A DNA stretch of 55,600 nt. Source: Elusimicrobiota bacterium (GTDB taxonomy: Bacteria; Elusimicrobiota; Elusimicrobia; UBA1565). Shown here piece after piece: positions 1 to 55,600 of this stretch. The stretch's first letter is position 1; each line of letters starts with the position of its first letter. The position numbers and the translations under genes are program-made. The notes beneath the pieces are model-generated. The model did no database searches. It was not told where the DNA came from and was given only the letters and a program-made list of their open reading frames with translations. The stretch is from contig JACPXC010000062.1 of NCBI GenBank assembly GCA_016196755.1, forward strand, positions 109,043 to 164,642, in the 5' to 3' direction.

Positions 1-1079
1 GCAGCCTCCAGCGCGCGCTTGAGCGAGGAGGAGTCGTCCTTTTCGCGGCGCACGAGCTTGGGCTTGGCGATGAAGGCGAGGTCGACCTCGAGCACGGCCT
101 CCTGCTCGAGCGGCACGCGCGCGAGGTTCCGGGACACCACGTCGAGCGCCCCGCCGGCTCCGGGGTCGGGCGGCGGGCCGGCGGGCGGCGGCGCGCCGCT
201 CTTGGCGGCCTTGGCGGCGGGCGTCCCGCCGTAGGAGACGGCCAGCGCCAGGCCGCCGCCGGGATCGGCCGGGGTCAGGCGGAAGACGCCGCGCAGGACG
301 TCGCGGGCCTTGTCCCTCTTGCCGGCCCCCAGGAGCAGGCGCGCGAGCCGGAAGCGCGCCACGGCGTCGCGCTGCTTGATGCGCATCGCCTTGTCGAAGA
401 GCTCGCGCGCCGTGCCGGCGCGGCCGCTCCGCTCCTCGAGCGAGCCGAGCTCGAGGATGGCGTCCTGATAGCCGTTGAAGAGCTTGACGGCCTGGCGCAG
501 CTGCTCGGCGGCCTCCTCGTCGCGCCCCAGGCGCTTGTAGGCCATGCCGAGCTGGAAGCGGTAGAGCGGGTGCGTGCCGTCGAGCTCGACCGCGCGCCGG
601 AAGCGCTCGAGGGCCTCCTGGAAGCGCCCGCGGCCCTCTTCGATGGAGCCGACGTTCATCTGGATGTCGGCCCGCTTGGGGTCGAGCTCGGCGGCCGTGA
701 GGAAGGAGGCGTAGGCCGCGTCGTTGTCGCCCTTCCAGGCCTGCACGATGCCGAGCAGCAGGTGCGCCTGGGCGTCGGGCCCCAGGCGCAGGGACTCCCG
801 GAACTCGGTCTCGGCCAGGTCGACGCGGCCGGTCCAATAGTACGCCGTGCCGAGCATCTTGTGGGCCAGCGGGTCATTGGGGGCCTGCACCGCGGCCCGC
901 GCCAGGTGCTTGAGGGCGTCGTCGTAGCGCTTGCCCTCCAAGGCCACGGCCCCGTCGCGCATGTCGCGCATGGCCTGGGCCTCCATGATGCGGTCCCAGT
1001 AGGTCTCGCGCGGCGTGGCGTCGGTCTTGGCGGCGAAGGCCGCCGCCGCCGCCAGGGAAAGGAGCAGGGCCGGCGTCAC
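1..1079 (-). CDS. Secreted TPR-repeat protein, C-terminus beyond the window
   Basis: Reading the minus strand from a GTG at 1077-1079 gives 359 codons without a stop to the window edge, so the gene is partial. The N-terminus (MTPALLLSLAAAAAFAA) looks like a signal peptide. Residues about 45-270 are serial tetratricopeptide repeats, for example segments ending in LAETEFRESLRLGP and ALERFRRAVELDG. They are followed by a Gly/Pro/Ala-rich linker and a charged segment containing RREKDDSSSLKRALEA. TPR arrays are protein-binding scaffolds; with a signal peptide it would act in the periplasm, perhaps in envelope assembly, but no specific partner can be named. It starts 10 bases after the rdgB stop and probably shares its transcript. 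The GTG start is my choice: it is the first start after that stop and gives a complete signal peptide. Confidence 0.8.
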   Translation of the reverse strand, partial: MTPALLLSLAAAAAFAAKTDATPRETYWDRIMEAQAMRDMRDGAVALEGKRYDDALKHLARAAVQAPNDPLAHKMLGTAYYWTGRVDLAETEFRESLRLGPDAQAHLLLGIVQAWKGDNDAAYASFLTAAELDPKRADIQMNVGSIEEGRGRFQEALERFRRAVELDGTHPLYRFQLGMAYKRLGRDEEAAEQLRQAVKLFNGYQDAILELGSLEERSGRAGTARELFDKAMRIKQRDAVARFRLARLLLGAGKRDKARDVLRGVFRLTPADPGGGLALAVSYGGTPAAKAAKSGAPPPAGPPPDPGAGGALDVVSRNLARVPLEQEAVLEVDLAFIAKPKLVRREKDDSSSLKRALEA

Positions 1080-1089
1080 CAACGGGCCG

Positions 1090-1683
1090 TCACCGGACTT
1101 TCTCGGCGAGCAGGGGCAAGACGGCGCGCAGGGCCTGGGAGCGGTGGCTGATGTGGTTCTTCTCGGCGTCGCTGAGCTGGGCCAGCGTCCGGACCTCGTC
1201 GGGCAGGTAGAAGACCGGGTCGTAGCCGAAGCCGTTGGAGCCCGCGGGGGACTCGGCGATGCGCCCCTCGAGCCGCCCCTCGCGGTACTGGACCACGCCC
1301 TCGGGGGAGGCCAGGGCGATGACGCAGCGGAACACAGCGCCGCGCTTGGGCTTGGGGACGTCCTTCATCTCGTCGAGGAGCTTGCGGCAGTTGGCCGCGA
1401 AGTCGCAGTCCGGGCCCGCGTAGCGCGCCGAGTAGACCCCGGGGCGTCCGTCCAGGGCCTCCACCTCGAGCCCGGTGTCGTCGGCCAGGGTCCAGAGTCC
1501 CGAGCGCAAGGCCGGCTCAAGGGCCTTCTTGACCGCATTCTGCACCAAGGTGGCCCCGTCTTCCACGACCGGCGGGAGCTCCGGAAAATCCTTGAGGGTG
1601 ACCACCTCGAGGGCCCGGCCGGTCAGGAGCTCGGCGAGCTCGCGGGCCTTATGGGCGTTTCCGGTGGCCAGGAGGAGCTTCAT
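1090..1683 (-). CDS. rdgB: dITP/XTP pyrophosphatase (non-canonical purine NTPase)
   Basis: 197 residues, the normal length for RdgB/HAM1. The N-terminus MKLLLATGNAHKARELAEL and the central DTGLEVEALDGRPGVYSARY are family signatures for nucleotide and metal binding; SHRSQALR near the C-terminus is the conserved base-recognition segment. The enzyme hydrolyses dITP, ITP and XTP to the monophosphate plus pyrophosphate in the cytoplasm, keeping deaminated purines out of DNA and RNA. The open frame extends upstream to 1920, but the ATG at 1681-1683 gives the exact family N-terminus. It is divergent from the BON lipoprotein gene and followed by the TPR gene. Confidence 0.95.
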   Translation of the reverse strand: MKLLLATGNAHKARELAELLTGRALEVVTLKDFPELPPVVEDGATLVQNAVKKALEPALRSGLWTLADDTGLEVEALDGRPGVYSARYAGPDCDFAANCRKLLDEMKDVPKPKRGAVFRCVIALASPEGVVQYREGRLEGRIAESPAGSNGFGYDPVFYLPDEVRTLAQLSDAEKNHISHRSQALRAVLPLLAEKVR

Positions 1684-1709
1684 GGGGGTTGCTGGAGACG
1701 CCTCGGCAA

Positions 1710-1719
1710 ATTGTACAAT
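1710..1719. promoter_or_regulatory. Palindromic candidate -10 shared by divergent rdgB and BON genes
   Basis: ATTGTACAAT is a perfect 10-base palindrome in the 57 bases between the divergent genes, so TACAAT is present on both strands. On the plus strand TTGCTG at 1689-1694 lies upstream as a weak -35. A symmetric -10 could drive both genes. Inferred from sequence only. Confidence 0.5.
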
Positions 1720-1740
1720 GAGGCGTTGCCGTCGACAAGC

Positions 1741-2043
1741 ATGGCTAGCCGCACCCTCCTGGCACTCGGCCTCGCCGCGGCCCTCATCGGCGCGGCCGCC
1801 GGCTGCCGCGCCCGGCTCACCCCCGCCGAGTTGGCCGACCCGGCCATCACCGCGCGCGTGAAGGCCCTGCTCGACGGGCACCCCGAGCTCGACATCCGCT
1901 ACCTCGACCTCAACACCCACATGCGCATCGTCACGATCTCCGGCATGGTCGACAGCGTCGAGGCGAAGCAGAAGATCTCCAGCCTCGTGCGCCGCGTGGC
2001 CGGGGTCCAGCAGGTCGTCGTGAACGTGGCCGTCCAGGAGTAG
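1741..2043 (+). CDS. BON-domain lipoprotein
   Basis: 100 residues. The N-terminus MASRTLLALGLAAALIGAAAGC is a lipoprotein-type signal with a Cys at residue 22. From about residue 30 there is one BON domain: a helix (ITARVKALLDGHP), strands (RIVTISGMVDS), a helix (EAKQKISSLVRRV) and a final strand (VQQVVVNVAV). BON domains bind phospholipids or peptidoglycan at the periplasmic face, as in E. coli OsmY and DolP. It sits three bases before the TolC gene, at the head of the export operon, suggesting an envelope role linked to it. The exact partner is unknown. Confidence 0.8.
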   Translation: MASRTLLALGLAAALIGAAAGCRARLTPAELADPAITARVKALLDGHPELDIRYLDLNTHMRIVTISGMVDSVEAKQKISSLVRRVAGVQQVVVNVAVQE

Positions 2044-2045
2044 GA

Positions 2046-3386
2046 TTGCTCGCCGCCCTAGCCGCCGTCCTGGCGCTCCTCCCGGGAGCGGTCGCCGCCT
2101 CCACCGTGACGTCCGCCGTTTCCCGCGGCGCCGCCGTACGCTGGACCCCCGACGACTACATCCGCGCGGCCCTACAGCTCTCCCCCGACGCGATCTCGGC
2201 CGAGGCCTCGCTCGACGCGGCCGGCGCTCGGGCCCGTTCCCGCTGGGCGCGCGCCTTCGCCCCGTCGCTCGACTTCAGCGCCAAGGTCTCGCCGGCCAAG
2301 TTCGCCCCGGTCTCGCGCTTCACGTTCGACACCTGGAGGGTCAACGCCAACGACGTCCTGCTGACCCCCGGCCTGTCCTGGAACCTCTTCAACAGCTTCC
2401 AAGACCTGCTCGGGGCGCGCTCCACCGAGCTCTCCCGCGAGTCCGCCGGCGAGAGCCTCTATGCCGCCCGCCAGTCCCAGGCCCTGTCCGCCCTGAGGGC
2501 CTACTGGGGGTATTACCTGCGCGAGAAGCTGCTGGCCGTAGGGGTCCAGAACCTCAAGGTCCAGCGCGCGCAATACGACCTGACCTTGGACCGCTACCGC
2601 CACGGCATGAAGAGCCTCTCCGACCTCCTCAAGACCGAGGTGGACTGGCGCTCCTCGGAACTGCGCCTGGAGACCGACGCCGCTTCGAACCGCCTGGCCC
2701 GGTTTGGCTTCAACATCCTGGTCGGCGCCGACGAAGGCGCCCCGGTAGAACTGGCCGCCGACCTGTCCCTGGGCACGACCGTCCCGCCGCTCCTCGAGGA
2801 GGGCCTGCGCGCGGCGATGGTCCAGCGCCCCGAGATGCGCCGCAACAAGCTCCAGGTCCGGCAGGCTGAGTTGGCATATACCCTGGCCAAGATCGCGGCC
2901 GGCCCCACCGCCTCGCTCGACTTCGCGGCCGCGCACGCCTGGACGGGCGACTTCGGCGCCCGCGCCCAGCCGTTCGGCGCCGGCACCTCGATCTACGGCC
3001 TGACCCTCAGCCTGTCCTTGCCCGGCTCGTTTAACCTCTACTCCCAGTACAACGACGTGCGCGCCTCGGAGGCCGACCTGCGCGTCGCGCGCACTTCGAC
3101 GGAGGCCCAGCGCCGCTCCCTGCGCCAGGAGGTCTACCAGGCCCACATCTCGCTGACCCGCGCTCTGCGCTCGCTGGAGATCTCCGGACGCAAGGAGGAG
3201 ATCTCGCGCCAGAATCTAGAGCTTGTCAGCGAGGAGTACAGCCAGGGCTCGGCCGACGTCATCCGGCTCTCGCAAGCCCAGACCGACTACGTGAGCGCCC
3301 AGGCCGAGCGCCTGCAGGCGCTCCATGACGCGAAGATCGACGCGGCGGGCTGGGAGCTCGCCATCGGGGAGCCCATATGGCGATGA
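2046..3386 (+). CDS. TolC-family outer-membrane efflux channel
   Basis: 446 residues with a signal peptide (LAALAAVLALLPGAVAAS) and the alternating long helices typical of outer-membrane efflux proteins. The repeat-half signature appears twice: LREKLLAVGVQNLKVQRAQY...YRHGMKSLSDLLKTEV, and later ISRQNLELVSEEYSQGSADVIRLSQAQ. TolC proteins form trimeric channels that take substrate from an adaptor and inner-membrane pump across the outer membrane. The start is TTG at 2046, directly after the BON stop; no ATG gives a full signal peptide. The end overlaps the adaptor gene by 10 bases, and the ABC transporter follows. The exported substrate cannot be told from sequence. Confidence 0.9.
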   Translation: MLAALAAVLALLPGAVAASTVTSAVSRGAAVRWTPDDYIRAALQLSPDAISAEASLDAAGARARSRWARAFAPSLDFSAKVSPAKFAPVSRFTFDTWRVNANDVLLTPGLSWNLFNSFQDLLGARSTELSRESAGESLYAARQSQALSALRAYWGYYLREKLLAVGVQNLKVQRAQYDLTLDRYRHGMKSLSDLLKTEVDWRSSELRLETDAASNRLARFGFNILVGADEGAPVELAADLSLGTTVPPLLEEGLRAAMVQRPEMRRNKLQVRQAELAYTLAKIAAGPTASLDFAAAHAWTGDFGARAQPFGAGTSIYGLTLSLSLPGSFNLYSQYNDVRASEADLRVARTSTEAQRRSLRQEVYQAHISLTRALRSLEISGRKEEISRQNLELVSEEYSQGSADVIRLSQAQTDYVSAQAERLQALHDAKIDAAGWELAIGEPIWR

Positions 3387-4426
3387 CGCGGCGGGCGAAA
3401 CTGTGGACCGCGGGGATCGCCGTCCTGGCCCTGGCCGGCGGCGGTTGGGGCTGGCAGGCCCGGCAGAAGAAGAAGGCCGCCGGCGCGCCGCCGGAGGACA
3501 CCGACGCCGAGGTGACCCGGGGCGAGCTCGCGACCCGCTTCCGGGAGCTGGGCGACATCGCGGCCAAGAACACCGTCCAGGTCGCCTCCAAGGTCAGCGG
3601 CCGGGTCATCGAGCTGTCCGTCAGCGAGGGCTCGCGCGTCAAGGCCGGCCAGAAGCTGGCCGTCGTCCAGCCCGGCAAGACCGGGGCCGAGAAGTTCCTC
3701 CCCTCCGAGGTCCAGGCCCCCATCGACGGCGTGGTCCTGGCCTACATCAAGGACGGCAGCTCCAACGAGTCCGGCAAGTTCCTCCAGGTCGGCGATTACG
3801 TGACCGGCCTCTTCGAGTCGCAGAACCCCACGCCGATGATGACCATCGCCGACATGCGCACCGTCATCGTCAAGCTGCGGATCAACGAGATGGACGTCCT
3901 CAAGCTCCACGAGGGGATGCCGGTCGACGTCGTCATCGACGCCGTGCCGGGCACGACGTTCCCGGGCAAGGTCTCGGTCATCTCCCCCCAAGCCGAGAAG
4001 GAGCAGCGCGGCGGCAAGGTCTTCCGCGTCGAGGTCTCCATCCTCAAGCCCGACCCCCGCCTGCGCACCGGCCTGACCGCCCGGGTGGACGCCGTGCTCG
4101 AGAAGCGCGAGCAGGCCCTGCGCTTGCCGCTGACCGGCCTCTTCGAGGAGAAGGGCGCCGAAGTCGCCTACCTCAAGCCGGCGGTCAAGGACGGCAAAGC
4201 CAGGCAGGTCCTGCTCAGGACCGGGATGCGCACCGAGCTCGAGATCGAGCTCCTCGAGGGTCTCAAGGAAGGCGATAAGGTCCTGACCGAGAAGCCTACG
4301 GAGTTCGACGCCGTCCCGGCCGAGGACCTGCGCAAGGCGGGAGAGGCGCGGACGAGCGGCTTGGGCGGGCCGGCCCGGATGGGCGCGGGCCGCGTCAAAG
4401 GCATGGGATCGGTCCGGGTACACTGA
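3377..4426 (+). CDS. Periplasmic adaptor (HlyD/MacA-type membrane-fusion protein)
   Basis: 349 residues. A single N-terminal membrane segment (WTAGIAVLALAGGGWGW) anchors it in the inner membrane. Two biotinyl-lipoyl-like halves follow: ASKVSGRVIELSVSEGSRVK (about 70-90) and EVQAPIDGVVLAYIKDG (about 110-127). Beta-barrel and membrane-proximal domains come after these. The stretch between the lipoyl halves is short, so the alpha-helical hairpin seen in MacA or AcrA is largely missing. The family links an inner-membrane pump to TolC. A second possible start is the ATG at 3383. The stop overlaps the ABC ATPase start (TGATG). Confidence 0.88.
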   Translation: MAMTRRAKLWTAGIAVLALAGGGWGWQARQKKKAAGAPPEDTDAEVTRGELATRFRELGDIAAKNTVQVASKVSGRVIELSVSEGSRVKAGQKLAVVQPGKTGAEKFLPSEVQAPIDGVVLAYIKDGSSNESGKFLQVGDYVTGLFESQNPTPMMTIADMRTVIVKLRINEMDVLKLHEGMPVDVVIDAVPGTTFPGKVSVISPQAEKEQRGGKVFRVEVSILKPDPRLRTGLTARVDAVLEKREQALRLPLTGLFEEKGAEVAYLKPAVKDGKARQVLLRTGMRTELEIELLEGLKEGDKVLTEKPTEFDAVPAEDLRKAGEARTSGLGGPARMGAGRVKGMGSVRVH

Positions 4427-5112
4427 TGGTCGAGATCGACGCCGTCGTGAAGGTCTACGGGGACGCCGGGGGCTACCGAGCTCTCGACGGGGTCTCGTTC
4501 ACCGTCCCCGAGGGCCAGTTCGCCGCCATCATGGGCCCCTCGGGCTGCGGCAAGTCCACCCTTCTCAACGTCTTAGGGCTGATGGACCAGCCGACCAGCG
4601 GCTCCTACAAGCTCGACGCCACGGCCGTGCAGGGTCTCTCCGACGCCGAGCGCACGCACCTGCGCCGCGACAAGCTGGGCTTCGTATTCCAGTCCTTCAA
4701 CCTCCTGCCCCGGATGACGGCGCTCCAGAACGTCTGCCTGCCGATGGGCTACGCGGGGCTCAGCCGCAAGGACCGCCTGGAGCGCGCCCACGGACTCTTG
4801 GCCCGGGTCGGACTCAAGGGCAAGGAGCTGCGCACCCCGCTCGAGCTCTCCGGCGGCGAGCGCCAGCGCGTCGGCATCGCGCGCTCCCTGGCCAACCGCC
4901 CGCGCCTGCTGTTGGCCGACGAGCCCACCGGCAACCTCGACTCCAAGACCTCGGTCGAGATCATGGCGCTCTTCCGCGAGCTCCACGCCGAGGGGATGAC
5001 CCTGCTCCTGGTCACCCACGACCCCGGCATCGCGGCGCAGGCCGACCGCATCCTGCGCGTAAAGGACGGACGGATCGTCGCCGACGAGCGCCCCGCGGCG
5101 CAGCCGGCGTGA
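4426..5112 (+). CDS. ABC transporter ATPase, MacB/LolD type
   Basis: 228 residues, a single nucleotide-binding domain. Walker A is GPSGCGKST at residues 37-45, the Q-loop is FVFQSFNLLPRM, the signature is LSGGERQRVGIARS, Walker B is RLLLADEPTGNLDS, and the switch His is in LLVTHD. The FNLLPRMTALQNV and TGNLDSKTS motifs are typical of the MacB/LolD/FtsE branch, whose members do mechanotransmission rather than classical import. It overlaps the permease by four bases, so the two are translationally coupled and form the pump. Confidence 0.94.
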   Translation: MVEIDAVVKVYGDAGGYRALDGVSFTVPEGQFAAIMGPSGCGKSTLLNVLGLMDQPTSGSYKLDATAVQGLSDAERTHLRRDKLGFVFQSFNLLPRMTALQNVCLPMGYAGLSRKDRLERAHGLLARVGLKGKELRTPLELSGGERQRVGIARSLANRPRLLLADEPTGNLDSKTSVEIMALFRELHAEGMTLLLVTHDPGIAAQADRILRVKDGRIVADERPAAQPA

Positions 5113-6389
5113 ACGTAGGCGAGTCCGTCCGCACCGGCTTCGTCGAGATCTGGTCCCACAAGACCCGTTCCTTCCTGAGCTTTTCCTCGATCGCCTTCGG
5201 GGTGGCGGCCATCCTCTACACGTTCGCCAACGTCAACGGCATGTACATCCGGCGGACGAAGGCGTTCGACATCGCCGGCCCCGGACGGCTCGAGATAGAG
5301 AAACGGGAGAGCGGCGGGTTCTCGGCGCTCGTCGGTCTCTCGAAGGGCCTGACGACCGGCGACGCCGAGGCTATGCGCGCGGCGATGCCTTGGCTCTACA
5401 TGCTCTCACCCACCCTGCGAGCCTCGGCTGACCTGCGCGACGGCGATTTCCGCGACCGTGTCCAGCTCGAGGGCGTGACACTGGACTGGGCCAAGCGCGG
5501 CTGGGTCTTCACCAAGCGCGGCCGCTTCTTCAACTCCCACGACCTAGCCAACGCCGCGCGGGTCTGCATCGTCCTCGAGCAGGGGGGGTGGGCCGGCAAG
5601 AAGCCGTTCTGGGCGCGTTTCTGGCGGGACGACAACTTCGCCGGCCACGCGCGCCGCGCCGACATGCTTGGGCGCACGATCCAGCTCGACGACGGGCTCT
5701 ACACCGTGATCGGCGTCCTCAAGAACCCGCCGCGCGACAAGGACCCGCGTTGGTTCTTCCGCAGCGGCGGCCTCCTCATCCTGCCGCTGACCACCGTGCA
5801 GCGCTATCTGGCGCGCCGCGGCGCCACCGATTCCCTCGACGGGGTCGACAACATCATCGTCGACACCGGCAGCGTCGAGACGATCCCGCGCGCGCGCCGG
5901 CGCATCGAGGCCCTGCTCTCGGGCCGCCACCGCGGCGTCGCCGACTACGAGATCAAAGACTTCCGCGAGATGGTCCAGAACATGCTCGAGAACATGCGCA
6001 AGTACGCCGTGGCCGTCCTCGCGGTGGGCGTGGTGGCCGTCTTAGCCGGAGGGGTCGGGATCATGAACGTGACGCTGGCCACGATCTTCTCGCGCATCCG
6101 CGAGATCGGGGTACGCCGCGCCCTGGGCGGCACGCGCGCCGACATCCTGGTCCAGTTCCTCACGGAGGCCGCCCTGCTCGGGGTGCTGGGCGGGATCGCC
6201 GGCATCGGCCTAGGACTCTCCGGCATACGCTACCTTTCCGACGACGGCGCCGAGACCGTCGCGGCCCTGCTGTGGTGGCACTTCCCGGCCACCCTGGCCA
6301 TCTCGGCGGGCACCGCCCTGCTATTCGCGCTCTATCCGGCCTATCAGGCCTCGCGCCTCGACCCGGTCGAGGCCCTGCGCTATGAGTAA
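5109..6389 (+). CDS. ABC transporter permease, MacB/FtsX type
   Basis: 426 residues with the MacB layout: one N-terminal membrane helix (about 18-40), a large periplasmic domain (MacB_PCD, about 45-280), then three membrane helices in the FtsX region. That region has the conserved GVGIMNVTLATIFSRIREIGVRRALGG motif split by the first helix, ending in YPAYQASRLDPVEALRYE, the usual family C-terminus. With the ATPase, adaptor and TolC it makes a tripartite MacAB-TolC-like pump. MacB families export antibiotics, peptides or lipoproteins; the substrate here is unknown. The start is GTG at 5109, overlapping the ATPase stop. Confidence 0.9.
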   Translation: MNVGESVRTGFVEIWSHKTRSFLSFSSIAFGVAAILYTFANVNGMYIRRTKAFDIAGPGRLEIEKRESGGFSALVGLSKGLTTGDAEAMRAAMPWLYMLSPTLRASADLRDGDFRDRVQLEGVTLDWAKRGWVFTKRGRFFNSHDLANAARVCIVLEQGGWAGKKPFWARFWRDDNFAGHARRADMLGRTIQLDDGLYTVIGVLKNPPRDKDPRWFFRSGGLLILPLTTVQRYLARRGATDSLDGVDNIIVDTGSVETIPRARRRIEALLSGRHRGVADYEIKDFREMVQNMLENMRKYAVAVLAVGVVAVLAGGVGIMNVTLATIFSRIREIGVRRALGGTRADILVQFLTEAALLGVLGGIAGIGLGLSGIRYLSDDGAETVAALLWWHFPATLAISAGTALLFALYPAYQASRLDPVEALRYE

Positions 6390-7362
6390 GGGGCTCCAGA
6401 AAGCCCTGCTCGGCTGGTATGACGCCCGGAAACGCGACCTGCCCTGGCGCAAGGACCACGACCCCTACCGCGTCTGGCTCTCGGAGATCATGCTCCAGCA
6501 GACGACGGTAGCGGCGGTCATCCCCTACTACGAGCGCTTCCTGTCCCGCTTCCCGCGCCTTGCGGACCTGGCGGCCGCCGAGGAGGCCGAGGTCATGCGG
6601 CTATGGGCCGGCCTCGGCTATTATTCGCGGGCGCGCAACCTCCTGCGCGCCGCGCGCGAGGTGACCGCCGCCGGAGGCCGCTTCCCCGACACGGCCGAGG
6701 GCCTGCGGCGCCTGCCGGGCATCGGCCGCTACACCGCCGGGGCCATCGCCTCGATCGCCTTCGGGCGGCCCGAACCGCTCGTCGACGGCAACGTCGTGCG
6801 CGTGTTCGCCCGCCTCTTCGCCCTGCGCGGCGACCCCAAGGGGGCCGCCCTCCAGAAGAAGGTCTGGGCGCTGGCCGAGACCGAGCTCGAGCGCGCCCGG
6901 CCCGGCGACTGGAACCAGGCGCTCATGGAGCTCGGGGCCACGGTCTGCACGCCGGCCGGGCCAGAATGCTCGCGCTGTCCCGCCGCGCGCCGCTGCGCGG
7001 CCAAAGCCCGCGGCCTCCAGGACAGCCTTCCCGCGCCGGCCAGGCGCAGGGCGCCGCTCAAGCTGGCCTGGACGGCCCTGCTGGCGCGCCGGGACGGAAG
7101 GGTCCTCCTGTGGAAGCGCGGCGACGACGAGCGCTTCCTGCCCGGGCATTGGGGGCTTCCCGAGGGACGCCACCTGCCGGGCGCGGCGGCGGGAAAGCTC
7201 GTGCGCCGCGTCAACCACTCGATCACCCACCACCGCATCGCGGTGGCGGTCCGGGAGGCCTCCGCCCCCGCCCGCCTGCCCGCCGGCGCGCGCTGGGTCC
7301 CCGAGGCCGAAGCGCCGGCCCTGCTCGTCTCCTCGCTCTTCCGCAAGGCCCTGGCGGTCTAG
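6382..7362 (+). CDS. mutY: A/G-specific adenine DNA glycosylase
   Basis: 326 residues. HhH-GPD glycosylase domain with catalytic Glu35 in SEIMLQQTTV, helix-hairpin-helix LPGIGRYTAGAI and the catalytic Asp in VDGNVVRVFARLF. The iron-sulfur ligands CTPAGPECSRCPAARRC show the correct C-x6-C-x2-C-x5-C spacing. The C-terminal third (about 235-326) is the NUDIX-like 8-oxoG recognition domain with LPEGRHLPG and NHSITHHRIAV. The enzyme removes adenine mispaired with 8-oxoguanine. Its start overlaps the permease stop by eight bases, so it is cotranscribed with the export genes; no functional link is evident. Confidence 0.95.
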   Translation: MSKGLQKALLGWYDARKRDLPWRKDHDPYRVWLSEIMLQQTTVAAVIPYYERFLSRFPRLADLAAAEEAEVMRLWAGLGYYSRARNLLRAAREVTAAGGRFPDTAEGLRRLPGIGRYTAGAIASIAFGRPEPLVDGNVVRVFARLFALRGDPKGAALQKKVWALAETELERARPGDWNQALMELGATVCTPAGPECSRCPAARRCAAKARGLQDSLPAPARRRAPLKLAWTALLARRDGRVLLWKRGDDERFLPGHWGLPEGRHLPGAAAGKLVRRVNHSITHHRIAVAVREASAPARLPAGARWVPEAEAPALLVSSLFRKALAV

Positions 7363-7418
7363 GCCTAAAGCCCCGTCGGATAGGACGAAGGGCACTCCTC
7401 AAGCCCGCCGCCCGCGGT

Positions 7419-7424
7419 TACACT
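7419..7424 (+). promoter_or_regulatory. Candidate -10 (TACACT) before the glycogen-synthase-like gene
   Basis: TACACT ends six bases before the ATG at 7431, and the spacer itself is GGGAGG, a good ribosome-binding site. If this is the -10, transcription would begin at or near the start codon. No convincing -35 is visible. Confidence 0.4.
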
Positions 7425-7430
7425 GGGAGG

Positions 7431-9218
7431 ATGCGGGCTACCCTCCTGGCGCTCCTCTGTGCCGCCTCCACGCAGGCCCAGACCTTCGGCCGCCTGGCGC
7501 GTCCCGTCGCCGGCGCTCCGACTCTGTCGGCGCCTGTCCTCCCGACGCCGGTCCTCTCGCCGACCCTCTCGGCGCCATCGGTCCTGCCGGCGGCCCCGTC
7601 CCCCCTCCTTCCAGCCGCCGCGCTGCTCACGCCGGCTCCAGCCGCCGCCGCCGTGGCGGCTCCAGCCGCCTTGCCCGTTCCGGCCGCCGGACCAGCCGCC
7701 GCTGGCGAAGCCGCGGCGGTAGACGAGGCCTGGGCCGCCGGACTCGGCAAGGGCAAGCGCCCGCTCGAGATCATGATGGCCGCCGCCGAGTCCTATCCGT
7801 TCGTCAAGACCGGCGGCCTGGCCGACGTGGTCGACGACCTCGGGCGGGCCCTGGCCGCCGAGGGCCATCGCGTCAGCGTCGTCCTGCCCAAGTTCTCCTC
7901 GGTCGACGAGGCCACGCACGGCCTCAAGCTCCTGCCGGGCTCCTTCCAAGTGCGGCTCGGCGACCGGGTCGAGACCGCCCGGCTCTGGCATGCCGAGCGG
8001 GCGGGGGTCGACGTCTACTTCCTCGACAACCCCAACCTCTACAGCCGCCCGGGACCCTACGGCTACGACGGGTACGACGGCTACGGCAAGCGCGACTACC
8101 CCGACAACGACGAGCGCTTCCTGTTTCACGCCCGCGCCGCGCTCGAGGCGATGCGCTTCTTGGGCCGCAAGCCCGACATCGTCCACGCCCACGACTGGCA
8201 CGTGGGCCTGCTGCCCGCCCTGCTCAAGTTCGTCTACAACGCCGACCCGTTCTTCGCGGCCGCGCGCTCGGTCCTGACCCTCCACAACATCGCCTACCAA
8301 GGCCTCTTCCCCTGGACCGCGCACGCCAAGACCGGCCTCGGCCCGCGCGACGAGCGTTCGGGCCTGCACGGGATGTTCAGCTACCTCAAGGCCGGGGTCG
8401 CCTTCGCCGACGCCCTGACCACGGTGTCGCCGACCTACGCCAAGGAGATCCAGACCGCGGCCTACGGCAACGGGCTCGAGGACCTGCTGAGCGCGCGCGC
8501 CGCCGAGCTGACCGGGATCCTAAACGGCATCGACATGGCCGACAACGACCCGACCCGCGACCCCCTGCTGGCCCGCAGATACTCGGCCGCCGACGCCGGG
8601 CCGGGCAAGGCCGCCAACAAGGCCGAGCTTCAGCGCCGGCTGGGGCTGGCGGCGGCGCCGGACGCCCCGCTCTACGCGGTGGCCTCGCGCTTCGCGCACC
8701 AGAAGGGCATCGACCTCGTCGTCGAAGCCGCCGACGCCGTCCTCGCGGCGGGCGGCCAACTGGTCATCACCGGCTCCGGCGAGCCCGAGCTCGAGGAGGC
8801 GGTGCGCCGGCTCGCCGCCCGCTATCCCGGCCGCGTGGCCCACCACCCGTTCGACACCGCGTTCGTGAAGCTGGTCTACGCCGGGGCCGATTTCCTGCTC
8901 ATGCCCTCGCGCTTCGAGCCCTGCGGGCTCTCCCAGCTCATCGCCCAGCGCTACGGCACCCTGCCGATCGCCACCAAGACCGGCGGCCTGCTCGATACCA
9001 TCATCGACCTGGGAGCCGACCCCGCGCGCGGCGACGGCTTCCATGCGGCGGAGTTCTCGGCGCCCGCCCTGCGCGAGGCCATCGCCCGGTCCGCGCTCCT
9101 TTATAGGGACCCGGCGGCGCTGGCCCGGGCGCGGCGGACGGCCATGGCGAAGGACTCGAGCTGGACGCCGTCCTTGGCCAAGTACCTGGCGCTCTATCGG
9201 AAGCTGCTGGGAACATGA
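7431..9218 (+). CDS. glgA: Glycogen/starch synthase-like GT5 enzyme with an N-terminal signal peptide
   Basis: 595 residues. Residues from about 109 are a GT5 glycogen synthase: the ADP-glucose-binding KTGGLADV (Lys126), NRHDWHVG-like HAHDWHVGLLPALL, LTLHNIAYQG, NGID, and the C-terminal FEPCGLSQLIAQRYG with KTGGLLDT. The family transfers glucose from ADP-glucose to a growing alpha-1,4-glucan, in the cytoplasm. Unusually, this protein starts with a clear signal peptide (MRATLLALLCAASTQAQ) and an Ala/Pro/Leu-rich linker of about 85 residues before the catalytic core. The start at 7431 has a strong ribosome-binding site. An internal start at the tandem ATGs near residues 115-116 (IMMAAAESYPF) would remove the extension, but has no visible binding site. 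Placement outside the cytoplasm would be odd, since ADP-glucose is not known there. Confidence 0.85.
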   Translation: MRATLLALLCAASTQAQTFGRLARPVAGAPTLSAPVLPTPVLSPTLSAPSVLPAAPSPLLPAAALLTPAPAAAAVAAPAALPVPAAGPAAAGEAAAVDEAWAAGLGKGKRPLEIMMAAAESYPFVKTGGLADVVDDLGRALAAEGHRVSVVLPKFSSVDEATHGLKLLPGSFQVRLGDRVETARLWHAERAGVDVYFLDNPNLYSRPGPYGYDGYDGYGKRDYPDNDERFLFHARAALEAMRFLGRKPDIVHAHDWHVGLLPALLKFVYNADPFFAAARSVLTLHNIAYQGLFPWTAHAKTGLGPRDERSGLHGMFSYLKAGVAFADALTTVSPTYAKEIQTAAYGNGLEDLLSARAAELTGILNGIDMADNDPTRDPLLARRYSAADAGPGKAANKAELQRRLGLAAAPDAPLYAVASRFAHQKGIDLVVEAADAVLAAGGQLVITGSGEPELEEAVRRLAARYPGRVAHHPFDTAFVKLVYAGADFLLMPSRFEPCGLSQLIAQRYGTLPIATKTGGLLDTIIDLGADPARGDGFHAAEFSAPALREAIARSALLYRDPAALARARRTAMAKDSSWTPSLAKYLALYRKLLGT

Positions 9219-9224
9219 ATCGGC

Positions 9225-9230
9225 TAGACT
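9225..9230 (+). promoter_or_regulatory. Candidate -10 (TAGACT) before the DUF2914 gene
   Basis: TAGACT ends five bases before the ATG at 9236; the spacer is GAGGG, so it may also act as a weak ribosome-binding site. The placement would give a leaderless or nearly leaderless transcript. Confidence 0.35.
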
Positions 9231-9235
9231 GAGGG

Positions 9236-10321
9236 ATGCTCGAGCGCGCCAAACGATTCTACGCCGACCATGAGCCCGCCTGCACGGCGGGCTTCTTCGT
9301 CGCGGGCTTCATCTTCGACGTCTTCGCCGTCGGCCGCATCGACAAGCTCCACAACGTCCTCCACCAGGCCGGCTATCTCCTGCTCTGCGGCTGGCTCACC
9401 GGCCTGGAGATCCGCGAACAGCACGGCGGGTTCACGCCGCACGAGCGCTTCAAGGGAGCCTGGCGCTACCACAAGGCGGCCACCCACTTCATGCTGGGAA
9501 CCCTGCTCAACATCTACACGCTGTTCTACTTCAAGAGCGCCTCGCTGACGGCCTCGCTCGTGTTCCTCCTCTTCTGGGTGGCGCTGCTCGGGATAAACGA
9601 GGCGCGCCCGTTCCCCGGTTCGGCCACCCGGCTGCGCATGACGCTCTTCTCGCTCTGCCTGGTGTCCTACTTCGGCTACCTCGTGCCGATGCTCGCCCAC
9701 CGCCTCGGGACCCTGGTCTTCCTGGGCTCGCTGGCGGCGTCGACCGCGGCGCTGGCCCTGCTGGTCTGGCGTCTCGAGAAGAGGATTCCGGAGGGGCGCG
9801 AGGCCGTGCGGCGGCTCACCGTCGTCCCCTTCGCCTGGGTGGCAGCGGCTTTCACGCTCATGTACCTAGCCAAGCTCATACCTCCCGTGCCGCTCTCGAT
9901 CTCCGACATCGGCATCTACCATGACGCCCGGCGCGTCGGCGACGAGTTCGAGCTGACGATGCTGCGCCCGCGCTGGCGATTCTGGGAGCGCGGCGACCAG
10001 ACCTTCGCGGCGCGCCCGGGGGACAAGATTCACTGCTTCGTCAGCGTCTTCTCGCCGACCGACTTCAAGGAGCGCCTGGAGCTGCGCTGGCTCTTCAAGG
10101 ACCCGGCCGCGGGCTGGAAGGCGTCGGACGTGATGCCGCTCGGCGTCACCGGCGGGCGCGATGAGGGCTTTCGCAGCGTGACGGTGAAGAGCCGCTACCA
10201 GCCGGGGACCTGGCGGGTCTTAGTCGAGACCTCCGACGGGCGCGAGTTGGGGCGCATCGGCTTCACGGTGAGCCCCGACGACGGCACGGAGCCGCGCGAA
10301 GGCCGGCTCGTCCGGCGCTGA
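9236..10321 (+). CDS. Polytopic membrane protein with C-terminal DUF2914 domain
   Basis: 361 residues. The first two thirds hold about six hydrophobic helices (for example FFVAGFIFDVFAVG, GYLLLCGWLTGL, SLVFLLFWVALLGI, LGTLVFLGSLAAST, FAWVAAAFTLMYLA). The soluble C-terminal part, about 215-345, resembles DUF2914: KIHCFVSVFSPTDFKERLELRW, a central basic segment, and SRYQPGTWRVLVETSDGRELGRIGF. DUF2914 is a beta-rich domain of unknown function, found both in secreted and membrane proteins. Nothing in the neighbourhood explains its job. It follows the glycogen-synthase-like gene by 17 bases. Confidence 0.75.
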   Translation: MLERAKRFYADHEPACTAGFFVAGFIFDVFAVGRIDKLHNVLHQAGYLLLCGWLTGLEIREQHGGFTPHERFKGAWRYHKAATHFMLGTLLNIYTLFYFKSASLTASLVFLLFWVALLGINEARPFPGSATRLRMTLFSLCLVSYFGYLVPMLAHRLGTLVFLGSLAASTAALALLVWRLEKRIPEGREAVRRLTVVPFAWVAAAFTLMYLAKLIPPVPLSISDIGIYHDARRVGDEFELTMLRPRWRFWERGDQTFAARPGDKIHCFVSVFSPTDFKERLELRWLFKDPAAGWKASDVMPLGVTGGRDEGFRSVTVKSRYQPGTWRVLVETSDGRELGRIGFTVSPDDGTEPREGRLVRR

Positions 10322-10334
10322 CGAGGACGGGCGC

Positions 10335-11432
10335 TCACTTGGACAGCTTACGGAACTTGTCTCCCGCCTTCGGGTCCTCCAGGCAGGGCTCCGCGTAGGT
10401 CGTGGAGTCCGACGTGCCGAAGTCGACCCCGCCCGAAGTCACGTAGCGCAGCCGGCCCTTGAGCGCATCCACGAAAGCCGTCCTCCCGGAGGCGCTGAGG
10501 ATCCACATCGGCCGGCCCGTGACCCGGCGGAGTTGGGCCGGGTCCCAGTTTCTCAAGTCAGAGCATTCGACGGGAGGCTTTTTCGCCAGCCCTCCGCGGC
10601 AGGGGTCGTGAAAGAACCCGGTGGGGAGCCGCGCCAGGTAGGCCTTGAACGGGGTCTCCAGGGCGAAGCCGCCCTTGGCCGCCGCGTCCACGGCCGCCCC
10701 CAGGTCCACGGGGACGCTGCCGATGCAATCGGTGAAGCCGGTCTCGAAGGGGCTCTCGGTCTGGTCGGGCCCCTCCATGCGCTTGACGTCGTTGCAGAAG
10801 TTCACGTCGATCACGTCCCCGTAGGAGACCCGATAGCCGTTGACTTCCCGGTCGGTCCGAGACGGATAGTCGAAATAGTAGGAGTATTCCTCGAACGGCA
10901 CCTGCCCGCGCTCGGGGATGCGACCCGCGGCCCGCGCCCGGGACCACTCCTCGGACGTGATGAAGGTCGTGTCGTCATAGAAATAATAGAGGCCGCTCAG
11001 GCAGGCGTCCGGCTTCCACGCGCGCGCCTGGTCGAGCGCCCGGGCGAGCGGTCCCATACGGGCGTCACCGGGCTTGCGCGGCTTTGGAGGCGCGGCGGCC
11101 GGCTTGGAAGCGGCCGTCCCCGTGCGCTCGGCCAAGCGCGCGCGCCCCGAGGAGCCGCGGGCGCAATAGGCCGCGGACTCGCCGCTGGGCAGTTTGCCCT
11201 TGCCCTCGTAGGGAGAGAAGCGCGCCGTGCAGCGCGCCATCGAGGAGCGTTGGGACTGCCGCAGCGCGTCGGAAGCCGAGTAGCCCTTGTCGCACATGGC
11301 GTTCCAGTCCGCCTGCGCCACCTCCCATTCCCGGCCGACCTCGGGAGAATAAGCGCCGTAGCAGTTGGGGTCCTTATCGACGGCGCCGGCCGGCGGCGCG
11401 GCCAGCAGAGCCAAGGCGAGAACGGCCCTCAT
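10335..11432 (-). CDS. Secreted protein of unknown function
   Basis: 365 residues with a signal peptide (MRAVLALALLAAPPAGA). I do not recognise a family. Residues about 24-90 are Cys-containing and helical (CYGAYSPEVGREWEVAQADW, SQRSSMARCTARFSPYEGKG). A basic Pro/Ala-rich linker follows, then a larger C-terminal part with more cysteines (DACLSGLYYFYDD, VNFCNDVKRM, DCIGSVPVDLG, DPCRGGL, PPVECSDLRNWD, AEPCLEDPK). About ten cysteines suggest disulfides and a periplasmic or extracellular location. A good binding site (GAGGAAGGG) precedes the ATG, which overlaps the stop of the upstream HELTH gene by ATGA, so the two are coupled. Confidence 0.65.
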   Translation of the reverse strand: MRAVLALALLAAPPAGAVDKDPNCYGAYSPEVGREWEVAQADWNAMCDKGYSASDALRQSQRSSMARCTARFSPYEGKGKLPSGESAAYCARGSSGRARLAERTGTAASKPAAAPPKPRKPGDARMGPLARALDQARAWKPDACLSGLYYFYDDTTFITSEEWSRARAAGRIPERGQVPFEEYSYYFDYPSRTDREVNGYRVSYGDVIDVNFCNDVKRMEGPDQTESPFETGFTDCIGSVPVDLGAAVDAAAKGGFALETPFKAYLARLPTGFFHDPCRGGLAKKPPVECSDLRNWDPAQLRRVTGRPMWILSASGRTAFVDALKGRLRYVTSGGVDFGTSDSTTYAEPCLEDPKAGDKFRKLSK

Positions 11433-12355
11433 CCCTTCCTCGGCCGGCGCGCCTCGAGCTTGGCCCGGCGCTCGGCCAGCGCGCCGCGATAGTAGGCGCG
11501 CACGCGCTCGAGCGCCGCCGGGTCGTCGAGCGTCCGGCGCGTCGAGATGAAGACCGGGAGGGCGCGCTCGACGTAGGCCAGCGCCTCCTTCGGGCTCATG
11601 TGGCGCCTCCGCCCGAGGAGCCTCCGCCCCGCCTCCGCCGCGCCGCCGCCCTCGCGCAGCTTAGCGGCGGCGCGGCGCAGGTCGAAGATCGTGTTGTCCG
11701 CGGCGGCCCGGAAGACGGCGGCGTCGTCTTTGAGGAGGGAGCGCCGGCCGTCGTAGACCTGCGCGACCAGCGCGTCGATGCCCTCCGGGCCGCGGAACCA
11801 GGCCTCGAGTGTCGCGGCCTCCGGCTCGTCGAGCTCGAGCAGGCGCTCCTTGCTCCACAACGCGGGCTTCTCCGCGAAGAGGTCGAGCAAGGCCAGGCAG
11901 CCGTCGTAAAATGCCAACTGCTCGTCCTCGAGGACAGCCAGGGCGAACGGCCCCCCCGCCAGCCGCCGGAGATCATCATGGACCCGCCCGTGGGTCAGCT
12001 CGTGGACGATGGTCGGAAGCGTCTTCCAAGCCAGGACGCGGGCCGCCACGGCCGGCGCCGCGCCGTCGTCGACTAAGTCCTCCGCCGCCCGCGCCAGGAT
12101 GACCTCGTCGATCGCGATCCGGCGGTCGACGAGGCTGTAGGCGCCGAGGATGCTGTCGTCGACCTCGGCGGGATTGTCGGTGACCTGCAAGGGGATGCGC
12201 TGGGCCGAGACGAAGCGCCAATGCTCGCTCGTGGAGGGCAGGCGCTTGAGCAGGGACACCGCCTCCGCGAGGTAGGGCCGGTCGTAGGGCCCCCACTCCT
12301 GGGCGGCGGCGGGCCGCAAGACGAGGAACGCCATGAGCGCCGCGCTGCCAAGCAT
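11429..12355 (-). CDS. Secreted HExxH-motif protein, probable metallopeptidase-like
   Basis: 308 residues from the ATG at 12355; the frame is open further upstream to 12847, but only this start gives a signal peptide (MLGSAALMAFLVLRPAAA). The core has HELTH with first His at residue 118 in LPTIVHELTHGRVHDDLR, preceded by a segment with RRIAIDEVILARAAEDL. HExxH is the zinc site of many peptidases; a third ligand could be the downstream EDEQLAFYDGC Glu, but this is a guess. No family can be named. The C-terminal 80 residues are basic and helical. It overlaps the next secreted gene by ATGA and the pair may act together, the two being divergent from the gene at 12419. Confidence 0.65.
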   Translation of the reverse strand: MLGSAALMAFLVLRPAAAQEWGPYDRPYLAEAVSLLKRLPSTSEHWRFVSAQRIPLQVTDNPAEVDDSILGAYSLVDRRIAIDEVILARAAEDLVDDGAAPAVAARVLAWKTLPTIVHELTHGRVHDDLRRLAGGPFALAVLEDEQLAFYDGCLALLDLFAEKPALWSKERLLELDEPEAATLEAWFRGPEGIDALVAQVYDGRRSLLKDDAAVFRAAADNTIFDLRRAAAKLREGGGAAEAGRRLLGRRRHMSPKEALAYVERALPVFISTRRTLDDPAALERVRAYYRGALAERRAKLEARRPRKG

Positions 12356-12405
12356 CAAGGGTAGGTTAGTCGGAATAGGCCCTGGACGCAACCCCGCATC
12401 CGTCC

Positions 12406-12411
12406 TACAAT
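12406..12411 (+). promoter_or_regulatory. Candidate -10 (TACAAT) before the 12419 gene
   Basis: TACAAT ends seven bases before the ATG at 12419. The spacer AACGCCC has no ribosome-binding site, which favours a leaderless transcript if this is the true promoter. Confidence 0.45.
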
Positions 12412-12418
12412 AACGCCC

Positions 12419-12958
12419 ATGACCTTCCTGATCGCCGCTCTCCTGGGCATCGGCCTTCCCGTCATCTGGTGGAACATCCGCGAGAGCCGATTGAAGAACC
12501 CCGCCGTGCGCTGGCCCGAGCTGGCCGCCCAGCTCGAGCTGCAGTTCGTCGCCGAGCCCCCCCGCCTCGAGGGCAAGTACAAGGGTCGCTCCTTCCGGGT
12601 GCTGGCCGAGGGCTCCGGCGCCTCGGTCATGACCGGCCTGCGCGGCCGGCCCGGCCTGCGCGTCGAGATCGGCTCGAAGGACAAGATCGAGAAGGAGGCC
12701 GGCATGGTCGTTCCAGACCGCGTCAAGGTCAACGACCATGCCTTCGAGAAGCGCTACCTTGCGCGCTGCCAGCCGGCCGACCTCGCCGAGATGGCCTGCG
12801 ACCACTCCCTGCGCCAGCGCCTGCTCTCCTTGCCCGTGGACGTCCACATCCTAGCCTTGCCCGACCGGGTCGTGGTCAACGTCCCGTTCCCCACCGAGGC
12901 GTCCGAGATCCGCAACTACCTCGACCTGGCCGTCAGCATGGCCGAGTCGCTCTCCTAA
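12419..12958 (+). CDS. Small membrane-anchored protein of unknown function
   Basis: 179 residues. One hydrophobic helix at the N-terminus (FLIAALLGIGLPVIWW, about 3-18) is followed by a soluble domain of alternating strands and helices: WPELAAQLELQFVAEPPRLE, GKYKGRSFRVLAEG, RVEIGSKDKIEKEAG, FEKRYLARCQPADLAEMACD and LPDRVVVNVPFPTEASEIRN. The absence of signal cleavage suggests a membrane anchor, with the domain on one face. I do not recognise the family. It stands alone, divergent from the HELTH gene pair and followed by a hairpin and a repeat-rich region. Confidence 0.65.
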   Translation: MTFLIAALLGIGLPVIWWNIRESRLKNPAVRWPELAAQLELQFVAEPPRLEGKYKGRSFRVLAEGSGASVMTGLRGRPGLRVEIGSKDKIEKEAGMVVPDRVKVNDHAFEKRYLARCQPADLAEMACDHSLRQRLLSLPVDVHILALPDRVVVNVPFPTEASEIRNYLDLAVSMAESLS

Positions 12959-12968
12959 CAGCCACCTG

Positions 12969-13049
12969 TCGGTGTCAGGTGTTGACTTGTTGACTTGTCA
13001 GCGCCTGGTCTTGCCTCCGACAAGTCAACAAGTCAACACCTGACACCGA
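12969..13049. repeat. Perfect 31-bp inverted repeat, REPIN-like
   Basis: Arms at 12969-12999 and 13019-13049 are exact reverse complements, separated by 19 bases. Each arm contains GTTGACTT twice in tandem (12981-12996 in the left arm) and ends in GGTGTCAGG/CCTGACACC. Paired inverted short repeats like this resemble REP doublets mobilised by REP-associated tyrosine transposases; none is encoded here. It could also fold as a long RNA hairpin after the 12419 gene. Confidence 0.85.
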
Positions 13050-13066
13050 AAAGTGACACCGAAAAG
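13041..13066. repeat. Tandem 13-base repeat (TGACACCGAAAAG twice)
   Basis: TGACACCGAAAAG occurs at 13041-13053 and again at 13054-13066 without a gap. The first copy overlaps the end of the right arm of the long inverted repeat, so the two structures probably arose together. Confidence 0.85.
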
Positions 13067-13067
13067 G

Positions 13068-13096
13068 AGCGCCCCCGGAGGGGGTCCGAGGGCGCT
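13068..13096 (+). terminator. Hairpin, probable terminator after the 12419 gene
   Basis: AGCGCCC (13068-13074) pairs with GGGCGCT (13090-13096), and inside it CGGA pairs with TCCG around a five-G loop. Only two T follow directly, so termination efficiency is uncertain. Confidence 0.5.
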
Positions 13097-13105
13097 TTCC
13101 GTCCA

Positions 13106-13127
13106 GTAGGCCCGCCGAGTGGCCTAC
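13106..13127. repeat. Short inverted repeat GTAGGCC/GGCCTAC
   Basis: Seven-base arms at 13106-13112 and 13121-13127 with an eight-base loop. It lies between the two mobile-looking elements; its role is unknown. Confidence 0.6.
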
Positions 13128-13133
13128 AAATCT

Positions 13134-13166
13134 ACAGCGAAATTACGACATAAGTCTTTTCGCTGT
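13134..13166. repeat. Inverted repeat ACAGCGAAA/TTTCGCTGT at the end of the HTH gene
   Basis: Nine-base arms at 13134-13142 and 13158-13166 flank 15 bases; the right arm reaches the stop codon of the helix-turn-helix gene. It may act as its terminator, and it overlaps the candidate left end of the IS630-like element. Confidence 0.55.
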
Positions 13167-13594
13167 CAAGCGGCCAGTCTCTTGAGCAGCCGCTGGCACT
13201 GGCGCAGGCTCAGGCTGCGGTTGTAGGCGCGCGCCAGGTGGGCGCGCAAGAGCGGCCCGTTCCAGCGCCTGTCGGGCCAGCCGCAGCGCACCGGGTCGGC
13301 CATGAGCTGGCGCTGCAGGCGCGCCGCCTCGGCCGAGGTCAAAGTCGACGGACGGCCGGGCTTCCCCTTCTCCTGCAGGCCTGTCAGGCCGCGGGTCTCG
13401 TATCGACGTACCCAATGCTCGACTGCCCGAGGGCTCCTCCCCCACACGGCCGCGGTCTCATAGCAGCTGAGGCCCCGGCAGACCGACAAGATCCCATGAA
13501 GGCGGTGGTCGTAGCGAGACTCGCGCGAACGGAGGATCTCCCGCCAGATGACCTGCTCCTTGTTCTTCGCGTCCACGATGCTGAGCCTGCGCAT
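13166..13594 (-). CDS. IS630-type helix-turn-helix protein without DDE domain
   Basis: 142 residues. The sequence resembles the N-terminal winged helix-turn-helix part of IS630 transposases: LHGILSVCRGLSCYETAAVW, then GRSPRAVEHWVRRYETRGL, GLQEKGKPGRPSTLT and a second helical unit ending in LRQCQRLLKRL. IS630 enzymes continue with a DDE catalytic domain; here the frame stops after the DNA-binding part and the 207 bases to the next gene are too short to hold one. It may be a truncated transposase, half of a two-frame element, or a domesticated DNA-binding protein. A strong ribosome-binding site (GGGGAGGAAG) lies before the ATG, and a canonical promoter precedes it. Confidence 0.75.
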   Translation of the reverse strand: MRRLSIVDAKNKEQVIWREILRSRESRYDHRLHGILSVCRGLSCYETAAVWGRSPRAVEHWVRRYETRGLTGLQEKGKPGRPSTLTSAEAARLQRQLMADPVRCGWPDRRWNGPLLRAHLARAYNRSLSLRQCQRLLKRLAA

Positions 13595-13634
13595 CTTCCT
13601 CCCCTCCCCTGCGCCAAGATTCCAACGTGCCGCG

Positions 13635-13663
13635 AGTATAGCAGAGCGTCATATTATGCGCAA
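13635..13663 (-). promoter_or_regulatory. Sigma-70-like promoter of the HTH gene
   Basis: On the minus strand TTGCGC (13658-13663) and TATACT (13635-13640) are separated by exactly 17 bases. The start codon is about 40 bases further, leaving room for an ordinary leader with a ribosome-binding site. The -35 falls inside the candidate right end of the element. This is the most canonical promoter in the window. Confidence 0.65.
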
Positions 13664-13690
13664 GTTCTTAAGTCGTTTTTCCGGCTAAAA

Positions 13691-13719
13691 AAAGGGCCTC
13701 CCCGTCGGGGAGGCCCTTT
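13691..13719. terminator. Strong bidirectional hairpin terminator
   Basis: A perfect 13-base stem, AAAGGGCCTCCCC (13691-13703) with GGGGAGGCCCTTT (13707-13719), and a three-base loop. The plus strand has an A-run immediately before it (U-run for the minus-strand transcript). It ends the lysine operon. Confidence 0.9.
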
Positions 13720-13730
13720 GCGTCCGCGCC

Positions 13731-15110
13731 TCAGCTCTTCGCGGGCTCAACCGCGCGGCGCCGCCAATACTCCTGCCCTTCGGCCGGCAGGGTATAGACC
13801 GGGTCGCAGTACTCGTAGCGGCGCGAGAGCGCGTCGGCCACGTCGGCCTCGATCCCGGTGCGGTAGTTCTTGGTCCAGTACGAGATCCCCTTCATGCGGT
13901 CGTACTCCGCGGGCTGATGGATCCAGCGCTTGCCGACGAAGGGCACGTCGCAGGTGAACCGCGGCGTGGCAAAGCCCGGCATGTAGCCCATGATGTCGTG
14001 CTGGAGCTTCTGCGCCTCCCCCACCGACAGCCGCCAGTGCTCGGAGTTGGGGATGATGTCGCACATGTAGAAGTAGTACGGAATGATCTTGCCGTGGTCG
14101 AGCAGAGTGAAGCAGAGCTCGAGCAGGTCCTTGGTCGTCGTGTTGACGCCGCGCAGGAGGACCCCCTGGTTGCGCACGTCGCGGAAGCCCATCTCGAGCA
14201 GCGACAGCACGGCCTTGCGCACCAGAGGCGTCACCTGGCTGGCGTTGTTGACGTGGGTGTGGAACGCCACGTCGACGCCGCGCTCCCAGGCCTTCTTGGC
14301 CAGGCGCTCGAGTCCCTTGCGCACCTCGTCCTGCAGGAAGTGCTGGGGGATGCCCATGAGACCCTTCGTGGCCAGGCGGATGTCGCGGACGTTCTCGATG
14401 TCGAGCAGGGAGGACACGAACCACTCGAGCTTGGCGATCGGGAGGTTGGCCACGTCGCCGCCCGAGACCACGACGTCGCGGATCGTCTTGTTCTTGCGCA
14501 GGTACTCCAGCATCGCCTCCCAGCGCGGCTCGGGGGAGCCCGCGAAGGCGTGCTTGGTGACCTGGGGGACGCTGTTGCCGACTAAGTCCATGCGCGTGCA
14601 GTGGCCGCAGTACTGCGGACAGGTGGCCAGGAGCTCGGCTAAGACCTTGGTCGGGTAGCGGTGGGTCAGACCCTCGACCGCCCACATCTCGGACTCATGC
14701 AGGCTGTCGCGCGAGGCCAGCGGGTGGTTCGGCCACTCGGGATGGCGGTCGGAGATGATCGGCAGCATGTAGCGCCGCACCGGGTCGGCGCGCAGGTCGG
14801 TCTCGTCCATCGTGTTGAGCATCTGCGGCGGGATGAGGATCGACATCGTGGCGCGCTCGAGCTGGTCGCGCTCGATCTCGGCTACCAGGTCGTCGGTAAG
14901 CAAAGGCCCCAGGACCTTGCCGAGGTCCTTGATGTTCTTGATCGAGTTCTGGCGCTGCCAGAGCGCCGACTCCCACTGGGCCTTGGTGACGTCCTTCCAG
15001 CCCGCAAAGCGCGTCCAATCGGGCTCGACGAAAGGGCGCGTCAGCGGATACTTGAACGGCTGCTCCGCGGGGCGGGCCTTGAGCTCGGTCTGCTTGACGA
15101 TCTTGGCCAT
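13731..15110 (-). CDS. kamA: KamA-family radical SAM aminomutase, likely lysine 2,3-aminomutase
   Basis: 459 residues. Iron-sulfur ligands Cys164, Cys168 and Cys171 lie in CPQYCGHCTRMDL, the radical SAM motif of the KamA family, and SGGD follows. Known lysine 2,3-aminomutases use PLP, SAM and a 4Fe-4S cluster to move the 2-amino group of L-lysine to carbon 3, giving beta-lysine. The Arg after CT that holds the substrate carboxylate is present, and two Asp positions known to bind the lysine epsilon-amine appear conserved (YFYMCD and FTCDVP), which argues against the glutamate enzyme. The usual PGGGGK around the PLP lysine is replaced by PFVGK. It is the last gene of the six-gene operon, nine bases after the CoA-transferase gene, and is followed by a strong terminator. 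Confidence 0.85.
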   Translation of the reverse strand: MAKIVKQTELKARPAEQPFKYPLTRPFVEPDWTRFAGWKDVTKAQWESALWQRQNSIKNIKDLGKVLGPLLTDDLVAEIERDQLERATMSILIPPQMLNTMDETDLRADPVRRYMLPIISDRHPEWPNHPLASRDSLHESEMWAVEGLTHRYPTKVLAELLATCPQYCGHCTRMDLVGNSVPQVTKHAFAGSPEPRWEAMLEYLRKNKTIRDVVVSGGDVANLPIAKLEWFVSSLLDIENVRDIRLATKGLMGIPQHFLQDEVRKGLERLAKKAWERGVDVAFHTHVNNASQVTPLVRKAVLSLLEMGFRDVRNQGVLLRGVNTTTKDLLELCFTLLDHGKIIPYYFYMCDIIPNSEHWRLSVGEAQKLQHDIMGYMPGFATPRFTCDVPFVGKRWIHQPAEYDRMKGISYWTKNYRTGIEADVADALSRRYEYCDPVYTLPAEGQEYWRRRAVEPAKS

Positions 15111-15119
15111 GGGGTTCTC

Positions 15120-15896
15120 CTATCCTTTGAGGAAGAGCTTCTTGGGGTCGAGGACCTCGCGCAGGAGCCTGAGCTCCTCCGCGGTCGGGCCGGCCACCGA
15201 GCCGAGGCTGGGCCGGACCTTGAGCGGCCAACCCACCTCGGCCTGGCAGGACTCCAAGGTCTGGCCGGGGTAGAGCGCCGCGACCTCGAGCTCGCCCTCG
15301 GCGTTGGGCTCGAGGACGCAGCGGTCGGTGACGACCTTCACCGGGCCGGAGCCCGGCATGCCGAGGTCGCGCCGGTGCGTGCCCCTATAACGCATCCCGA
15401 GGCTGGTGACGAAGTCCACCTCGGCCGGGAACGCCCGCTTGCCGAGCTTCATGATGACGAGCATGCGCTTGGCGTGGGCGGCGATCTCGGAGGCCCCGCC
15501 GGAGCCCGGCAGGCGGACCTTGGGCTTGTCGTAGGGGCCGACCACGGTCGTGTTGATGTTCCCCCAGCGGTCAAGCTGGGCGCCGCCTAAAAAGCCCACC
15601 TGGATGCGGCCGTTCTGGAGGAAGTACTGGAAGATGTCCGTCATCGGCGCCACCATCAGCGAGCCAGTCACGAGCGCGGGGTCGCCGATCGACACCGGCA
15701 GGCGTTCGGGCACGGCGCCGACCGCGCCCGATTCGTAGATGAGGACCAGGTTCGGGGCGTGGGTGGCCCGGGCCAGGTTGCAGGCTAAATTCGGCAGGCC
15801 GATGCCGACGAAGACCACCTCGCCGTCCTTGAGCTCGCGAGAGGCCAACGCCGCCATCATCTCCGACGGGGTGCAGGCCAGGGTCTCAGTAGCCAT
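15120..15896 (-). CDS. CoA-transferase, beta subunit (GctB/PcaJ/YodR type)
   Basis: 258 residues. The conserved glutamate that carries the CoA thioester intermediate is visible as Glu55 in IYESGAVGA; GSLMVAPMTDIFQYFLQ, GFLGGAQLDRWGN and LPGSGGASEIAAH are family signatures. Family I CoA-transferases move CoA between carboxylic acids, as in 3-oxoadipate, acetoacetate or glutaconate metabolism. It overlaps the alpha subunit by 11 bases, as expected for an obligate pair. In this operon the most economical substrate is a 3-oxo acid made from lysine, such as 3-oxoadipate; that is inference. The Bacillus subtilis yod operon has the same kind of pair next to kamA. Confidence 0.85.
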   Translation of the reverse strand: MATETLACTPSEMMAALASRELKDGEVVFVGIGLPNLACNLARATHAPNLVLIYESGAVGAVPERLPVSIGDPALVTGSLMVAPMTDIFQYFLQNGRIQVGFLGGAQLDRWGNINTTVVGPYDKPKVRLPGSGGASEIAAHAKRMLVIMKLGKRAFPAEVDFVTSLGMRYRGTHRRDLGMPGSGPVKVVTDRCVLEPNAEGELEVAALYPGQTLESCQAEVGWPLKVRPSLGSVAGPTAEELRLLREVLDPKKLFLKG

Positions 15897-16788
15897 AGTT
15901 GACCCCCTCGCAGACCATGGGCTTCGCGCGCAGACGCTCCGTCAGCCCCGGATTCTTCCTCAAGTAGCCGGCCCGGTCCGACACCCCGCAGACCTGCTCC
16001 TCGAGATACTTCTGGAGCGCGGCCGGGTCGCGAGAGATCGGCTCCCAGGCGATGTAGAAGTCGTTGTCGCGGTCGTAGTAGCCCTGCGCGAAGGAGGGAT
16101 GGGCGCCGAACGGCTCGACCACCACGGCGCTGACGATGGGCGCCGGGATCACGGTGCGGTTGGGGTCGGCACGGATGACCTTCTCCGAAACCAGCTCCTC
16201 GACCACGACGATGACCTTCTTGGAGGCGAAGGCGGCCTCCTTCTGGACGCCGAGCAGGCCCCAGATCTGGGTGTTGCCGTTCTGGTCGGCGCGTTGGGCG
16301 TGGACGATGGTGACGTCGGGGTTGAGGGCGGGCACCGTGGCCAGGACCTCGCCGGTATAGGGACAGGTCACGGTCTTGATCCGCGGGTTGACCCGCGGAA
16401 GGTCGGTGCCGGCGTAGTTGCGCAGGGCGGCGAACGGCAGGCCGGAGGCCCCGGCCTGCAGGCGCGCCACCATGCCGAAGTGGGAGTACTCCTCGGTCTC
16501 GAGCGGCGCCCCCCCGCCCTCCACGGCGCGGCGGAAGGCGTGGAGAGAGCCCACCCCGGGGTTCCCGGCCCAGGAGAATACCAGCTTCTTCGCGCAACCC
16601 GCCGCCAGCAGTTGGTCGTAGACCAGGTCGGGGGTCAGACGCGCCAGTGTCAGGCCGCGCTTCTTCTGGCGGATGATCTCGTGGGCCGCCGCAAAGCAGA
16701 TGAGGTGCGTGAAGCCCTCGATGACGACGGTGTCCCCGTCCGAGACGAAGGAGGCGACGGCCTCCTTCATCGAGACTACCTTGCTCAT
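15886..16788 (-). CDS. CoA-transferase, alpha subunit (GctA/PcaI/YodS type)
   Basis: 300 residues. SMKEAVASFVSDGDTVVIEGFTHL at the N-terminus (a GDTV glycine loop), FSWAGNPGVGSLHAFRRA, and HAQRADQNGNTQIWG are typical of the alpha subunit of family I CoA-transferases. It carries no catalytic Glu; it forms the active site with the beta subunit. Closest in feel to glutaconate CoA-transferase subunit A and its relatives, which also include ring-opening hydrolases (IpdA) in steroid catabolism, so the exact reaction is open. The start overlaps the stop of the upstream aminotransferase by ATGA. Confidence 0.83.
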   Translation of the reverse strand: MSKVVSMKEAVASFVSDGDTVVIEGFTHLICFAAAHEIIRQKKRGLTLARLTPDLVYDQLLAAGCAKKLVFSWAGNPGVGSLHAFRRAVEGGGAPLETEEYSHFGMVARLQAGASGLPFAALRNYAGTDLPRVNPRIKTVTCPYTGEVLATVPALNPDVTIVHAQRADQNGNTQIWGLLGVQKEAAFASKKVIVVVEELVSEKVIRADPNRTVIPAPIVSAVVVEPFGAHPSFAQGYYDRDNDFYIAWEPISRDPAALQKYLEEQVCGVSDRAGYLRKNPGLTERLRAKPMVCEGVNYGY

Positions 16789-18170
16789 CCCGTCAGCCCC
16801 TTGAGCGTCTCGTCGAGGATGGCCAGGCCCGCGTCGACGTCGTATTCCGTGACGACCAGCGGGGGTGCTAGGCGGATGACCGACTCGCCGCAGGGCAGGA
16901 GCAGGAGTCCCTTCCGGAAGGCCTGTTGGACCAGGTCATGGACCAGGGTCTTGGCCGGCTCCTTGGTAGCGCGGGATTTGACGAACTCGACCCCGATGAA
17001 GAGCCCGGCGCCCCGGACGTCGCCGATGACCTGGTGCTTGGCCTGGAGCTTGGCCAGGCCCGCCATCATACGCGCGCCCATGACCCGGGCGTTCTTGGCC
17101 AGCTCGCGCTCGACTAAGTCCAGCGTGGCCAGGGCCGCGGCGCAGCCCAGGGGGTTGCCGCCGAAGGTCGAGCCGTGGGAGCCCGACTCCCACTTCATGA
17201 CCGACTCCTTGGCGATGATGGCCCCGATCGGCAGGCCCGAGCCCAGGCCCTTGGCCGTGAGCAGGACGTCGGGCTCCACGCCGAAATAGTCGGCCGCCCA
17301 CATGTGGCCGGTCCGGCCCACGCCGGTCTGGATCTCGTCGAAGACCAGCAGGATGCCGTTCTGGTCGCAGATGTCGCGCAGGCCCTTGAGGAACTCGACC
17401 GGCGGGATGACGTAGCCGCCCTCTCCCTGCATGGGCTCGATGAAGATCGCCGCCACGTCGTCGGGCGAGACGTGGCGCTTGAAGAGCTCGTCTAAGTGCC
17501 CCAGCGCCCATTCGGCCAGCGGCCGGCCGCCGGTGGCGGAGCGGTAGGCGTCAGGGTAGGGCAAGTGGTGCACCCCGGGCAAAAACGGGCCGAAATGGGC
17601 GCGCTGCTTGGTCTTGGAGGAGCCAAGGCTCATCGCCCCGTAGCTGCGCCCGTGGAAGGCGCCGCGGAAGGCCACCAGGTCGGTGCGCCGCGTGGCGGAG
17701 CGCGCCAGCTTGATGGCGCCCTCGACGGCCTCGGTGCCCGAGTTGGTCAGGAAGACCCGCTTCTTGCCCTTGCCGGGACCCAGCTGGGCCAAGCGCTCGC
17801 AGAGCCGCGACATGCCCTCGAAGTAGAAGTCCGTGCCGCAGATGTGCAGGAACTTGCCGGCCTGCTCCTGGACCGCCTTGGTGACGACGGGGTGGGCGTA
17901 GCCAGTCGCCGCCACGGCGATGCCGGCCATGAAGTCGATATAGCGGTTGCCGTCGACGTCCTCGACCATCGCCCCGCGGCCGTGGGAGATCGCCAGCGGG
18001 TACTCCTTGATGTAGGAGGTCGAGGAGTGCTCCTTGTCGAGCTTGACGATCTCGCGGCCCTTGGGGCCGGGCGGCGGCACGACGATGCGAGGGTAGTCCG
18101 GCGTCCCGTGCGGGGCGTGCGTCTCATTGGCGGGGACGGAGGTCTCGTGCTTCAGTTTGGTCTTTGCCAT
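16785..18170 (-). CDS. Class III PLP aminotransferase, GabT/acetylornithine type
   Basis: 461 residues. The N-terminal part has the GNRYIDFMAGIAVAATGYAHP signature split around the active-site loop, NSGTEAVEGAIKLAR for phosphate binding, FHGRSYGAMSLGSS, and IFIEPMQGEGGY with the PLP-stacking region. The Asp of VFDEIQTGVGRTG and the Schiff-base Lys307 in LLTAKGLGSGLPIG complete the active site. This branch transaminates omega-amino groups (GABA, ornithine, lysine epsilon-amine). In the operon it would suit the terminal amino group of beta-lysine, which is inference. It lies four bases after the aldehyde dehydrogenase gene, which would oxidise the aldehyde so formed. Confidence 0.87.
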   Translation of the reverse strand: MAKTKLKHETSVPANETHAPHGTPDYPRIVVPPPGPKGREIVKLDKEHSSTSYIKEYPLAISHGRGAMVEDVDGNRYIDFMAGIAVAATGYAHPVVTKAVQEQAGKFLHICGTDFYFEGMSRLCERLAQLGPGKGKKRVFLTNSGTEAVEGAIKLARSATRRTDLVAFRGAFHGRSYGAMSLGSSKTKQRAHFGPFLPGVHHLPYPDAYRSATGGRPLAEWALGHLDELFKRHVSPDDVAAIFIEPMQGEGGYVIPPVEFLKGLRDICDQNGILLVFDEIQTGVGRTGHMWAADYFGVEPDVLLTAKGLGSGLPIGAIIAKESVMKWESGSHGSTFGGNPLGCAAALATLDLVERELAKNARVMGARMMAGLAKLQAKHQVIGDVRGAGLFIGVEFVKSRATKEPAKTLVHDLVQQAFRKGLLLLPCGESVIRLAPPLVVTEYDVDAGLAILDETLKGLTG

Positions 18171-18174
18171 GGGA

Positions 18175-19758
18175 CTACCCCTCTTTGATGACGGTCCGGC
18201 TCTGCTCGCGCATGAACTGCGACACGTAGTACGGGCCGCAGCCGCCCTTGCCGGTCGAGCCCGAGCCCTTCCAGCCCGTAAACGACTGGGCGCCCGGCCA
18301 GGCGCCGGTGGTGGCTCCGGAGCGCTTGTTGACGTAGGTGACGCCCGACTCGATGCCGTCCCAGAACGCCTCGATCTCTTCCTGCTTCTTCGAGTAGAAG
18401 CCGCCGGTCAGGCCGAACTCGGCCTTGTTGGACTCTTCCAGCGCAACCTCCAGCGAGTCGACCACGCCGACCGTGAGCAGGGGCAGGAAGAACTCCTCCA
18501 TGAAGAAGTCCGAGGACAGCGGCGCCTTGACGATGGTGGGGGCCACGAACCAGCCCTTGTCGAACGCCGGGCCCTTGAGGCGCTCGCCGCCGAGCAGGAC
18601 CTCGTACTCCTTCTTAGCCCGCGCCGCCACGGCGTCGAACTTCTTGGCCGCGCGCTCGTTGATGACCGGACCGAAGAAGACGTCGCGCTCGGTCGGGTCG
18701 CCGGCCTTGATGGCCTTGGCGCGCTCGACTAGCTTGGCAAAAAACGGCTCGGCCACCGCCTTGTGGACGTAGACGCGAGAGCAGGCCGAGCACTTCTGGC
18801 CCTGGAGGCCGAAGGCCGAGCGCATGACGCCCTCGGCGGCCATGTCGAGGTCGGCCGAGTCCATGACGATGGCGGGGTTCTTGCCGCCGAGCTCGAGCAG
18901 GCAGGGCTTCACCCACTTCTTCGAGAACTGGGCGTACATGTGGAGCCCGACTTCCTTCGAGCCCGTGAAGACGATGCCGTCGGTCAGCGGGTGCTGCCAG
19001 AGCGGATCGCCGATGACCGAGCCCTTGCCGGTGATGAAGTTGACCACACCCGCCGGGATGCCGGCGTCGCGGTAGATCTCGTAGAGCTTGAGCCCGGTCC
19101 ACGGGGTGTCCTGGGCCGGCTTGTAGACCACCGTGTTGCCGGCCACCAGGGCCGCCGAGGACATCCCCGCCGAGAGCGCCAGCGGGAAGTTGAACGGGGC
19201 GATGCAGACGAACACGCCGTAGGGGCGCAGGACGTCGACGTTGGTCTCGATGGGCGTGATCTTGCTCATCGTGGTGACGAAGCCCTCGGCCTTCACCATC
19301 TGCTCGCAGTAGTAGTCGATGAGGTCGGCCGACTCCTCGGCGTCGCCCAGCGCCTCGAGGCGGCTCTTGCCGACCTCGAGGCTCATGACGGCGGCCAGCT
19401 CGAACTTGCGCTGGCGGGTGAGCTGGGCGGCTTTGCGCAAAAGCGCCACGCGCTCGGTCCACGGGGTCCGGCGCCAAGCTCCCTTCTGCGCGGCGGCCGA
19501 GCGGATGGCCTGGTCCACGTGGGCGGGAGTGGCTGCGGCGAACCGGCCGAGGATGAGGGAGGAGTCGATCGGCGAGGCGTCGTCGAGCAGCGCCTCGGAG
19601 GACTTGACCGGCTTATGGTCGATGTAGAGCGGGTACTCCCGGCCGGCCTCGGAGCGGACCTTGGCCAGCGCCGCGTCGAAGAAGCGGTGCGCCGCGTCCA
19701 TGTCCGCGGACTGCGAGGTGTAGGTGATGCGGATGTCTTCGGGCGCCAGCGTGCTCAT
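18175..19758 (-). CDS. Aldehyde dehydrogenase, P5C-dehydrogenase-like
   Basis: 527 residues. NAD-binding APFNFPLALSAGM, the general-base Glu in LLELGGKNPA and the catalytic Cys323 in GQKCSACSRV are present. The C-terminal SGVTYVNKRSGATTGAWPGA and FTGWKGSGSTGKGGCGPYY look most like 1-pyrroline-5-carboxylate (glutamate semialdehyde) dehydrogenases rather than succinate-semialdehyde ones. The family oxidises short amino-acid semialdehydes to acids with NAD(P). Here the best candidate substrate is 3-amino-6-oxohexanoate, the product of beta-lysine transamination, which has the same kind of amino-aldehyde structure; that is inference. Coupled to both neighbours by ATGA overlap or a four-base gap. 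Confidence 0.87.
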   Translation of the reverse strand: MSTLAPEDIRITYTSQSADMDAAHRFFDAALAKVRSEAGREYPLYIDHKPVKSSEALLDDASPIDSSLILGRFAAATPAHVDQAIRSAAAQKGAWRRTPWTERVALLRKAAQLTRQRKFELAAVMSLEVGKSRLEALGDAEESADLIDYYCEQMVKAEGFVTTMSKITPIETNVDVLRPYGVFVCIAPFNFPLALSAGMSSAALVAGNTVVYKPAQDTPWTGLKLYEIYRDAGIPAGVVNFITGKGSVIGDPLWQHPLTDGIVFTGSKEVGLHMYAQFSKKWVKPCLLELGGKNPAIVMDSADLDMAAEGVMRSAFGLQGQKCSACSRVYVHKAVAEPFFAKLVERAKAIKAGDPTERDVFFGPVINERAAKKFDAVAARAKKEYEVLLGGERLKGPAFDKGWFVAPTIVKAPLSSDFFMEEFFLPLLTVGVVDSLEVALEESNKAEFGLTGGFYSKKQEEIEAFWDGIESGVTYVNKRSGATTGAWPGAQSFTGWKGSGSTGKGGCGPYYVSQFMREQSRTVIKEG

Positions 19759-21107
19759 GAAGTCCTCCCAACGGTCACCGACCGCGCCGCCGTGTTCACG
19801 GCGTCGCTCAAGCGCAGCACGAGCTCGTCGAGCTCGGTCTCCGAGATGATATAAGGGGGCGCCAGCATGATGAGGTCGCCGTTCTCGCCGTCGGCGTTGC
19901 CGTAGTTCGGCCAGACCACGAGCCCGCGGTCGAGCGCCGCCTCGGCCAGCGACTCCGCGAAGCGCAGCGCGCGCGGCAGAGGGCGCTTGGTCTTCTTGTC
20001 GGCGACGAACTCGATGCCGGCCAAAAGACCCCGGCCGCGGACCTCGCCCACCAGCGGATGCTCGCGCAGGGCGTCGAGCTTCTTGTGGAAGAGCGGCCCC
20101 AGACGGGCGCAGCGCTCGACGAGACGCTGCTCCTTCATGATCGACAGGGCCGCCACGCCGGCCGCGCAGGTCACCGGGTGGTGCGAGAAGGTCTGGTTGT
20201 GGGCGAGGCTCCCCGAACCGCGCGCCACCACGTCGACCAGCCGCCTCGGCGCCAGCATGGCCGAGAGCGGGGCGTAGCCGCCCGAGATGCCCTTGCCGAG
20301 CACGAGGAGGTCGGGGACGACGCCGTAGGGCTCGAGGGCCGACCAGGTGCCGGTGCGGCCCGCGCCGCAGAGCACCTCGTCGGCGATGAAGAGGACCTGG
20401 TAGCGGTCGCAGAGCGCGCGGATGCGCCGCCAGTACTTCTCGGGAGGCACCGAGCAGCCGGTCGAGGAGCCGCCGATGGGCTCGGCGATGAAGGCCGCCA
20501 CGGTGTCGGGGCCGGCCGATAGGACGGCGCGCTCGAAGGCCTCCGCGCTCAGCGCGGGGTCCTCCGGGCCCGTCGATCGGTATGGATAGGGCGCGGGGAC
20601 GCGCGGGAACTCGACGAGCCAGTCGGAAAAGAGCTTTTTGTAGGAGGCGCGCGCCCCGGCCGAGAGGGCCAGCAAGGTGTTGCCGTGGTAGCTGGGGTCT
20701 AGCGAGAGTATCTTGGTCTTCTCGGGGCGGCCGGCCTCGGCCCAGTACTGGCGCGCGAACTTGAGCGCGGCCTCCACGGCGTCGCCGCCGTTGGCCAGCA
20801 GATAGGCCTTGTCGAGGCCGGGCGAGAGCTCGGTCAGGGCTCGCGCAAGGTCCTCGGCGGGGTCATGGGTGAACTGGGTTCCGTTGACGTAGCCGAAGCG
20901 CCGGGCCTGGGCGGCCATGGCCTCGCCGATCAGCGCGCTCCCGTGGCCCAGAGCGGCGACGTAGGCCCCGCCGCAAGCGTCAAGGTAGGAGCGTCCCTCG
21001 GTGTCGTGCAGCCAGACCCCCTCCCCGCGGGCGATCTTGGGGTAAGGGCGCTTGAGGCGCCGGTAATGGACCGGGCTGTCGGGATAGCTGAATTTCCCCG
21101 GCGTCAT
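19755..21107 (-). CDS. Class III PLP aminotransferase, YodT-like
   Basis: 450 residues. N-terminal ARGEGVWLHDTEGRSYLDACG and GGAYVAALGHG, central NGGDAVEAALKFARQYW, SYHGNTLLALS, the Asp of LFIADEVLCGAGRTG, and the Schiff-base Lys272 in VLGKGISGGYAPL. The GGSSTGCSVPP segment and overall layout resemble Bacillus YodT, encoded beside kamA and CoA-transferase genes. By that analogy it would act on the 3-amino group to give a 3-oxo acid. First gene of the operon. The start ATG has TAGAAT six bases upstream. A 70-base gap separates it from the receiver/metallo-beta-lactamase gene upstream on the same strand. Confidence 0.87.
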   Translation of the reverse strand: MTPGKFSYPDSPVHYRRLKRPYPKIARGEGVWLHDTEGRSYLDACGGAYVAALGHGSALIGEAMAAQARRFGYVNGTQFTHDPAEDLARALTELSPGLDKAYLLANGGDAVEAALKFARQYWAEAGRPEKTKILSLDPSYHGNTLLALSAGARASYKKLFSDWLVEFPRVPAPYPYRSTGPEDPALSAEAFERAVLSAGPDTVAAFIAEPIGGSSTGCSVPPEKYWRRIRALCDRYQVLFIADEVLCGAGRTGTWSALEPYGVVPDLLVLGKGISGGYAPLSAMLAPRRLVDVVARGSGSLAHNQTFSHHPVTCAAGVAALSIMKEQRLVERCARLGPLFHKKLDALREHPLVGEVRGRGLLAGIEFVADKKTKRPLPRALRFAESLAEAALDRGLVVWPNYGNADGENGDLIMLAPPYIISETELDELVLRLSDAVNTAARSVTVGRTS

Positions 21108-21113
21108 GGGCAG

Positions 21114-21119
21114 ATTCTA
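21114..21119 (-). promoter_or_regulatory. Candidate -10 (TAGAAT) of the lysine operon
   Basis: On the minus strand TAGAAT lies six bases before the ATG at 21107. There is no clear -35 (GTGGGC at the expected place) and no ribosome-binding site, consistent with a leaderless message or an activator-dependent promoter. Confidence 0.4.
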
Positions 21120-21177
21120 GAATTTCCGAGGCGGTTTGCCCACCCCCGGAAGGCCCATGTTATTAAGGAAGGACGGA

Positions 21178-22515
21178 TTAGATGGTGATGACGGAGCGCT
21201 CGCGCGCGGCGGAGCAGAACAGGTTGGAGCCGGCCTTGCGGAGCTTCTCGCGGCAATAGTCGAGATGGCGGTCCATGATCTCGTCGGTATGGGTGGGGTC
21301 GTGGTGGAAGAGGACCATGTGCTTGGCCTCGGAGGCCAGTCCGCGGACGATGGCATCGTCGAAGGTGCTATGGCCCCAGCCGCGCTTGTGCTGGTACTCC
21401 TCCTCGGTGTACTGGGCCTCCATGATGAGGATGTCGGAGCCGCGCGCGAAGTCGACGACGGCGTCGTCCTGGCGCTTGTTGAGGTCCTCGTCGCCGTTGA
21501 GGCGCTGGAAGCCCTCGTGGTCGCTGATGTAGGTCACCGACTTCCCGAAGGCCGAGATCCGGAAGCCGATCGCCACGCCGGGGTGGTTCAGGTAGTGGTA
21601 GGCCACGGTGGCGGGACCGATCTGGACGGGGCCCTCGAGCTCGACGAAATGGATGTCGGCGGCGAGATTGTTGAGCGGGACCGGGAAATAGTCGGCCGCC
21701 ATCTGGCCGCGGAACACGCGCTCGAGGCTCTTCGAGCTGCCGCGCACCGAGTAGACGTTGAACTTGTTGCGCTTGATGTAGAGCGGCGCGAAGAACGGGA
21801 AGCCCTGGATGTGGTCCCAGTGGGTGTGGCCGATGAGGATGTGCCCTTCGATGGGCTCGTCCTTCTTCTCCTTGAGCAGCGAGAGCCCGAGCTCGCGGAT
21901 GCCGGTGCCGCAGTCGATGATGAAGAGCACGTCGCCGACCCTCACCTCGACGCAGGCGGTGTTGCCGCCGTAGCGCACCGTGTCGGGACCCGGCGCCGGC
22001 GAGGAGCCGCGCGTGCCCCAGAAGCGGACCGAGACCTCGGTCTTCTTGGGGTCGTTGCGGGTCTCGATGAAAGCCCCGCCGCCCTTATGCAGGGTCATCG
22101 TGTCGCGGTCCTCGACCGTGGGGCCCGTGCCGTTCTTCTGGGGGCGGCCGATCAGCTCCTCGACCAAGGCCTGGATCCCGGCCACCGTGTAGGGCTTCAC
22201 CATGAAGGCGTCGGCCCCGGACCGCTTGGCGATCTGCTGGTCGGTCTCGAAGGACTTCGACGAGGTCACCAGGATGCGGACCTTGGCGTGCAGGGGGTCG
22301 GCGCGCAGGCGCTGGCAGACCTCGTAGCCGTGAAGGCCGGGCATCATGAGGTCGAGGACCACGAGGTCCGGAAGGAACGTGGCGGCCTTGGCCAGGCCCT
22401 CGTGGCCGTCGACGGCCCGCTCGATGACGTAGCCCTTGCCCGACAAGGCGTCGCCGGCGAACTCGCGCAGGCACTCGTCGTCCTCGATGATGAGGATCCG
22501 GGGGGGTTTGGCCAT
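21178..22515 (-). CDS. Receiver domain fused to metallo-beta-lactamase-fold hydrolase
   Basis: 445 residues. Residues about 6-125 are a CheY-like receiver: acidic pocket Glu11-Asp12-Asp13, phospho-acceptor Asp55 in VVLDLMMPG, Thr/Ser in ILVTSS and Lys in FMVKPYT. After a 35-residue linker, residues about 160-445 are a metallo-beta-lactamase fold with FWGTRGSSPAPG, DCGTGIRELG, HTHWDH starting at His230, and C-terminal His residues in SDHEGF and FHHDPTH. The hydrolase half resembles the cyclic-phosphodiesterase / RNase Z-like branch. So a phosphorelay may control a hydrolase, perhaps of a cyclic nucleotide; the substrate is not known. No histidine kinase gene is nearby. Confidence 0.85.
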   Translation of the reverse strand: MAKPPRILIIEDDECLREFAGDALSGKGYVIERAVDGHEGLAKAATFLPDLVVLDLMMPGLHGYEVCQRLRADPLHAKVRILVTSSKSFETDQQIAKRSGADAFMVKPYTVAGIQALVEELIGRPQKNGTGPTVEDRDTMTLHKGGGAFIETRNDPKKTEVSVRFWGTRGSSPAPGPDTVRYGGNTACVEVRVGDVLFIIDCGTGIRELGLSLLKEKKDEPIEGHILIGHTHWDHIQGFPFFAPLYIKRNKFNVYSVRGSSKSLERVFRGQMAADYFPVPLNNLAADIHFVELEGPVQIGPATVAYHYLNHPGVAIGFRISAFGKSVTYISDHEGFQRLNGDEDLNKRQDDAVVDFARGSDILIMEAQYTEEEYQHKRGWGHSTFDDAIVRGLASEAKHMVLFHHDPTHTDEIMDRHLDYCREKLRKAGSNLFCSAARERSVITI

Positions 22516-22660
22516 GCTGAAGCCCTAGCGTACCAGGGAGGGAGACTTCCGTCAATAGCGCGCAAGAAGCGCCCCGACCGGGTTTGCCGGCCTGGACCTC
22601 GGCGCCCGCAATCGTCTACAGTACCGTCCTCTTGCCGGCGGCGTTTCCCAAGGAGCGAAC

Positions 22661-22849
22661 ATGCGCGCGATGAGACTGGTGGTCCTGGCGGCGGCGGCGG
22701 CGTCCTTGTCGGGCTGCTTCCTGACGAAGCTCGTGACGGTGCCCATGCGGGTCACCGGCGCGGTCGCCTCGATCATCCCGGTGGCGGGAGACGCGGCTCA
22801 CAAGGTAGTCGACGAGGCGGCCGACACCGTCGACAAGCTGCCGATCTAG
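22661..22849 (+). CDS. Tiny lipoprotein (DUF6726-like)
   Basis: 62 residues. A lipoprotein signal ends in LSGC (Cys about residue 19), followed by FLTKLVTVPMRVTGAVAS, IIPVAGDAAHKVVDEAAD and TVDKLPI. This resembles short proteobacterial lipoproteins that share the VTVPMRV...DEAADTVDKLP pattern; I believe these are grouped as DUF6726, from memory. Function is unknown. AGGAG lies five bases before the ATG, and TACAGT at 22617-22622 could be a -10. The stop codon shares CTAG with the stop of the convergent LCCL gene. Confidence 0.75.
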   Translation: MRAMRLVVLAAAAASLSGCFLTKLVTVPMRVTGAVASIIPVAGDAAHKVVDEAADTVDKLPI

Positions 22850-23493
22850 AACGGCGTCCTCTCCAGCCGGAAGCTGGTGTGCCAGTCCGCCCACTCAAGG
22901 CTCCTGACTCCGTTTTTTTCGGACGCCGTATAGGCCGCTTGGCCGGGGAGGATGGTGACCTTGATCACCGCTTTCTTTCCCGGCTCAACGACTCCTGCGT
23001 GCACGGCTGCCGCGGCCAGGCTGGAATCGGTCGTGTAGACGCCGCTGCCCCAGACGGAGCTCAACCGGTTCCCAACCACTTCGAAATACCATATCTTCCC
23101 TATGTCCTGCGGACCAGAACGCAGCAGGCCCGGATCCGCTTTGAGCTCCAAGGCCTGCCAGATGCGGTCCCGGACCGCCAGCGCCTCGTCGAGCCGCGCC
23201 TCCTTGGTGAATTTGTCTTGCACGGCCTTGAGCTTCGCCACGGTCGCCTGGCGCAGTTCATCGAGCTTAGACTCCGATTCCCGGCGGATCTCGGACGCCG
23301 CCTTATCGAATTCCGCGGCCAGCTTCGTGGCTTCCGGCACCGGGTCGACGTCGACCACCTTCTCCCACTTCCCGGATTCCGACGCCGGCAACGGCGCTTG
23401 GCTTGCGGCCGCGAGGGCGTCCTGCGCCATCCCGCCCGCAAGAAACGCCAGCATCGCCAACAGCCCCCCAACGACGCCCCTCATGTTTGCCAT
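22846..23493 (-). CDS. Secreted LCCL-domain protein with a helical stalk
   Basis: 215 residues. The start at 23493 is preceded by GGAGGGG; an ATG at 23505 is in frame but lacks a site. A signal peptide (MRGVVGGLLAMLAFLAGG) leads to a charged helical segment at about 55-120 (ATKLAAEFDKAASEIRRESE, KAVQDKFTKEARLDEALAVR), probably a coiled coil. The C-terminal domain, about 135-212, matches the LCCL pattern: VWGSGVYTTDSSLAAAAVHAG, PGKKAVIKVTILPGQAAYT, and ...NGVRSLEWADW. The LCCL domain is named from Limulus factor C and is also found in bacterial extracellular proteins, where it may bind lipid or polysaccharide. Cys is absent from the usual positions here. Confidence 0.75.
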   Translation of the reverse strand: MANMRGVVGGLLAMLAFLAGGMAQDALAAASQAPLPASESGKWEKVVDVDPVPEATKLAAEFDKAASEIRRESESKLDELRQATVAKLKAVQDKFTKEARLDEALAVRDRIWQALELKADPGLLRSGPQDIGKIWYFEVVGNRLSSVWGSGVYTTDSSLAAAAVHAGVVEPGKKAVIKVTILPGQAAYTASEKNGVRSLEWADWHTSFRLERTPF

Positions 23494-23622
23494 GGTCCCC
23501 TCCATCGCCTAAGACGGCAGACGCCTGCCACCCCGGACTTTGACTCTTATGCTCCAAGAACCAAAATGCGGAACTCCCCCCGCAATCCGTTCTGGCGGAC
23601 TATCCCCGGGGATCGTTGGTTT

Positions 23623-23674
23623 GCGTTTCCATTCATCGCACCTCCAACGCTGGAGGAAAGGAGAACGGAAACGC
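23623..23674. repeat. Nested inverted repeats between valS and the LCCL gene
   Basis: Outer arms GCGTTTCC (23623-23630) and GGAAACGC (23667-23674) enclose inner arms CCTCCA (23641-23646) and TGGAGG (23651-23656) with a four-base loop. They lie in the 190-base space just downstream of the valS stop. It could be the valS terminator (though there is no U-run), an RNA element, or a cruciform protein site. Confidence 0.5.
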
Positions 23675-23683
23675 TATCCGGAA

Positions 23684-26401
23684 TCAGACGCCCTTATTCG
23701 AGCGTCCGGCGCCCAAGGCCTCTAAGGTGTCCTTGAGCGCCGCCCCGCGGGCGACAGTCTCGTCGCGCTGAACACGGACCTTGGCGACCTCTTCCTCGGG
23801 AGCGCGCTCCACGAAGGACTTGTTGCCTAGAATGGCATCGCATTTGGTCTGGTCCTTCGCCAAGCGCTCGAGCTCCTTCGCCAACCGGCCGCGCGCTTTC
23901 TCGAAGTCAACCAAGCCTTCCATCGCGAAATAGAACGCCGTTGTCCCGGCGACGGCCGCCGCCGACGCGGGCGGCCGGGAATCAACCTTTTCGAGGCTCT
24001 CGAAGCGGCCCAGAAGCATGACGGTCTCCGATTCGTCCCGCAGGAACTCCGCCCAGCCGCCCGAGCCGCTGTATTTCGCCTGGAGCTTCGCCCCAGGATG
24101 CACCTCGAGGATGGAGCGGAGCCGGCGGATCGAGTCCACCGCGAGGCGGAGGAACCGCATGTTCTTCACAGCCGAGGAGTCTTCCCAGCCCGTCAGGACA
24201 GGAGCCCCGGCCGAGAAGGCGAACTCCGCCGTCTCTCCCGCGTAGGGCTTGAGCGCCTGATAGAGCTCCTCGGTGATGAAGGGCATGAAAGGATGCAGGA
24301 GCTTGAGCGTCCCGGTCAGGACTTGGACGAGGATGGTCTTCGTCGCCTCGCCGCGCTCCGGGTCGGCCAGAGCCGCTTTCGAGAGCTCGATGTACCAGTC
24401 GCAAAAGTCGTCCCACAGGAAGCCGTAGAGGCAGTTCGCCGCGGCAGCGAGGTCGAGGGACTCGACGTCCTTGCGGGCCGTCTCCGAGACCTCTTGGAAT
24501 CGGGCCAGGATCCAGCGATCGGCGACCTCGAGCTTGGCCTTGTCGAGTCCGGCGAGCGGATACCCGCCCTCCGGCGCCGGCTCGTTCTTGAGCGCATAGT
24601 CGAGCACGAAGCGCGTCGAGTTCCACAGCTTGTTGGCGAAGTTCCGCGGCCCCGTGATCGAGTCCTCGGCAAACGGGATGTCCTTGCCGGGATGGGCCTG
24701 CGAGACCAGCGCGAAGCGCAGGGCGTCGGTGCCGTGCTTGTCCATCATGAGCAGGGGGTCGACGACGTTCCCCAGCGACTTGGACATCTTCTTGCCGGCC
24801 TTGTCGCGCACGATGCCGTGCATGAGCGCCGCGGAGAACGGGACCTTGTCCATGAAGTGCAGGCCCATGAACTGCATCCGGGCCACCCACAGGTAGAGGA
24901 TCTCGTAGCCGGTGACGAGGATGTCGGTCGGGTAGTAGAAGTCGAGGTCCGGGGTCTTCTCGGGCCAGCCGAAGACCGACAGCGGCCATAGGGCCGACGA
25001 GAACCAGGTGTCGAGCACGTCGGGGTCCTGGATGAGGTCCTTGCCGCCGCAGGCGGGGCAGGACTCCGGCCGCGCCGCGGAGACCGCGGCGACCTTGAGC
25101 TCGGGGGTGTTGTAGAGCTCGGAGGTGGAGCCGAGCTTGCCCGCGTTGCAGGCTTGGCAGTACCAGACCGGGATGCGGTGTCCCCACCAGATCTGGCGCG
25201 AGACGCACCAGTCCTTGATGTTCTCGAGCCAGGCCCGGTAGGGCTTGGCCCAGGACGCCGGATGGATCTTGAAGCGCCCGTCGTCGAGCGCCGCGCGGGC
25301 CTTCTCGGCCAGCGGGGCCATCTTGACGAACCACTGCCAGGCCACCAGCGGCTCGATGGTCGACTGACAGCGGTAGCAGGTCCCCACCGCGTTCTTGTGG
25401 TCCTCGGTCTTGACCAAGGCGTCGCCCAGGTCCTTGAGCACGGCGTCGCGGGCCAGCTCGCGCGAGAGCCCGGCGTACTTGCCGGCCTCGGGCGTCAGCT
25501 TGCCGTCGAAGCCGATGACCTGCAGGGTCTCGATTTCGGGATGCCGCTGACGGATCTCGAAGTCGTTGACGTCATGGGCGGGCGTGACTTTGACCGCGCC
25601 GGTGCCGAAGGCGGAGTCGACGTGCTCGTCGGCCACGACCGGGATGAGGCGCTCGGTGAGGGGAAGCTTGAGCTTCTTGCCCACCAGGGCCGCGTAGCGG
25701 GCATCCTTCGGGTTGACCGCCACCGCGGTGTCGCCCAGCATCGTCTCGGGCCGGGTCGTGGCGACGACCAGCCCTTCGCCGCCGTCGGCGGCCGGATAGC
25801 GCAGGTGCCAGAGCTTGGTCTTGCGCTCCTCGGACTCCACCTCGATGTCGGAGAGCGCGGTGCCGCAGCGCACGCACCAGTTGACCATCCGCGCCCCGCG
25901 GTAGATCAGCCCTTCCTTGTAGAACTCGGCGAAGGCGTGGTGGACCGACTTGGCGCGCGCCTCGTCCATCGTGAAGGCCTCGCGCCCGAAATCCAGCGCG
26001 CAGCCCAGGCGCGTCAGCTGGCCGAGGATGGTCTTCTTGCAGTCGCGCGTCCAGGCCTGCATGCGCTCGAGGAAGGCGTCGCGGCCCAGGTCGCGGCGCG
26101 AGAGCTTCTCGGCCTTGAGCTGTTTCTCCATGACGTTCTGGGTGGCGATGCCGCCGTGGTCGGTGCCCGGCACCCAGCAGGCCTCGCGGCCGTGCAGGCG
26201 GTGCCAGCGGATCAGGACGTCCTGCAAGGTGTTGTTGAGGGCGTGGCCGATGTGGAGGGCCCCGGTGACGTTGGGCGGCGGGATGACGATCGTGTAGGCG
26301 CGGCCGCCTTTGACCGGCGCGGACCCGAAGAGCCGGGCCTTCGACCAGGCCTCCACCCATCTCTTCTCGACGTCGGCCGGCGCGTAGGTTTTCTCGAGCA
26401 T
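23684..26401 (-). CDS. valS: Valyl-tRNA synthetase
   Basis: 905 residues, full length for class Ia ValRS. HIGH motif at residues 50-53 (ALHIGHALNNT), KMSKS at 538-542 (GKKMSKSLGN), and an editing domain in between with TTRPETMLGDTAV. A zinc-binding-like pair of Cys is seen in YCQACNAG and SCPACGG. The C-terminal coiled coil (FEKARGRLAKELERLAKDQ) is the ValRS tRNA-binding arm. The enzyme charges tRNA-Val and hydrolyses mischarged threonine. It follows the amidase gene by 12 bases; no T-box leader was seen. Confidence 0.97.
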   Translation of the reverse strand: MLEKTYAPADVEKRWVEAWSKARLFGSAPVKGGRAYTIVIPPPNVTGALHIGHALNNTLQDVLIRWHRLHGREACWVPGTDHGGIATQNVMEKQLKAEKLSRRDLGRDAFLERMQAWTRDCKKTILGQLTRLGCALDFGREAFTMDEARAKSVHHAFAEFYKEGLIYRGARMVNWCVRCGTALSDIEVESEERKTKLWHLRYPAADGGEGLVVATTRPETMLGDTAVAVNPKDARYAALVGKKLKLPLTERLIPVVADEHVDSAFGTGAVKVTPAHDVNDFEIRQRHPEIETLQVIGFDGKLTPEAGKYAGLSRELARDAVLKDLGDALVKTEDHKNAVGTCYRCQSTIEPLVAWQWFVKMAPLAEKARAALDDGRFKIHPASWAKPYRAWLENIKDWCVSRQIWWGHRIPVWYCQACNAGKLGSTSELYNTPELKVAAVSAARPESCPACGGKDLIQDPDVLDTWFSSALWPLSVFGWPEKTPDLDFYYPTDILVTGYEILYLWVARMQFMGLHFMDKVPFSAALMHGIVRDKAGKKMSKSLGNVVDPLLMMDKHGTDALRFALVSQAHPGKDIPFAEDSITGPRNFANKLWNSTRFVLDYALKNEPAPEGGYPLAGLDKAKLEVADRWILARFQEVSETARKDVESLDLAAAANCLYGFLWDDFCDWYIELSKAALADPERGEATKTILVQVLTGTLKLLHPFMPFITEELYQALKPYAGETAEFAFSAGAPVLTGWEDSSAVKNMRFLRLAVDSIRRLRSILEVHPGAKLQAKYSGSGGWAEFLRDESETVMLLGRFESLEKVDSRPPASAAAVAGTTAFYFAMEGLVDFEKARGRLAKELERLAKDQTKCDAILGNKSFVERAPEEEVAKVRVQRDETVARGAALKDTLEALGAGRSNKGV

Positions 26402-26407
26402 GTCGGG

Positions 26408-26413
26408 ATTTTA
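26408..26413 (-). promoter_or_regulatory. Candidate -10 (TAAAAT) before valS
   Basis: On the minus strand TAAAAT starts directly after the amidase stop codon and ends six bases before the valS ATG. There is no Shine-Dalgarno in the spacer. It could give a short or leaderless transcript in addition to readthrough from the amidase gene. Confidence 0.4.
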
Positions 26414-27097
26414 CTAGTTAACGGGCGAGCCCAGGTAGGCGGCCACGCCCTGCACCACCGCCTTGGCCAGCTTATCCTGGAACGCGGGGTCCTGCATCAG
26501 CGCCCATTCGCCGGGGTCGCGCATGTTGCCGACCTCGATGAGGATGCTCGGCATCTTGTCGGACTTGAGGACGGCGAAGCCCCCCTTGTCGGCGTAGGCC
26601 GCCAGCTTCACGCCGCGCTTGCGCAGGGAGTTCTGGACGCGCTCGGCGAGGAAGCGCGACTGGACGATGACGTCCTTAGGCGGGGCCGGACGCAGTCGCT
26701 CGTTGGGCTCGCGCGGCGGGCCCTTGGGGATCCGCTTGTTGGCGCCGTAGAACCAGACGATGACGCCCTTGGGCTTGCGCCCGTCGGCCTTGTCGGCGTG
26801 GATCGAGATGAAGGCCTTGCCGCCCACCTGCTCGGCCCGGTCCACGCGCTCGGAGAGCGGGACGAAGACGTCCTCCCAGCGCGTGAGGTAGGGCGAGAAG
26901 CCCTCGTGGCGGCGGAACTCCGAAGCGATCTTGTTGGCGATGGCCAGGGTCACCGCGTTCTCCTCGATGCGCCGGACGACGGCGCCGCGGTCCTTGCCGC
27001 CGTGGCCCGCGTCGATGGCGATGACGCGCGGCTCGGCCGCCTGCGCGGCCGAGGCCAGCAGCGCGGCCAGGAGCAGCAGCTTGACCAAAACGCGCAT
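26414..27097 (-). CDS. N-acetylmuramoyl-L-alanine amidase (Amidase_3), secreted
   Basis: 227 residues from the ATG at 27097, which gives a signal peptide (MRVLVKLLLLAALLASAAQA); the longer open frame has none. The Amidase_3 domain fills the rest. Zinc ligands and catalytic residues are seen: His in IDAGHGGKDRGA, Glu in RIEENAVTLA, His in SIHADKAD, and the catalytic Glu in SILIEVGNM. The enzyme cleaves between MurNAc and L-Ala of peptidoglycan in the periplasm, usually at division. AmiA/B/C types have an inhibitory helix; here there is a short stretch (about 130-150) with GPPREPNERLRPA, which may be its equivalent. It is divergent from the 27123 gene. Confidence 0.9.
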   Translation of the reverse strand: MRVLVKLLLLAALLASAAQAAEPRVIAIDAGHGGKDRGAVVRRIEENAVTLAIANKIASEFRRHEGFSPYLTRWEDVFVPLSERVDRAEQVGGKAFISIHADKADGRKPKGVIVWFYGANKRIPKGPPREPNERLRPAPPKDVIVQSRFLAERVQNSLRKRGVKLAAYADKGGFAVLKSDKMPSILIEVGNMRDPGEWALMQDPAFQDKLAKAVVQGVAAYLGSPVN

Positions 27098-27101
27098 TTC
27101 G

Positions 27102-27109
27102 GATATATC
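27102..27109. promoter_or_regulatory. Palindromic candidate -10 (GATATATC) between divergent genes
   Basis: GATATATC is palindromic, so TATATC occurs on both strands in the 25 bases between the amidase and the 27123 gene. It would leave about 4 bases to one ATG and 14 to the other. It may serve as a shared -10. Confidence 0.45.
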
Positions 27110-27122
27110 GGGAGTGGGCAAA

Positions 27123-27797
27123 ATGATCATGGAAGAGAGATTCAACCGCGCTTTCTTCGGGTTCCTCGACCGCCTCTTCATAATCGTATCTTTTGGCGAA
27201 GCCGCCGGCTTGGGCGTGGGCCTGGTCTCCGATGCCTTGGGGGCGAAATACGCCTCTCTGGCCCAGGGCTTGCTCAAGGGACGCGAGTTCTCGGCGATGT
27301 CCGCCCGTCCCAACGACCTGCTGCCCGCCTCCCTGCCCAAGGACTGGACCGCTCGCCTGACCCGCAAGGCGGTGGCCGGCGCCAAGCCCACCGTCGAGGC
27401 GGCCTGCTTCATCTACGCCCACACGGTCCTCGAGGCCGTGGCCCTGGAGTTCGCCGCCTGCCTGGGGCTCGAGCGTCCGAGGACGGGAAGCGCCGCGCGC
27501 GCGGTGGCCGAGACGGCCCGGCTGGCCCAGGTCGAGGGACTCGACCTGCGCGGGCTCTCGCGCTTCGACCTCATGCGCGACGCCGCGGTACGCGAGGGCG
27601 CCCCGATCGAGCGCTGGGAGGAGGCCACCCTCGCCATGCTCGACATCGCACTGCGCCTGGCCGCCGGCGTGGCGGCCGCCGGCGGGTTCCGGCTAGACCC
27701 GGCCGGCCTGCTTAGAGCAGCTCCGAAGCCAGCGCCGCGATCGGCGAGCGCTCGACCTTCGAGAACCAGACGTGCCCGAAGAGCCCCTGCCCCTTGA
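27123..27797 (+). CDS. Protein of unknown function, overlapping phoH tail to tail
   Basis: 224 residues from the ATG at 27123, with GGGAGTGGG before it. The sequence is mostly helical (ERFNRAFFGFLDRLFIIVSF, LGVGLVSDALGAKYASLAQG, LTRKAVAGAKPTVEAACFIY, LEAVALEFAACLG). There is no signal peptide and no clear membrane helix. I do not recognise a family. The last 28 residues are basic Pro/Arg/Ala-rich and encoded over the end of phoH (86-base convergent overlap), so the true C-terminal part may be poorly conserved. It shares a symmetric promoter site with the amidase. Confidence 0.55.
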   Translation: MIMEERFNRAFFGFLDRLFIIVSFGEAAGLGVGLVSDALGAKYASLAQGLLKGREFSAMSARPNDLLPASLPKDWTARLTRKAVAGAKPTVEAACFIYAHTVLEAVALEFAACLGLERPRTGSAARAVAETARLAQVEGLDLRGLSRFDLMRDAAVREGAPIERWEEATLAMLDIALRLAAGVAAAGGFRLDPAGLLRAAPKPAPRSASARPSRTRRARRAPAP

Positions 27798-29013
27798 AGC
27801 GCTCCACGAGGTTGGTCAGGCCGTTGGACGCCGAGTCCAGATAGTAGTTGTCGATCTGGAACGGGTCGCCCGTCAAGACGATCTTCGAGCCCTGCCCCGC
27901 GCGCGTGATGATGGTCTTCATCTCGTGAGGGGTCAGGTTCTGGGCGTCGTCGATGAGGATGTACTGGTTGGGCAGCGTGCGGCCGCGCAGGAAGGTCACC
28001 GCCTCGACCTCGAGGCGGCCGTCCTCGAGCATCATCTGGACGTCGATGTCGGTCTCCTCGCGGTGCGGGCGGTCGAGCAGGAACTCCAGGTTGTCGTAGA
28101 TCGCCCCCATCCACGAGTTGAGCTTCTCCTGCTTGGTGCCCGGCAAAAACCCGATGTCGTGCCCGACGGGGATGACCGGGCGCGCCACCATGAGGCGGCG
28201 GAAGAGCTTGTGGTCGCCCGAGCCCATCGTCTGCTCGAGGCCGGCGGCCAGCGAGATGAGGGTCTTGCCCGAGCCGGCTGAGCCGACCAGGGTCACGAGC
28301 TGGATGTCGGGCCGCAGCAGGAGCTCGAGCGCGAACTTCTGCTCGGTATTGAGCGGCTTGATGCCCCAGGCCACCGGGTCGACGCGCGAGAGCGGCACGA
28401 GAGCCTTGACGTTCCCGTCGTAGCGCGCCAGCGCCGAGGCCGACCCGCCGTCGGCGTCCTTGAGGATGGCGAACTCGTTGGCGATGAAGTCGGGCATGGC
28501 CAAGCGCTTCTCTTTGTAGAACTTGTCGATGTCCGTCGAAGGCACCTTGATCTCTTTGAAGCCGCTGTAGAGCTCGGTGACGTTGACCTTCTCCTTCTCA
28601 TAGTCCTGGGTGTCGAGGCCGATGGCCTCGGCCTTGATGCGCAGGTTGATGTCCTTGGAGATGAAGACCACGTTCTCCTTGTGGTCCTGGAGGTACTTGG
28701 CCACGCTCAGGATCTGGTTGTCCTTGGAGTCCGAGGCAAAGCGCGCCGGCATGCCGTTCTGATGCACCATCTCCACGTGCAGGCGCCCGCCGTGCTCGAG
28801 CGGGACCCCGTCGGAGAGGCGGCCGAAGGCGCGCAGGTTGTCGAGCGAACGCGCCACCAGGCGCGCGGCCCGGCCGCGCTCGTCGTTGGAGCGCTTGAAG
28901 GTGTCGAGCTCCTCGATGACGGGGAGCGGGATCACGACCTTCGAGCCCTCGAAGGCGAACAGCGCTTCGGGATCGTGGATGATCACGTTGGTGTCGAGCA
29001 CGAATGTCTTCAT
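27712..29013 (-). CDS. PIN-PhoH protein (PhoH2/YlaK type)
   Basis: 433 residues. The N-terminal PIN-type ribonuclease domain (residues 1-130) has the acidic residues in VLDTNVIIHDP, EELD and SKDNQILSVA. The C-terminal PhoH ATPase (about 215-433) has Walker A GSAGSGKT with Lys250, and Walker B ILIDDAQNLTP followed by the sensor GDPFQIDNYYLDS. PhoH2 proteins are RNA helicases with ribonuclease activity, ATP-dependent. In some bacteria a PhoAT antitoxin is encoded upstream; none is present here. It overlaps hemW by ATGA and follows it on the transcript. Confidence 0.9.
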   Translation of the reverse strand: MKTFVLDTNVIIHDPEALFAFEGSKVVIPLPVIEELDTFKRSNDERGRAARLVARSLDNLRAFGRLSDGVPLEHGGRLHVEMVHQNGMPARFASDSKDNQILSVAKYLQDHKENVVFISKDINLRIKAEAIGLDTQDYEKEKVNVTELYSGFKEIKVPSTDIDKFYKEKRLAMPDFIANEFAILKDADGGSASALARYDGNVKALVPLSRVDPVAWGIKPLNTEQKFALELLLRPDIQLVTLVGSAGSGKTLISLAAGLEQTMGSGDHKLFRRLMVARPVIPVGHDIGFLPGTKQEKLNSWMGAIYDNLEFLLDRPHREETDIDVQMMLEDGRLEVEAVTFLRGRTLPNQYILIDDAQNLTPHEMKTIITRAGQGSKIVLTGDPFQIDNYYLDSASNGLTNLVERFKGQGLFGHVWFSKVERSPIAALASELL

Positions 29014-30152
29014 GGTGTCCTCTCCCAGGGCGGCACGAATTCTCTAAAAACCTCGTTGGCGACGAAGAGGCTCTCGCGCGTGAGCTTGACGCGGCCGCCC
29101 TCGTCGGCGATGAGGCCGCGCGAGCATAGGCGCTCGAGCTGGGGGACGAAGGCGGCGCGCATCGCCGGCGTCGGGACCAGGCCCTCGAGCATGCGCAGGC
29201 CGAGCAGCATGGTCTCGCCGAGCTTCTCGCGGCCCTCGAGGCGCTCGGCGCTCTTGACCGGCTTCTCGCCGCGCTCCACCCGCGTCACGTAGGGCGTGAG
29301 CTTATCCTCGTTCTGCGTCCGCGCGCCGTCGAGGAAGCCCGCGGCGCCGCAGCCCAGGCCCAAGCCCGGACGGTCCACCCAATAGCCCGTGTTGTGCAGG
29401 CTCTCGAAGCCCGGACGGGCGAAGTTCGAGACCTCGTAGTGGACGAAGCCCTCCGCCGCCAGGCGCTCAAGCGCCGTTTCCATCGTCTCGCGCGCCAAAT
29501 CGGTGTCGACCTCGATCTCGCGCTTGCCGAACAGGGTGCGGTCCTCGACCTGCAGCGTGTAGATGGACAGATGGTCCGGCGCCAAGTCCAGGACGGCCTC
29601 GAGGTCGGCTGCGGCGTCCTCCTTGGACTGTCCGGGCAGGCCCTGCATGAGGTCGACGCTCAGAGCGAAGCCTCGCACGCGCGCCGCCGCGTAGACGGCC
29701 CGGAAGTCGGCGAAGGTGTGCTGGCGGCCGATGGACTTGAGCAGGCGGTCCGAGGCGGTCTGAAGGCCCAGGCTCAGACGCGAGACGCCCGCTGCGGCCA
29801 GGGCGTCGAGCCGGGCGGCGTCGGCGGTCTCGGGACTGGCCTCGACCGTCGATTCGCGCAGGCCTCCCAGCGGGCCGAAGCGCGCGGCCAGGCCGTCCAA
29901 GAGGCGGGTCAGCTGGGCGGCGCTGAGCTCGGTGGGCGTGCCGCCGCCCATGTAGAGCGTATCGACCGCGCGTCCGGGGTGCAGGTCGGCCTCGGCCAAG
30001 ATCGCCGAGACGTAGCGGTCCATCGAGCCGCCTTGGCCGGAGAACGCGGCGAAGTCGCAGTAGAAGCACTTCACCGAGCAGAACGGGATATGGACGTAAA
30101 GGCCGCACCCCTCGGTCAACGAAGGGCGCGTCGGCGTCGGCAGGTCCGTCAA
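29010..30152 (-). CDS. hemW: Radical SAM heme chaperone HemW
   Basis: 380 residues. Radical SAM Cys25, Cys29 and Cys32 in HIPFCSVKCFYCDF, TLYMGGGTPTEL, VDLMQGLPGQ and LSIYTLQVEDRT are signatures of HemN-like proteins. The N-terminus lacks the extra helical domain of true HemN, so it is HemW, a heme-trafficking chaperone, rather than coproporphyrinogen III oxidase. The first possible start is TTG at 30152, divergent from era; TAGAAT at 30171-30176 on the minus strand could be its -10. Its stop overlaps the PhoH start. Confidence 0.88.
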   Translation of the reverse strand: MTDLPTPTRPSLTEGCGLYVHIPFCSVKCFYCDFAAFSGQGGSMDRYVSAILAEADLHPGRAVDTLYMGGGTPTELSAAQLTRLLDGLAARFGPLGGLRESTVEASPETADAARLDALAAAGVSRLSLGLQTASDRLLKSIGRQHTFADFRAVYAAARVRGFALSVDLMQGLPGQSKEDAAADLEAVLDLAPDHLSIYTLQVEDRTLFGKREIEVDTDLARETMETALERLAAEGFVHYEVSNFARPGFESLHNTGYWVDRPGLGLGCGAAGFLDGARTQNEDKLTPYVTRVERGEKPVKSAERLEGREKLGETMLLGLRMLEGLVPTPAMRAAFVPQLERLCSRGLIADEGGRVKLTRESLFVANEVFREFVPPWERTP

Positions 30153-30196
30153 AGTCGTGGCCGTGCGGCGATTCTAGCACGGCCCGCCCCAAGTGG

Positions 30197-30202
30197 TATA
30201 GT
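30197..30202 (+). promoter_or_regulatory. Candidate -10 (TATAGT) before era
   Basis: TATAGT ends six bases before the era ATG; the spacer TGCCGG has no ribosome-binding site. The hexamer matches the sigma-70 consensus at five positions. No good -35 at 17 bases. Confidence 0.45.
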
Positions 30203-30208
30203 TGCCGG

Positions 30209-31102
30209 ATGGCGCACCGCGCGGGCTTCGTCTCGATCCTCGGCCTTCCCAACGCCGGAAAATCCACCCTGCTCAACGCCCTCTTGGGCCGCCGCCTGGT
30301 CTCGGTGTCCCCCAAGCCGCAGACCACGCGCCACCGCATCCTCGGCATCCTCAACACCGAGGACGCCCAGGCCGTCTTCGTCGACACGCCGGGCTGGCTC
30401 GAGAAAGCCTCCGACCCGCTCCAGGAGAGCCTGCGTACCGAGGTCAAGCGCGCCGCCCGCGAGGACGCCGACCTCGCCATCCTCGTCGTCGAGCCGCGCG
30501 TGCCCTCCCCCGAAGCCCTGGCCGCGCTGACCCAGCTCGTCCCGAAGAAAGTGCCGCTGTTCTTGGCGCTCAACAAGCGCGACATCGCCAAGAGCGAGAC
30601 CTACCTCGACGCCGCGGCCGCGGCCTGGACCGCCGCTCTTCCGCAGGCCGTCGTGTTCAAGGTCAGCGCGCTCAAGGGCCCCGGCCTCCCGGAGCTCAGG
30701 GCCGCGGCGCTGGCCGCCCTGCCCGAGTCCCCCGCGTTCTACGACAAGGAACAGCTCTCCGACCGCTGGGACCGCTTCTTCGCCTCGGAGTTCGTGCGGG
30801 AGCAGATATTCTCCTTGTACTCCGACGAGATCCCCCACGCCTGCGCCGTCGTCATCGAGGAATGGAAAGAGACCCCGCGCCGCGACCTGGTCTGGGCCAC
30901 GGTGCACGTCGAGAAGGAGTCCCAGAAGGGGATCCTGATCGGCAAGGGCGGGACGGCGCTCAAGAGGCTCACCGAGCGCGCCCAGGCCTCGCTGGAGGCG
31001 TTCACCGGCCGCAAGGCCGTGCTCGAGGTCTGGGTCAAGGTGCGCAAGGACTGGCGGCGCGACGCGCGCTCGCTCAAGGAGTTCGGCTACCTGGACGGAT
31101 GA
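30209..31102 (+). CDS. era: GTPase Era
   Basis: 297 residues. G1 GLPNAGKST (residues 12-20), the switch PQTTRHRILG, G3 DTPGW, G4 LNKRD and G5 VSALKG are in place. The C-terminal KH domain has ILIGKGGTALKRLTERA and the final segment LEVWVKVRKDWRRD. Era binds 16S rRNA and 30S subunits during ribosome maturation. It starts 57 bases from the hemW start on the opposite strand. Its stop overlaps the start of the GYF-like gene. Confidence 0.96.
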   Translation: MAHRAGFVSILGLPNAGKSTLLNALLGRRLVSVSPKPQTTRHRILGILNTEDAQAVFVDTPGWLEKASDPLQESLRTEVKRAAREDADLAILVVEPRVPSPEALAALTQLVPKKVPLFLALNKRDIAKSETYLDAAAAAWTAALPQAVVFKVSALKGPGLPELRAAALAALPESPAFYDKEQLSDRWDRFFASEFVREQIFSLYSDEIPHACAVVIEEWKETPRRDLVWATVHVEKESQKGILIGKGGTALKRLTERAQASLEAFTGRKAVLEVWVKVRKDWRRDARSLKEFGYLDG

Positions 31103-31839
31103 CGCGCTGGACCCTGCGGCTGCGCGGTGAGGAGCTCGGCCCCCTGACGGTGGCCCAGTTGGCCGCGCGCGCCGACGTCGAAGCCGGCGCCCAGGTCCGC
31201 GCCGAGGGCGGCGGACCCTGGATCGAGCTGGCCGAACTGGCCGAGCGCCATCCCGAGCTGGCGGCCTGCCTCAAGGCGCGCGCGCGCGCCGCCGAGTCCT
31301 GGGCCGCGGTCGAGGCCGCGCGCAAGGAACTGGCCGCCTTGGACGGCACGGTCGCGGAACCTCCTCCCAAGCCGAGATCCATCCCCGCGCCCATCCCCAT
31401 CACGCCGCGGCCCCGAAAGGCCTCTCCTCCCCCCGAATCGGCACCCGAGCCCGTCTTCGAAGCTCCCGTCTCGGAGCCGCGCGCGACGGCCCGAGTCGGG
31501 CTGTTCGTCCCGGCATTGATCTGCGCGGCCGCGCTTTCTGCGCTGGGAGCCTGGTTCTACGCCCATGGGAAAGCCGGCAAGCCCCCGCCGCCCGCGCCGC
31601 CGCCGCCCGCAGCCGCCCCCAAGACATCGGAGGCGGCACTTCCTCGCGATAGCGCTCGGTCGCCGAAGGCGCGGAAGTCCCGCCAGAAGCCCGTCGCGCC
31701 GCTGCCTATGCCCGGAGAGGCCGCGCTGGAGGAGCCGACCCCTTTGCCGGGCTCCTCCGCGGGTCCGATCCTCGCGCCGAAGCCGAAGCCCAAGAGCCCG
31801 TCTACCGCAGGGCTTCCAGGCTACGGCTCAGATCAGTAA
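31099..31839 (+). CDS. Single-pass membrane protein with N-terminal GYF_2-like domain
   Basis: 246 residues. The first 50 residues (MTRWTLRLRGEELGPLTVAQ, then GAQVRAEGGGPWIELAEL) match the pattern of GYF_2-type domains: W, then GP, then L, then a final W. A helical stretch follows, then a Pro-rich linker (about 90-130), a membrane helix (VGLFVPALICAAALSALGAW), and a basic Pro/Ala-rich tail. GYF domains bind proline-rich peptides; the N-terminal domain is probably cytoplasmic. The tail contains SEAALPRDSARS, also found in the SPOR protein at 35484. Its stop overlaps recQ by 12 bases. Confidence 0.7.
   Translation: MTRWTLRLRGEELGPLTVAQLAARADVEAGAQVRAEGGGPWIELAELAERHPELAACLKARARAAESWAAVEAARKELAALDGTVAEPPPKPRSIPAPIPITPRPRKASPPPESAPEPVFEAPVSEPRATARVGLFVPALICAAALSALGAWFYAHGKAGKPPPPAPPPPAAAPKTSEAALPRDSARSPKARKSRQKPVAPLPMPGEAALEEPTPLPGSSAGPILAPKPKPKSPSTAGLPGYGSDQ
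31612..31662. repeat. 51-base repeat, copy A, inside the GYF-like gene
   Basis: Agrees with 35907-35957 at 47 of 51 positions, in the same orientation and reading frame, giving SEAALPRDSARS in both proteins. The core CCTCGCGATAGCGCTCGG has imperfect dyad symmetry. Confidence 0.85.
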
Positions 31840-33687
31840 GCCGCTGGGCTCGCCGCCGGTCAGGACGGTGAGGAACGCCCGCCCGTAGCGCTCGAGCTTC
31901 TTGTCGCCGACGCCCTTCACCGCGCGCAGGGCCTCCATGGTCTGGGGCTTCTGGGCGGCCATCTCGACGAGGGCCGTGTCGTGGAACACGAGGTAGGGCG
32001 GCACGCCGAGCTGGCCGGCGATCATCTTGCGCAGGCGCCGCAGGCGCTCGAAAAGGTCCTCGTCGGGCTGGGCCGCCCCCGCGGGCGCCTTCTTCAAGGC
32101 TTTCGATTTCTTCTTCCCGCGCGCCGTCGGCGGGGCGGGTACGCCGAGGCGCACGCTTCCTTCGCCTTTGCACAAGGCCTTGCCGGCCTCGGTGATGCGC
32201 AGGAGCGGGTAGTCGCCGTCCTCGAACACCTCGAGGAAGCCTTGGACGACGAGCTGGTCGACCCAGGAGCGCACCGCCACCTCTCCGGCGTCCTTGAGGA
32301 TGCCGAAGACCTGCAGGGCGTCGTGGGCGTTGCGCTGGATGCGCTCGTCGCCTTTGCCGAGGAGGACCGCCACGACATAGCCGGCCCCGAAGCGGCCGTT
32401 CGTGCGCCAGGCCGCGCTCAAGACCTTCTGCGCCGTGACCAGCGCCTCGTCGGCGCCCAGGCTCTTGGTCTCCTCGAGGCAGACGTCGCAGCAGAGGCAG
32501 CCGCCCGCTTCCTGGACGGCGCCGGGCGCGGGGTACGGCGCGCCGAAGTGCTCGGCCAAGATGCGGTGGCGGCAGATCGGCGCCACGGCGTAGCGGCCGA
32601 TCTCGCGCAACTGGCGCTCGAGCGATTTCTGGCGCTCGGGGGCGAGGTTGCCGTCCTTCTGGGCCAGCCAGCGGTGGGTGGCGAGGTCGGAGGCCGAGAA
32701 GAACAGCACGCACTCGGCCGGCAGGCCGTCGCGGCCGGCACGGCCCGACTCCTGCTGGTAGTGCTCCAAGGAGCGCGGGGTGTTGGCGTGGACGACGTAG
32801 CGCACGTTCGAGCGGTCGATGCCCATGCCGAAGGCGATCGTGGCCACCACGACGTCGAGGCGCTCGTTGACGAAGTCGTCCTGGGCCTTGCGGCGCAAGT
32901 CGGCGTCGAGCCCGGCGTGATAGGCCGCCGCCGAGATGCCGGCCTCGCGCAGGCCCGCGGCCAGGCGGTCGACGTCCTTGCGGGTCTGGGCGTAGACGAT
33001 GCCGCCTTCGCCTTCGTGGCGGCGCACGACCTCGGCCACTTGCCCCGACTGGTCGCGGCGCGGGAAGGCGCGGTAGACCAGGTTCGGGCGGTCGGGATGC
33101 CCGATGAGGCGGTTCGGCTCGCGCAGGCCGAGCTGGAGGCAGATGTCGTCCTGCACCTCGGGCGTGGCGGTGGCGGTCAGCGCCATGCGCGGCGCCTCGG
33201 GGACGCGGTCCAGCGCTTCCTTGAGCCGACGATATTCCGGCCGGAACTCGTGCCCCCAGTGCGAGACGCAGTGCGCCTCGTCGACGGCGGCCAGGATGAG
33301 ACGGGGGCCGATATCGTCCAGAAGGTCGCCGACGAGCAGGCGCTCGGGGCTGACGTAGAGCAGTTGGGTCTCACCGGCGGAGAGGCGCGCGTAAGCCTCG
33401 GACTTAGGTCCGGACGCGAGATTCGAGTGCAGGGCGTCGGCCGAGAGTCCGGCCTCGCGCGCGGCCGAGACCTGGTCGTCCATCAGCGCGATGAGCGGGG
33501 AGACCACGAGGACGAGGCCGCCTTTTCCGGCCACGGCCGGCAACTGATAGCAGAGGCTCTTGCCCCCGCCGGTGGGGAGGACGACCAGGGAGTCCTTGCC
33601 GCCGAGAGCCGACTCGACGGCTTCCTGTTGAAGGGGGCGGAAGGAGGTATAGCCCCAGTGCGACTTGAGGGCTTCGAGCGTCTTCAT
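31828..33687 (-). CDS. recQ: ATP-dependent DNA helicase RecQ
   Basis: 619 residues. Superfamily 2 helicase with Walker A LPTGGGKS (Lys43), DEAH in AAVDEAHCVSHWGHEFRPEYR, split around residue 135, motif VVATIAFGMGIDRSNVRYVV and QESGRAGRDGL. A zinc-binding RecQ-Ct region has Cys ligands (ICRH, CLCCDVC), a winged helix follows, and an HRDC domain closes the protein (VFHDTALVEMAAQKPQTME). RecQ unwinds DNA 3' to 5' in recombinational repair. TAGTAT lies 12 bases before the ATG, with GGAG between. It overlaps the convergent gene by 12 bases. Confidence 0.95.
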   Translation of the reverse strand: MKTLEALKSHWGYTSFRPLQQEAVESALGGKDSLVVLPTGGGKSLCYQLPAVAGKGGLVLVVSPLIALMDDQVSAAREAGLSADALHSNLASGPKSEAYARLSAGETQLLYVSPERLLVGDLLDDIGPRLILAAVDEAHCVSHWGHEFRPEYRRLKEALDRVPEAPRMALTATATPEVQDDICLQLGLREPNRLIGHPDRPNLVYRAFPRRDQSGQVAEVVRRHEGEGGIVYAQTRKDVDRLAAGLREAGISAAAYHAGLDADLRRKAQDDFVNERLDVVVATIAFGMGIDRSNVRYVVHANTPRSLEHYQQESGRAGRDGLPAECVLFFSASDLATHRWLAQKDGNLAPERQKSLERQLREIGRYAVAPICRHRILAEHFGAPYPAPGAVQEAGGCLCCDVCLEETKSLGADEALVTAQKVLSAAWRTNGRFGAGYVVAVLLGKGDERIQRNAHDALQVFGILKDAGEVAVRSWVDQLVVQGFLEVFEDGDYPLLRITEAGKALCKGEGSVRLGVPAPPTARGKKKSKALKKAPAGAAQPDEDLFERLRRLRKMIAGQLGVPPYLVFHDTALVEMAAQKPQTMEALRAVKGVGDKKLERYGRAFLTVLTGGEPSGLLI

Positions 33688-33754
33688 CGCTCCGACATGA
33701 TACTAATCCGATGACCGCCCACCGAGGCGAGGCACAGGATGCGCCAAGCAGCAA

Positions 33755-33810
33755 TTGCAAATCTACCTATGGATAAATTGCTAATCTACCGCTATATATA
33801 TTGCTATAGC
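33755..33810 (+). promoter_or_regulatory. AT-rich repeats before the DUF4143-type gene
   Basis: TTGCAAATCTACCTAT (33755-33770) is followed by TTGCTAATCTACCGCTAT (33778-33795) and a shorter TTGCTATAGC (33801-33810), then the ATG at 33815. The stretch is far AT-richer than its surroundings. It may hold the promoter and an operator for autoregulation. Confidence 0.5.
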
Positions 33811-33814
33811 ACCA

Positions 33815-35065
33815 ATGAGCTATCATAAACGCGTCGTAGACGCAGAGCTTGCCCGGCGGTTGGCGTCCGCAGGAGCGGTCGTCATCGAGGGCCCGAAGGC
33901 ATGCGGCAAGACCGCCACGGCCAGTCGGATCGCCGCAAGCAAGGTCTTTCTAGACGTCGACCTGGCCGCGCAGCGAGCCGTCGCAATCGACGCGGGCCTG
34001 ATCCTTGAGGGGAAAACGCCGCGCCTCATCGATGAATGGCAGGTTGCGCCGGCGATCTGGAACCCTATCCGCCGCGCTGTGGACGAGCGCGGCAAATCCG
34101 GGCAGTTCATCCTTACCGGCTCCGCCGCCCCGGCCGACGACGTGACGCGACACGGTGGAGCCGGACGGATCACCCGGTTGCGAATGCGCCCTATGTCCCT
34201 TTTCGAGAGCGGACACTCCAGCGGCGCCGTGTCGCTTAGGAAACTCTTCGACGGGACGGTAGCGAGCAGCCCCGATCCGGGCCTCAAGATAGTCGATCTC
34301 GCGAACCAGATCTCCGTCGGAGGCTGGCCTGGCCTGCTGAATCGGGACTTGCAGCAGTCCTTGCAGGCGAATCGGGACTACCTAGAGGAAATACGCCGCG
34401 TCGACATCGGGAAAGCGGGCCGGAGGCGCCGCGATCCCGGCAAGGTGGATCGGATGCTTCGCTCCCTGGCCCGAAATACGGCGACCTACGTCGCCGTCGC
34501 GACGCTCGCCGCGGACGCCGGGGAGCCGAATCGACCGCTTAAGGACGGCACGGCGCACGAATATTTGACGGCGCTGGAGCGCCTCATGATCGTTGAAAAT
34601 CAGCCGGCCTGGGCGCCGCACCTACGGTCGAAGTCGCGGCTTAGGGGCGCGCCCAAGCGCCACTTCGTCGACCCTTCGTTGGCGGTGGCCGCGCTCCGGG
34701 CCGCCCCGGAGCGGTTGCTGAAGGACCTGAATCTGCTCGGATTCTTCTTCGAGTCGCTTGTGATCCGCGATCTTCGGATCTACGCCCAGGCCGCGGACGC
34801 GCAGGTGCTTCAGTACCGCGACAATACGGGCCTCGAGATCGACGCAATCGTGGAATCGGCGGACGGACGCTGGGCCGCGTTCGAAGTCAAACTAGGGGAA
34901 GGCGAGGCGGAGGAAGGCGCGGCGAACCTTCGAAATTTCGCGGAGCGCGTCGACACCAAGAAATGCGGCGCGCCGAGCGCCCTCGGCGTGATCGTCGGCA
35001 TGGGCTACGGCTATCGGCGTCCCGACGGGATCGCCGTCATCCCGATCGGCGCGCTGGGGCCGTAG
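33815..35065 (+). CDS. AAA_14/DUF4143-type ATPase
   Basis: 416 residues. The AAA_14 domain has Walker A EGPKACGKT (residues 25-33), the RAVAIDAGLIL region, LIDEWQVAP as Walker B and ILTGSAAP as sensor. The second half resembles DUF4143, a nuclease-like fold: HEYLTALERLMIVE, FFFESLVIRDLRIYAQ, and D/E-x-K-type residues in GLEIDAIVES and AAFEVKLGEGEAEEG. Such proteins are widespread, often on mobile or accessory DNA; suggested roles include toxin-antitoxin or defence, but none is proven here. Codon use is less GC-biased and the gene is alone after a low-GC, repeat-bearing leader, so it is probably acquired. Confidence 0.85.
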   Translation: MSYHKRVVDAELARRLASAGAVVIEGPKACGKTATASRIAASKVFLDVDLAAQRAVAIDAGLILEGKTPRLIDEWQVAPAIWNPIRRAVDERGKSGQFILTGSAAPADDVTRHGGAGRITRLRMRPMSLFESGHSSGAVSLRKLFDGTVASSPDPGLKIVDLANQISVGGWPGLLNRDLQQSLQANRDYLEEIRRVDIGKAGRRRRDPGKVDRMLRSLARNTATYVAVATLAADAGEPNRPLKDGTAHEYLTALERLMIVENQPAWAPHLRSKSRLRGAPKRHFVDPSLAVAALRAAPERLLKDLNLLGFFFESLVIRDLRIYAQAADAQVLQYRDNTGLEIDAIVESADGRWAAFEVKLGEGEAEEGAANLRNFAERVDTKKCGAPSALGVIVGMGYGYRRPDGIAVIPIGALGP

Positions 35066-35066
35066 G

Positions 35067-35414
35067 CTACTCCCACTCCTGCATCTTAAAGCCGAGGCTC
35101 GCCGCGTTCTCTGAGACGGCGCGCCTAACCTGATCCGAAACACCGTTGGGGAAGTCGGCCTGGACCTCGACCGTGATCTTGACCTTAGCATTGGGGTCAG
35201 AAATCAAATGGGCCACGATCTCCTCGGCGACTTGCACCAAGCGCATCTTGGCCGCCGCGGCGCTGATGTCCACGGCGCCTTGAAACGACCGGACCTTAAC
35301 CCCTGCCGTAGCGCCGGGTGCACCTCCGGCAGCGACGATGGGAACATCGCCGCCAGGGACCCCGACAGCGCCGGGCGCGGCAGCTGGCGCGTCGCCGTCC
35401 TCCCTGTGGCTCAA
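35067..35414 (-). pseudogene. C-terminal remnant of a DUF499/Swt1-type ATPase
   Basis: 115 codons from a TTG. The last 75 residues (VRSFQGAVDISAAAAKMRLV, QVAEEIVAHLISDPNAKVKI, TVEVQADFPNGVSDQVRR, AVSENAASLGFKM) resemble the C-terminal end of the long DUF499 ATPases, which lie beside DNA methyltransferases in defence clusters. An Ala/Gly/Pro-rich linker precedes them, and the frame stays open upstream into the SPOR gene region with no ATPase domain. So most of the gene is missing. An independent small protein using the TTG cannot be excluded. It ends two bases from the stop of the DUF4143-type gene. Confidence 0.5.
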
Positions 35415-35483
35415 ACCTGCGTCAGCGGGTTGATCGGCGCCCCAGGACTTGACAGAAATCCCGCCCGGCGCAATCCTGGGGGT

Positions 35484-36197
35484 ATGAGAACCCGACCCCT
35501 TCTGGCCCTGTCACTCTGCACCCTTTTGAGCGTCGGAGCTGCCGCCGAACCGGCGGTCCTGGAGTACGTGGAAGCCGAGTCCGGCTGGGTCATCCTCAAG
35601 GCCTCCCGGCCGGTGGGCTACCGCAGCAAGACCGACGGGGCTAACATCATCTTCATCGTCGGCGACGTCACCCTCGGCCCGGACGCGAAGGACCAGGAGG
35701 GCAGCGGCGGGATGGTGCAGAGCATCGCGGTCTCGCCGTTCGACGACGGCGGGGTCCCCTCCGCTCTCGTCAGGATTCATCTCGACATCGAGCGCTCCTA
35801 CGCCGCGGCGTGGAAGGAGAACGAGCTTACCGTCGAACTCCAGGACCCCGTGCCGGGTGCGATTCCGGTGCCGAAGGCGCCGGTCAAGGCGAAGGCCGCC
35901 AAGCCGGCCGCCCCCAAGGCCTCGGAAGCGGCACTCCCTCGCGATAGCGCTCGGTCGGCCGCCGCCGGCAAGGGCTTCAGGGTCCAGCTCGCCTCGTTCC
36001 CCAGCGAGGCCCAGGCCGCCAAGTTCAAAGCCGAGCTCGGCGCCGACCTCGGAGCCTCGGAGGTCGTCCGCGCCGTGGCGGCGGGCAAGGTCGTCTACCG
36101 CGCCACGCTGGGGCCGTTCCCGGACCGCGCCGCGGCGAAGGCCGCCTTGGACAAAGCCTCCGCCGGCGGCCGCGATGGCATCATCATCCGCGATTGA
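35484..36197 (+). CDS. Secreted AMIN-like/SPOR-domain protein
   Basis: 237 residues. A signal peptide (MRTRPLLALSLCTLLSVGAAA) is followed by a beta-rich domain, about 25-120 (LEYVEAESGWVILKASRP, ANIIFIVGDVTLGP, ALVRIHLDIERSY, NELTVELQDPVPG), which looks AMIN-like. A Lys/Ala/Pro linker then contains SEAALPRDSARS. The last 75 residues are a SPOR domain (FRVQLASFPSEAQAAKFKAE and VYRATLGPFPDRAAAKAALD). SPOR domains bind denuded peptidoglycan at division sites, and AMIN domains target the cell wall. So it is likely an envelope protein at the septum. It overlaps the methyltransferase-like gene by 23 bases. Confidence 0.85.
   Translation: MRTRPLLALSLCTLLSVGAAAEPAVLEYVEAESGWVILKASRPVGYRSKTDGANIIFIVGDVTLGPDAKDQEGSGGMVQSIAVSPFDDGGVPSALVRIHLDIERSYAAAWKENELTVELQDPVPGAIPVPKAPVKAKAAKPAAPKASEAALPRDSARSAAAGKGFRVQLASFPSEAQAAKFKAELGADLGASEVVRAVAAGKVVYRATLGPFPDRAAAKAALDKASAGGRDGIIIRD
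35907..35957. repeat. 51-base repeat, copy B, inside the SPOR gene
   Basis: Partner of 31612-31662 (47 of 51 identical). Both copies sit in linkers, in the same frame, in otherwise unrelated proteins. Confidence 0.85.
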
Positions 36198-36864
36198 ACC
36201 GCCGGACTCCTCCTACAAGCCCTCAATAGGCGATTTCGTCCTGTTTCGCCTTCAGCGGCTCCTCGCAGCGTCGGTCGTGGCCGATGTCCCGCGGATGCCG
36301 GCGGCGGCCGTTGAGAAGCTCAGGGAGGTCCTCCGCCGGAGCGGCGACTATCTGGAGTACGGCAGCGGCGGGAGCACCATCCTGGCGTTGAGCGGCGCGG
36401 CCTGCCGGGTCGTCTCGGTGGAGAGCGACGCGCGCTATCTCGCCGCGGTGACCCGCAAGGCGGCGGGTTTCGAGGCGAGGTTCACGCCGCTGTACGCCGA
36501 CATCGGGGTCACCACGAGATGGGGCTGGCCGATCAGCGCGGGCTCCAGCGACCGGTGGCCGGACTACGCGCGGCTGCCGTGGCGGCATCTCGCCGCCGAG
36601 GGAGTCTTCCCCGACTCGATCCTCTTCGACGGACGGTTCCGGGTCGCCTGCGTGCTGGAATCGCTGCTTCGGCTCGGGACGCGCACCTGCCTGCTCATGC
36701 TCGACGACTACTCCCTCAGGCCCAGCTATCACGTCCTGGAGTCGGAAGGCTTCGTCACCCGCGTGGAGATGGCAGACAGGATGCTCGTGGCCAAGAGGGC
36801 GGACGGATTCGACCCCGCGAAGGCGGGCGCGCTGCTCGAACGGTCCTTCATGGACCCCAGATGA
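36175..36864 (+). CDS. Methyltransferase-like (SAM-type fold) protein
   Basis: 229 residues. The start ATG lies inside the end of the SPOR gene (23-base overlap). The Gly-rich motif YLEYGSGGSTILALS and the acidic turn VVSVESDARYL match SAM-binding motifs I and II of class I methyltransferases. The C-terminal part has DSILFDGRFRVACVLESL and LLMLDDYSLRPSYHV. The same pattern occurs in proteins beside polysaccharide genes; several act on unknown substrates. The first 25 residues are outside the fold. Substrate unknown; location suggests glycan metabolism. Confidence 0.7.
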   Translation: MASSSAIEPPDSSYKPSIGDFVLFRLQRLLAASVVADVPRMPAAAVEKLREVLRRSGDYLEYGSGGSTILALSGAACRVVSVESDARYLAAVTRKAAGFEARFTPLYADIGVTTRWGWPISAGSSDRWPDYARLPWRHLAAEGVFPDSILFDGRFRVACVLESLLRLGTRTCLLMLDDYSLRPSYHVLESEGFVTRVEMADRMLVAKRADGFDPAKAGALLERSFMDPR

Positions 36865-36915
36865 CGCCTCGAGGCCGAGGCCGGTCGACCATGCCGCGGG
36901 CGCTCACTGCCCGAC

Positions 36916-38034
36916 TCAGGCTCCCGCTCGAGCGCCGCAGAGCGTCTCGTAGAGTCCGCGGAATGATTCCGCCATGGCCGCCGAACTAAACGAGGCCGCG
37001 CGGCTCCTTCCCGCCTCCCCCATGCGCCGGGCGGTTTCGCCGTCCGTTATGATGGCGTTGATCGCCTTGCGCAAGGCGGCGGCATCCCCAGGGGGCACCA
37101 CCAAGCCGTTGACGCCGCCAAGGCAGACCTCGCTGGTCCCCGTGCCGAGCTCGGTGGCGACCACGGGCTTCCCGCAGGCCATCGCCTCCAAGAGCACCAA
37201 TCCGAAGGACTCGGTGCGATGGGTGGAAGGCAGGACTAGAAGGTCGGCGGCGTGCATATAGGGCGCCAAGGGCTGTCCCGCCGGCACGTCCTCGAAGATG
37301 ACGCGTTCGCCCAGGCCGAGACGGGCGGCCAAGCGCCGTGACTCGGCTTCCAGCGGCCCGCGCCCGATCACCAGGAGCTTGGCGTCGAGCCCGGACATCG
37401 CCTCGATGAGATGCCGCAAGCCTTTGTAATAGACATGGCGGCCCACGAACAGCAGCAGAGGGCCGCCTAGACGCCGGCGGATCTCCCGCCCTCCGTCGAT
37501 CCCCTCTTTGGCGCCGTAAGGCTCGAGCTCGATGCCGTAGGGGATCACGCGCACCTTGGCCGAGAACCTCCTCAGCATCTCCGAGGAGCGCGCGTAGGAG
37601 CGGGTCCCCACCACGATGGCGTCGGCCCGCCTCAAGATGAGCTCCATGAAGGGCCGCAGCAGCAGCCCCGTCACCCTCTGACGGACGATGTCGTGATGCC
37701 ACCAGACCACGAGCTTGCCCGGCGGGCGGGCCAGGAGATAGGCTAACAGCGACATCGGGTTCTGAAACGACAGCTGGATCAGGTCGTAGCCCCGCGCGCG
37801 GCGCAAAAACCCCACCAAGCTAGGCGTCACCGGAGTCGAGAACGCGGTGAACCAGGTGGGCAAGACCAGGCAGGAAAGGCGTCCCGACTTCTGCGCGCCC
37901 CCCTTGCCCGCGACGGAGCTGCACACCGCATCCAGGTCGAAGTGGGCCGCCAGGCGTTCCGAAAGGGCGAAGAAGGCGGTCTCCAGGCCGCCGGAGTGGT
38001 CGGGCGGATACTTCCCGACATGCAGGACCTTCAC
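36916..38034 (-). CDS. GT4-family glycosyltransferase
   Basis: 372 residues. N-terminal HVGKYPPDHSGGLETAFFAL is the GT4 acceptor-domain start. The C-terminal half has FVGRHVYYKGLRHLIEAM, the nucleotide-sugar motif, and the E-x7-E signature in ESFGLVLLEAMACGKPVVAT. GT4 enzymes retain anomeric configuration and add sugars to surface polysaccharides or lipids from nucleotide sugars in the cytoplasm. The sugar is not identifiable; a GDP-mannose dehydratase gene is coupled by ATGA overlap just upstream. So GDP-rhamnose or GDP-fucose-type sugars are possible donors; that is inference. Confidence 0.92.
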   Translation of the reverse strand: MKVLHVGKYPPDHSGGLETAFFALSERLAAHFDLDAVCSSVAGKGGAQKSGRLSCLVLPTWFTAFSTPVTPSLVGFLRRARGYDLIQLSFQNPMSLLAYLLARPPGKLVVWWHHDIVRQRVTGLLLRPFMELILRRADAIVVGTRSYARSSEMLRRFSAKVRVIPYGIELEPYGAKEGIDGGREIRRRLGGPLLLFVGRHVYYKGLRHLIEAMSGLDAKLLVIGRGPLEAESRRLAARLGLGERVIFEDVPAGQPLAPYMHAADLLVLPSTHRTESFGLVLLEAMACGKPVVATELGTGTSEVCLGGVNGLVVPPGDAAALRKAINAIITDGETARRMGEAGRSRAASFSSAAMAESFRGLYETLCGARAGA

Positions 38035-39002
38035 GCCTGGGCGCGCTCCTCTTCGACCATGGAGCGCACCACGTCCCGCATGCGCCGCTTGGCCTTCCAG
38101 CCCAGCTCGCCGGCGGCCTTCCCGGGATCAGCCCGTCCGACGCTTATATCCGAAGGCCGCAGCAGGGACGGATCGATGACGACGTGCTCACGCCAGTCCA
38201 GGCCCACCTCGGAGAACGCCGCCGCCACGAAGTCCTCCAGGCTGTTGGTCTCCCCCGTGGCGATGACGTAGTCCTCCGGCCGCTGACGCTGGAGCATCAG
38301 CCACATGGCCTCCACGTATTCCGGGGCCCAGCCCCAGTCGCGGCAGACCTTGGTGTCGCCGAGGCGGAGCTTCTCCGCCGCCCCGGCGGCGATACGGCAG
38401 GCGGCCGCCACGACCTTGCGCGTGACGAAGCGCTCCGGCCGCAGGTGCGACTCGTGATTGAAGAGGATGCCGGAACAGGCGAAGAGGCCGTACGCTTCCC
38501 GGTAGTTGGCGACCTGCCAGAAGGCCGCGGACTTGGCGACCGCGTAGGGGCTGCGCGGCCGGAAAGGGGTCTTCTCGTCGGCGGGACGGTCCCCGGCCTC
38601 GCCGAAGCATTCGCTGGAGCCCGCGTTGTAGAGCCTGATAGGCCGGTCCGTGAATCGGATCGCCTCCAAGAGGTTGAGGCTGGCCAGACTGATGCTCTCC
38701 AAGGTCTCCACCGGCTGCTCGAAAGACAGGCTGACCGAGCTCTGCCCAGCGAGGTTATAGACCTCGTCGGGCTTGGTCTTAGACAGCACCTGGAGGACGC
38801 TGCGGAAGTCGTTTAGGTGCGCGGACTCCACGCGCACACGGTCCCGGATTCCCAGGCGGTCGAGGTTGGCCAAGGACGCCATCTGGGCGTCGCGGGAGGT
38901 GCCCACGACCTGGTAGCCCTTCTCAAGCAGCAGGCGAGCCAAGAAGGGCCCGTCCTGGCCCGAAACGCCGCAGATGAGGGCGGTCTTCATCGCTGATCTC
39001 AT
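38031..39002 (-). CDS. GDP-mannose 4,6-dehydratase-like epimerase
   Basis: 323 residues. The Rossmann motif ICGVSGQDGPFLARLLLEKG, the residue pattern EVYNLAGQSSVSLSFEQP, the active-site SSECFGEAGDRPADEKTPFR, Tyr/Lys in SPYAVAKS and LFNHESHLRPERFVTRKV are typical of GMD enzymes. They convert GDP-mannose to GDP-4-keto-6-deoxymannose, the precursor of GDP-fucose, rhamnose and perosamine. The ATG at 39002 overlaps the previous stop (ATGA); a second in-frame ATG at 38990 (MKTALICG) matches the usual family start. It lies next to the GT4 gene, pointing to deoxyhexose-containing surface glycan. Confidence 0.88.
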   Translation of the reverse strand: MRSAMKTALICGVSGQDGPFLARLLLEKGYQVVGTSRDAQMASLANLDRLGIRDRVRVESAHLNDFRSVLQVLSKTKPDEVYNLAGQSSVSLSFEQPVETLESISLASLNLLEAIRFTDRPIRLYNAGSSECFGEAGDRPADEKTPFRPRSPYAVAKSAAFWQVANYREAYGLFACSGILFNHESHLRPERFVTRKVVAAACRIAAGAAEKLRLGDTKVCRDWGWAPEYVEAMWLMLQRQRPEDYVIATGETNSLEDFVAAAFSEVGLDWREHVVIDPSLLRPSDISVGRADPGKAAGELGWKAKRRMRDVVRSMVEEERAQA

Positions 39003-40372
39003 CGCGGCGCGGCGAAGTAGAGCGTGCGGGTCCCCGTCTCCAGCTCTTGCCGCTTAGAGACGACAAACGACTCCCCCAGATAGCGCTCGAAGGACTGCTG
39101 ATCGTAGTCGGCGTAGTCGTCGGTCTTGTTCTGGAGCAGGAGCTTGACCATCGGGTCCTCCTTGGAGACGAACTCGATGACGACGGCCGTCTTAAGCTCG
39201 GCCAACCAGCCGATGAATTCCCGGAGCGGGACGTTGGCGCTCAGCACGACGTGATGGATCAAGGCCAAGCATAGCGTCAGGTCGGGCTTCCCCCGCTCGG
39301 GCAGCGATTTCCTCTCCAGGCCGCGCCAGCCTAGGTTGGGGGAGGGGTCCACCAGGTTGTTGACCAAAGGCAGGATGCTCCGCCTCCCTTCCTTCTTGAG
39401 CGCCTGGTAGAAGCGCTCGACAGCCAACTGGTCCGCGTCCATGGAGACGACATAGTCCGCGTTCTCCGCGGCGATGCGGGAATAGGCGCCGGTGTTGCAG
39501 CCCAGGTCCCAGACCCGGCGCCAGCGCTTGGATATCACGGCGCCCCGGACGAAGGCGGCCTTCTGGTCGTTCTCGGGGGCGGAATAGGTGTTGTTTGCCG
39601 CGTACTCCGACCATTGCGAGCGTGCCTGCCTCCATTCCAAACCCGAGATCAGGTCTTGGAGCTTCCTGACGTTGGAGACGATCAATTCCTTGGGGAACCC
39701 GGCGCTCTGGAGCTCGCGCTTCACGGCCCGGGTCGACATGGAACCCTGGAGCTTCGCCTGAAGGAATACATGGGACAGGACGCCGGGCCGCCAGAGGTCC
39801 CGCAGCCCTAGGATGCGGTTGAACTCCTCCGAAGCGATCCCGTCGAGGCTGCCGCGCATCCAGGGCTGGAATGCCGCGTTCCGGTAGGCCTGGAGCATGA
39901 GGGGATAGAGGAACATCGAGCAGAACTGCCGGTACCCCACCCACGGCTCCCCCGCCGGGAGGCGGACAAAGGAAGTGATGTCGATGAACGTGGGCTGGGC
40001 GCCCAGCCACTGGATGTTGTAGGCGGAGGAGTCCTTGAGAATCATCCCCTCGCGCAGGGCGGCCTGCATCAGCTCCAGATGGAGGAGGGCCGCGTCCTTG
40101 AGCATGCCGAAGGGCCACTCATATGGGTAAGACAGGAACGGGACCGCTTCATGCTCCAAGACGGCGTCCCACGTCCCCAACTCCGGCTCTTGGACCCGCT
40201 TGGTCGGGATCACTTTGGCCGCACGCGTCATCGCAGGGAAGAATTCGCTGGCCGAGAGCGCCTGCCAGTCCTTCAGGGCCACCGCGCTCACCCCGCGGAG
40301 GACGCGGCCGTCCTGGTAGAAGACCCGGTTGTTCCGGTCCCGGAAGGAACCCGGCTCGCGTCGGCAAGCCAC
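38999..40372 (-). CDS. SAM-dependent methyltransferase with kinase-like N-terminal region
   Basis: 457 residues from a GTG at 40370-40372, eight bases after the preceding stop; the longer open frame upstream overlaps another gene. The C-terminal half (about 270-457) is a class I methyltransferase: VWDLGCNTGAYSRIAAENAD, VSMDADQLAVERFYQAL, TLCLALIHHVVL, FVSKEDPMVKLLL. The first half holds LPAGEPWVGYRQFCSMF and MILKDSSAYNIQWLGAQPTF with IDITSF, which reminds of kinase-fold lines seen in nodulation/glycan proteins of this size (NoeA-like). I infer modification of a polysaccharide; the target is unknown. Coupled to the GMD gene by ATGA. Confidence 0.72.
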   Translation of the reverse strand: MACRREPGSFRDRNNRVFYQDGRVLRGVSAVALKDWQALSASEFFPAMTRAAKVIPTKRVQEPELGTWDAVLEHEAVPFLSYPYEWPFGMLKDAALLHLELMQAALREGMILKDSSAYNIQWLGAQPTFIDITSFVRLPAGEPWVGYRQFCSMFLYPLMLQAYRNAAFQPWMRGSLDGIASEEFNRILGLRDLWRPGVLSHVFLQAKLQGSMSTRAVKRELQSAGFPKELIVSNVRKLQDLISGLEWRQARSQWSEYAANNTYSAPENDQKAAFVRGAVISKRWRRVWDLGCNTGAYSRIAAENADYVVSMDADQLAVERFYQALKKEGRRSILPLVNNLVDPSPNLGWRGLERKSLPERGKPDLTLCLALIHHVVLSANVPLREFIGWLAELKTAVVIEFVSKEDPMVKLLLQNKTDDYADYDQQSFERYLGESFVVSKRQELETGTRTLYFAAPR

Positions 40373-40380
40373 AGGCGGCC

Positions 40381-40635
40381 CTACTGCGGTCCGGCCTTCT
40401 GGCCGTCCTCGTCGGGCTTCCTGCCGAACTTGGCGGCGAGTTGGCGCCAATACATCTTGACGAGCACGAACAAGCCCGCGACGCCTCCCAGCAGGAGCTG
40501 GACGAACATGCTCCCGCTGCCCGGATCCAAATAGGCATGAGCCGGGGGGACCAACGCAAGCCACAAGACCAGACAAACGAAGCCGCACCAAAAAGCGCGG
40601 CGCCACCCTATGTCTTCTCTGTGATTTTTCGCCAT
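40381..40635 (-). CDS. Small membrane protein of polysaccharide loci
   Basis: 84 residues from the ATG at 40635, 13 bases after TATACT (40649-40654 on the minus strand). A hydrophobic N-terminal helix (AFWCGFVCLVLWLALVPPAHA) may be a signal or first membrane segment. Then comes YLDPGSGSMFVQLLLGGVAG and a second helix that ends in a basic tail. YLDPGSGS-type small proteins commonly lie beside polysaccharide or sulfatase genes. Role unknown. The long frame upstream is not supported; only this part looks like a protein. Confidence 0.75.
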   Translation of the reverse strand: MAKNHREDIGWRRAFWCGFVCLVLWLALVPPAHAYLDPGSGSMFVQLLLGGVAGLFVLVKMYWRQLAAKFGRKPDEDGQKAGPQ

Positions 40636-40717
40636 CGGATCGAGATCTAGTATAGCATTGCCGCCGAGGAAGGAAATCCAGGCAGATCTTTCCTCAACAA
40701 TAGACGGCGGTTTCCGA

Positions 40718-40723
40718 TACAAT
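40718..40723 (+). promoter_or_regulatory. Candidate -10 (TACAAT) before a short ORF and the sulfatase-like gene
   Basis: TACAAT ends eight bases before an ATG at 40732. A weak -35 match TCAACA lies 18 bases upstream. Divergent from the small membrane protein promoter. Confidence 0.45.
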
Positions 40724-40731
40724 GAGCGGCC

Positions 40732-40812
40732 ATGAAAGTCTACCTGCAAGGCAGGGACTCCAGGATGTACCCCCACGAGTTCGGGGATGGCTCGTTTGAT
40801 CCCGATGGCTGA
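40732..40812 (+). CDS. Short ORF (26 residues) ahead of the phosphatase-superfamily gene
   Basis: ATGAAAGTCTACC begins a 26-codon frame (MKVYLQGRDSRMYPHEFGDG then SFDPDG) with a promoter-like hexamer upstream. It ends inside the N-terminal region of the next gene, in another frame, so translation of the two could be coupled. It may be a leader peptide, or a relic of a lost gene. Only position and coding appearance support it. Confidence 0.3.
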   Translation: MKVYLQGRDSRMYPHEFGDGSFDPDG

Positions 40813-42928
40813 AGCGATGCCGCCGCCCGCCCGGTCCACTTCCGTCAAACCCATGGACGGGGAGTTCTGGACCGACGGCCTGCATGTGCTGGTCCTCTGG
40901 AGCTTTGCGGTCGCAGATCCAGTGCTCCAGATCGTGGGGGACGAGCCTTCCAGATTAATCGCGATGGGATTCGACGTCTTCGATCTACTGCTCTTGCTGG
41001 CCGGCTTGTTTTTTCCGGTCCCGGCTTTGCTCATACTCGCGGAAGGCGGATTGCGGCGGATCGGACGCGAGAGCCAAAAGACGTTTCACTTCGCTGTCTT
41101 ATCGGTCTTGACTGCCCTCGTCGTTCTGCCGCCGCTCAAGGCAAATCTGCCGGCCTCCGGCTGGCTGGCCGTCTTGCTCTCCTTCCTTGCAGCCGCTATT
41201 TTCGCTTGGAGCGCGCATCGGCTGGCGCCGGTAAGGATATTTCTAACCGGCCTCTCGCCCGCATTGCTCATCTTCCCGGCGGTGTTCCTGTTTTCCCCGC
41301 CCGTGACGGAGATAACCTATGCCCGCTGGACCCCGCCCATGGTCAAGCCTGGCGGCATCAGGGCGCCCGCCCCGATAGTCATGGTCGTGTTCGATGAATT
41401 ACCCCTATACTCCTTGCTTGATGACGCCGGGGCTATTGATGCGGTCCGCTTTCCATATTTCTCGGCTCTGGCCAAGGGTTCGAGTTGGTTTCCCAACACC
41501 TACACGGTTTCAGATTTCACCCGCCACGCGGTCCCCGCGATTCTGACCGGCCTCCGCCCTCATGAATCCAAATTGCCCGGCTTCAACAGCTATCCCGACA
41601 ATCTATTTTCCTGGCTTAGCCAGGCCTATGAGCTGGTCGTCATGGAATCCGACACCCGCTTATGCCCTCCCCCGTATTGTGACGCCATAAGCCCCGCGTC
41701 CAGCCGGCTGAGGCGGGGCATGCGGCTGCTCATCCGCATCCTTCCTGGGACCTTCGCTGCCCGCGTCCTTCCAGCGGATGTACGGACCGGCCTCGATGCC
41801 TTCGCCCATCGTCTGCGCAGGACGCGCGCGGGAAGCATATCCGCGGAGTCACCGCCGCGGAACATCGCCCGGCGGTTCGATGATTTCATCCGCACGATCC
41901 GTCCGTATAACAGACCCGTGCTGTATTTCTTACACCCGATATTCCCCCACGCCCCTTTCAATTACTTGCCTTCCGGAAAGTATGTCGAATTCGACAGCCG
42001 TGAGATCTCTCAAGACCCGATCTACAGCAAACCCACGACCGCGGCGGATGGCCGCGCGCTATTGAGCCTGAAATACCAGAGACATCTCCTGCAAGTGGCC
42101 TATGCGGACCGTCTATTGGGCCGCATCCTCCGGCGCTTGAAGGAAACCGGCCTGTACGATTCCGCGCTGATCGTGGTGACGGCGGACCACGGGGCCGCGT
42201 TCAATCCCGTAGGCGATATGCGCAAGGTCACCGCGGGCAACGCGATCGAGGTCCTGAAGGTCCCTTTCTTCATGAAGTCTCCGAATCAAAAGAGCGGGGA
42301 AATCCGTCCCCGCCGAATCCAAACAACCGATATCCTGCCGACCATCGCCGATGTGTTGGGGTCCAAGCTCACCTGGTTGCCCGACGGAGCCTCCGCCATG
42401 CGCCCTGGCTTCAAAGAACGCGATGCCGCCTGGGTGCTCTGCGCGAGTCGTCCCAAGGGCTATAGAGTCGCGGAATTCCCTATTCAAAAGACCTTGGAGG
42501 CGAAGCTTCTGGCGCGTAAAAGGACCCTCATCGACCCAAAAAACGATTGGTTCTCTTGGAATAGCCCCTGGAACGCGTTGATCGGCCGTCAAATCTCCCG
42601 TTTGCAGGAGATAACCCCCGTCTCAGGAGCCGAAGTCCAAATTTTTAATCCCGATCGCTACACTCGGGTGGATATTCGTTCAAAGTTCATCCCCGCCATC
42701 CTGCAGGGTACCCTCCGAACGCAGAGTCCGCAAAAGAATCCTTTGACCCTGGCCATCGCCCTCAACGGCAGCATCCAGACCATCGCCAGGACATTCTTTC
42801 ACCGAGACAATGAATCCAGATTCATGGCCGCGCTCCCAGAGAGGGCCTTTCAAAACGGAAACAATGTCGTCGAAGTGTTCTCCATCCGCTCGGAGAACGG
42901 CCGCCCCGTCCTAGAACGCCTCAAGTAA
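40787..42928 (+). CDS. Membrane-anchored alkaline-phosphatase-superfamily (sulfatase-like) enzyme
   Basis: 713 residues from the ATG at 40787; other in-frame ATGs at 40805, 40817 and further in would drop a hydrophilic head. About five hydrophobic helices span residues 30-180 (LHVLVLWSFAVADPVLQI, FDLLLLLAGLFFPVPALLIL, FAVLSVLTALVVLPP, WLAVLLSFLAAAIFAW, LSPALLIFPAVFLF). The rest is a phosphatase-superfamily domain: metal-binding Asp in VMVVFDELPLYSLL, a nucleophile-like Thr in SDFTRHAVPAILTG, HPIFPHAPF and VVTADHGAAF. Members transfer or cleave phosphate or sulfate on envelope glycans and lipids; the substrate is unknown. Codon use is more AT-rich than its neighbours, suggesting later acquisition. 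Confidence 0.8.
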   Translation: MARLIPMAEAMPPPARSTSVKPMDGEFWTDGLHVLVLWSFAVADPVLQIVGDEPSRLIAMGFDVFDLLLLLAGLFFPVPALLILAEGGLRRIGRESQKTFHFAVLSVLTALVVLPPLKANLPASGWLAVLLSFLAAAIFAWSAHRLAPVRIFLTGLSPALLIFPAVFLFSPPVTEITYARWTPPMVKPGGIRAPAPIVMVVFDELPLYSLLDDAGAIDAVRFPYFSALAKGSSWFPNTYTVSDFTRHAVPAILTGLRPHESKLPGFNSYPDNLFSWLSQAYELVVMESDTRLCPPPYCDAISPASSRLRRGMRLLIRILPGTFAARVLPADVRTGLDAFAHRLRRTRAGSISAESPPRNIARRFDDFIRTIRPYNRPVLYFLHPIFPHAPFNYLPSGKYVEFDSREISQDPIYSKPTTAADGRALLSLKYQRHLLQVAYADRLLGRILRRLKETGLYDSALIVVTADHGAAFNPVGDMRKVTAGNAIEVLKVPFFMKSPNQKSGEIRPRRIQTTDILPTIADVLGSKLTWLPDGASAMRPGFKERDAAWVLCASRPKGYRVAEFPIQKTLEAKLLARKRTLIDPKNDWFSWNSPWNALIGRQISRLQEITPVSGAEVQIFNPDRYTRVDIRSKFIPAILQGTLRTQSPQKNPLTLAIALNGSIQTIARTFFHRDNESRFMAALPERAFQNGNNVVEVFSIRSENGRPVLERLK

Positions 42929-42956
42929 ATTTGCTAGTGTCGTCTTAGATCTTTTG

Positions 42957-43997
42957 ATGAAAGCCCTCCAATACGAAGGACTGAACAAAGTCGTCTTCAG
43001 CGAGGTCCCCGTCCCCGTCGTCTCCGACGGGGAGGTCCTCGTCGCCGTCGAGATCTGCGGCCTCTGCGGCTCCGACGTCCTAAAGATCGATTCCGACATC
43101 CGCGGCAAAGCAGTCTGCCTCGGCCACGAGCTGGCCGGGCGCATCGAGCTCGTCGGCCCCGGCGTGAAGGGCTTCAAGCGCGGCGACCGCGTCGTCGTCG
43201 CCCACCACGTCCCCTGCGGGACCTGCCACTACTGCCGGAAAGCCAGCCCCTCGATGTGCCGCGAGTTCAAGCAGACCAACCTCGACCCCGGGGGCTTCTC
43301 CGAGTACGTCCGGGTCTCCTCGCGCCACGTCGAGAACGTCATGCTCAAGATCCCGGCCAAGGTCTCCTACGCCCAGGCCGCCCTGACCGAGCCCCTGGCC
43401 TGCGTGCTGCGCAACATCCGCCGGCTGGGTGTAGTCGAGGGCGACACCGTGGTCATCGTGGGCCTGGGCTTCATCGGCCTCCTGAGCGCCATGATCCTCA
43501 TCAAGCGCGGCGTCACCGTCATCGGCCTTGACCTCGACCCCGCCCGCGTGCGGATGGCCAACAAGCTCGGCCTCGAGCACGCCTACACCGGCCGCGAGAA
43601 CCGCACCGAGGCGGTCCTGTCCCAGCTCACCCAAGGCCGCGGCGCCGACGCCGTCATCGTCACGGCCGGCCCGGCCAGCCTCGTCAACCAGCGCCTGGCC
43701 TGGGTGCGCGACGGCGGCATCGTGAACCTCTTCGCGGGCTTCCACAAGCAGGCGCCCGCCCACATCGACTTGGACGCCCTCTACCACCGCGAGCTGACGA
43801 TCCTTACCAGCTACTCGCCCGCGCTCGAGGACCTGCGCGAGGCGCACCGCATGATCTGCGCCGCGGAGATCGACCTCTCGCCGTTCGTCAAGAGCCAGTT
43901 CGCGCTGGACCGCTTCGACGAGGCCCTGCGCCAGGTGCGCGGGCGCGAGATCGTCAAGGCGATGATGCTCCCCCACAAACACTCCTCACCCGGATGA
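42957..43997 (+). CDS. Zinc-dependent medium-chain dehydrogenase (first of two)
   Basis: 346 residues from the ATG at 42957. Catalytic-zinc ligands Cys in EICGLCGSD and His-Glu in LGHELAG; structural-zinc cysteines in CGTCHYCRKASPSMC; Rossmann motif VIVGLGFIGLLS. It resembles sorbitol/threonine dehydrogenase-like members of the MDR superfamily, which oxidise alcohols or polyols with NAD(P). The substrate is not identifiable. TTAGAT lies six bases before the ATG. The next gene overlaps by ATGA, and the series continues into ribD, so this is the first gene of the riboflavin operon. Confidence 0.9.
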   Translation: MKALQYEGLNKVVFSEVPVPVVSDGEVLVAVEICGLCGSDVLKIDSDIRGKAVCLGHELAGRIELVGPGVKGFKRGDRVVVAHHVPCGTCHYCRKASPSMCREFKQTNLDPGGFSEYVRVSSRHVENVMLKIPAKVSYAQAALTEPLACVLRNIRRLGVVEGDTVVIVGLGFIGLLSAMILIKRGVTVIGLDLDPARVRMANKLGLEHAYTGRENRTEAVLSQLTQGRGADAVIVTAGPASLVNQRLAWVRDGGIVNLFAGFHKQAPAHIDLDALYHRELTILTSYSPALEDLREAHRMICAAEIDLSPFVKSQFALDRFDEALRQVRGREIVKAMMLPHKHSSPG

Positions 43998-45037
43998 GCC
44001 CCGCGGCGGCCGCGATGCGGGCGGTCGTCTTCCACGGGCCGCGCGACATCCGGCTCGAGGAGAAGCCCGTCCCCCTCCCGGGTCCCGGCGAGGTCGTGGT
44101 CCGCATCGGGACGGCCCTGACCTGCGGCACCGACTTCAAGGCTTATCGCCGGGGACATCGGGTCCTGCTCGGCGACCCGCCCTCCCCCTTCGGCCACGAG
44201 ATGGCGGGGACGGTGACGGCCGCCGGCCCTGGGGCGGAAGCCTGGAAGCCCGGCACGCGCGTCGTCGTCGGCAACTCCGCCCCCTGCGACGGCTGCTACT
44301 ACTGCGACCGCGGGCAGAACTTCCTCTGCGACCGCCTGAAGCTCCACAACGGCGCCTACGCCGAGTACAACCTGGTGCCGGCCAACATCGTCCGCCACAA
44401 CCTGCACGTCCTGCCCGATTCCGTCCCCTTCGAGGCCGCGGCTCTCTCCGAGCCCCTGGCCTGCGCCCTGCACGCCGCCGAGGAGGCCCGGGTCCAGCGC
44501 GGCGAGACCGCCGTCGTCATCGGGGCCGGCATCATGGGGCGCCTTCTGCTGGGCGTCCTCAAGGCCCGCGGCGCCAAGGTCATCATGGTCGGCCGCGGGC
44601 GCGCCGGTCTCGACGCCGCCGAAGCCCTGGGCGCCGACGCGGTGTTCGGCTCCTCCGACGGCGACCCCGTCAAGGGCGTCCAGGCCCTGACCGACGGGCG
44701 AGGCGGCGACGCCGTCTTCGAGGCCGTGGGCCTGCCGGTGACCTGGGCCTCGGCGCTGGCGATGACGCGCAAGGGCGGCCGGGCCTGCCTGTTCGGCGGC
44801 TGCGCCGCCGGCACCGAGGTGTCGATCGACGCCCACCGCGTCCACTACGAGGCCCTGACCCTCTTCGGCGTGTTCCACCACACCCCGGCTTACTTCAAGG
44901 CCGCCCTCGGGCTCCTGTCTTCCGGCCTGATCGCCTCGCGCGGCATGGTGGAGGGCTCCATCCCCCTCTCCGACGTCCCGCGCTACTTCGCCGAGAACGC
45001 CGACCGGTCCCTGCCCAAGACGGCGGTGGTGCCGTGA
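43994..45037 (+). CDS. Zinc-dependent medium-chain dehydrogenase (second of two)
   Basis: 347 residues. Zinc ligands: Cys in ALTCGTDFKAY and His-Glu in FGHEMAG; structural-zinc cysteines in CDGCYYCDRGQNFLC; Rossmann motif VVIGAGIMGRLLLG. It differs substantially from its neighbour, so they are not recent duplicates. Two such enzymes with different substrates may act in turn. ATGA overlap at the start and GTGA overlap with ribD at the end indicate one translationally coupled operon. A link to riboflavin is not obvious. Confidence 0.9.
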   Translation: MSPAAAAMRAVVFHGPRDIRLEEKPVPLPGPGEVVVRIGTALTCGTDFKAYRRGHRVLLGDPPSPFGHEMAGTVTAAGPGAEAWKPGTRVVVGNSAPCDGCYYCDRGQNFLCDRLKLHNGAYAEYNLVPANIVRHNLHVLPDSVPFEAAALSEPLACALHAAEEARVQRGETAVVIGAGIMGRLLLGVLKARGAKVIMVGRGRAGLDAAEALGADAVFGSSDGDPVKGVQALTDGRGGDAVFEAVGLPVTWASALAMTRKGGRACLFGGCAAGTEVSIDAHRVHYEALTLFGVFHHTPAYFKAALGLLSSGLIASRGMVEGSIPLSDVPRYFAENADRSLPKTAVVP

Positions 45038-46080
45038 GCGATGAGGCGCTGATGCGCCGGACCCTGGCCCTCGCCGCGCGCGGCCGCGCGGTCAGCCCGA
45101 ACCCTATGGTCGGCTGCGTCCTCGTAAAGGGCGGCCGGGTGATCGCCTCCGACTTCCACCGCCGGGCCGGCGGCCCTCACGCCGAGTCGCGCGTCCTGGC
45201 CCGGGCCGGAGCCCGCGCGCGCGGCGCCACGGCCTACGTCAACCTCGAGCCCTGCGCGCCCTACCGCGGCAAGCGCACGCCGTCCTGCGCCGAGGCGCTG
45301 GCCCGCGCCGGCGTGCGCCGCGTCGTCGCGGCGATGCCCGACCCCAACCCCGCGGTGCGCGGACGCGGCTTCGCCCTCCTGCGCCGCGCCGGCGTGCGGG
45401 TCTCCTCCGGGCTCCTATCGGCCGAGGCGCGCGCGCTCAACCGCCCCTTCGAGGTCTACGCCCGCGAGGGGCGCCCTTGGGTCACCCTCAAGGCCGCCGC
45501 CACGCTCGACGGCCGCATGAGCGACGGCGCCGGCCGCTCGCGCTGGATCACCTCGGCCCCCGCGCGCGCGCTGTCCCGCCGCTGGCGCGGCGAGCACGAC
45601 GCCGTCCTGGTCGGCTCGGGGACCGTCCTGGCCGACGACCCGCGCCTCTCGGCCCCCGGCGGCCGCACGCTCAAGGTCGTCCTCGACGGCCGCGGGAGGG
45701 TCTCTCCCCGCGCCCGGCTCTTCAAGACCCCCGGCCCCGTCCTCCTCGTCTCGGCGCGCCGGCCGCGGACGCTTCCCCGCGGCGCCGAATGCCTGACCCT
45801 GGCGGACCGCTCGCCGCGCTCGCTTCTGCGCGCGCTGGCCAAGCGCGGCGTCGGCCGCCTCTTCGTCGAAGGCGGCAGCGCGGTCCACTCCGCCTTCCTC
45901 GACGCGGGCTTAGTCGACGAGGTCCGGCTCTTCCTCGCCCCGCGCCTGGTGGGCGGGCGCGCGGCCCCCACGTTCTACGAAGGCCGCGGGCGGACGCTTC
46001 CCCGGGCGCTGACGCTGGAGACCCCGGCCGTCCGGCGCGTCGGGACCGACCTCTTGGTCTCCGGGCTGGTGAAGCGCTGA
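45034..46080 (+). CDS. ribD: Bifunctional riboflavin deaminase/reductase
   Basis: 348 residues. The N-terminal deaminase has zinc ligands His49 in PHAESRV, Cys74 in LEPCAPYRG and Cys85 in TPSCAEAL; the spacing between the two Cys is two residues longer than in the usual HHGRTPPC form. MPDPNPAVRGRGFALL follows. The reductase half starts at about residue 145 with RPWVTLKAAATLDGRMSDG, IGSGTVLADDP-like VLVGSGTVLADDPRLS and LFVEGGSAVHSAFLD. It performs steps two and three of riboflavin synthesis from the GTP product. Start GTG at 45034. Confidence 0.95.
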   Translation: MSDEALMRRTLALAARGRAVSPNPMVGCVLVKGGRVIASDFHRRAGGPHAESRVLARAGARARGATAYVNLEPCAPYRGKRTPSCAEALARAGVRRVVAAMPDPNPAVRGRGFALLRRAGVRVSSGLLSAEARALNRPFEVYAREGRPWVTLKAAATLDGRMSDGAGRSRWITSAPARALSRRWRGEHDAVLVGSGTVLADDPRLSAPGGRTLKVVLDGRGRVSPRARLFKTPGPVLLVSARRPRTLPRGAECLTLADRSPRSLLRALAKRGVGRLFVEGGSAVHSAFLDAGLVDEVRLFLAPRLVGGRAAPTFYEGRGRTLPRALTLETPAVRRVGTDLLVSGLVKR

Positions 46081-46664
46081 TGTTCACCGGCATCGTCGCC
46101 AAGACCGGGACCGTGGCCGCCAACGCGGGGCGCGCCCTGCGCGTCTCGGCCCGCCTCGGACGCCTGCGCCGGGGCGACAGCGTGGCCGTCAACGGCGTCT
46201 GCCTCACCGTGACCAGGATCGCCGGCGCCGTCATGAGCTTCGACGTCGGCCCGGATACGCGTCGCTTGAGCAACCTCGAGGGCCTGCGCACCGGGGACCG
46301 CGTCAACCTGGAACTCCCCCTGCGCATGGGCGACCCGCTGGGCGGACACATGGTCAGCGGCCACGTCGAGGCCGCCGCCCCCATCCTCGAGAAGGCGGCC
46401 CTGCCGGACGGTTTCGTGCGCCTGCGCACGGCCCTGCCCGCCGAGCTGGCACCCTGCGTCGCCCCCAAGGGGTCGGTGACCCTCGACGGCGTCAGCCTGA
46501 CCGTGACCCGCGTCGGCCGCGGCTGGTTCGAATGCATGCTGATTCCCGAGACTCTAGAGCGCACCACGCTGGGGCGAAAAGGGCCGGGGGCTAGGATCAA
46601 CCTCGAGACCGACCTCGTCGCCCGCCACGTCCTGCGCGTCCTGGCGACCCGGCGGCGGAAATGA
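46080..46664 (+). CDS. ribE: Riboflavin synthase, alpha subunit type
   Basis: 194 residues. MFTGIVAKTGTV at the N-terminus and two homologous halves with GDSVAVNGVCLTVTRI and GSVTLDGVSLTVTRVG. SGHVEAAA in the middle is the active-site segment. The enzyme joins two lumazine molecules to give riboflavin. The start ATG overlaps the ribD stop by one base, and the ribBA start overlaps its own stop. Confidence 0.95.
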   Translation: MFTGIVAKTGTVAANAGRALRVSARLGRLRRGDSVAVNGVCLTVTRIAGAVMSFDVGPDTRRLSNLEGLRTGDRVNLELPLRMGDPLGGHMVSGHVEAAAPILEKAALPDGFVRLRTALPAELAPCVAPKGSVTLDGVSLTVTRVGRGWFECMLIPETLERTTLGRKGPGARINLETDLVARHVLRVLATRRRK

Positions 46665-47905
46665 CTTTTGACGGCATCGAGGCCGCGGTCCGCGACATCC
46701 GCCGCGGGCGCATGGTCGTCGTCGTCGACGACCCCAACCGCGAGAACGAGGGAGACCTCGTGATGGCGGCCGGGAAGGTCACCCCCGAGGCCGTCAACTT
46801 CATGGTCAAGCACGGCCGCGGCCTGGTCTGCGTGCCGATGGAGGCCCCGGCCCTCGACCGCCTGGGCCTCGAGCCCATGGTCCAGGCCGGCACCGGCCCC
46901 GGCCGCGACACCGCCTTCACGGTCAGCGTCGACGCCCGGCGCGGCACGACGACCGGCATCTCGGCCAAGGACCGCGCGGTCACGGTGAAGCGCCTGATCG
47001 CCGCCGCCTCGCGCCCCGAGGACTTCATCCGCCCCGGCCACGTATTCCCCCTGCGCGCGAAGGAAGGCGGCGTGCTGGTGCGCGCCGGGCACACCGAGGC
47101 CGCCGTCGACCTGGCCCGGCTGGCCGGCCTGGCCCCGGCCGGCGTCATCTGCGAGATCCTCAACGCCGACGGCACGATGGCGAGGGTCCCCCAGCTTCTG
47201 CGCTTTGCGCGCAAGCACGGCCTACGCATCGTCACCATCCAGGCTCTCATCGAGCACCGCCGCGCCAAGGAGAAGCTAGTCAAGCGCCTGGTCGCCGCCG
47301 CCCTGCCCACCGACTACGGGGAGTTCGAGATCGCCGTCTACCAGGAGACGCTGACCGGCAAACAGCACCTGGCCCTGGTCAAGGGCCCGGTCGACGGCGC
47401 CAAGGACGTGCTGGTGCGCGTGCACTCCTCCTGCATCACCGGGGACACCCTCTTCAGCCTGCGCTGCGACTGCGGGGCCCAACTCGAGGCGGCGCTCAAG
47501 GCCGTGGCCAAAGAAGGCCGCGGCGTCGTCCTCTACCTCTCCCAGGAGGGCCGCGGGATCGGCCTGGTCAACAAGATCGCCTCCTACAAGCTCCAGGACC
47601 AGGGCCTCGACACCGTCGAGGCCAACAGGGCCTTGGGATTCAAGGCCGACCTGCGCGAGTACGGCATCGGCGCGCAGATCTTGGCCGACCTCGGTCTGAC
47701 GACCATACGCCTGCTGACCAACAACCCGCGCAAGATCGTCGGCCTGGGGGCCTTCGGCCTGCGCGTCTCGGGGCGCGTGCCCCTGCAGACCCCGCCCAAC
47801 GCGCACAACGCGCGCTACTTCCGCACCAAACGGCGCAAGCTCGGCCACATGCTCGACCTGGCCCCGCTCGACGCCCTCCGCAACCATCCGAGCCTGGGGA
47901 CCTGA
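46661..47905 (+). CDS. ribBA: Bifunctional DHBP synthase / GTP cyclohydrolase II
   Basis: 414 residues. The N-terminal DHBP synthase (about 1-200) has VVDDPNRENEGDLVMAA, FMVKHGRGLVCVPME, TVSVDARRGTTTGIS and RPGHVFPL with the catalytic acidic residues. The C-terminal GTP cyclohydrolase II has the zinc ligands in CITGDTLFSLRCDCGAQLEA and RGIGLVNKIASYKLQ. The two activities supply both precursors of riboflavin from ribulose 5-phosphate and GTP. Coupled by ATGA and TGATG overlaps to ribE and ribH. Confidence 0.96.
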   Translation: MTFDGIEAAVRDIRRGRMVVVVDDPNRENEGDLVMAAGKVTPEAVNFMVKHGRGLVCVPMEAPALDRLGLEPMVQAGTGPGRDTAFTVSVDARRGTTTGISAKDRAVTVKRLIAAASRPEDFIRPGHVFPLRAKEGGVLVRAGHTEAAVDLARLAGLAPAGVICEILNADGTMARVPQLLRFARKHGLRIVTIQALIEHRRAKEKLVKRLVAAALPTDYGEFEIAVYQETLTGKQHLALVKGPVDGAKDVLVRVHSSCITGDTLFSLRCDCGAQLEAALKAVAKEGRGVVLYLSQEGRGIGLVNKIASYKLQDQGLDTVEANRALGFKADLREYGIGAQILADLGLTTIRLLTNNPRKIVGLGAFGLRVSGRVPLQTPPNAHNARYFRTKRRKLGHMLDLAPLDALRNHPSLGT

Positions 47906-48338
47906 TGAAGCGCCGAACCCGGATCGCCGTCGCCGCCTCGCGGTTCAACGAGGAAGTCACCGCGCGCCTGCTGGCCAGCTGCATCCGGACGCTGGCTCGC
48001 GGCGGCGTGGCCGCCGCGGACATCGAGGTCGTGCGCGTCCCCGGCGGCTTCGAGCTGCCCTGGGCCGCCGCACGCCTGGCCAAGGGCCGGCGCTTCGACG
48101 CCGTCATCGCCCTAGGCTGCGTCCTCAAGGGCTCCACACCGCAGAACGACCACATCTCCAGCGCCACCGTCTTCCACCTCCAGCGCATCGCCGTCGAGAC
48201 CGGGGTGCCCGTCATCCTCGGCGTCATCACGCCGAACACCTGGGCCCAGGCCCTGGCCCGCACCAAGGGCGCGCTCGACCGCGGCAAGGAAGCCGCCGAG
48301 GCCGCCCTCGAAGTCGTCGCGCTAGCAGGGAGGCTCTG

Positions 48339-48339
<1 letters not shown>
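47905..48339 (+). CDS. ribH: 6,7-dimethyl-8-ribityllumazine synthase
   Basis: 144 residues. ASRFNEEVTARLLASC, VRVPGGFELPWAAARLA, ALGCVLKGSTPQNDHISSAT and GVPVILGVITPNTWAQALART are the family motifs. In most family members the motif after RG reads T-x-H-Y/F-D-Y with a catalytic His; here it is TPQNDHIS, with the His two positions shifted. It catalyses lumazine formation from the two precursors made by RibBA and RibD. Forms large capsids in many species. Confidence 0.92.
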
Positions 48340-52781
<4,442 letters not shown>

Positions 52782-52792
52782 CACGCGTCTGT

Positions 52793-52798
52793 TAAACT
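52793..52798 (+). promoter_or_regulatory. Candidate -10 (TAAACT) before the second GYF-like gene
   Basis: TAAACT ends nine bases before the ATG at 52808; AAAGAG in the spacer may be a weak ribosome-binding site. Probably an independent promoter after the purH stop. Confidence 0.4.
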
Positions 52799-52807
52799 GA
52801 AAGAGCC

Positions 52808-53647
52808 ATGAAATACTGGCTTTTCGAGGACGAGGCCCTGCACGGTCCGTTCTCCCCAGGCGAGCTCAAGGAACGCCCGCGCTTCGCGCGCGGGACGCTG
52901 GTACATCCCGAGGAGCGCTTCGACCCGGCCGAGGAACGCTGGATCCAGGCCGGAGACATCCCGCAGTTGGCCCTCGTCCTGGCCGCCAAGGAGCGGCAGG
53001 CCTCCGAGGGCCGCTTCATCGCTCCAGAACCGACCGTGCGCGACCTGCCGGTCCTGGGCGCCATCCTCGAGGGGAGCGAGAAGCTAGAGGAAGCCTTGGT
53101 CTCGCTGCGCGCCCAGTTCCGTGCCGTCGAGGACGCGATGGACGGGCTGCGCGCCGACAGCCGGGCCCGGGAGGGCAAGACCGACGCTTTCAGCGCCGCG
53201 GTCGCCGCGCTGGAAGCGCGCTTCACAGGGTTCGCCGCCAGCGCCGACGCCCTGCGGCGCGAGTCCGCGGAGCTGGCGCGGGAACGAGCCAACGCCCTCG
53301 CGGAGCGTTCCGGCGCCCAAGAGCGCGCCTCAGGCTTCGAGACGGCCTTGGCGGCGCTCAAGGGCGCCTGCGAAGGCCGGCTTGCCGCGCTCGAGGCCGA
53401 GGCATCCGGGCTCAAACTCGGGCTGGCGGAAGCGGCGGTCCAGAGGACCGCGCTGGGCGCGCGATTGGCCGCCGCCGAGGCGGCCTCCGACGCCTTGAGG
53501 GACGAGTTGGCCGCCTTCAAGGACGCCGAGCGCGAACGCTGGAGCCTGGGCAGGTTCTGGTTGACACCGCGCCGGCTCCTCCTGCTCTCGGCCCTCGCCG
53601 TGCTCCTAGCTACGTTAGGAGCTCTGTTGCTGAGCCGTGCTCTCTAG
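52808..53647 (+). CDS. Tail-anchored coiled-coil protein with N-terminal GYF_2-like domain
   Basis: 279 residues. The N-terminal 55 residues (MKYWLFEDEALHGPFSPGEL, then GTLVHPEERFDPAEERWIQAGD) follow the W...GP...L...W pattern of GYF_2 domains, like the protein at 31099. From about 70 to 235 the sequence is one long Ala/Glu/Arg/Leu-rich helix (SLRAQFRAVEDAMDGLRADS, AALEARFTGFAASADALRRE, EAAVQRTALGARLAAAEAAS), likely coiled coil. The C-terminus is a single membrane helix (LLLLSALAVLLATLGALLLS), making it tail-anchored with the domain inside the cell. Function is unknown. The stop overlaps the convergent capsule gene by 33 bases. Confidence 0.75.
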   Translation: MKYWLFEDEALHGPFSPGELKERPRFARGTLVHPEERFDPAEERWIQAGDIPQLALVLAAKERQASEGRFIAPEPTVRDLPVLGAILEGSEKLEEALVSLRAQFRAVEDAMDGLRADSRAREGKTDAFSAAVAALEARFTGFAASADALRRESAELARERANALAERSGAQERASGFETALAALKGACEGRLAALEAEASGLKLGLAEAAVQRTALGARLAAAEAASDALRDELAAFKDAERERWSLGRFWLTPRRLLLLSALAVLLATLGALLLSRAL

Positions 53648-55561
53648 GACCGAGGCCGGCAGGAACGTAGGGATCATCTGGCGGAGGCGCGCGATGAGGG
53701 TCCGCTCGTCGCCCTCCTGGCAGAGCGACTCCAGCTCCTTCGCGTAGGCCTCGAGGACCTCCGGCGCCGCGCCTGCGCTCCTGAGGATCGAGATCTGAGG
53801 GTGCCCAGACTCGACCGAGTCGTCGGTGCTGTCGGACAAGTCCTCCTCCATCTTCTCTCCCGGCCGGATGCCGGTATATTGGATCCGGATGTCCACTTCA
53901 GGCTTGAGCCCGCTGAGCAGAATAAGGTTCTTGGCCATGTCGAGGATCCGGACCGACTCCCCCATCTCGAGCATGAAGACCTCGCCGCCCTCGGACATCG
54001 TGCAGGCCTGCAGTATCAGCTGGACGGCCTCCTCCACCGTCATGAAGTAGCGCTTCATGTCCGGGTGCGTCAGGGTGATCGGGCCGCCCTTCTCGATCTG
54101 CTCCTGGAAGAGCTTGAGCACCGAGCCGGAGGAGCCGAGGACGTTGCCGAACCTGACCGCGAGGAAACGGGTCATCGAGCGCTGCGCGAAGGCCTGGACC
54201 GCCATCTCGGCCGCCCGCTTGGTGGCGCCCATGACGCTCGAGGGGCGCACGGCCTTGTCCGTGGAGATGAGCAGGAAGCACAGCGCCTGATGGCGGTGGG
54301 CCGCCTCGGCCGCATAGTAGGTCGCTAGGAAATTGTTCATGACGGCTTCGTGGACGTTGGTCTCGAGCTGGGGCAGATGCTTGTGCGCCGCCGCGTGAAG
54401 GACCAGTTCTGGCTTGTGTTCGACGAAAACCCTGTCCAGGAGCGATCGATCCTGGGTGCTGCCCAGGACGGGCACGACAGGAACCGTCCCGGCCTTCTCC
54501 TTAAGGGTCCGCTCGGAATAGAACAGCGAGGTGGCGTGGGAGTCGAGCAGGACGACCTTCGCGGGACCGTAGCGCATGACCTGCAGGCAGAGCTCCTGCC
54601 CGATCGTCCCTCCCGCGCCGGTCACGAGCACGCTCTTCCCCGAGATGAACCGGGCGATCTTCGGCTCGTCGAGCCTGACCTCTTCCCGGCCGAGGAGGTC
54701 CGCCGGGCGCACCTTGCGCAGGACGATCTTCTCGCCGGGGTTGCGGAGCAGCTCGTTGAGAGTCGGGGCTATCTTGAGCTCGGCCCTGGAGCCGCTGGCG
54801 ATCAAGGCGTCGGCCACCGCGCGGACGATGTCGCCCTTTCGGGCGTTGATCGCTATGATGACCTCGTCGACGGCGAAACGCTTGACGAGCTCGGGCAGCA
54901 TCTTGACGCCGCCGAAGATCGGCACGTCGTGGATGCGGCGGCTCCATTTCGCAGGGTCGTCATCGACGAACCCCGCGATGCTGTGCCCGGAGCCCTGGGT
55001 TTGGAGGGCTTGGCGGAGGATACTCTCCCCCATGTCCCCGGCACCGACGATGAGCGCCGAGTGCTCCGGACGCCTGTCGCCGGGATCTTGAAGGTAGTCC
55101 CGGTTGAAGCGGAAGGCGAACCTTGTGCCGCAGACCCCCAGGAAGATGAACACGTGGGAGATCAGCAGGACGGAGCGCGGATAATCCCCGTGATGGACGA
55201 ATAGGATCAGCGTGCTGGAGACGACCAGGCCGACACTCGACGCGCCGATGATCCTCACGAGGTCCGTGAAGGATGAGTAGCGCCAAATGCCGCTGTAGAG
55301 GCGGAGGTACTTGAAAGGGACCAGATAGCCCGCCACCGCCAGCGGCAGCGAGCTCCACAGGAGCTCGCGGCTGCGGGGATCCACCGAGAACTCGAAGCGC
55401 AGCAGGAAGGCCAGCGAAAAGCCGACCATGATGACAGCGAGGTCCAGGACCAGCAGCGAGATGCGTATTCCGGGCAAACCGACCACCGTTCCGGTGGGAT
55501 TCCGACCACGCGTCCGGACCATTGCGACCACTTGTCGGAGCGTAGCGACGTTGGGCGTCAC
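53615..55561 (-). CDS. CapD/WbpM-type membrane nucleotide-sugar 4,6-dehydratase
   Basis: 648 residues from a GTG at 55559-55561, 39 bases from the window end. Four membrane helices (about 30-150: ISLLVLDLAVIMVGFSLAFL, LWSSLPLAVAGYLVPFKYL, IIGASSVGLVVSSTLILFV, VLLISHVFIFLGVCG) precede a CoA-binding-like domain (ALIVGAGDMGESILRQAL). The catalytic extended SDR domain is at about 300-640: VTGAGGTIGQELCLQV, HAAAHKHLPQLETNV and STDKAVRPSSVMGATKR. The group dehydrates UDP-GlcNAc-type sugars to 4-keto-6-deoxy products for surface glycans. An in-frame ATG follows at residue 14. Regulation not seen; TATGCT lies eight bases before the start. Confidence 0.9.
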   Translation of the reverse strand: MTPNVATLRQVVAMVRTRGRNPTGTVVGLPGIRISLLVLDLAVIMVGFSLAFLLRFEFSVDPRSRELLWSSLPLAVAGYLVPFKYLRLYSGIWRYSSFTDLVRIIGASSVGLVVSSTLILFVHHGDYPRSVLLISHVFIFLGVCGTRFAFRFNRDYLQDPGDRRPEHSALIVGAGDMGESILRQALQTQGSGHSIAGFVDDDPAKWSRRIHDVPIFGGVKMLPELVKRFAVDEVIIAINARKGDIVRAVADALIASGSRAELKIAPTLNELLRNPGEKIVLRKVRPADLLGREEVRLDEPKIARFISGKSVLVTGAGGTIGQELCLQVMRYGPAKVVLLDSHATSLFYSERTLKEKAGTVPVVPVLGSTQDRSLLDRVFVEHKPELVLHAAAHKHLPQLETNVHEAVMNNFLATYYAAEAAHRHQALCFLLISTDKAVRPSSVMGATKRAAEMAVQAFAQRSMTRFLAVRFGNVLGSSGSVLKLFQEQIEKGGPITLTHPDMKRYFMTVEEAVQLILQACTMSEGGEVFMLEMGESVRILDMAKNLILLSGLKPEVDIRIQYTGIRPGEKMEEDLSDSTDDSVESGHPQISILRSAGAAPEVLEAYAKELESLCQEGDERTLIARLRQMIPTFLPASVLESTAQQQSS

Positions 55562-55600
55562 GTCAGTCTAGCATAGGGCCCCGTCGGACCCGCAGCAGGC

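Follow-up and report, generated by a model that had tools for sequence, protein, structure and literature searches.

The question raised by this locus is why two unrelated genes in one window, the 55,600-nucleotide stretch of Elusimicrobiota DNA that was analysed, carry nearly the same in-frame segment. The segments at 31612-31662 and 35907-35957 are identical at 47 of 51 bases and share strand and frame, as the preliminary description had reported, and the features concerned are the following.

31099..31839, + strand: host gene 1, encoding a protein of 246 aa with one hydrophobic segment and no Pfam family
31612..31662, + strand: copy 1 of the 51-bp element (GCCGC...GGTCG), encoding the peptide AAPKTSEAALPRDSARS
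31612..31637, + strand: hairpin 1 of copy 1, GCCGCCCCC...GGAGGCGGC, with a loop 3 nt shorter than that of the 54-bp form of relatives
31642..31659, + strand: hairpin 2 of copy 1, CC-TC-GCG-ATAG-CGC-TC-GG
35484..36197, + strand: host gene 2, encoding a 237-aa SPOR-domain protein
35907..35957, + strand: copy 2 of the 51-bp element, encoding the peptide AAPKASEAALPRDSARS
35907..35932, + strand: hairpin 1 of copy 2
35937..35954, + strand: hairpin 2 of copy 2

Copy 1 is located in the proline/alanine-rich tail of host gene 1, beyond the hydrophobic segment, and copy 2 in the linker of host gene 2, immediately ahead of the SPOR domain. Pfam analysis bore out the SPOR label (PF05036, E 6e-15), whereas the label "GYF-like" originally given to the other host found no counterpart in any Pfam family. 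Two other features of the window were recorded. A 416-aa open reading frame at 33815-35065, between recQ and the SPOR gene, resembles an AAA+ ATPase/DUF4143-type protein and has an A+T-rich stretch upstream, and is possibly a recent arrival. At 12963-13055 and 13166-13594, a 37-bp, 95% complementary inverted repeat, CACCTGTCGGTGTCAGGTGTTGACTTGTTGACTTGTC, lies beside a short open reading frame that reads as a helix-turn-helix transposase fragment; its core, GTCAGGTGTTGAC, was absent from the other loci compared, save for loose matches near two of 40 Y1_Tnp genes.

A search of the 4.59-Mb genome with a 35-nt core, allowing at most three mismatches, identified 68 sites (33 forward and 35 reverse), and the reversed pattern, used as a control in the same genome, gave no matches, which rules out a chance repeat. 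The right half alone identified 70 sites; the two additional ones scored 45 and 40 bits with the covariance model, and both start with GCCGC or GCC and have the right end of the other copies. The further copies that the preliminary description had led one to look for thus exist, about 70 of them. Conservation across the 68 copies extends from the left GCCGC to the right GTCG and drops outside, defining a unit of exactly 51 bp, and the borders derived in this way from the whole family are those given for the first pair. Head-to-tail pairs spaced exactly 51 bp apart were found on three contigs (C14, C37 and C50). The copies occur on both strands, in more than 50 gene contexts and between unrelated flanks.

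Fifty-four of the 68 copies were wholly intragenic, six lay over a called gene border and eight were outside genes, according to gene and frame calls made with a simple home-made codon-usage model trained on the window; copies in relative G008, to whose lower GC content the model is unsuited, were left out of these location counts. Since the caller assigns 88% of the window to coding sequence, coding DNA is not clearly avoided by the copies. The hosts recognized by Pfam include essential genes, and comprise isoleucyl- and arginyl-tRNA synthetases (IleRS and ArgRS), DnaG, topoisomerase I (TopA), a MurD-like ligase, glycogen/starch synthase (GlgA), an amidohydrolase, a histidine kinase, an ABC ATPase, a protein kinase, a subtilase and a transglycosylase, among others. 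Many of the inserts follow signal peptides or occupy linkers or termini. In ArgRS and IleRS, the sequences flanking the insert on either side align well with solved structures.

Among the 54 intragenic copies, 33 were sense copies in which the element starts on a codon boundary, 17 were antisense in a single frame, and four were in other frames. The two main frames therefore account for 50 of 54 copies, compared with about 50% expected from the phases of sites in window genes that match CG|GCCGC at six or more of seven positions. The probability of this excess is about 2e-11 (binomial, calculated by hand, with tandem copies partly non-independent), or about 2e-6 when the sense frame that bears a stop (TAG/TAA in the loop of hairpin 2) is set aside. 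The peptides encoded are AAPKxSEAALPRDSARS in the sense and DRALSRGSAASEALGAA in the antisense direction, each of 17 aa. The 54-bp form of relatives is commonly read in other frames, giving TERYREEVPPP... in the antisense and Gly/Ser-rich, GRLLTASGSGTSSPDGSVG-like sequences in the sense direction. What the inserted peptides have in common is that they are hydrophilic and linker-like. Three properties would allow copies to be tolerated: the length of the unit is divisible by three, five of the six frames usually stay open, and the peptides of the canonical frames are small, hydrophilic and linker-like. Selection would then keep the copies found in linkers and surface loops, at signal-peptide junctions and at termini and purge the remaining ones, while the inserted peptide itself is probably without function.

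Orthologues without the insert, which had been proposed as a comparison, do exist. They were located in two genomes of the same genus (G001 and G002) with a query in which the host flanks were joined. For IleRS, both orthologues align without gaps over the joined flanks, and the extra sequence in the filled gene is exactly 51 bp; in the ArgRS orthologues, the flanks meet directly. The element was also absent from orthologues of GlgA, a histidine kinase, an FtsX-like protein and others, with small gaps at the junctions, and from the G001 orthologue of the SPOR gene. No site was found to be filled both in this genome and in G002, G003 or G007.

Empty and filled sites differ by exactly the unit, so that a target-site duplication is absent. 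The target resembles CG|GCCGC: in 45 of 68 copies, at least four of the five bases of the right flank agree with GCCGC, against a background of 5.4%. This GCCGC-like sequence mimics a true target duplication, but it is already present in the empty IleRS and ArgRS sites of the relatives, and it sits at two registers. Its presence there indicates a target preference rather than a duplication. The element itself starts with GCCGC, so that its circular junction would resemble its target, which suggests that one sequence may be recognized at both.

The preliminary description had called the core of the repeat imperfectly palindromic, and this core proved to be part of an imperfect hairpin, one of two per element, whose stems are paired and conserved and whose loops are variable. 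Pairing was assessed in 71 sequences of the 54-bp form: 90.9% of cells are paired, compared with only 36-46% in slid structures. Changes on both sides of a pair were found in 72 cells, compared with 22.5 +/- 5.8 in shuffled alignments (none of 500 shuffles reached this number) and 9-44 in slid structures. The stems are exchanged as blocks: GCCGC/GCGGC, GCCCC/GGGGC and GTCCC/GGGAC form one set, and CGCG/CGCG, CGCC/GGCG and CGGG/CCCG a second. The evidence for the hairpins comes from the sequences of relatives; the 51-bp form by itself folds no better than its shuffles. Positions -5 and -3 in the loop of hairpin 1 are far more variable than all others, with no clear linkage elsewhere, and simple copying does not account for them. 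No clear subfamily structure emerged from the loop variants of the own-genome copies. It was also observed that position -5 is near-random in these otherwise near-identical copies (A28 C21 T16 G3), beside an invariant A.

The form found in relatives is 54 bp long, with three additional bases in the loop of hairpin 1, and occurs both inside and between genes. A covariance model (R1) had matches in 31 of 295 Elusimicrobiota genomes, a number that includes weak, tentative matches in other families; the carriers are concentrated in the order to which the window belongs. Up to 19 matches were scored for each genome, which makes the copy numbers lower bounds. As the 54-bp form is widespread, whereas the 51-bp form occurs mainly in the family of the window itself, we infer from this distribution of sequences that the shorter form is derived from the longer. 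When 84,980 prokaryote species were scanned for the exact pattern, a procedure that misses diverged copies, 47 stretches were returned, all in metagenome-assembled genomes (MAGs) titled Elusimicrobia except for two untitled "bacterium" MAGs, one of which belongs to the window's order. The same type of scan gave no matches in phages, plasmids or viral contigs, Rfam had no match to any of seven loci, and the literature searched contained no earlier description of such a repeat from Elusimicrobia. As far as searched, the family is confined to Elusimicrobiota. In G008, the element copies at loci L248-L258 have constant flanks on the right or left (gattccgg, ccggaatg), as if the unit belonged to a larger composite repeat.

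Most probably, the repeat is a very short, two-hairpin mobile element that is non-autonomous, inserts precisely and without duplication, is moved in trans, and leaves copies that are tolerated. The precision of insertion, the missing duplication, the target preference, the conserved hairpins, the dispersed, lineage-specific copies and the two tolerated frames are shown by the sequences, and mobility is the reading to which these sequence patterns point. The hairpins would be recognized by a trans-acting enzyme, with single-stranded DNA as its probable substrate, and the element would be joined to the 5' side of a GCCGC-like target. No mobilising gene was found by proximity to or co-occurrence with candidate transposases or by a search for a larger parent element in the genome, a draft of 67 contigs from which a mobilising transposon could be missing. 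IS110 was present in seven of nine carriers and one of four non-carriers examined, a co-occurrence that is suggestive only, the numbers being too small for a conclusion.

One alternative is that the repeat is a REP element and owes its movement to REP-associated tyrosine transposases (RAYT, Y1_Tnp). The genome has 12 Y1_Tnp genes, and both the hairpins and the missing target duplication would fit single-strand transposition. However, no confident element was found near 40 Y1_Tnp loci of this genome and its relatives (one match was borderline, E 0.09), the GTAG or CGTC tag is absent, and distribution does not follow the transposase: G008 is rich in elements without Y1_Tnp, and G001, G005 and G010 have Y1_Tnp with no element found. 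This explanation is therefore unlikely. A miniature element (MITE) sharing its ends with a DDE insertion sequence would account for the many dispersed copies and for the short, imperfect 7-bp inverted ends (CGGCCGC/CGACCGA), but such an origin appears quite improbable, given the lack of target duplication and the fact that all 70 right-half sites in the draft genome are full or diverged copies, with no larger element among them. The strong frame preference and the conservation of the peptide across copies could instead indicate a protein tag or regulatory module spread by its benefit to hosts; this is very improbable, since two different peptides are made from opposite strands at about 2:1, the 54-bp form uses other frames, the hosts are unrelated, and the conservation sits in the DNA stems. 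Gene conversion or common ancestry of linkers, offered earlier as the alternative and in keeping with a near-identical peptide in two nearby genes, can be dismissed with near certainty, because orthologues lack precisely the insert and the copies occupy both strands and dozens of unrelated contexts.

For the two-hairpin mobile element, the observations on derivation, colonisation, transposition and loop variation might be joined into a more tentative reading, that of a mobile element adapted to life within proteins. A 54-bp ancestor would have lost three loop bases, after which both strands encoded bland linker peptides; coding DNA would have been colonised about as freely as by chance placement; and target-selective, duplication-free transposition would be carried out by an enzyme outside the known partners of such repeats. 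The hypervariable loop positions could then reflect mutagenesis of the hairpin tip in each round of transposition. This combined reading is possible rather than probable.

Intragenic palindromic elements have so far been known mainly from Rickettsia and Wolbachia. The present family appears unrelated to them and shows the same habit in the large genomes of another phylum (4.6 Mb here), essential enzymes included. Empty sites, target and frames are all measurable in it, it provides a natural library of 17-residue insertions that conserved enzymes tolerate, and how such elements move becomes a directly testable question.

The comparison drawn in the preliminary description with the Rickettsia palindromic elements (RPE) holds for behaviour, as the repeat is palindromic, in-frame and in many unrelated genes, although the family is separate. 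RPE are palindromic repeats of about 100-150 bp within open frames that are left intact (PMC3767692, PMC2229807), and RPE-1 to RPE-7 are likewise dispersed, in-frame in unrelated conserved genes and also intergenic (PMC2229807, PMC3767692). The Elusimicrobia element differs from them in its length of 51 or 54 bp, its two hairpins, its GCCGC-like target, the lack of a CGTC end tag, and its hosts, which are Elusimicrobiota rather than Rickettsiales. The kind of element is thus known but the family is new, set apart from RPE by length, tag and host.

GTAG- or CGTC-tagged REP families are similar in being short hairpin repeats with many copies, some inside genes (PMC3733652). By the tag criterion (PMC3733652), the present element, which ends in GCCGC and GGTCG, is not among them; moreover, REPs are single stem-loops of 20-40 bp and mainly extragenic, whereas this element has two hairpins in 51-54 bp, is wholly intragenic in most copies and does not adjoin RAYT genes. 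Bacterial MITEs with open frames (the 107-bp Correia element, ERIC and YPAL) are also non-autonomous and fused in frame to host genes (PMC2229807), but the Elusimicrobia element is at most half their size, G+C-rich, and has neither a target duplication nor 5'-TA termini. What distinguishes this family is its unusual shortness, the coding compatibility of its two strands and its measurable target.
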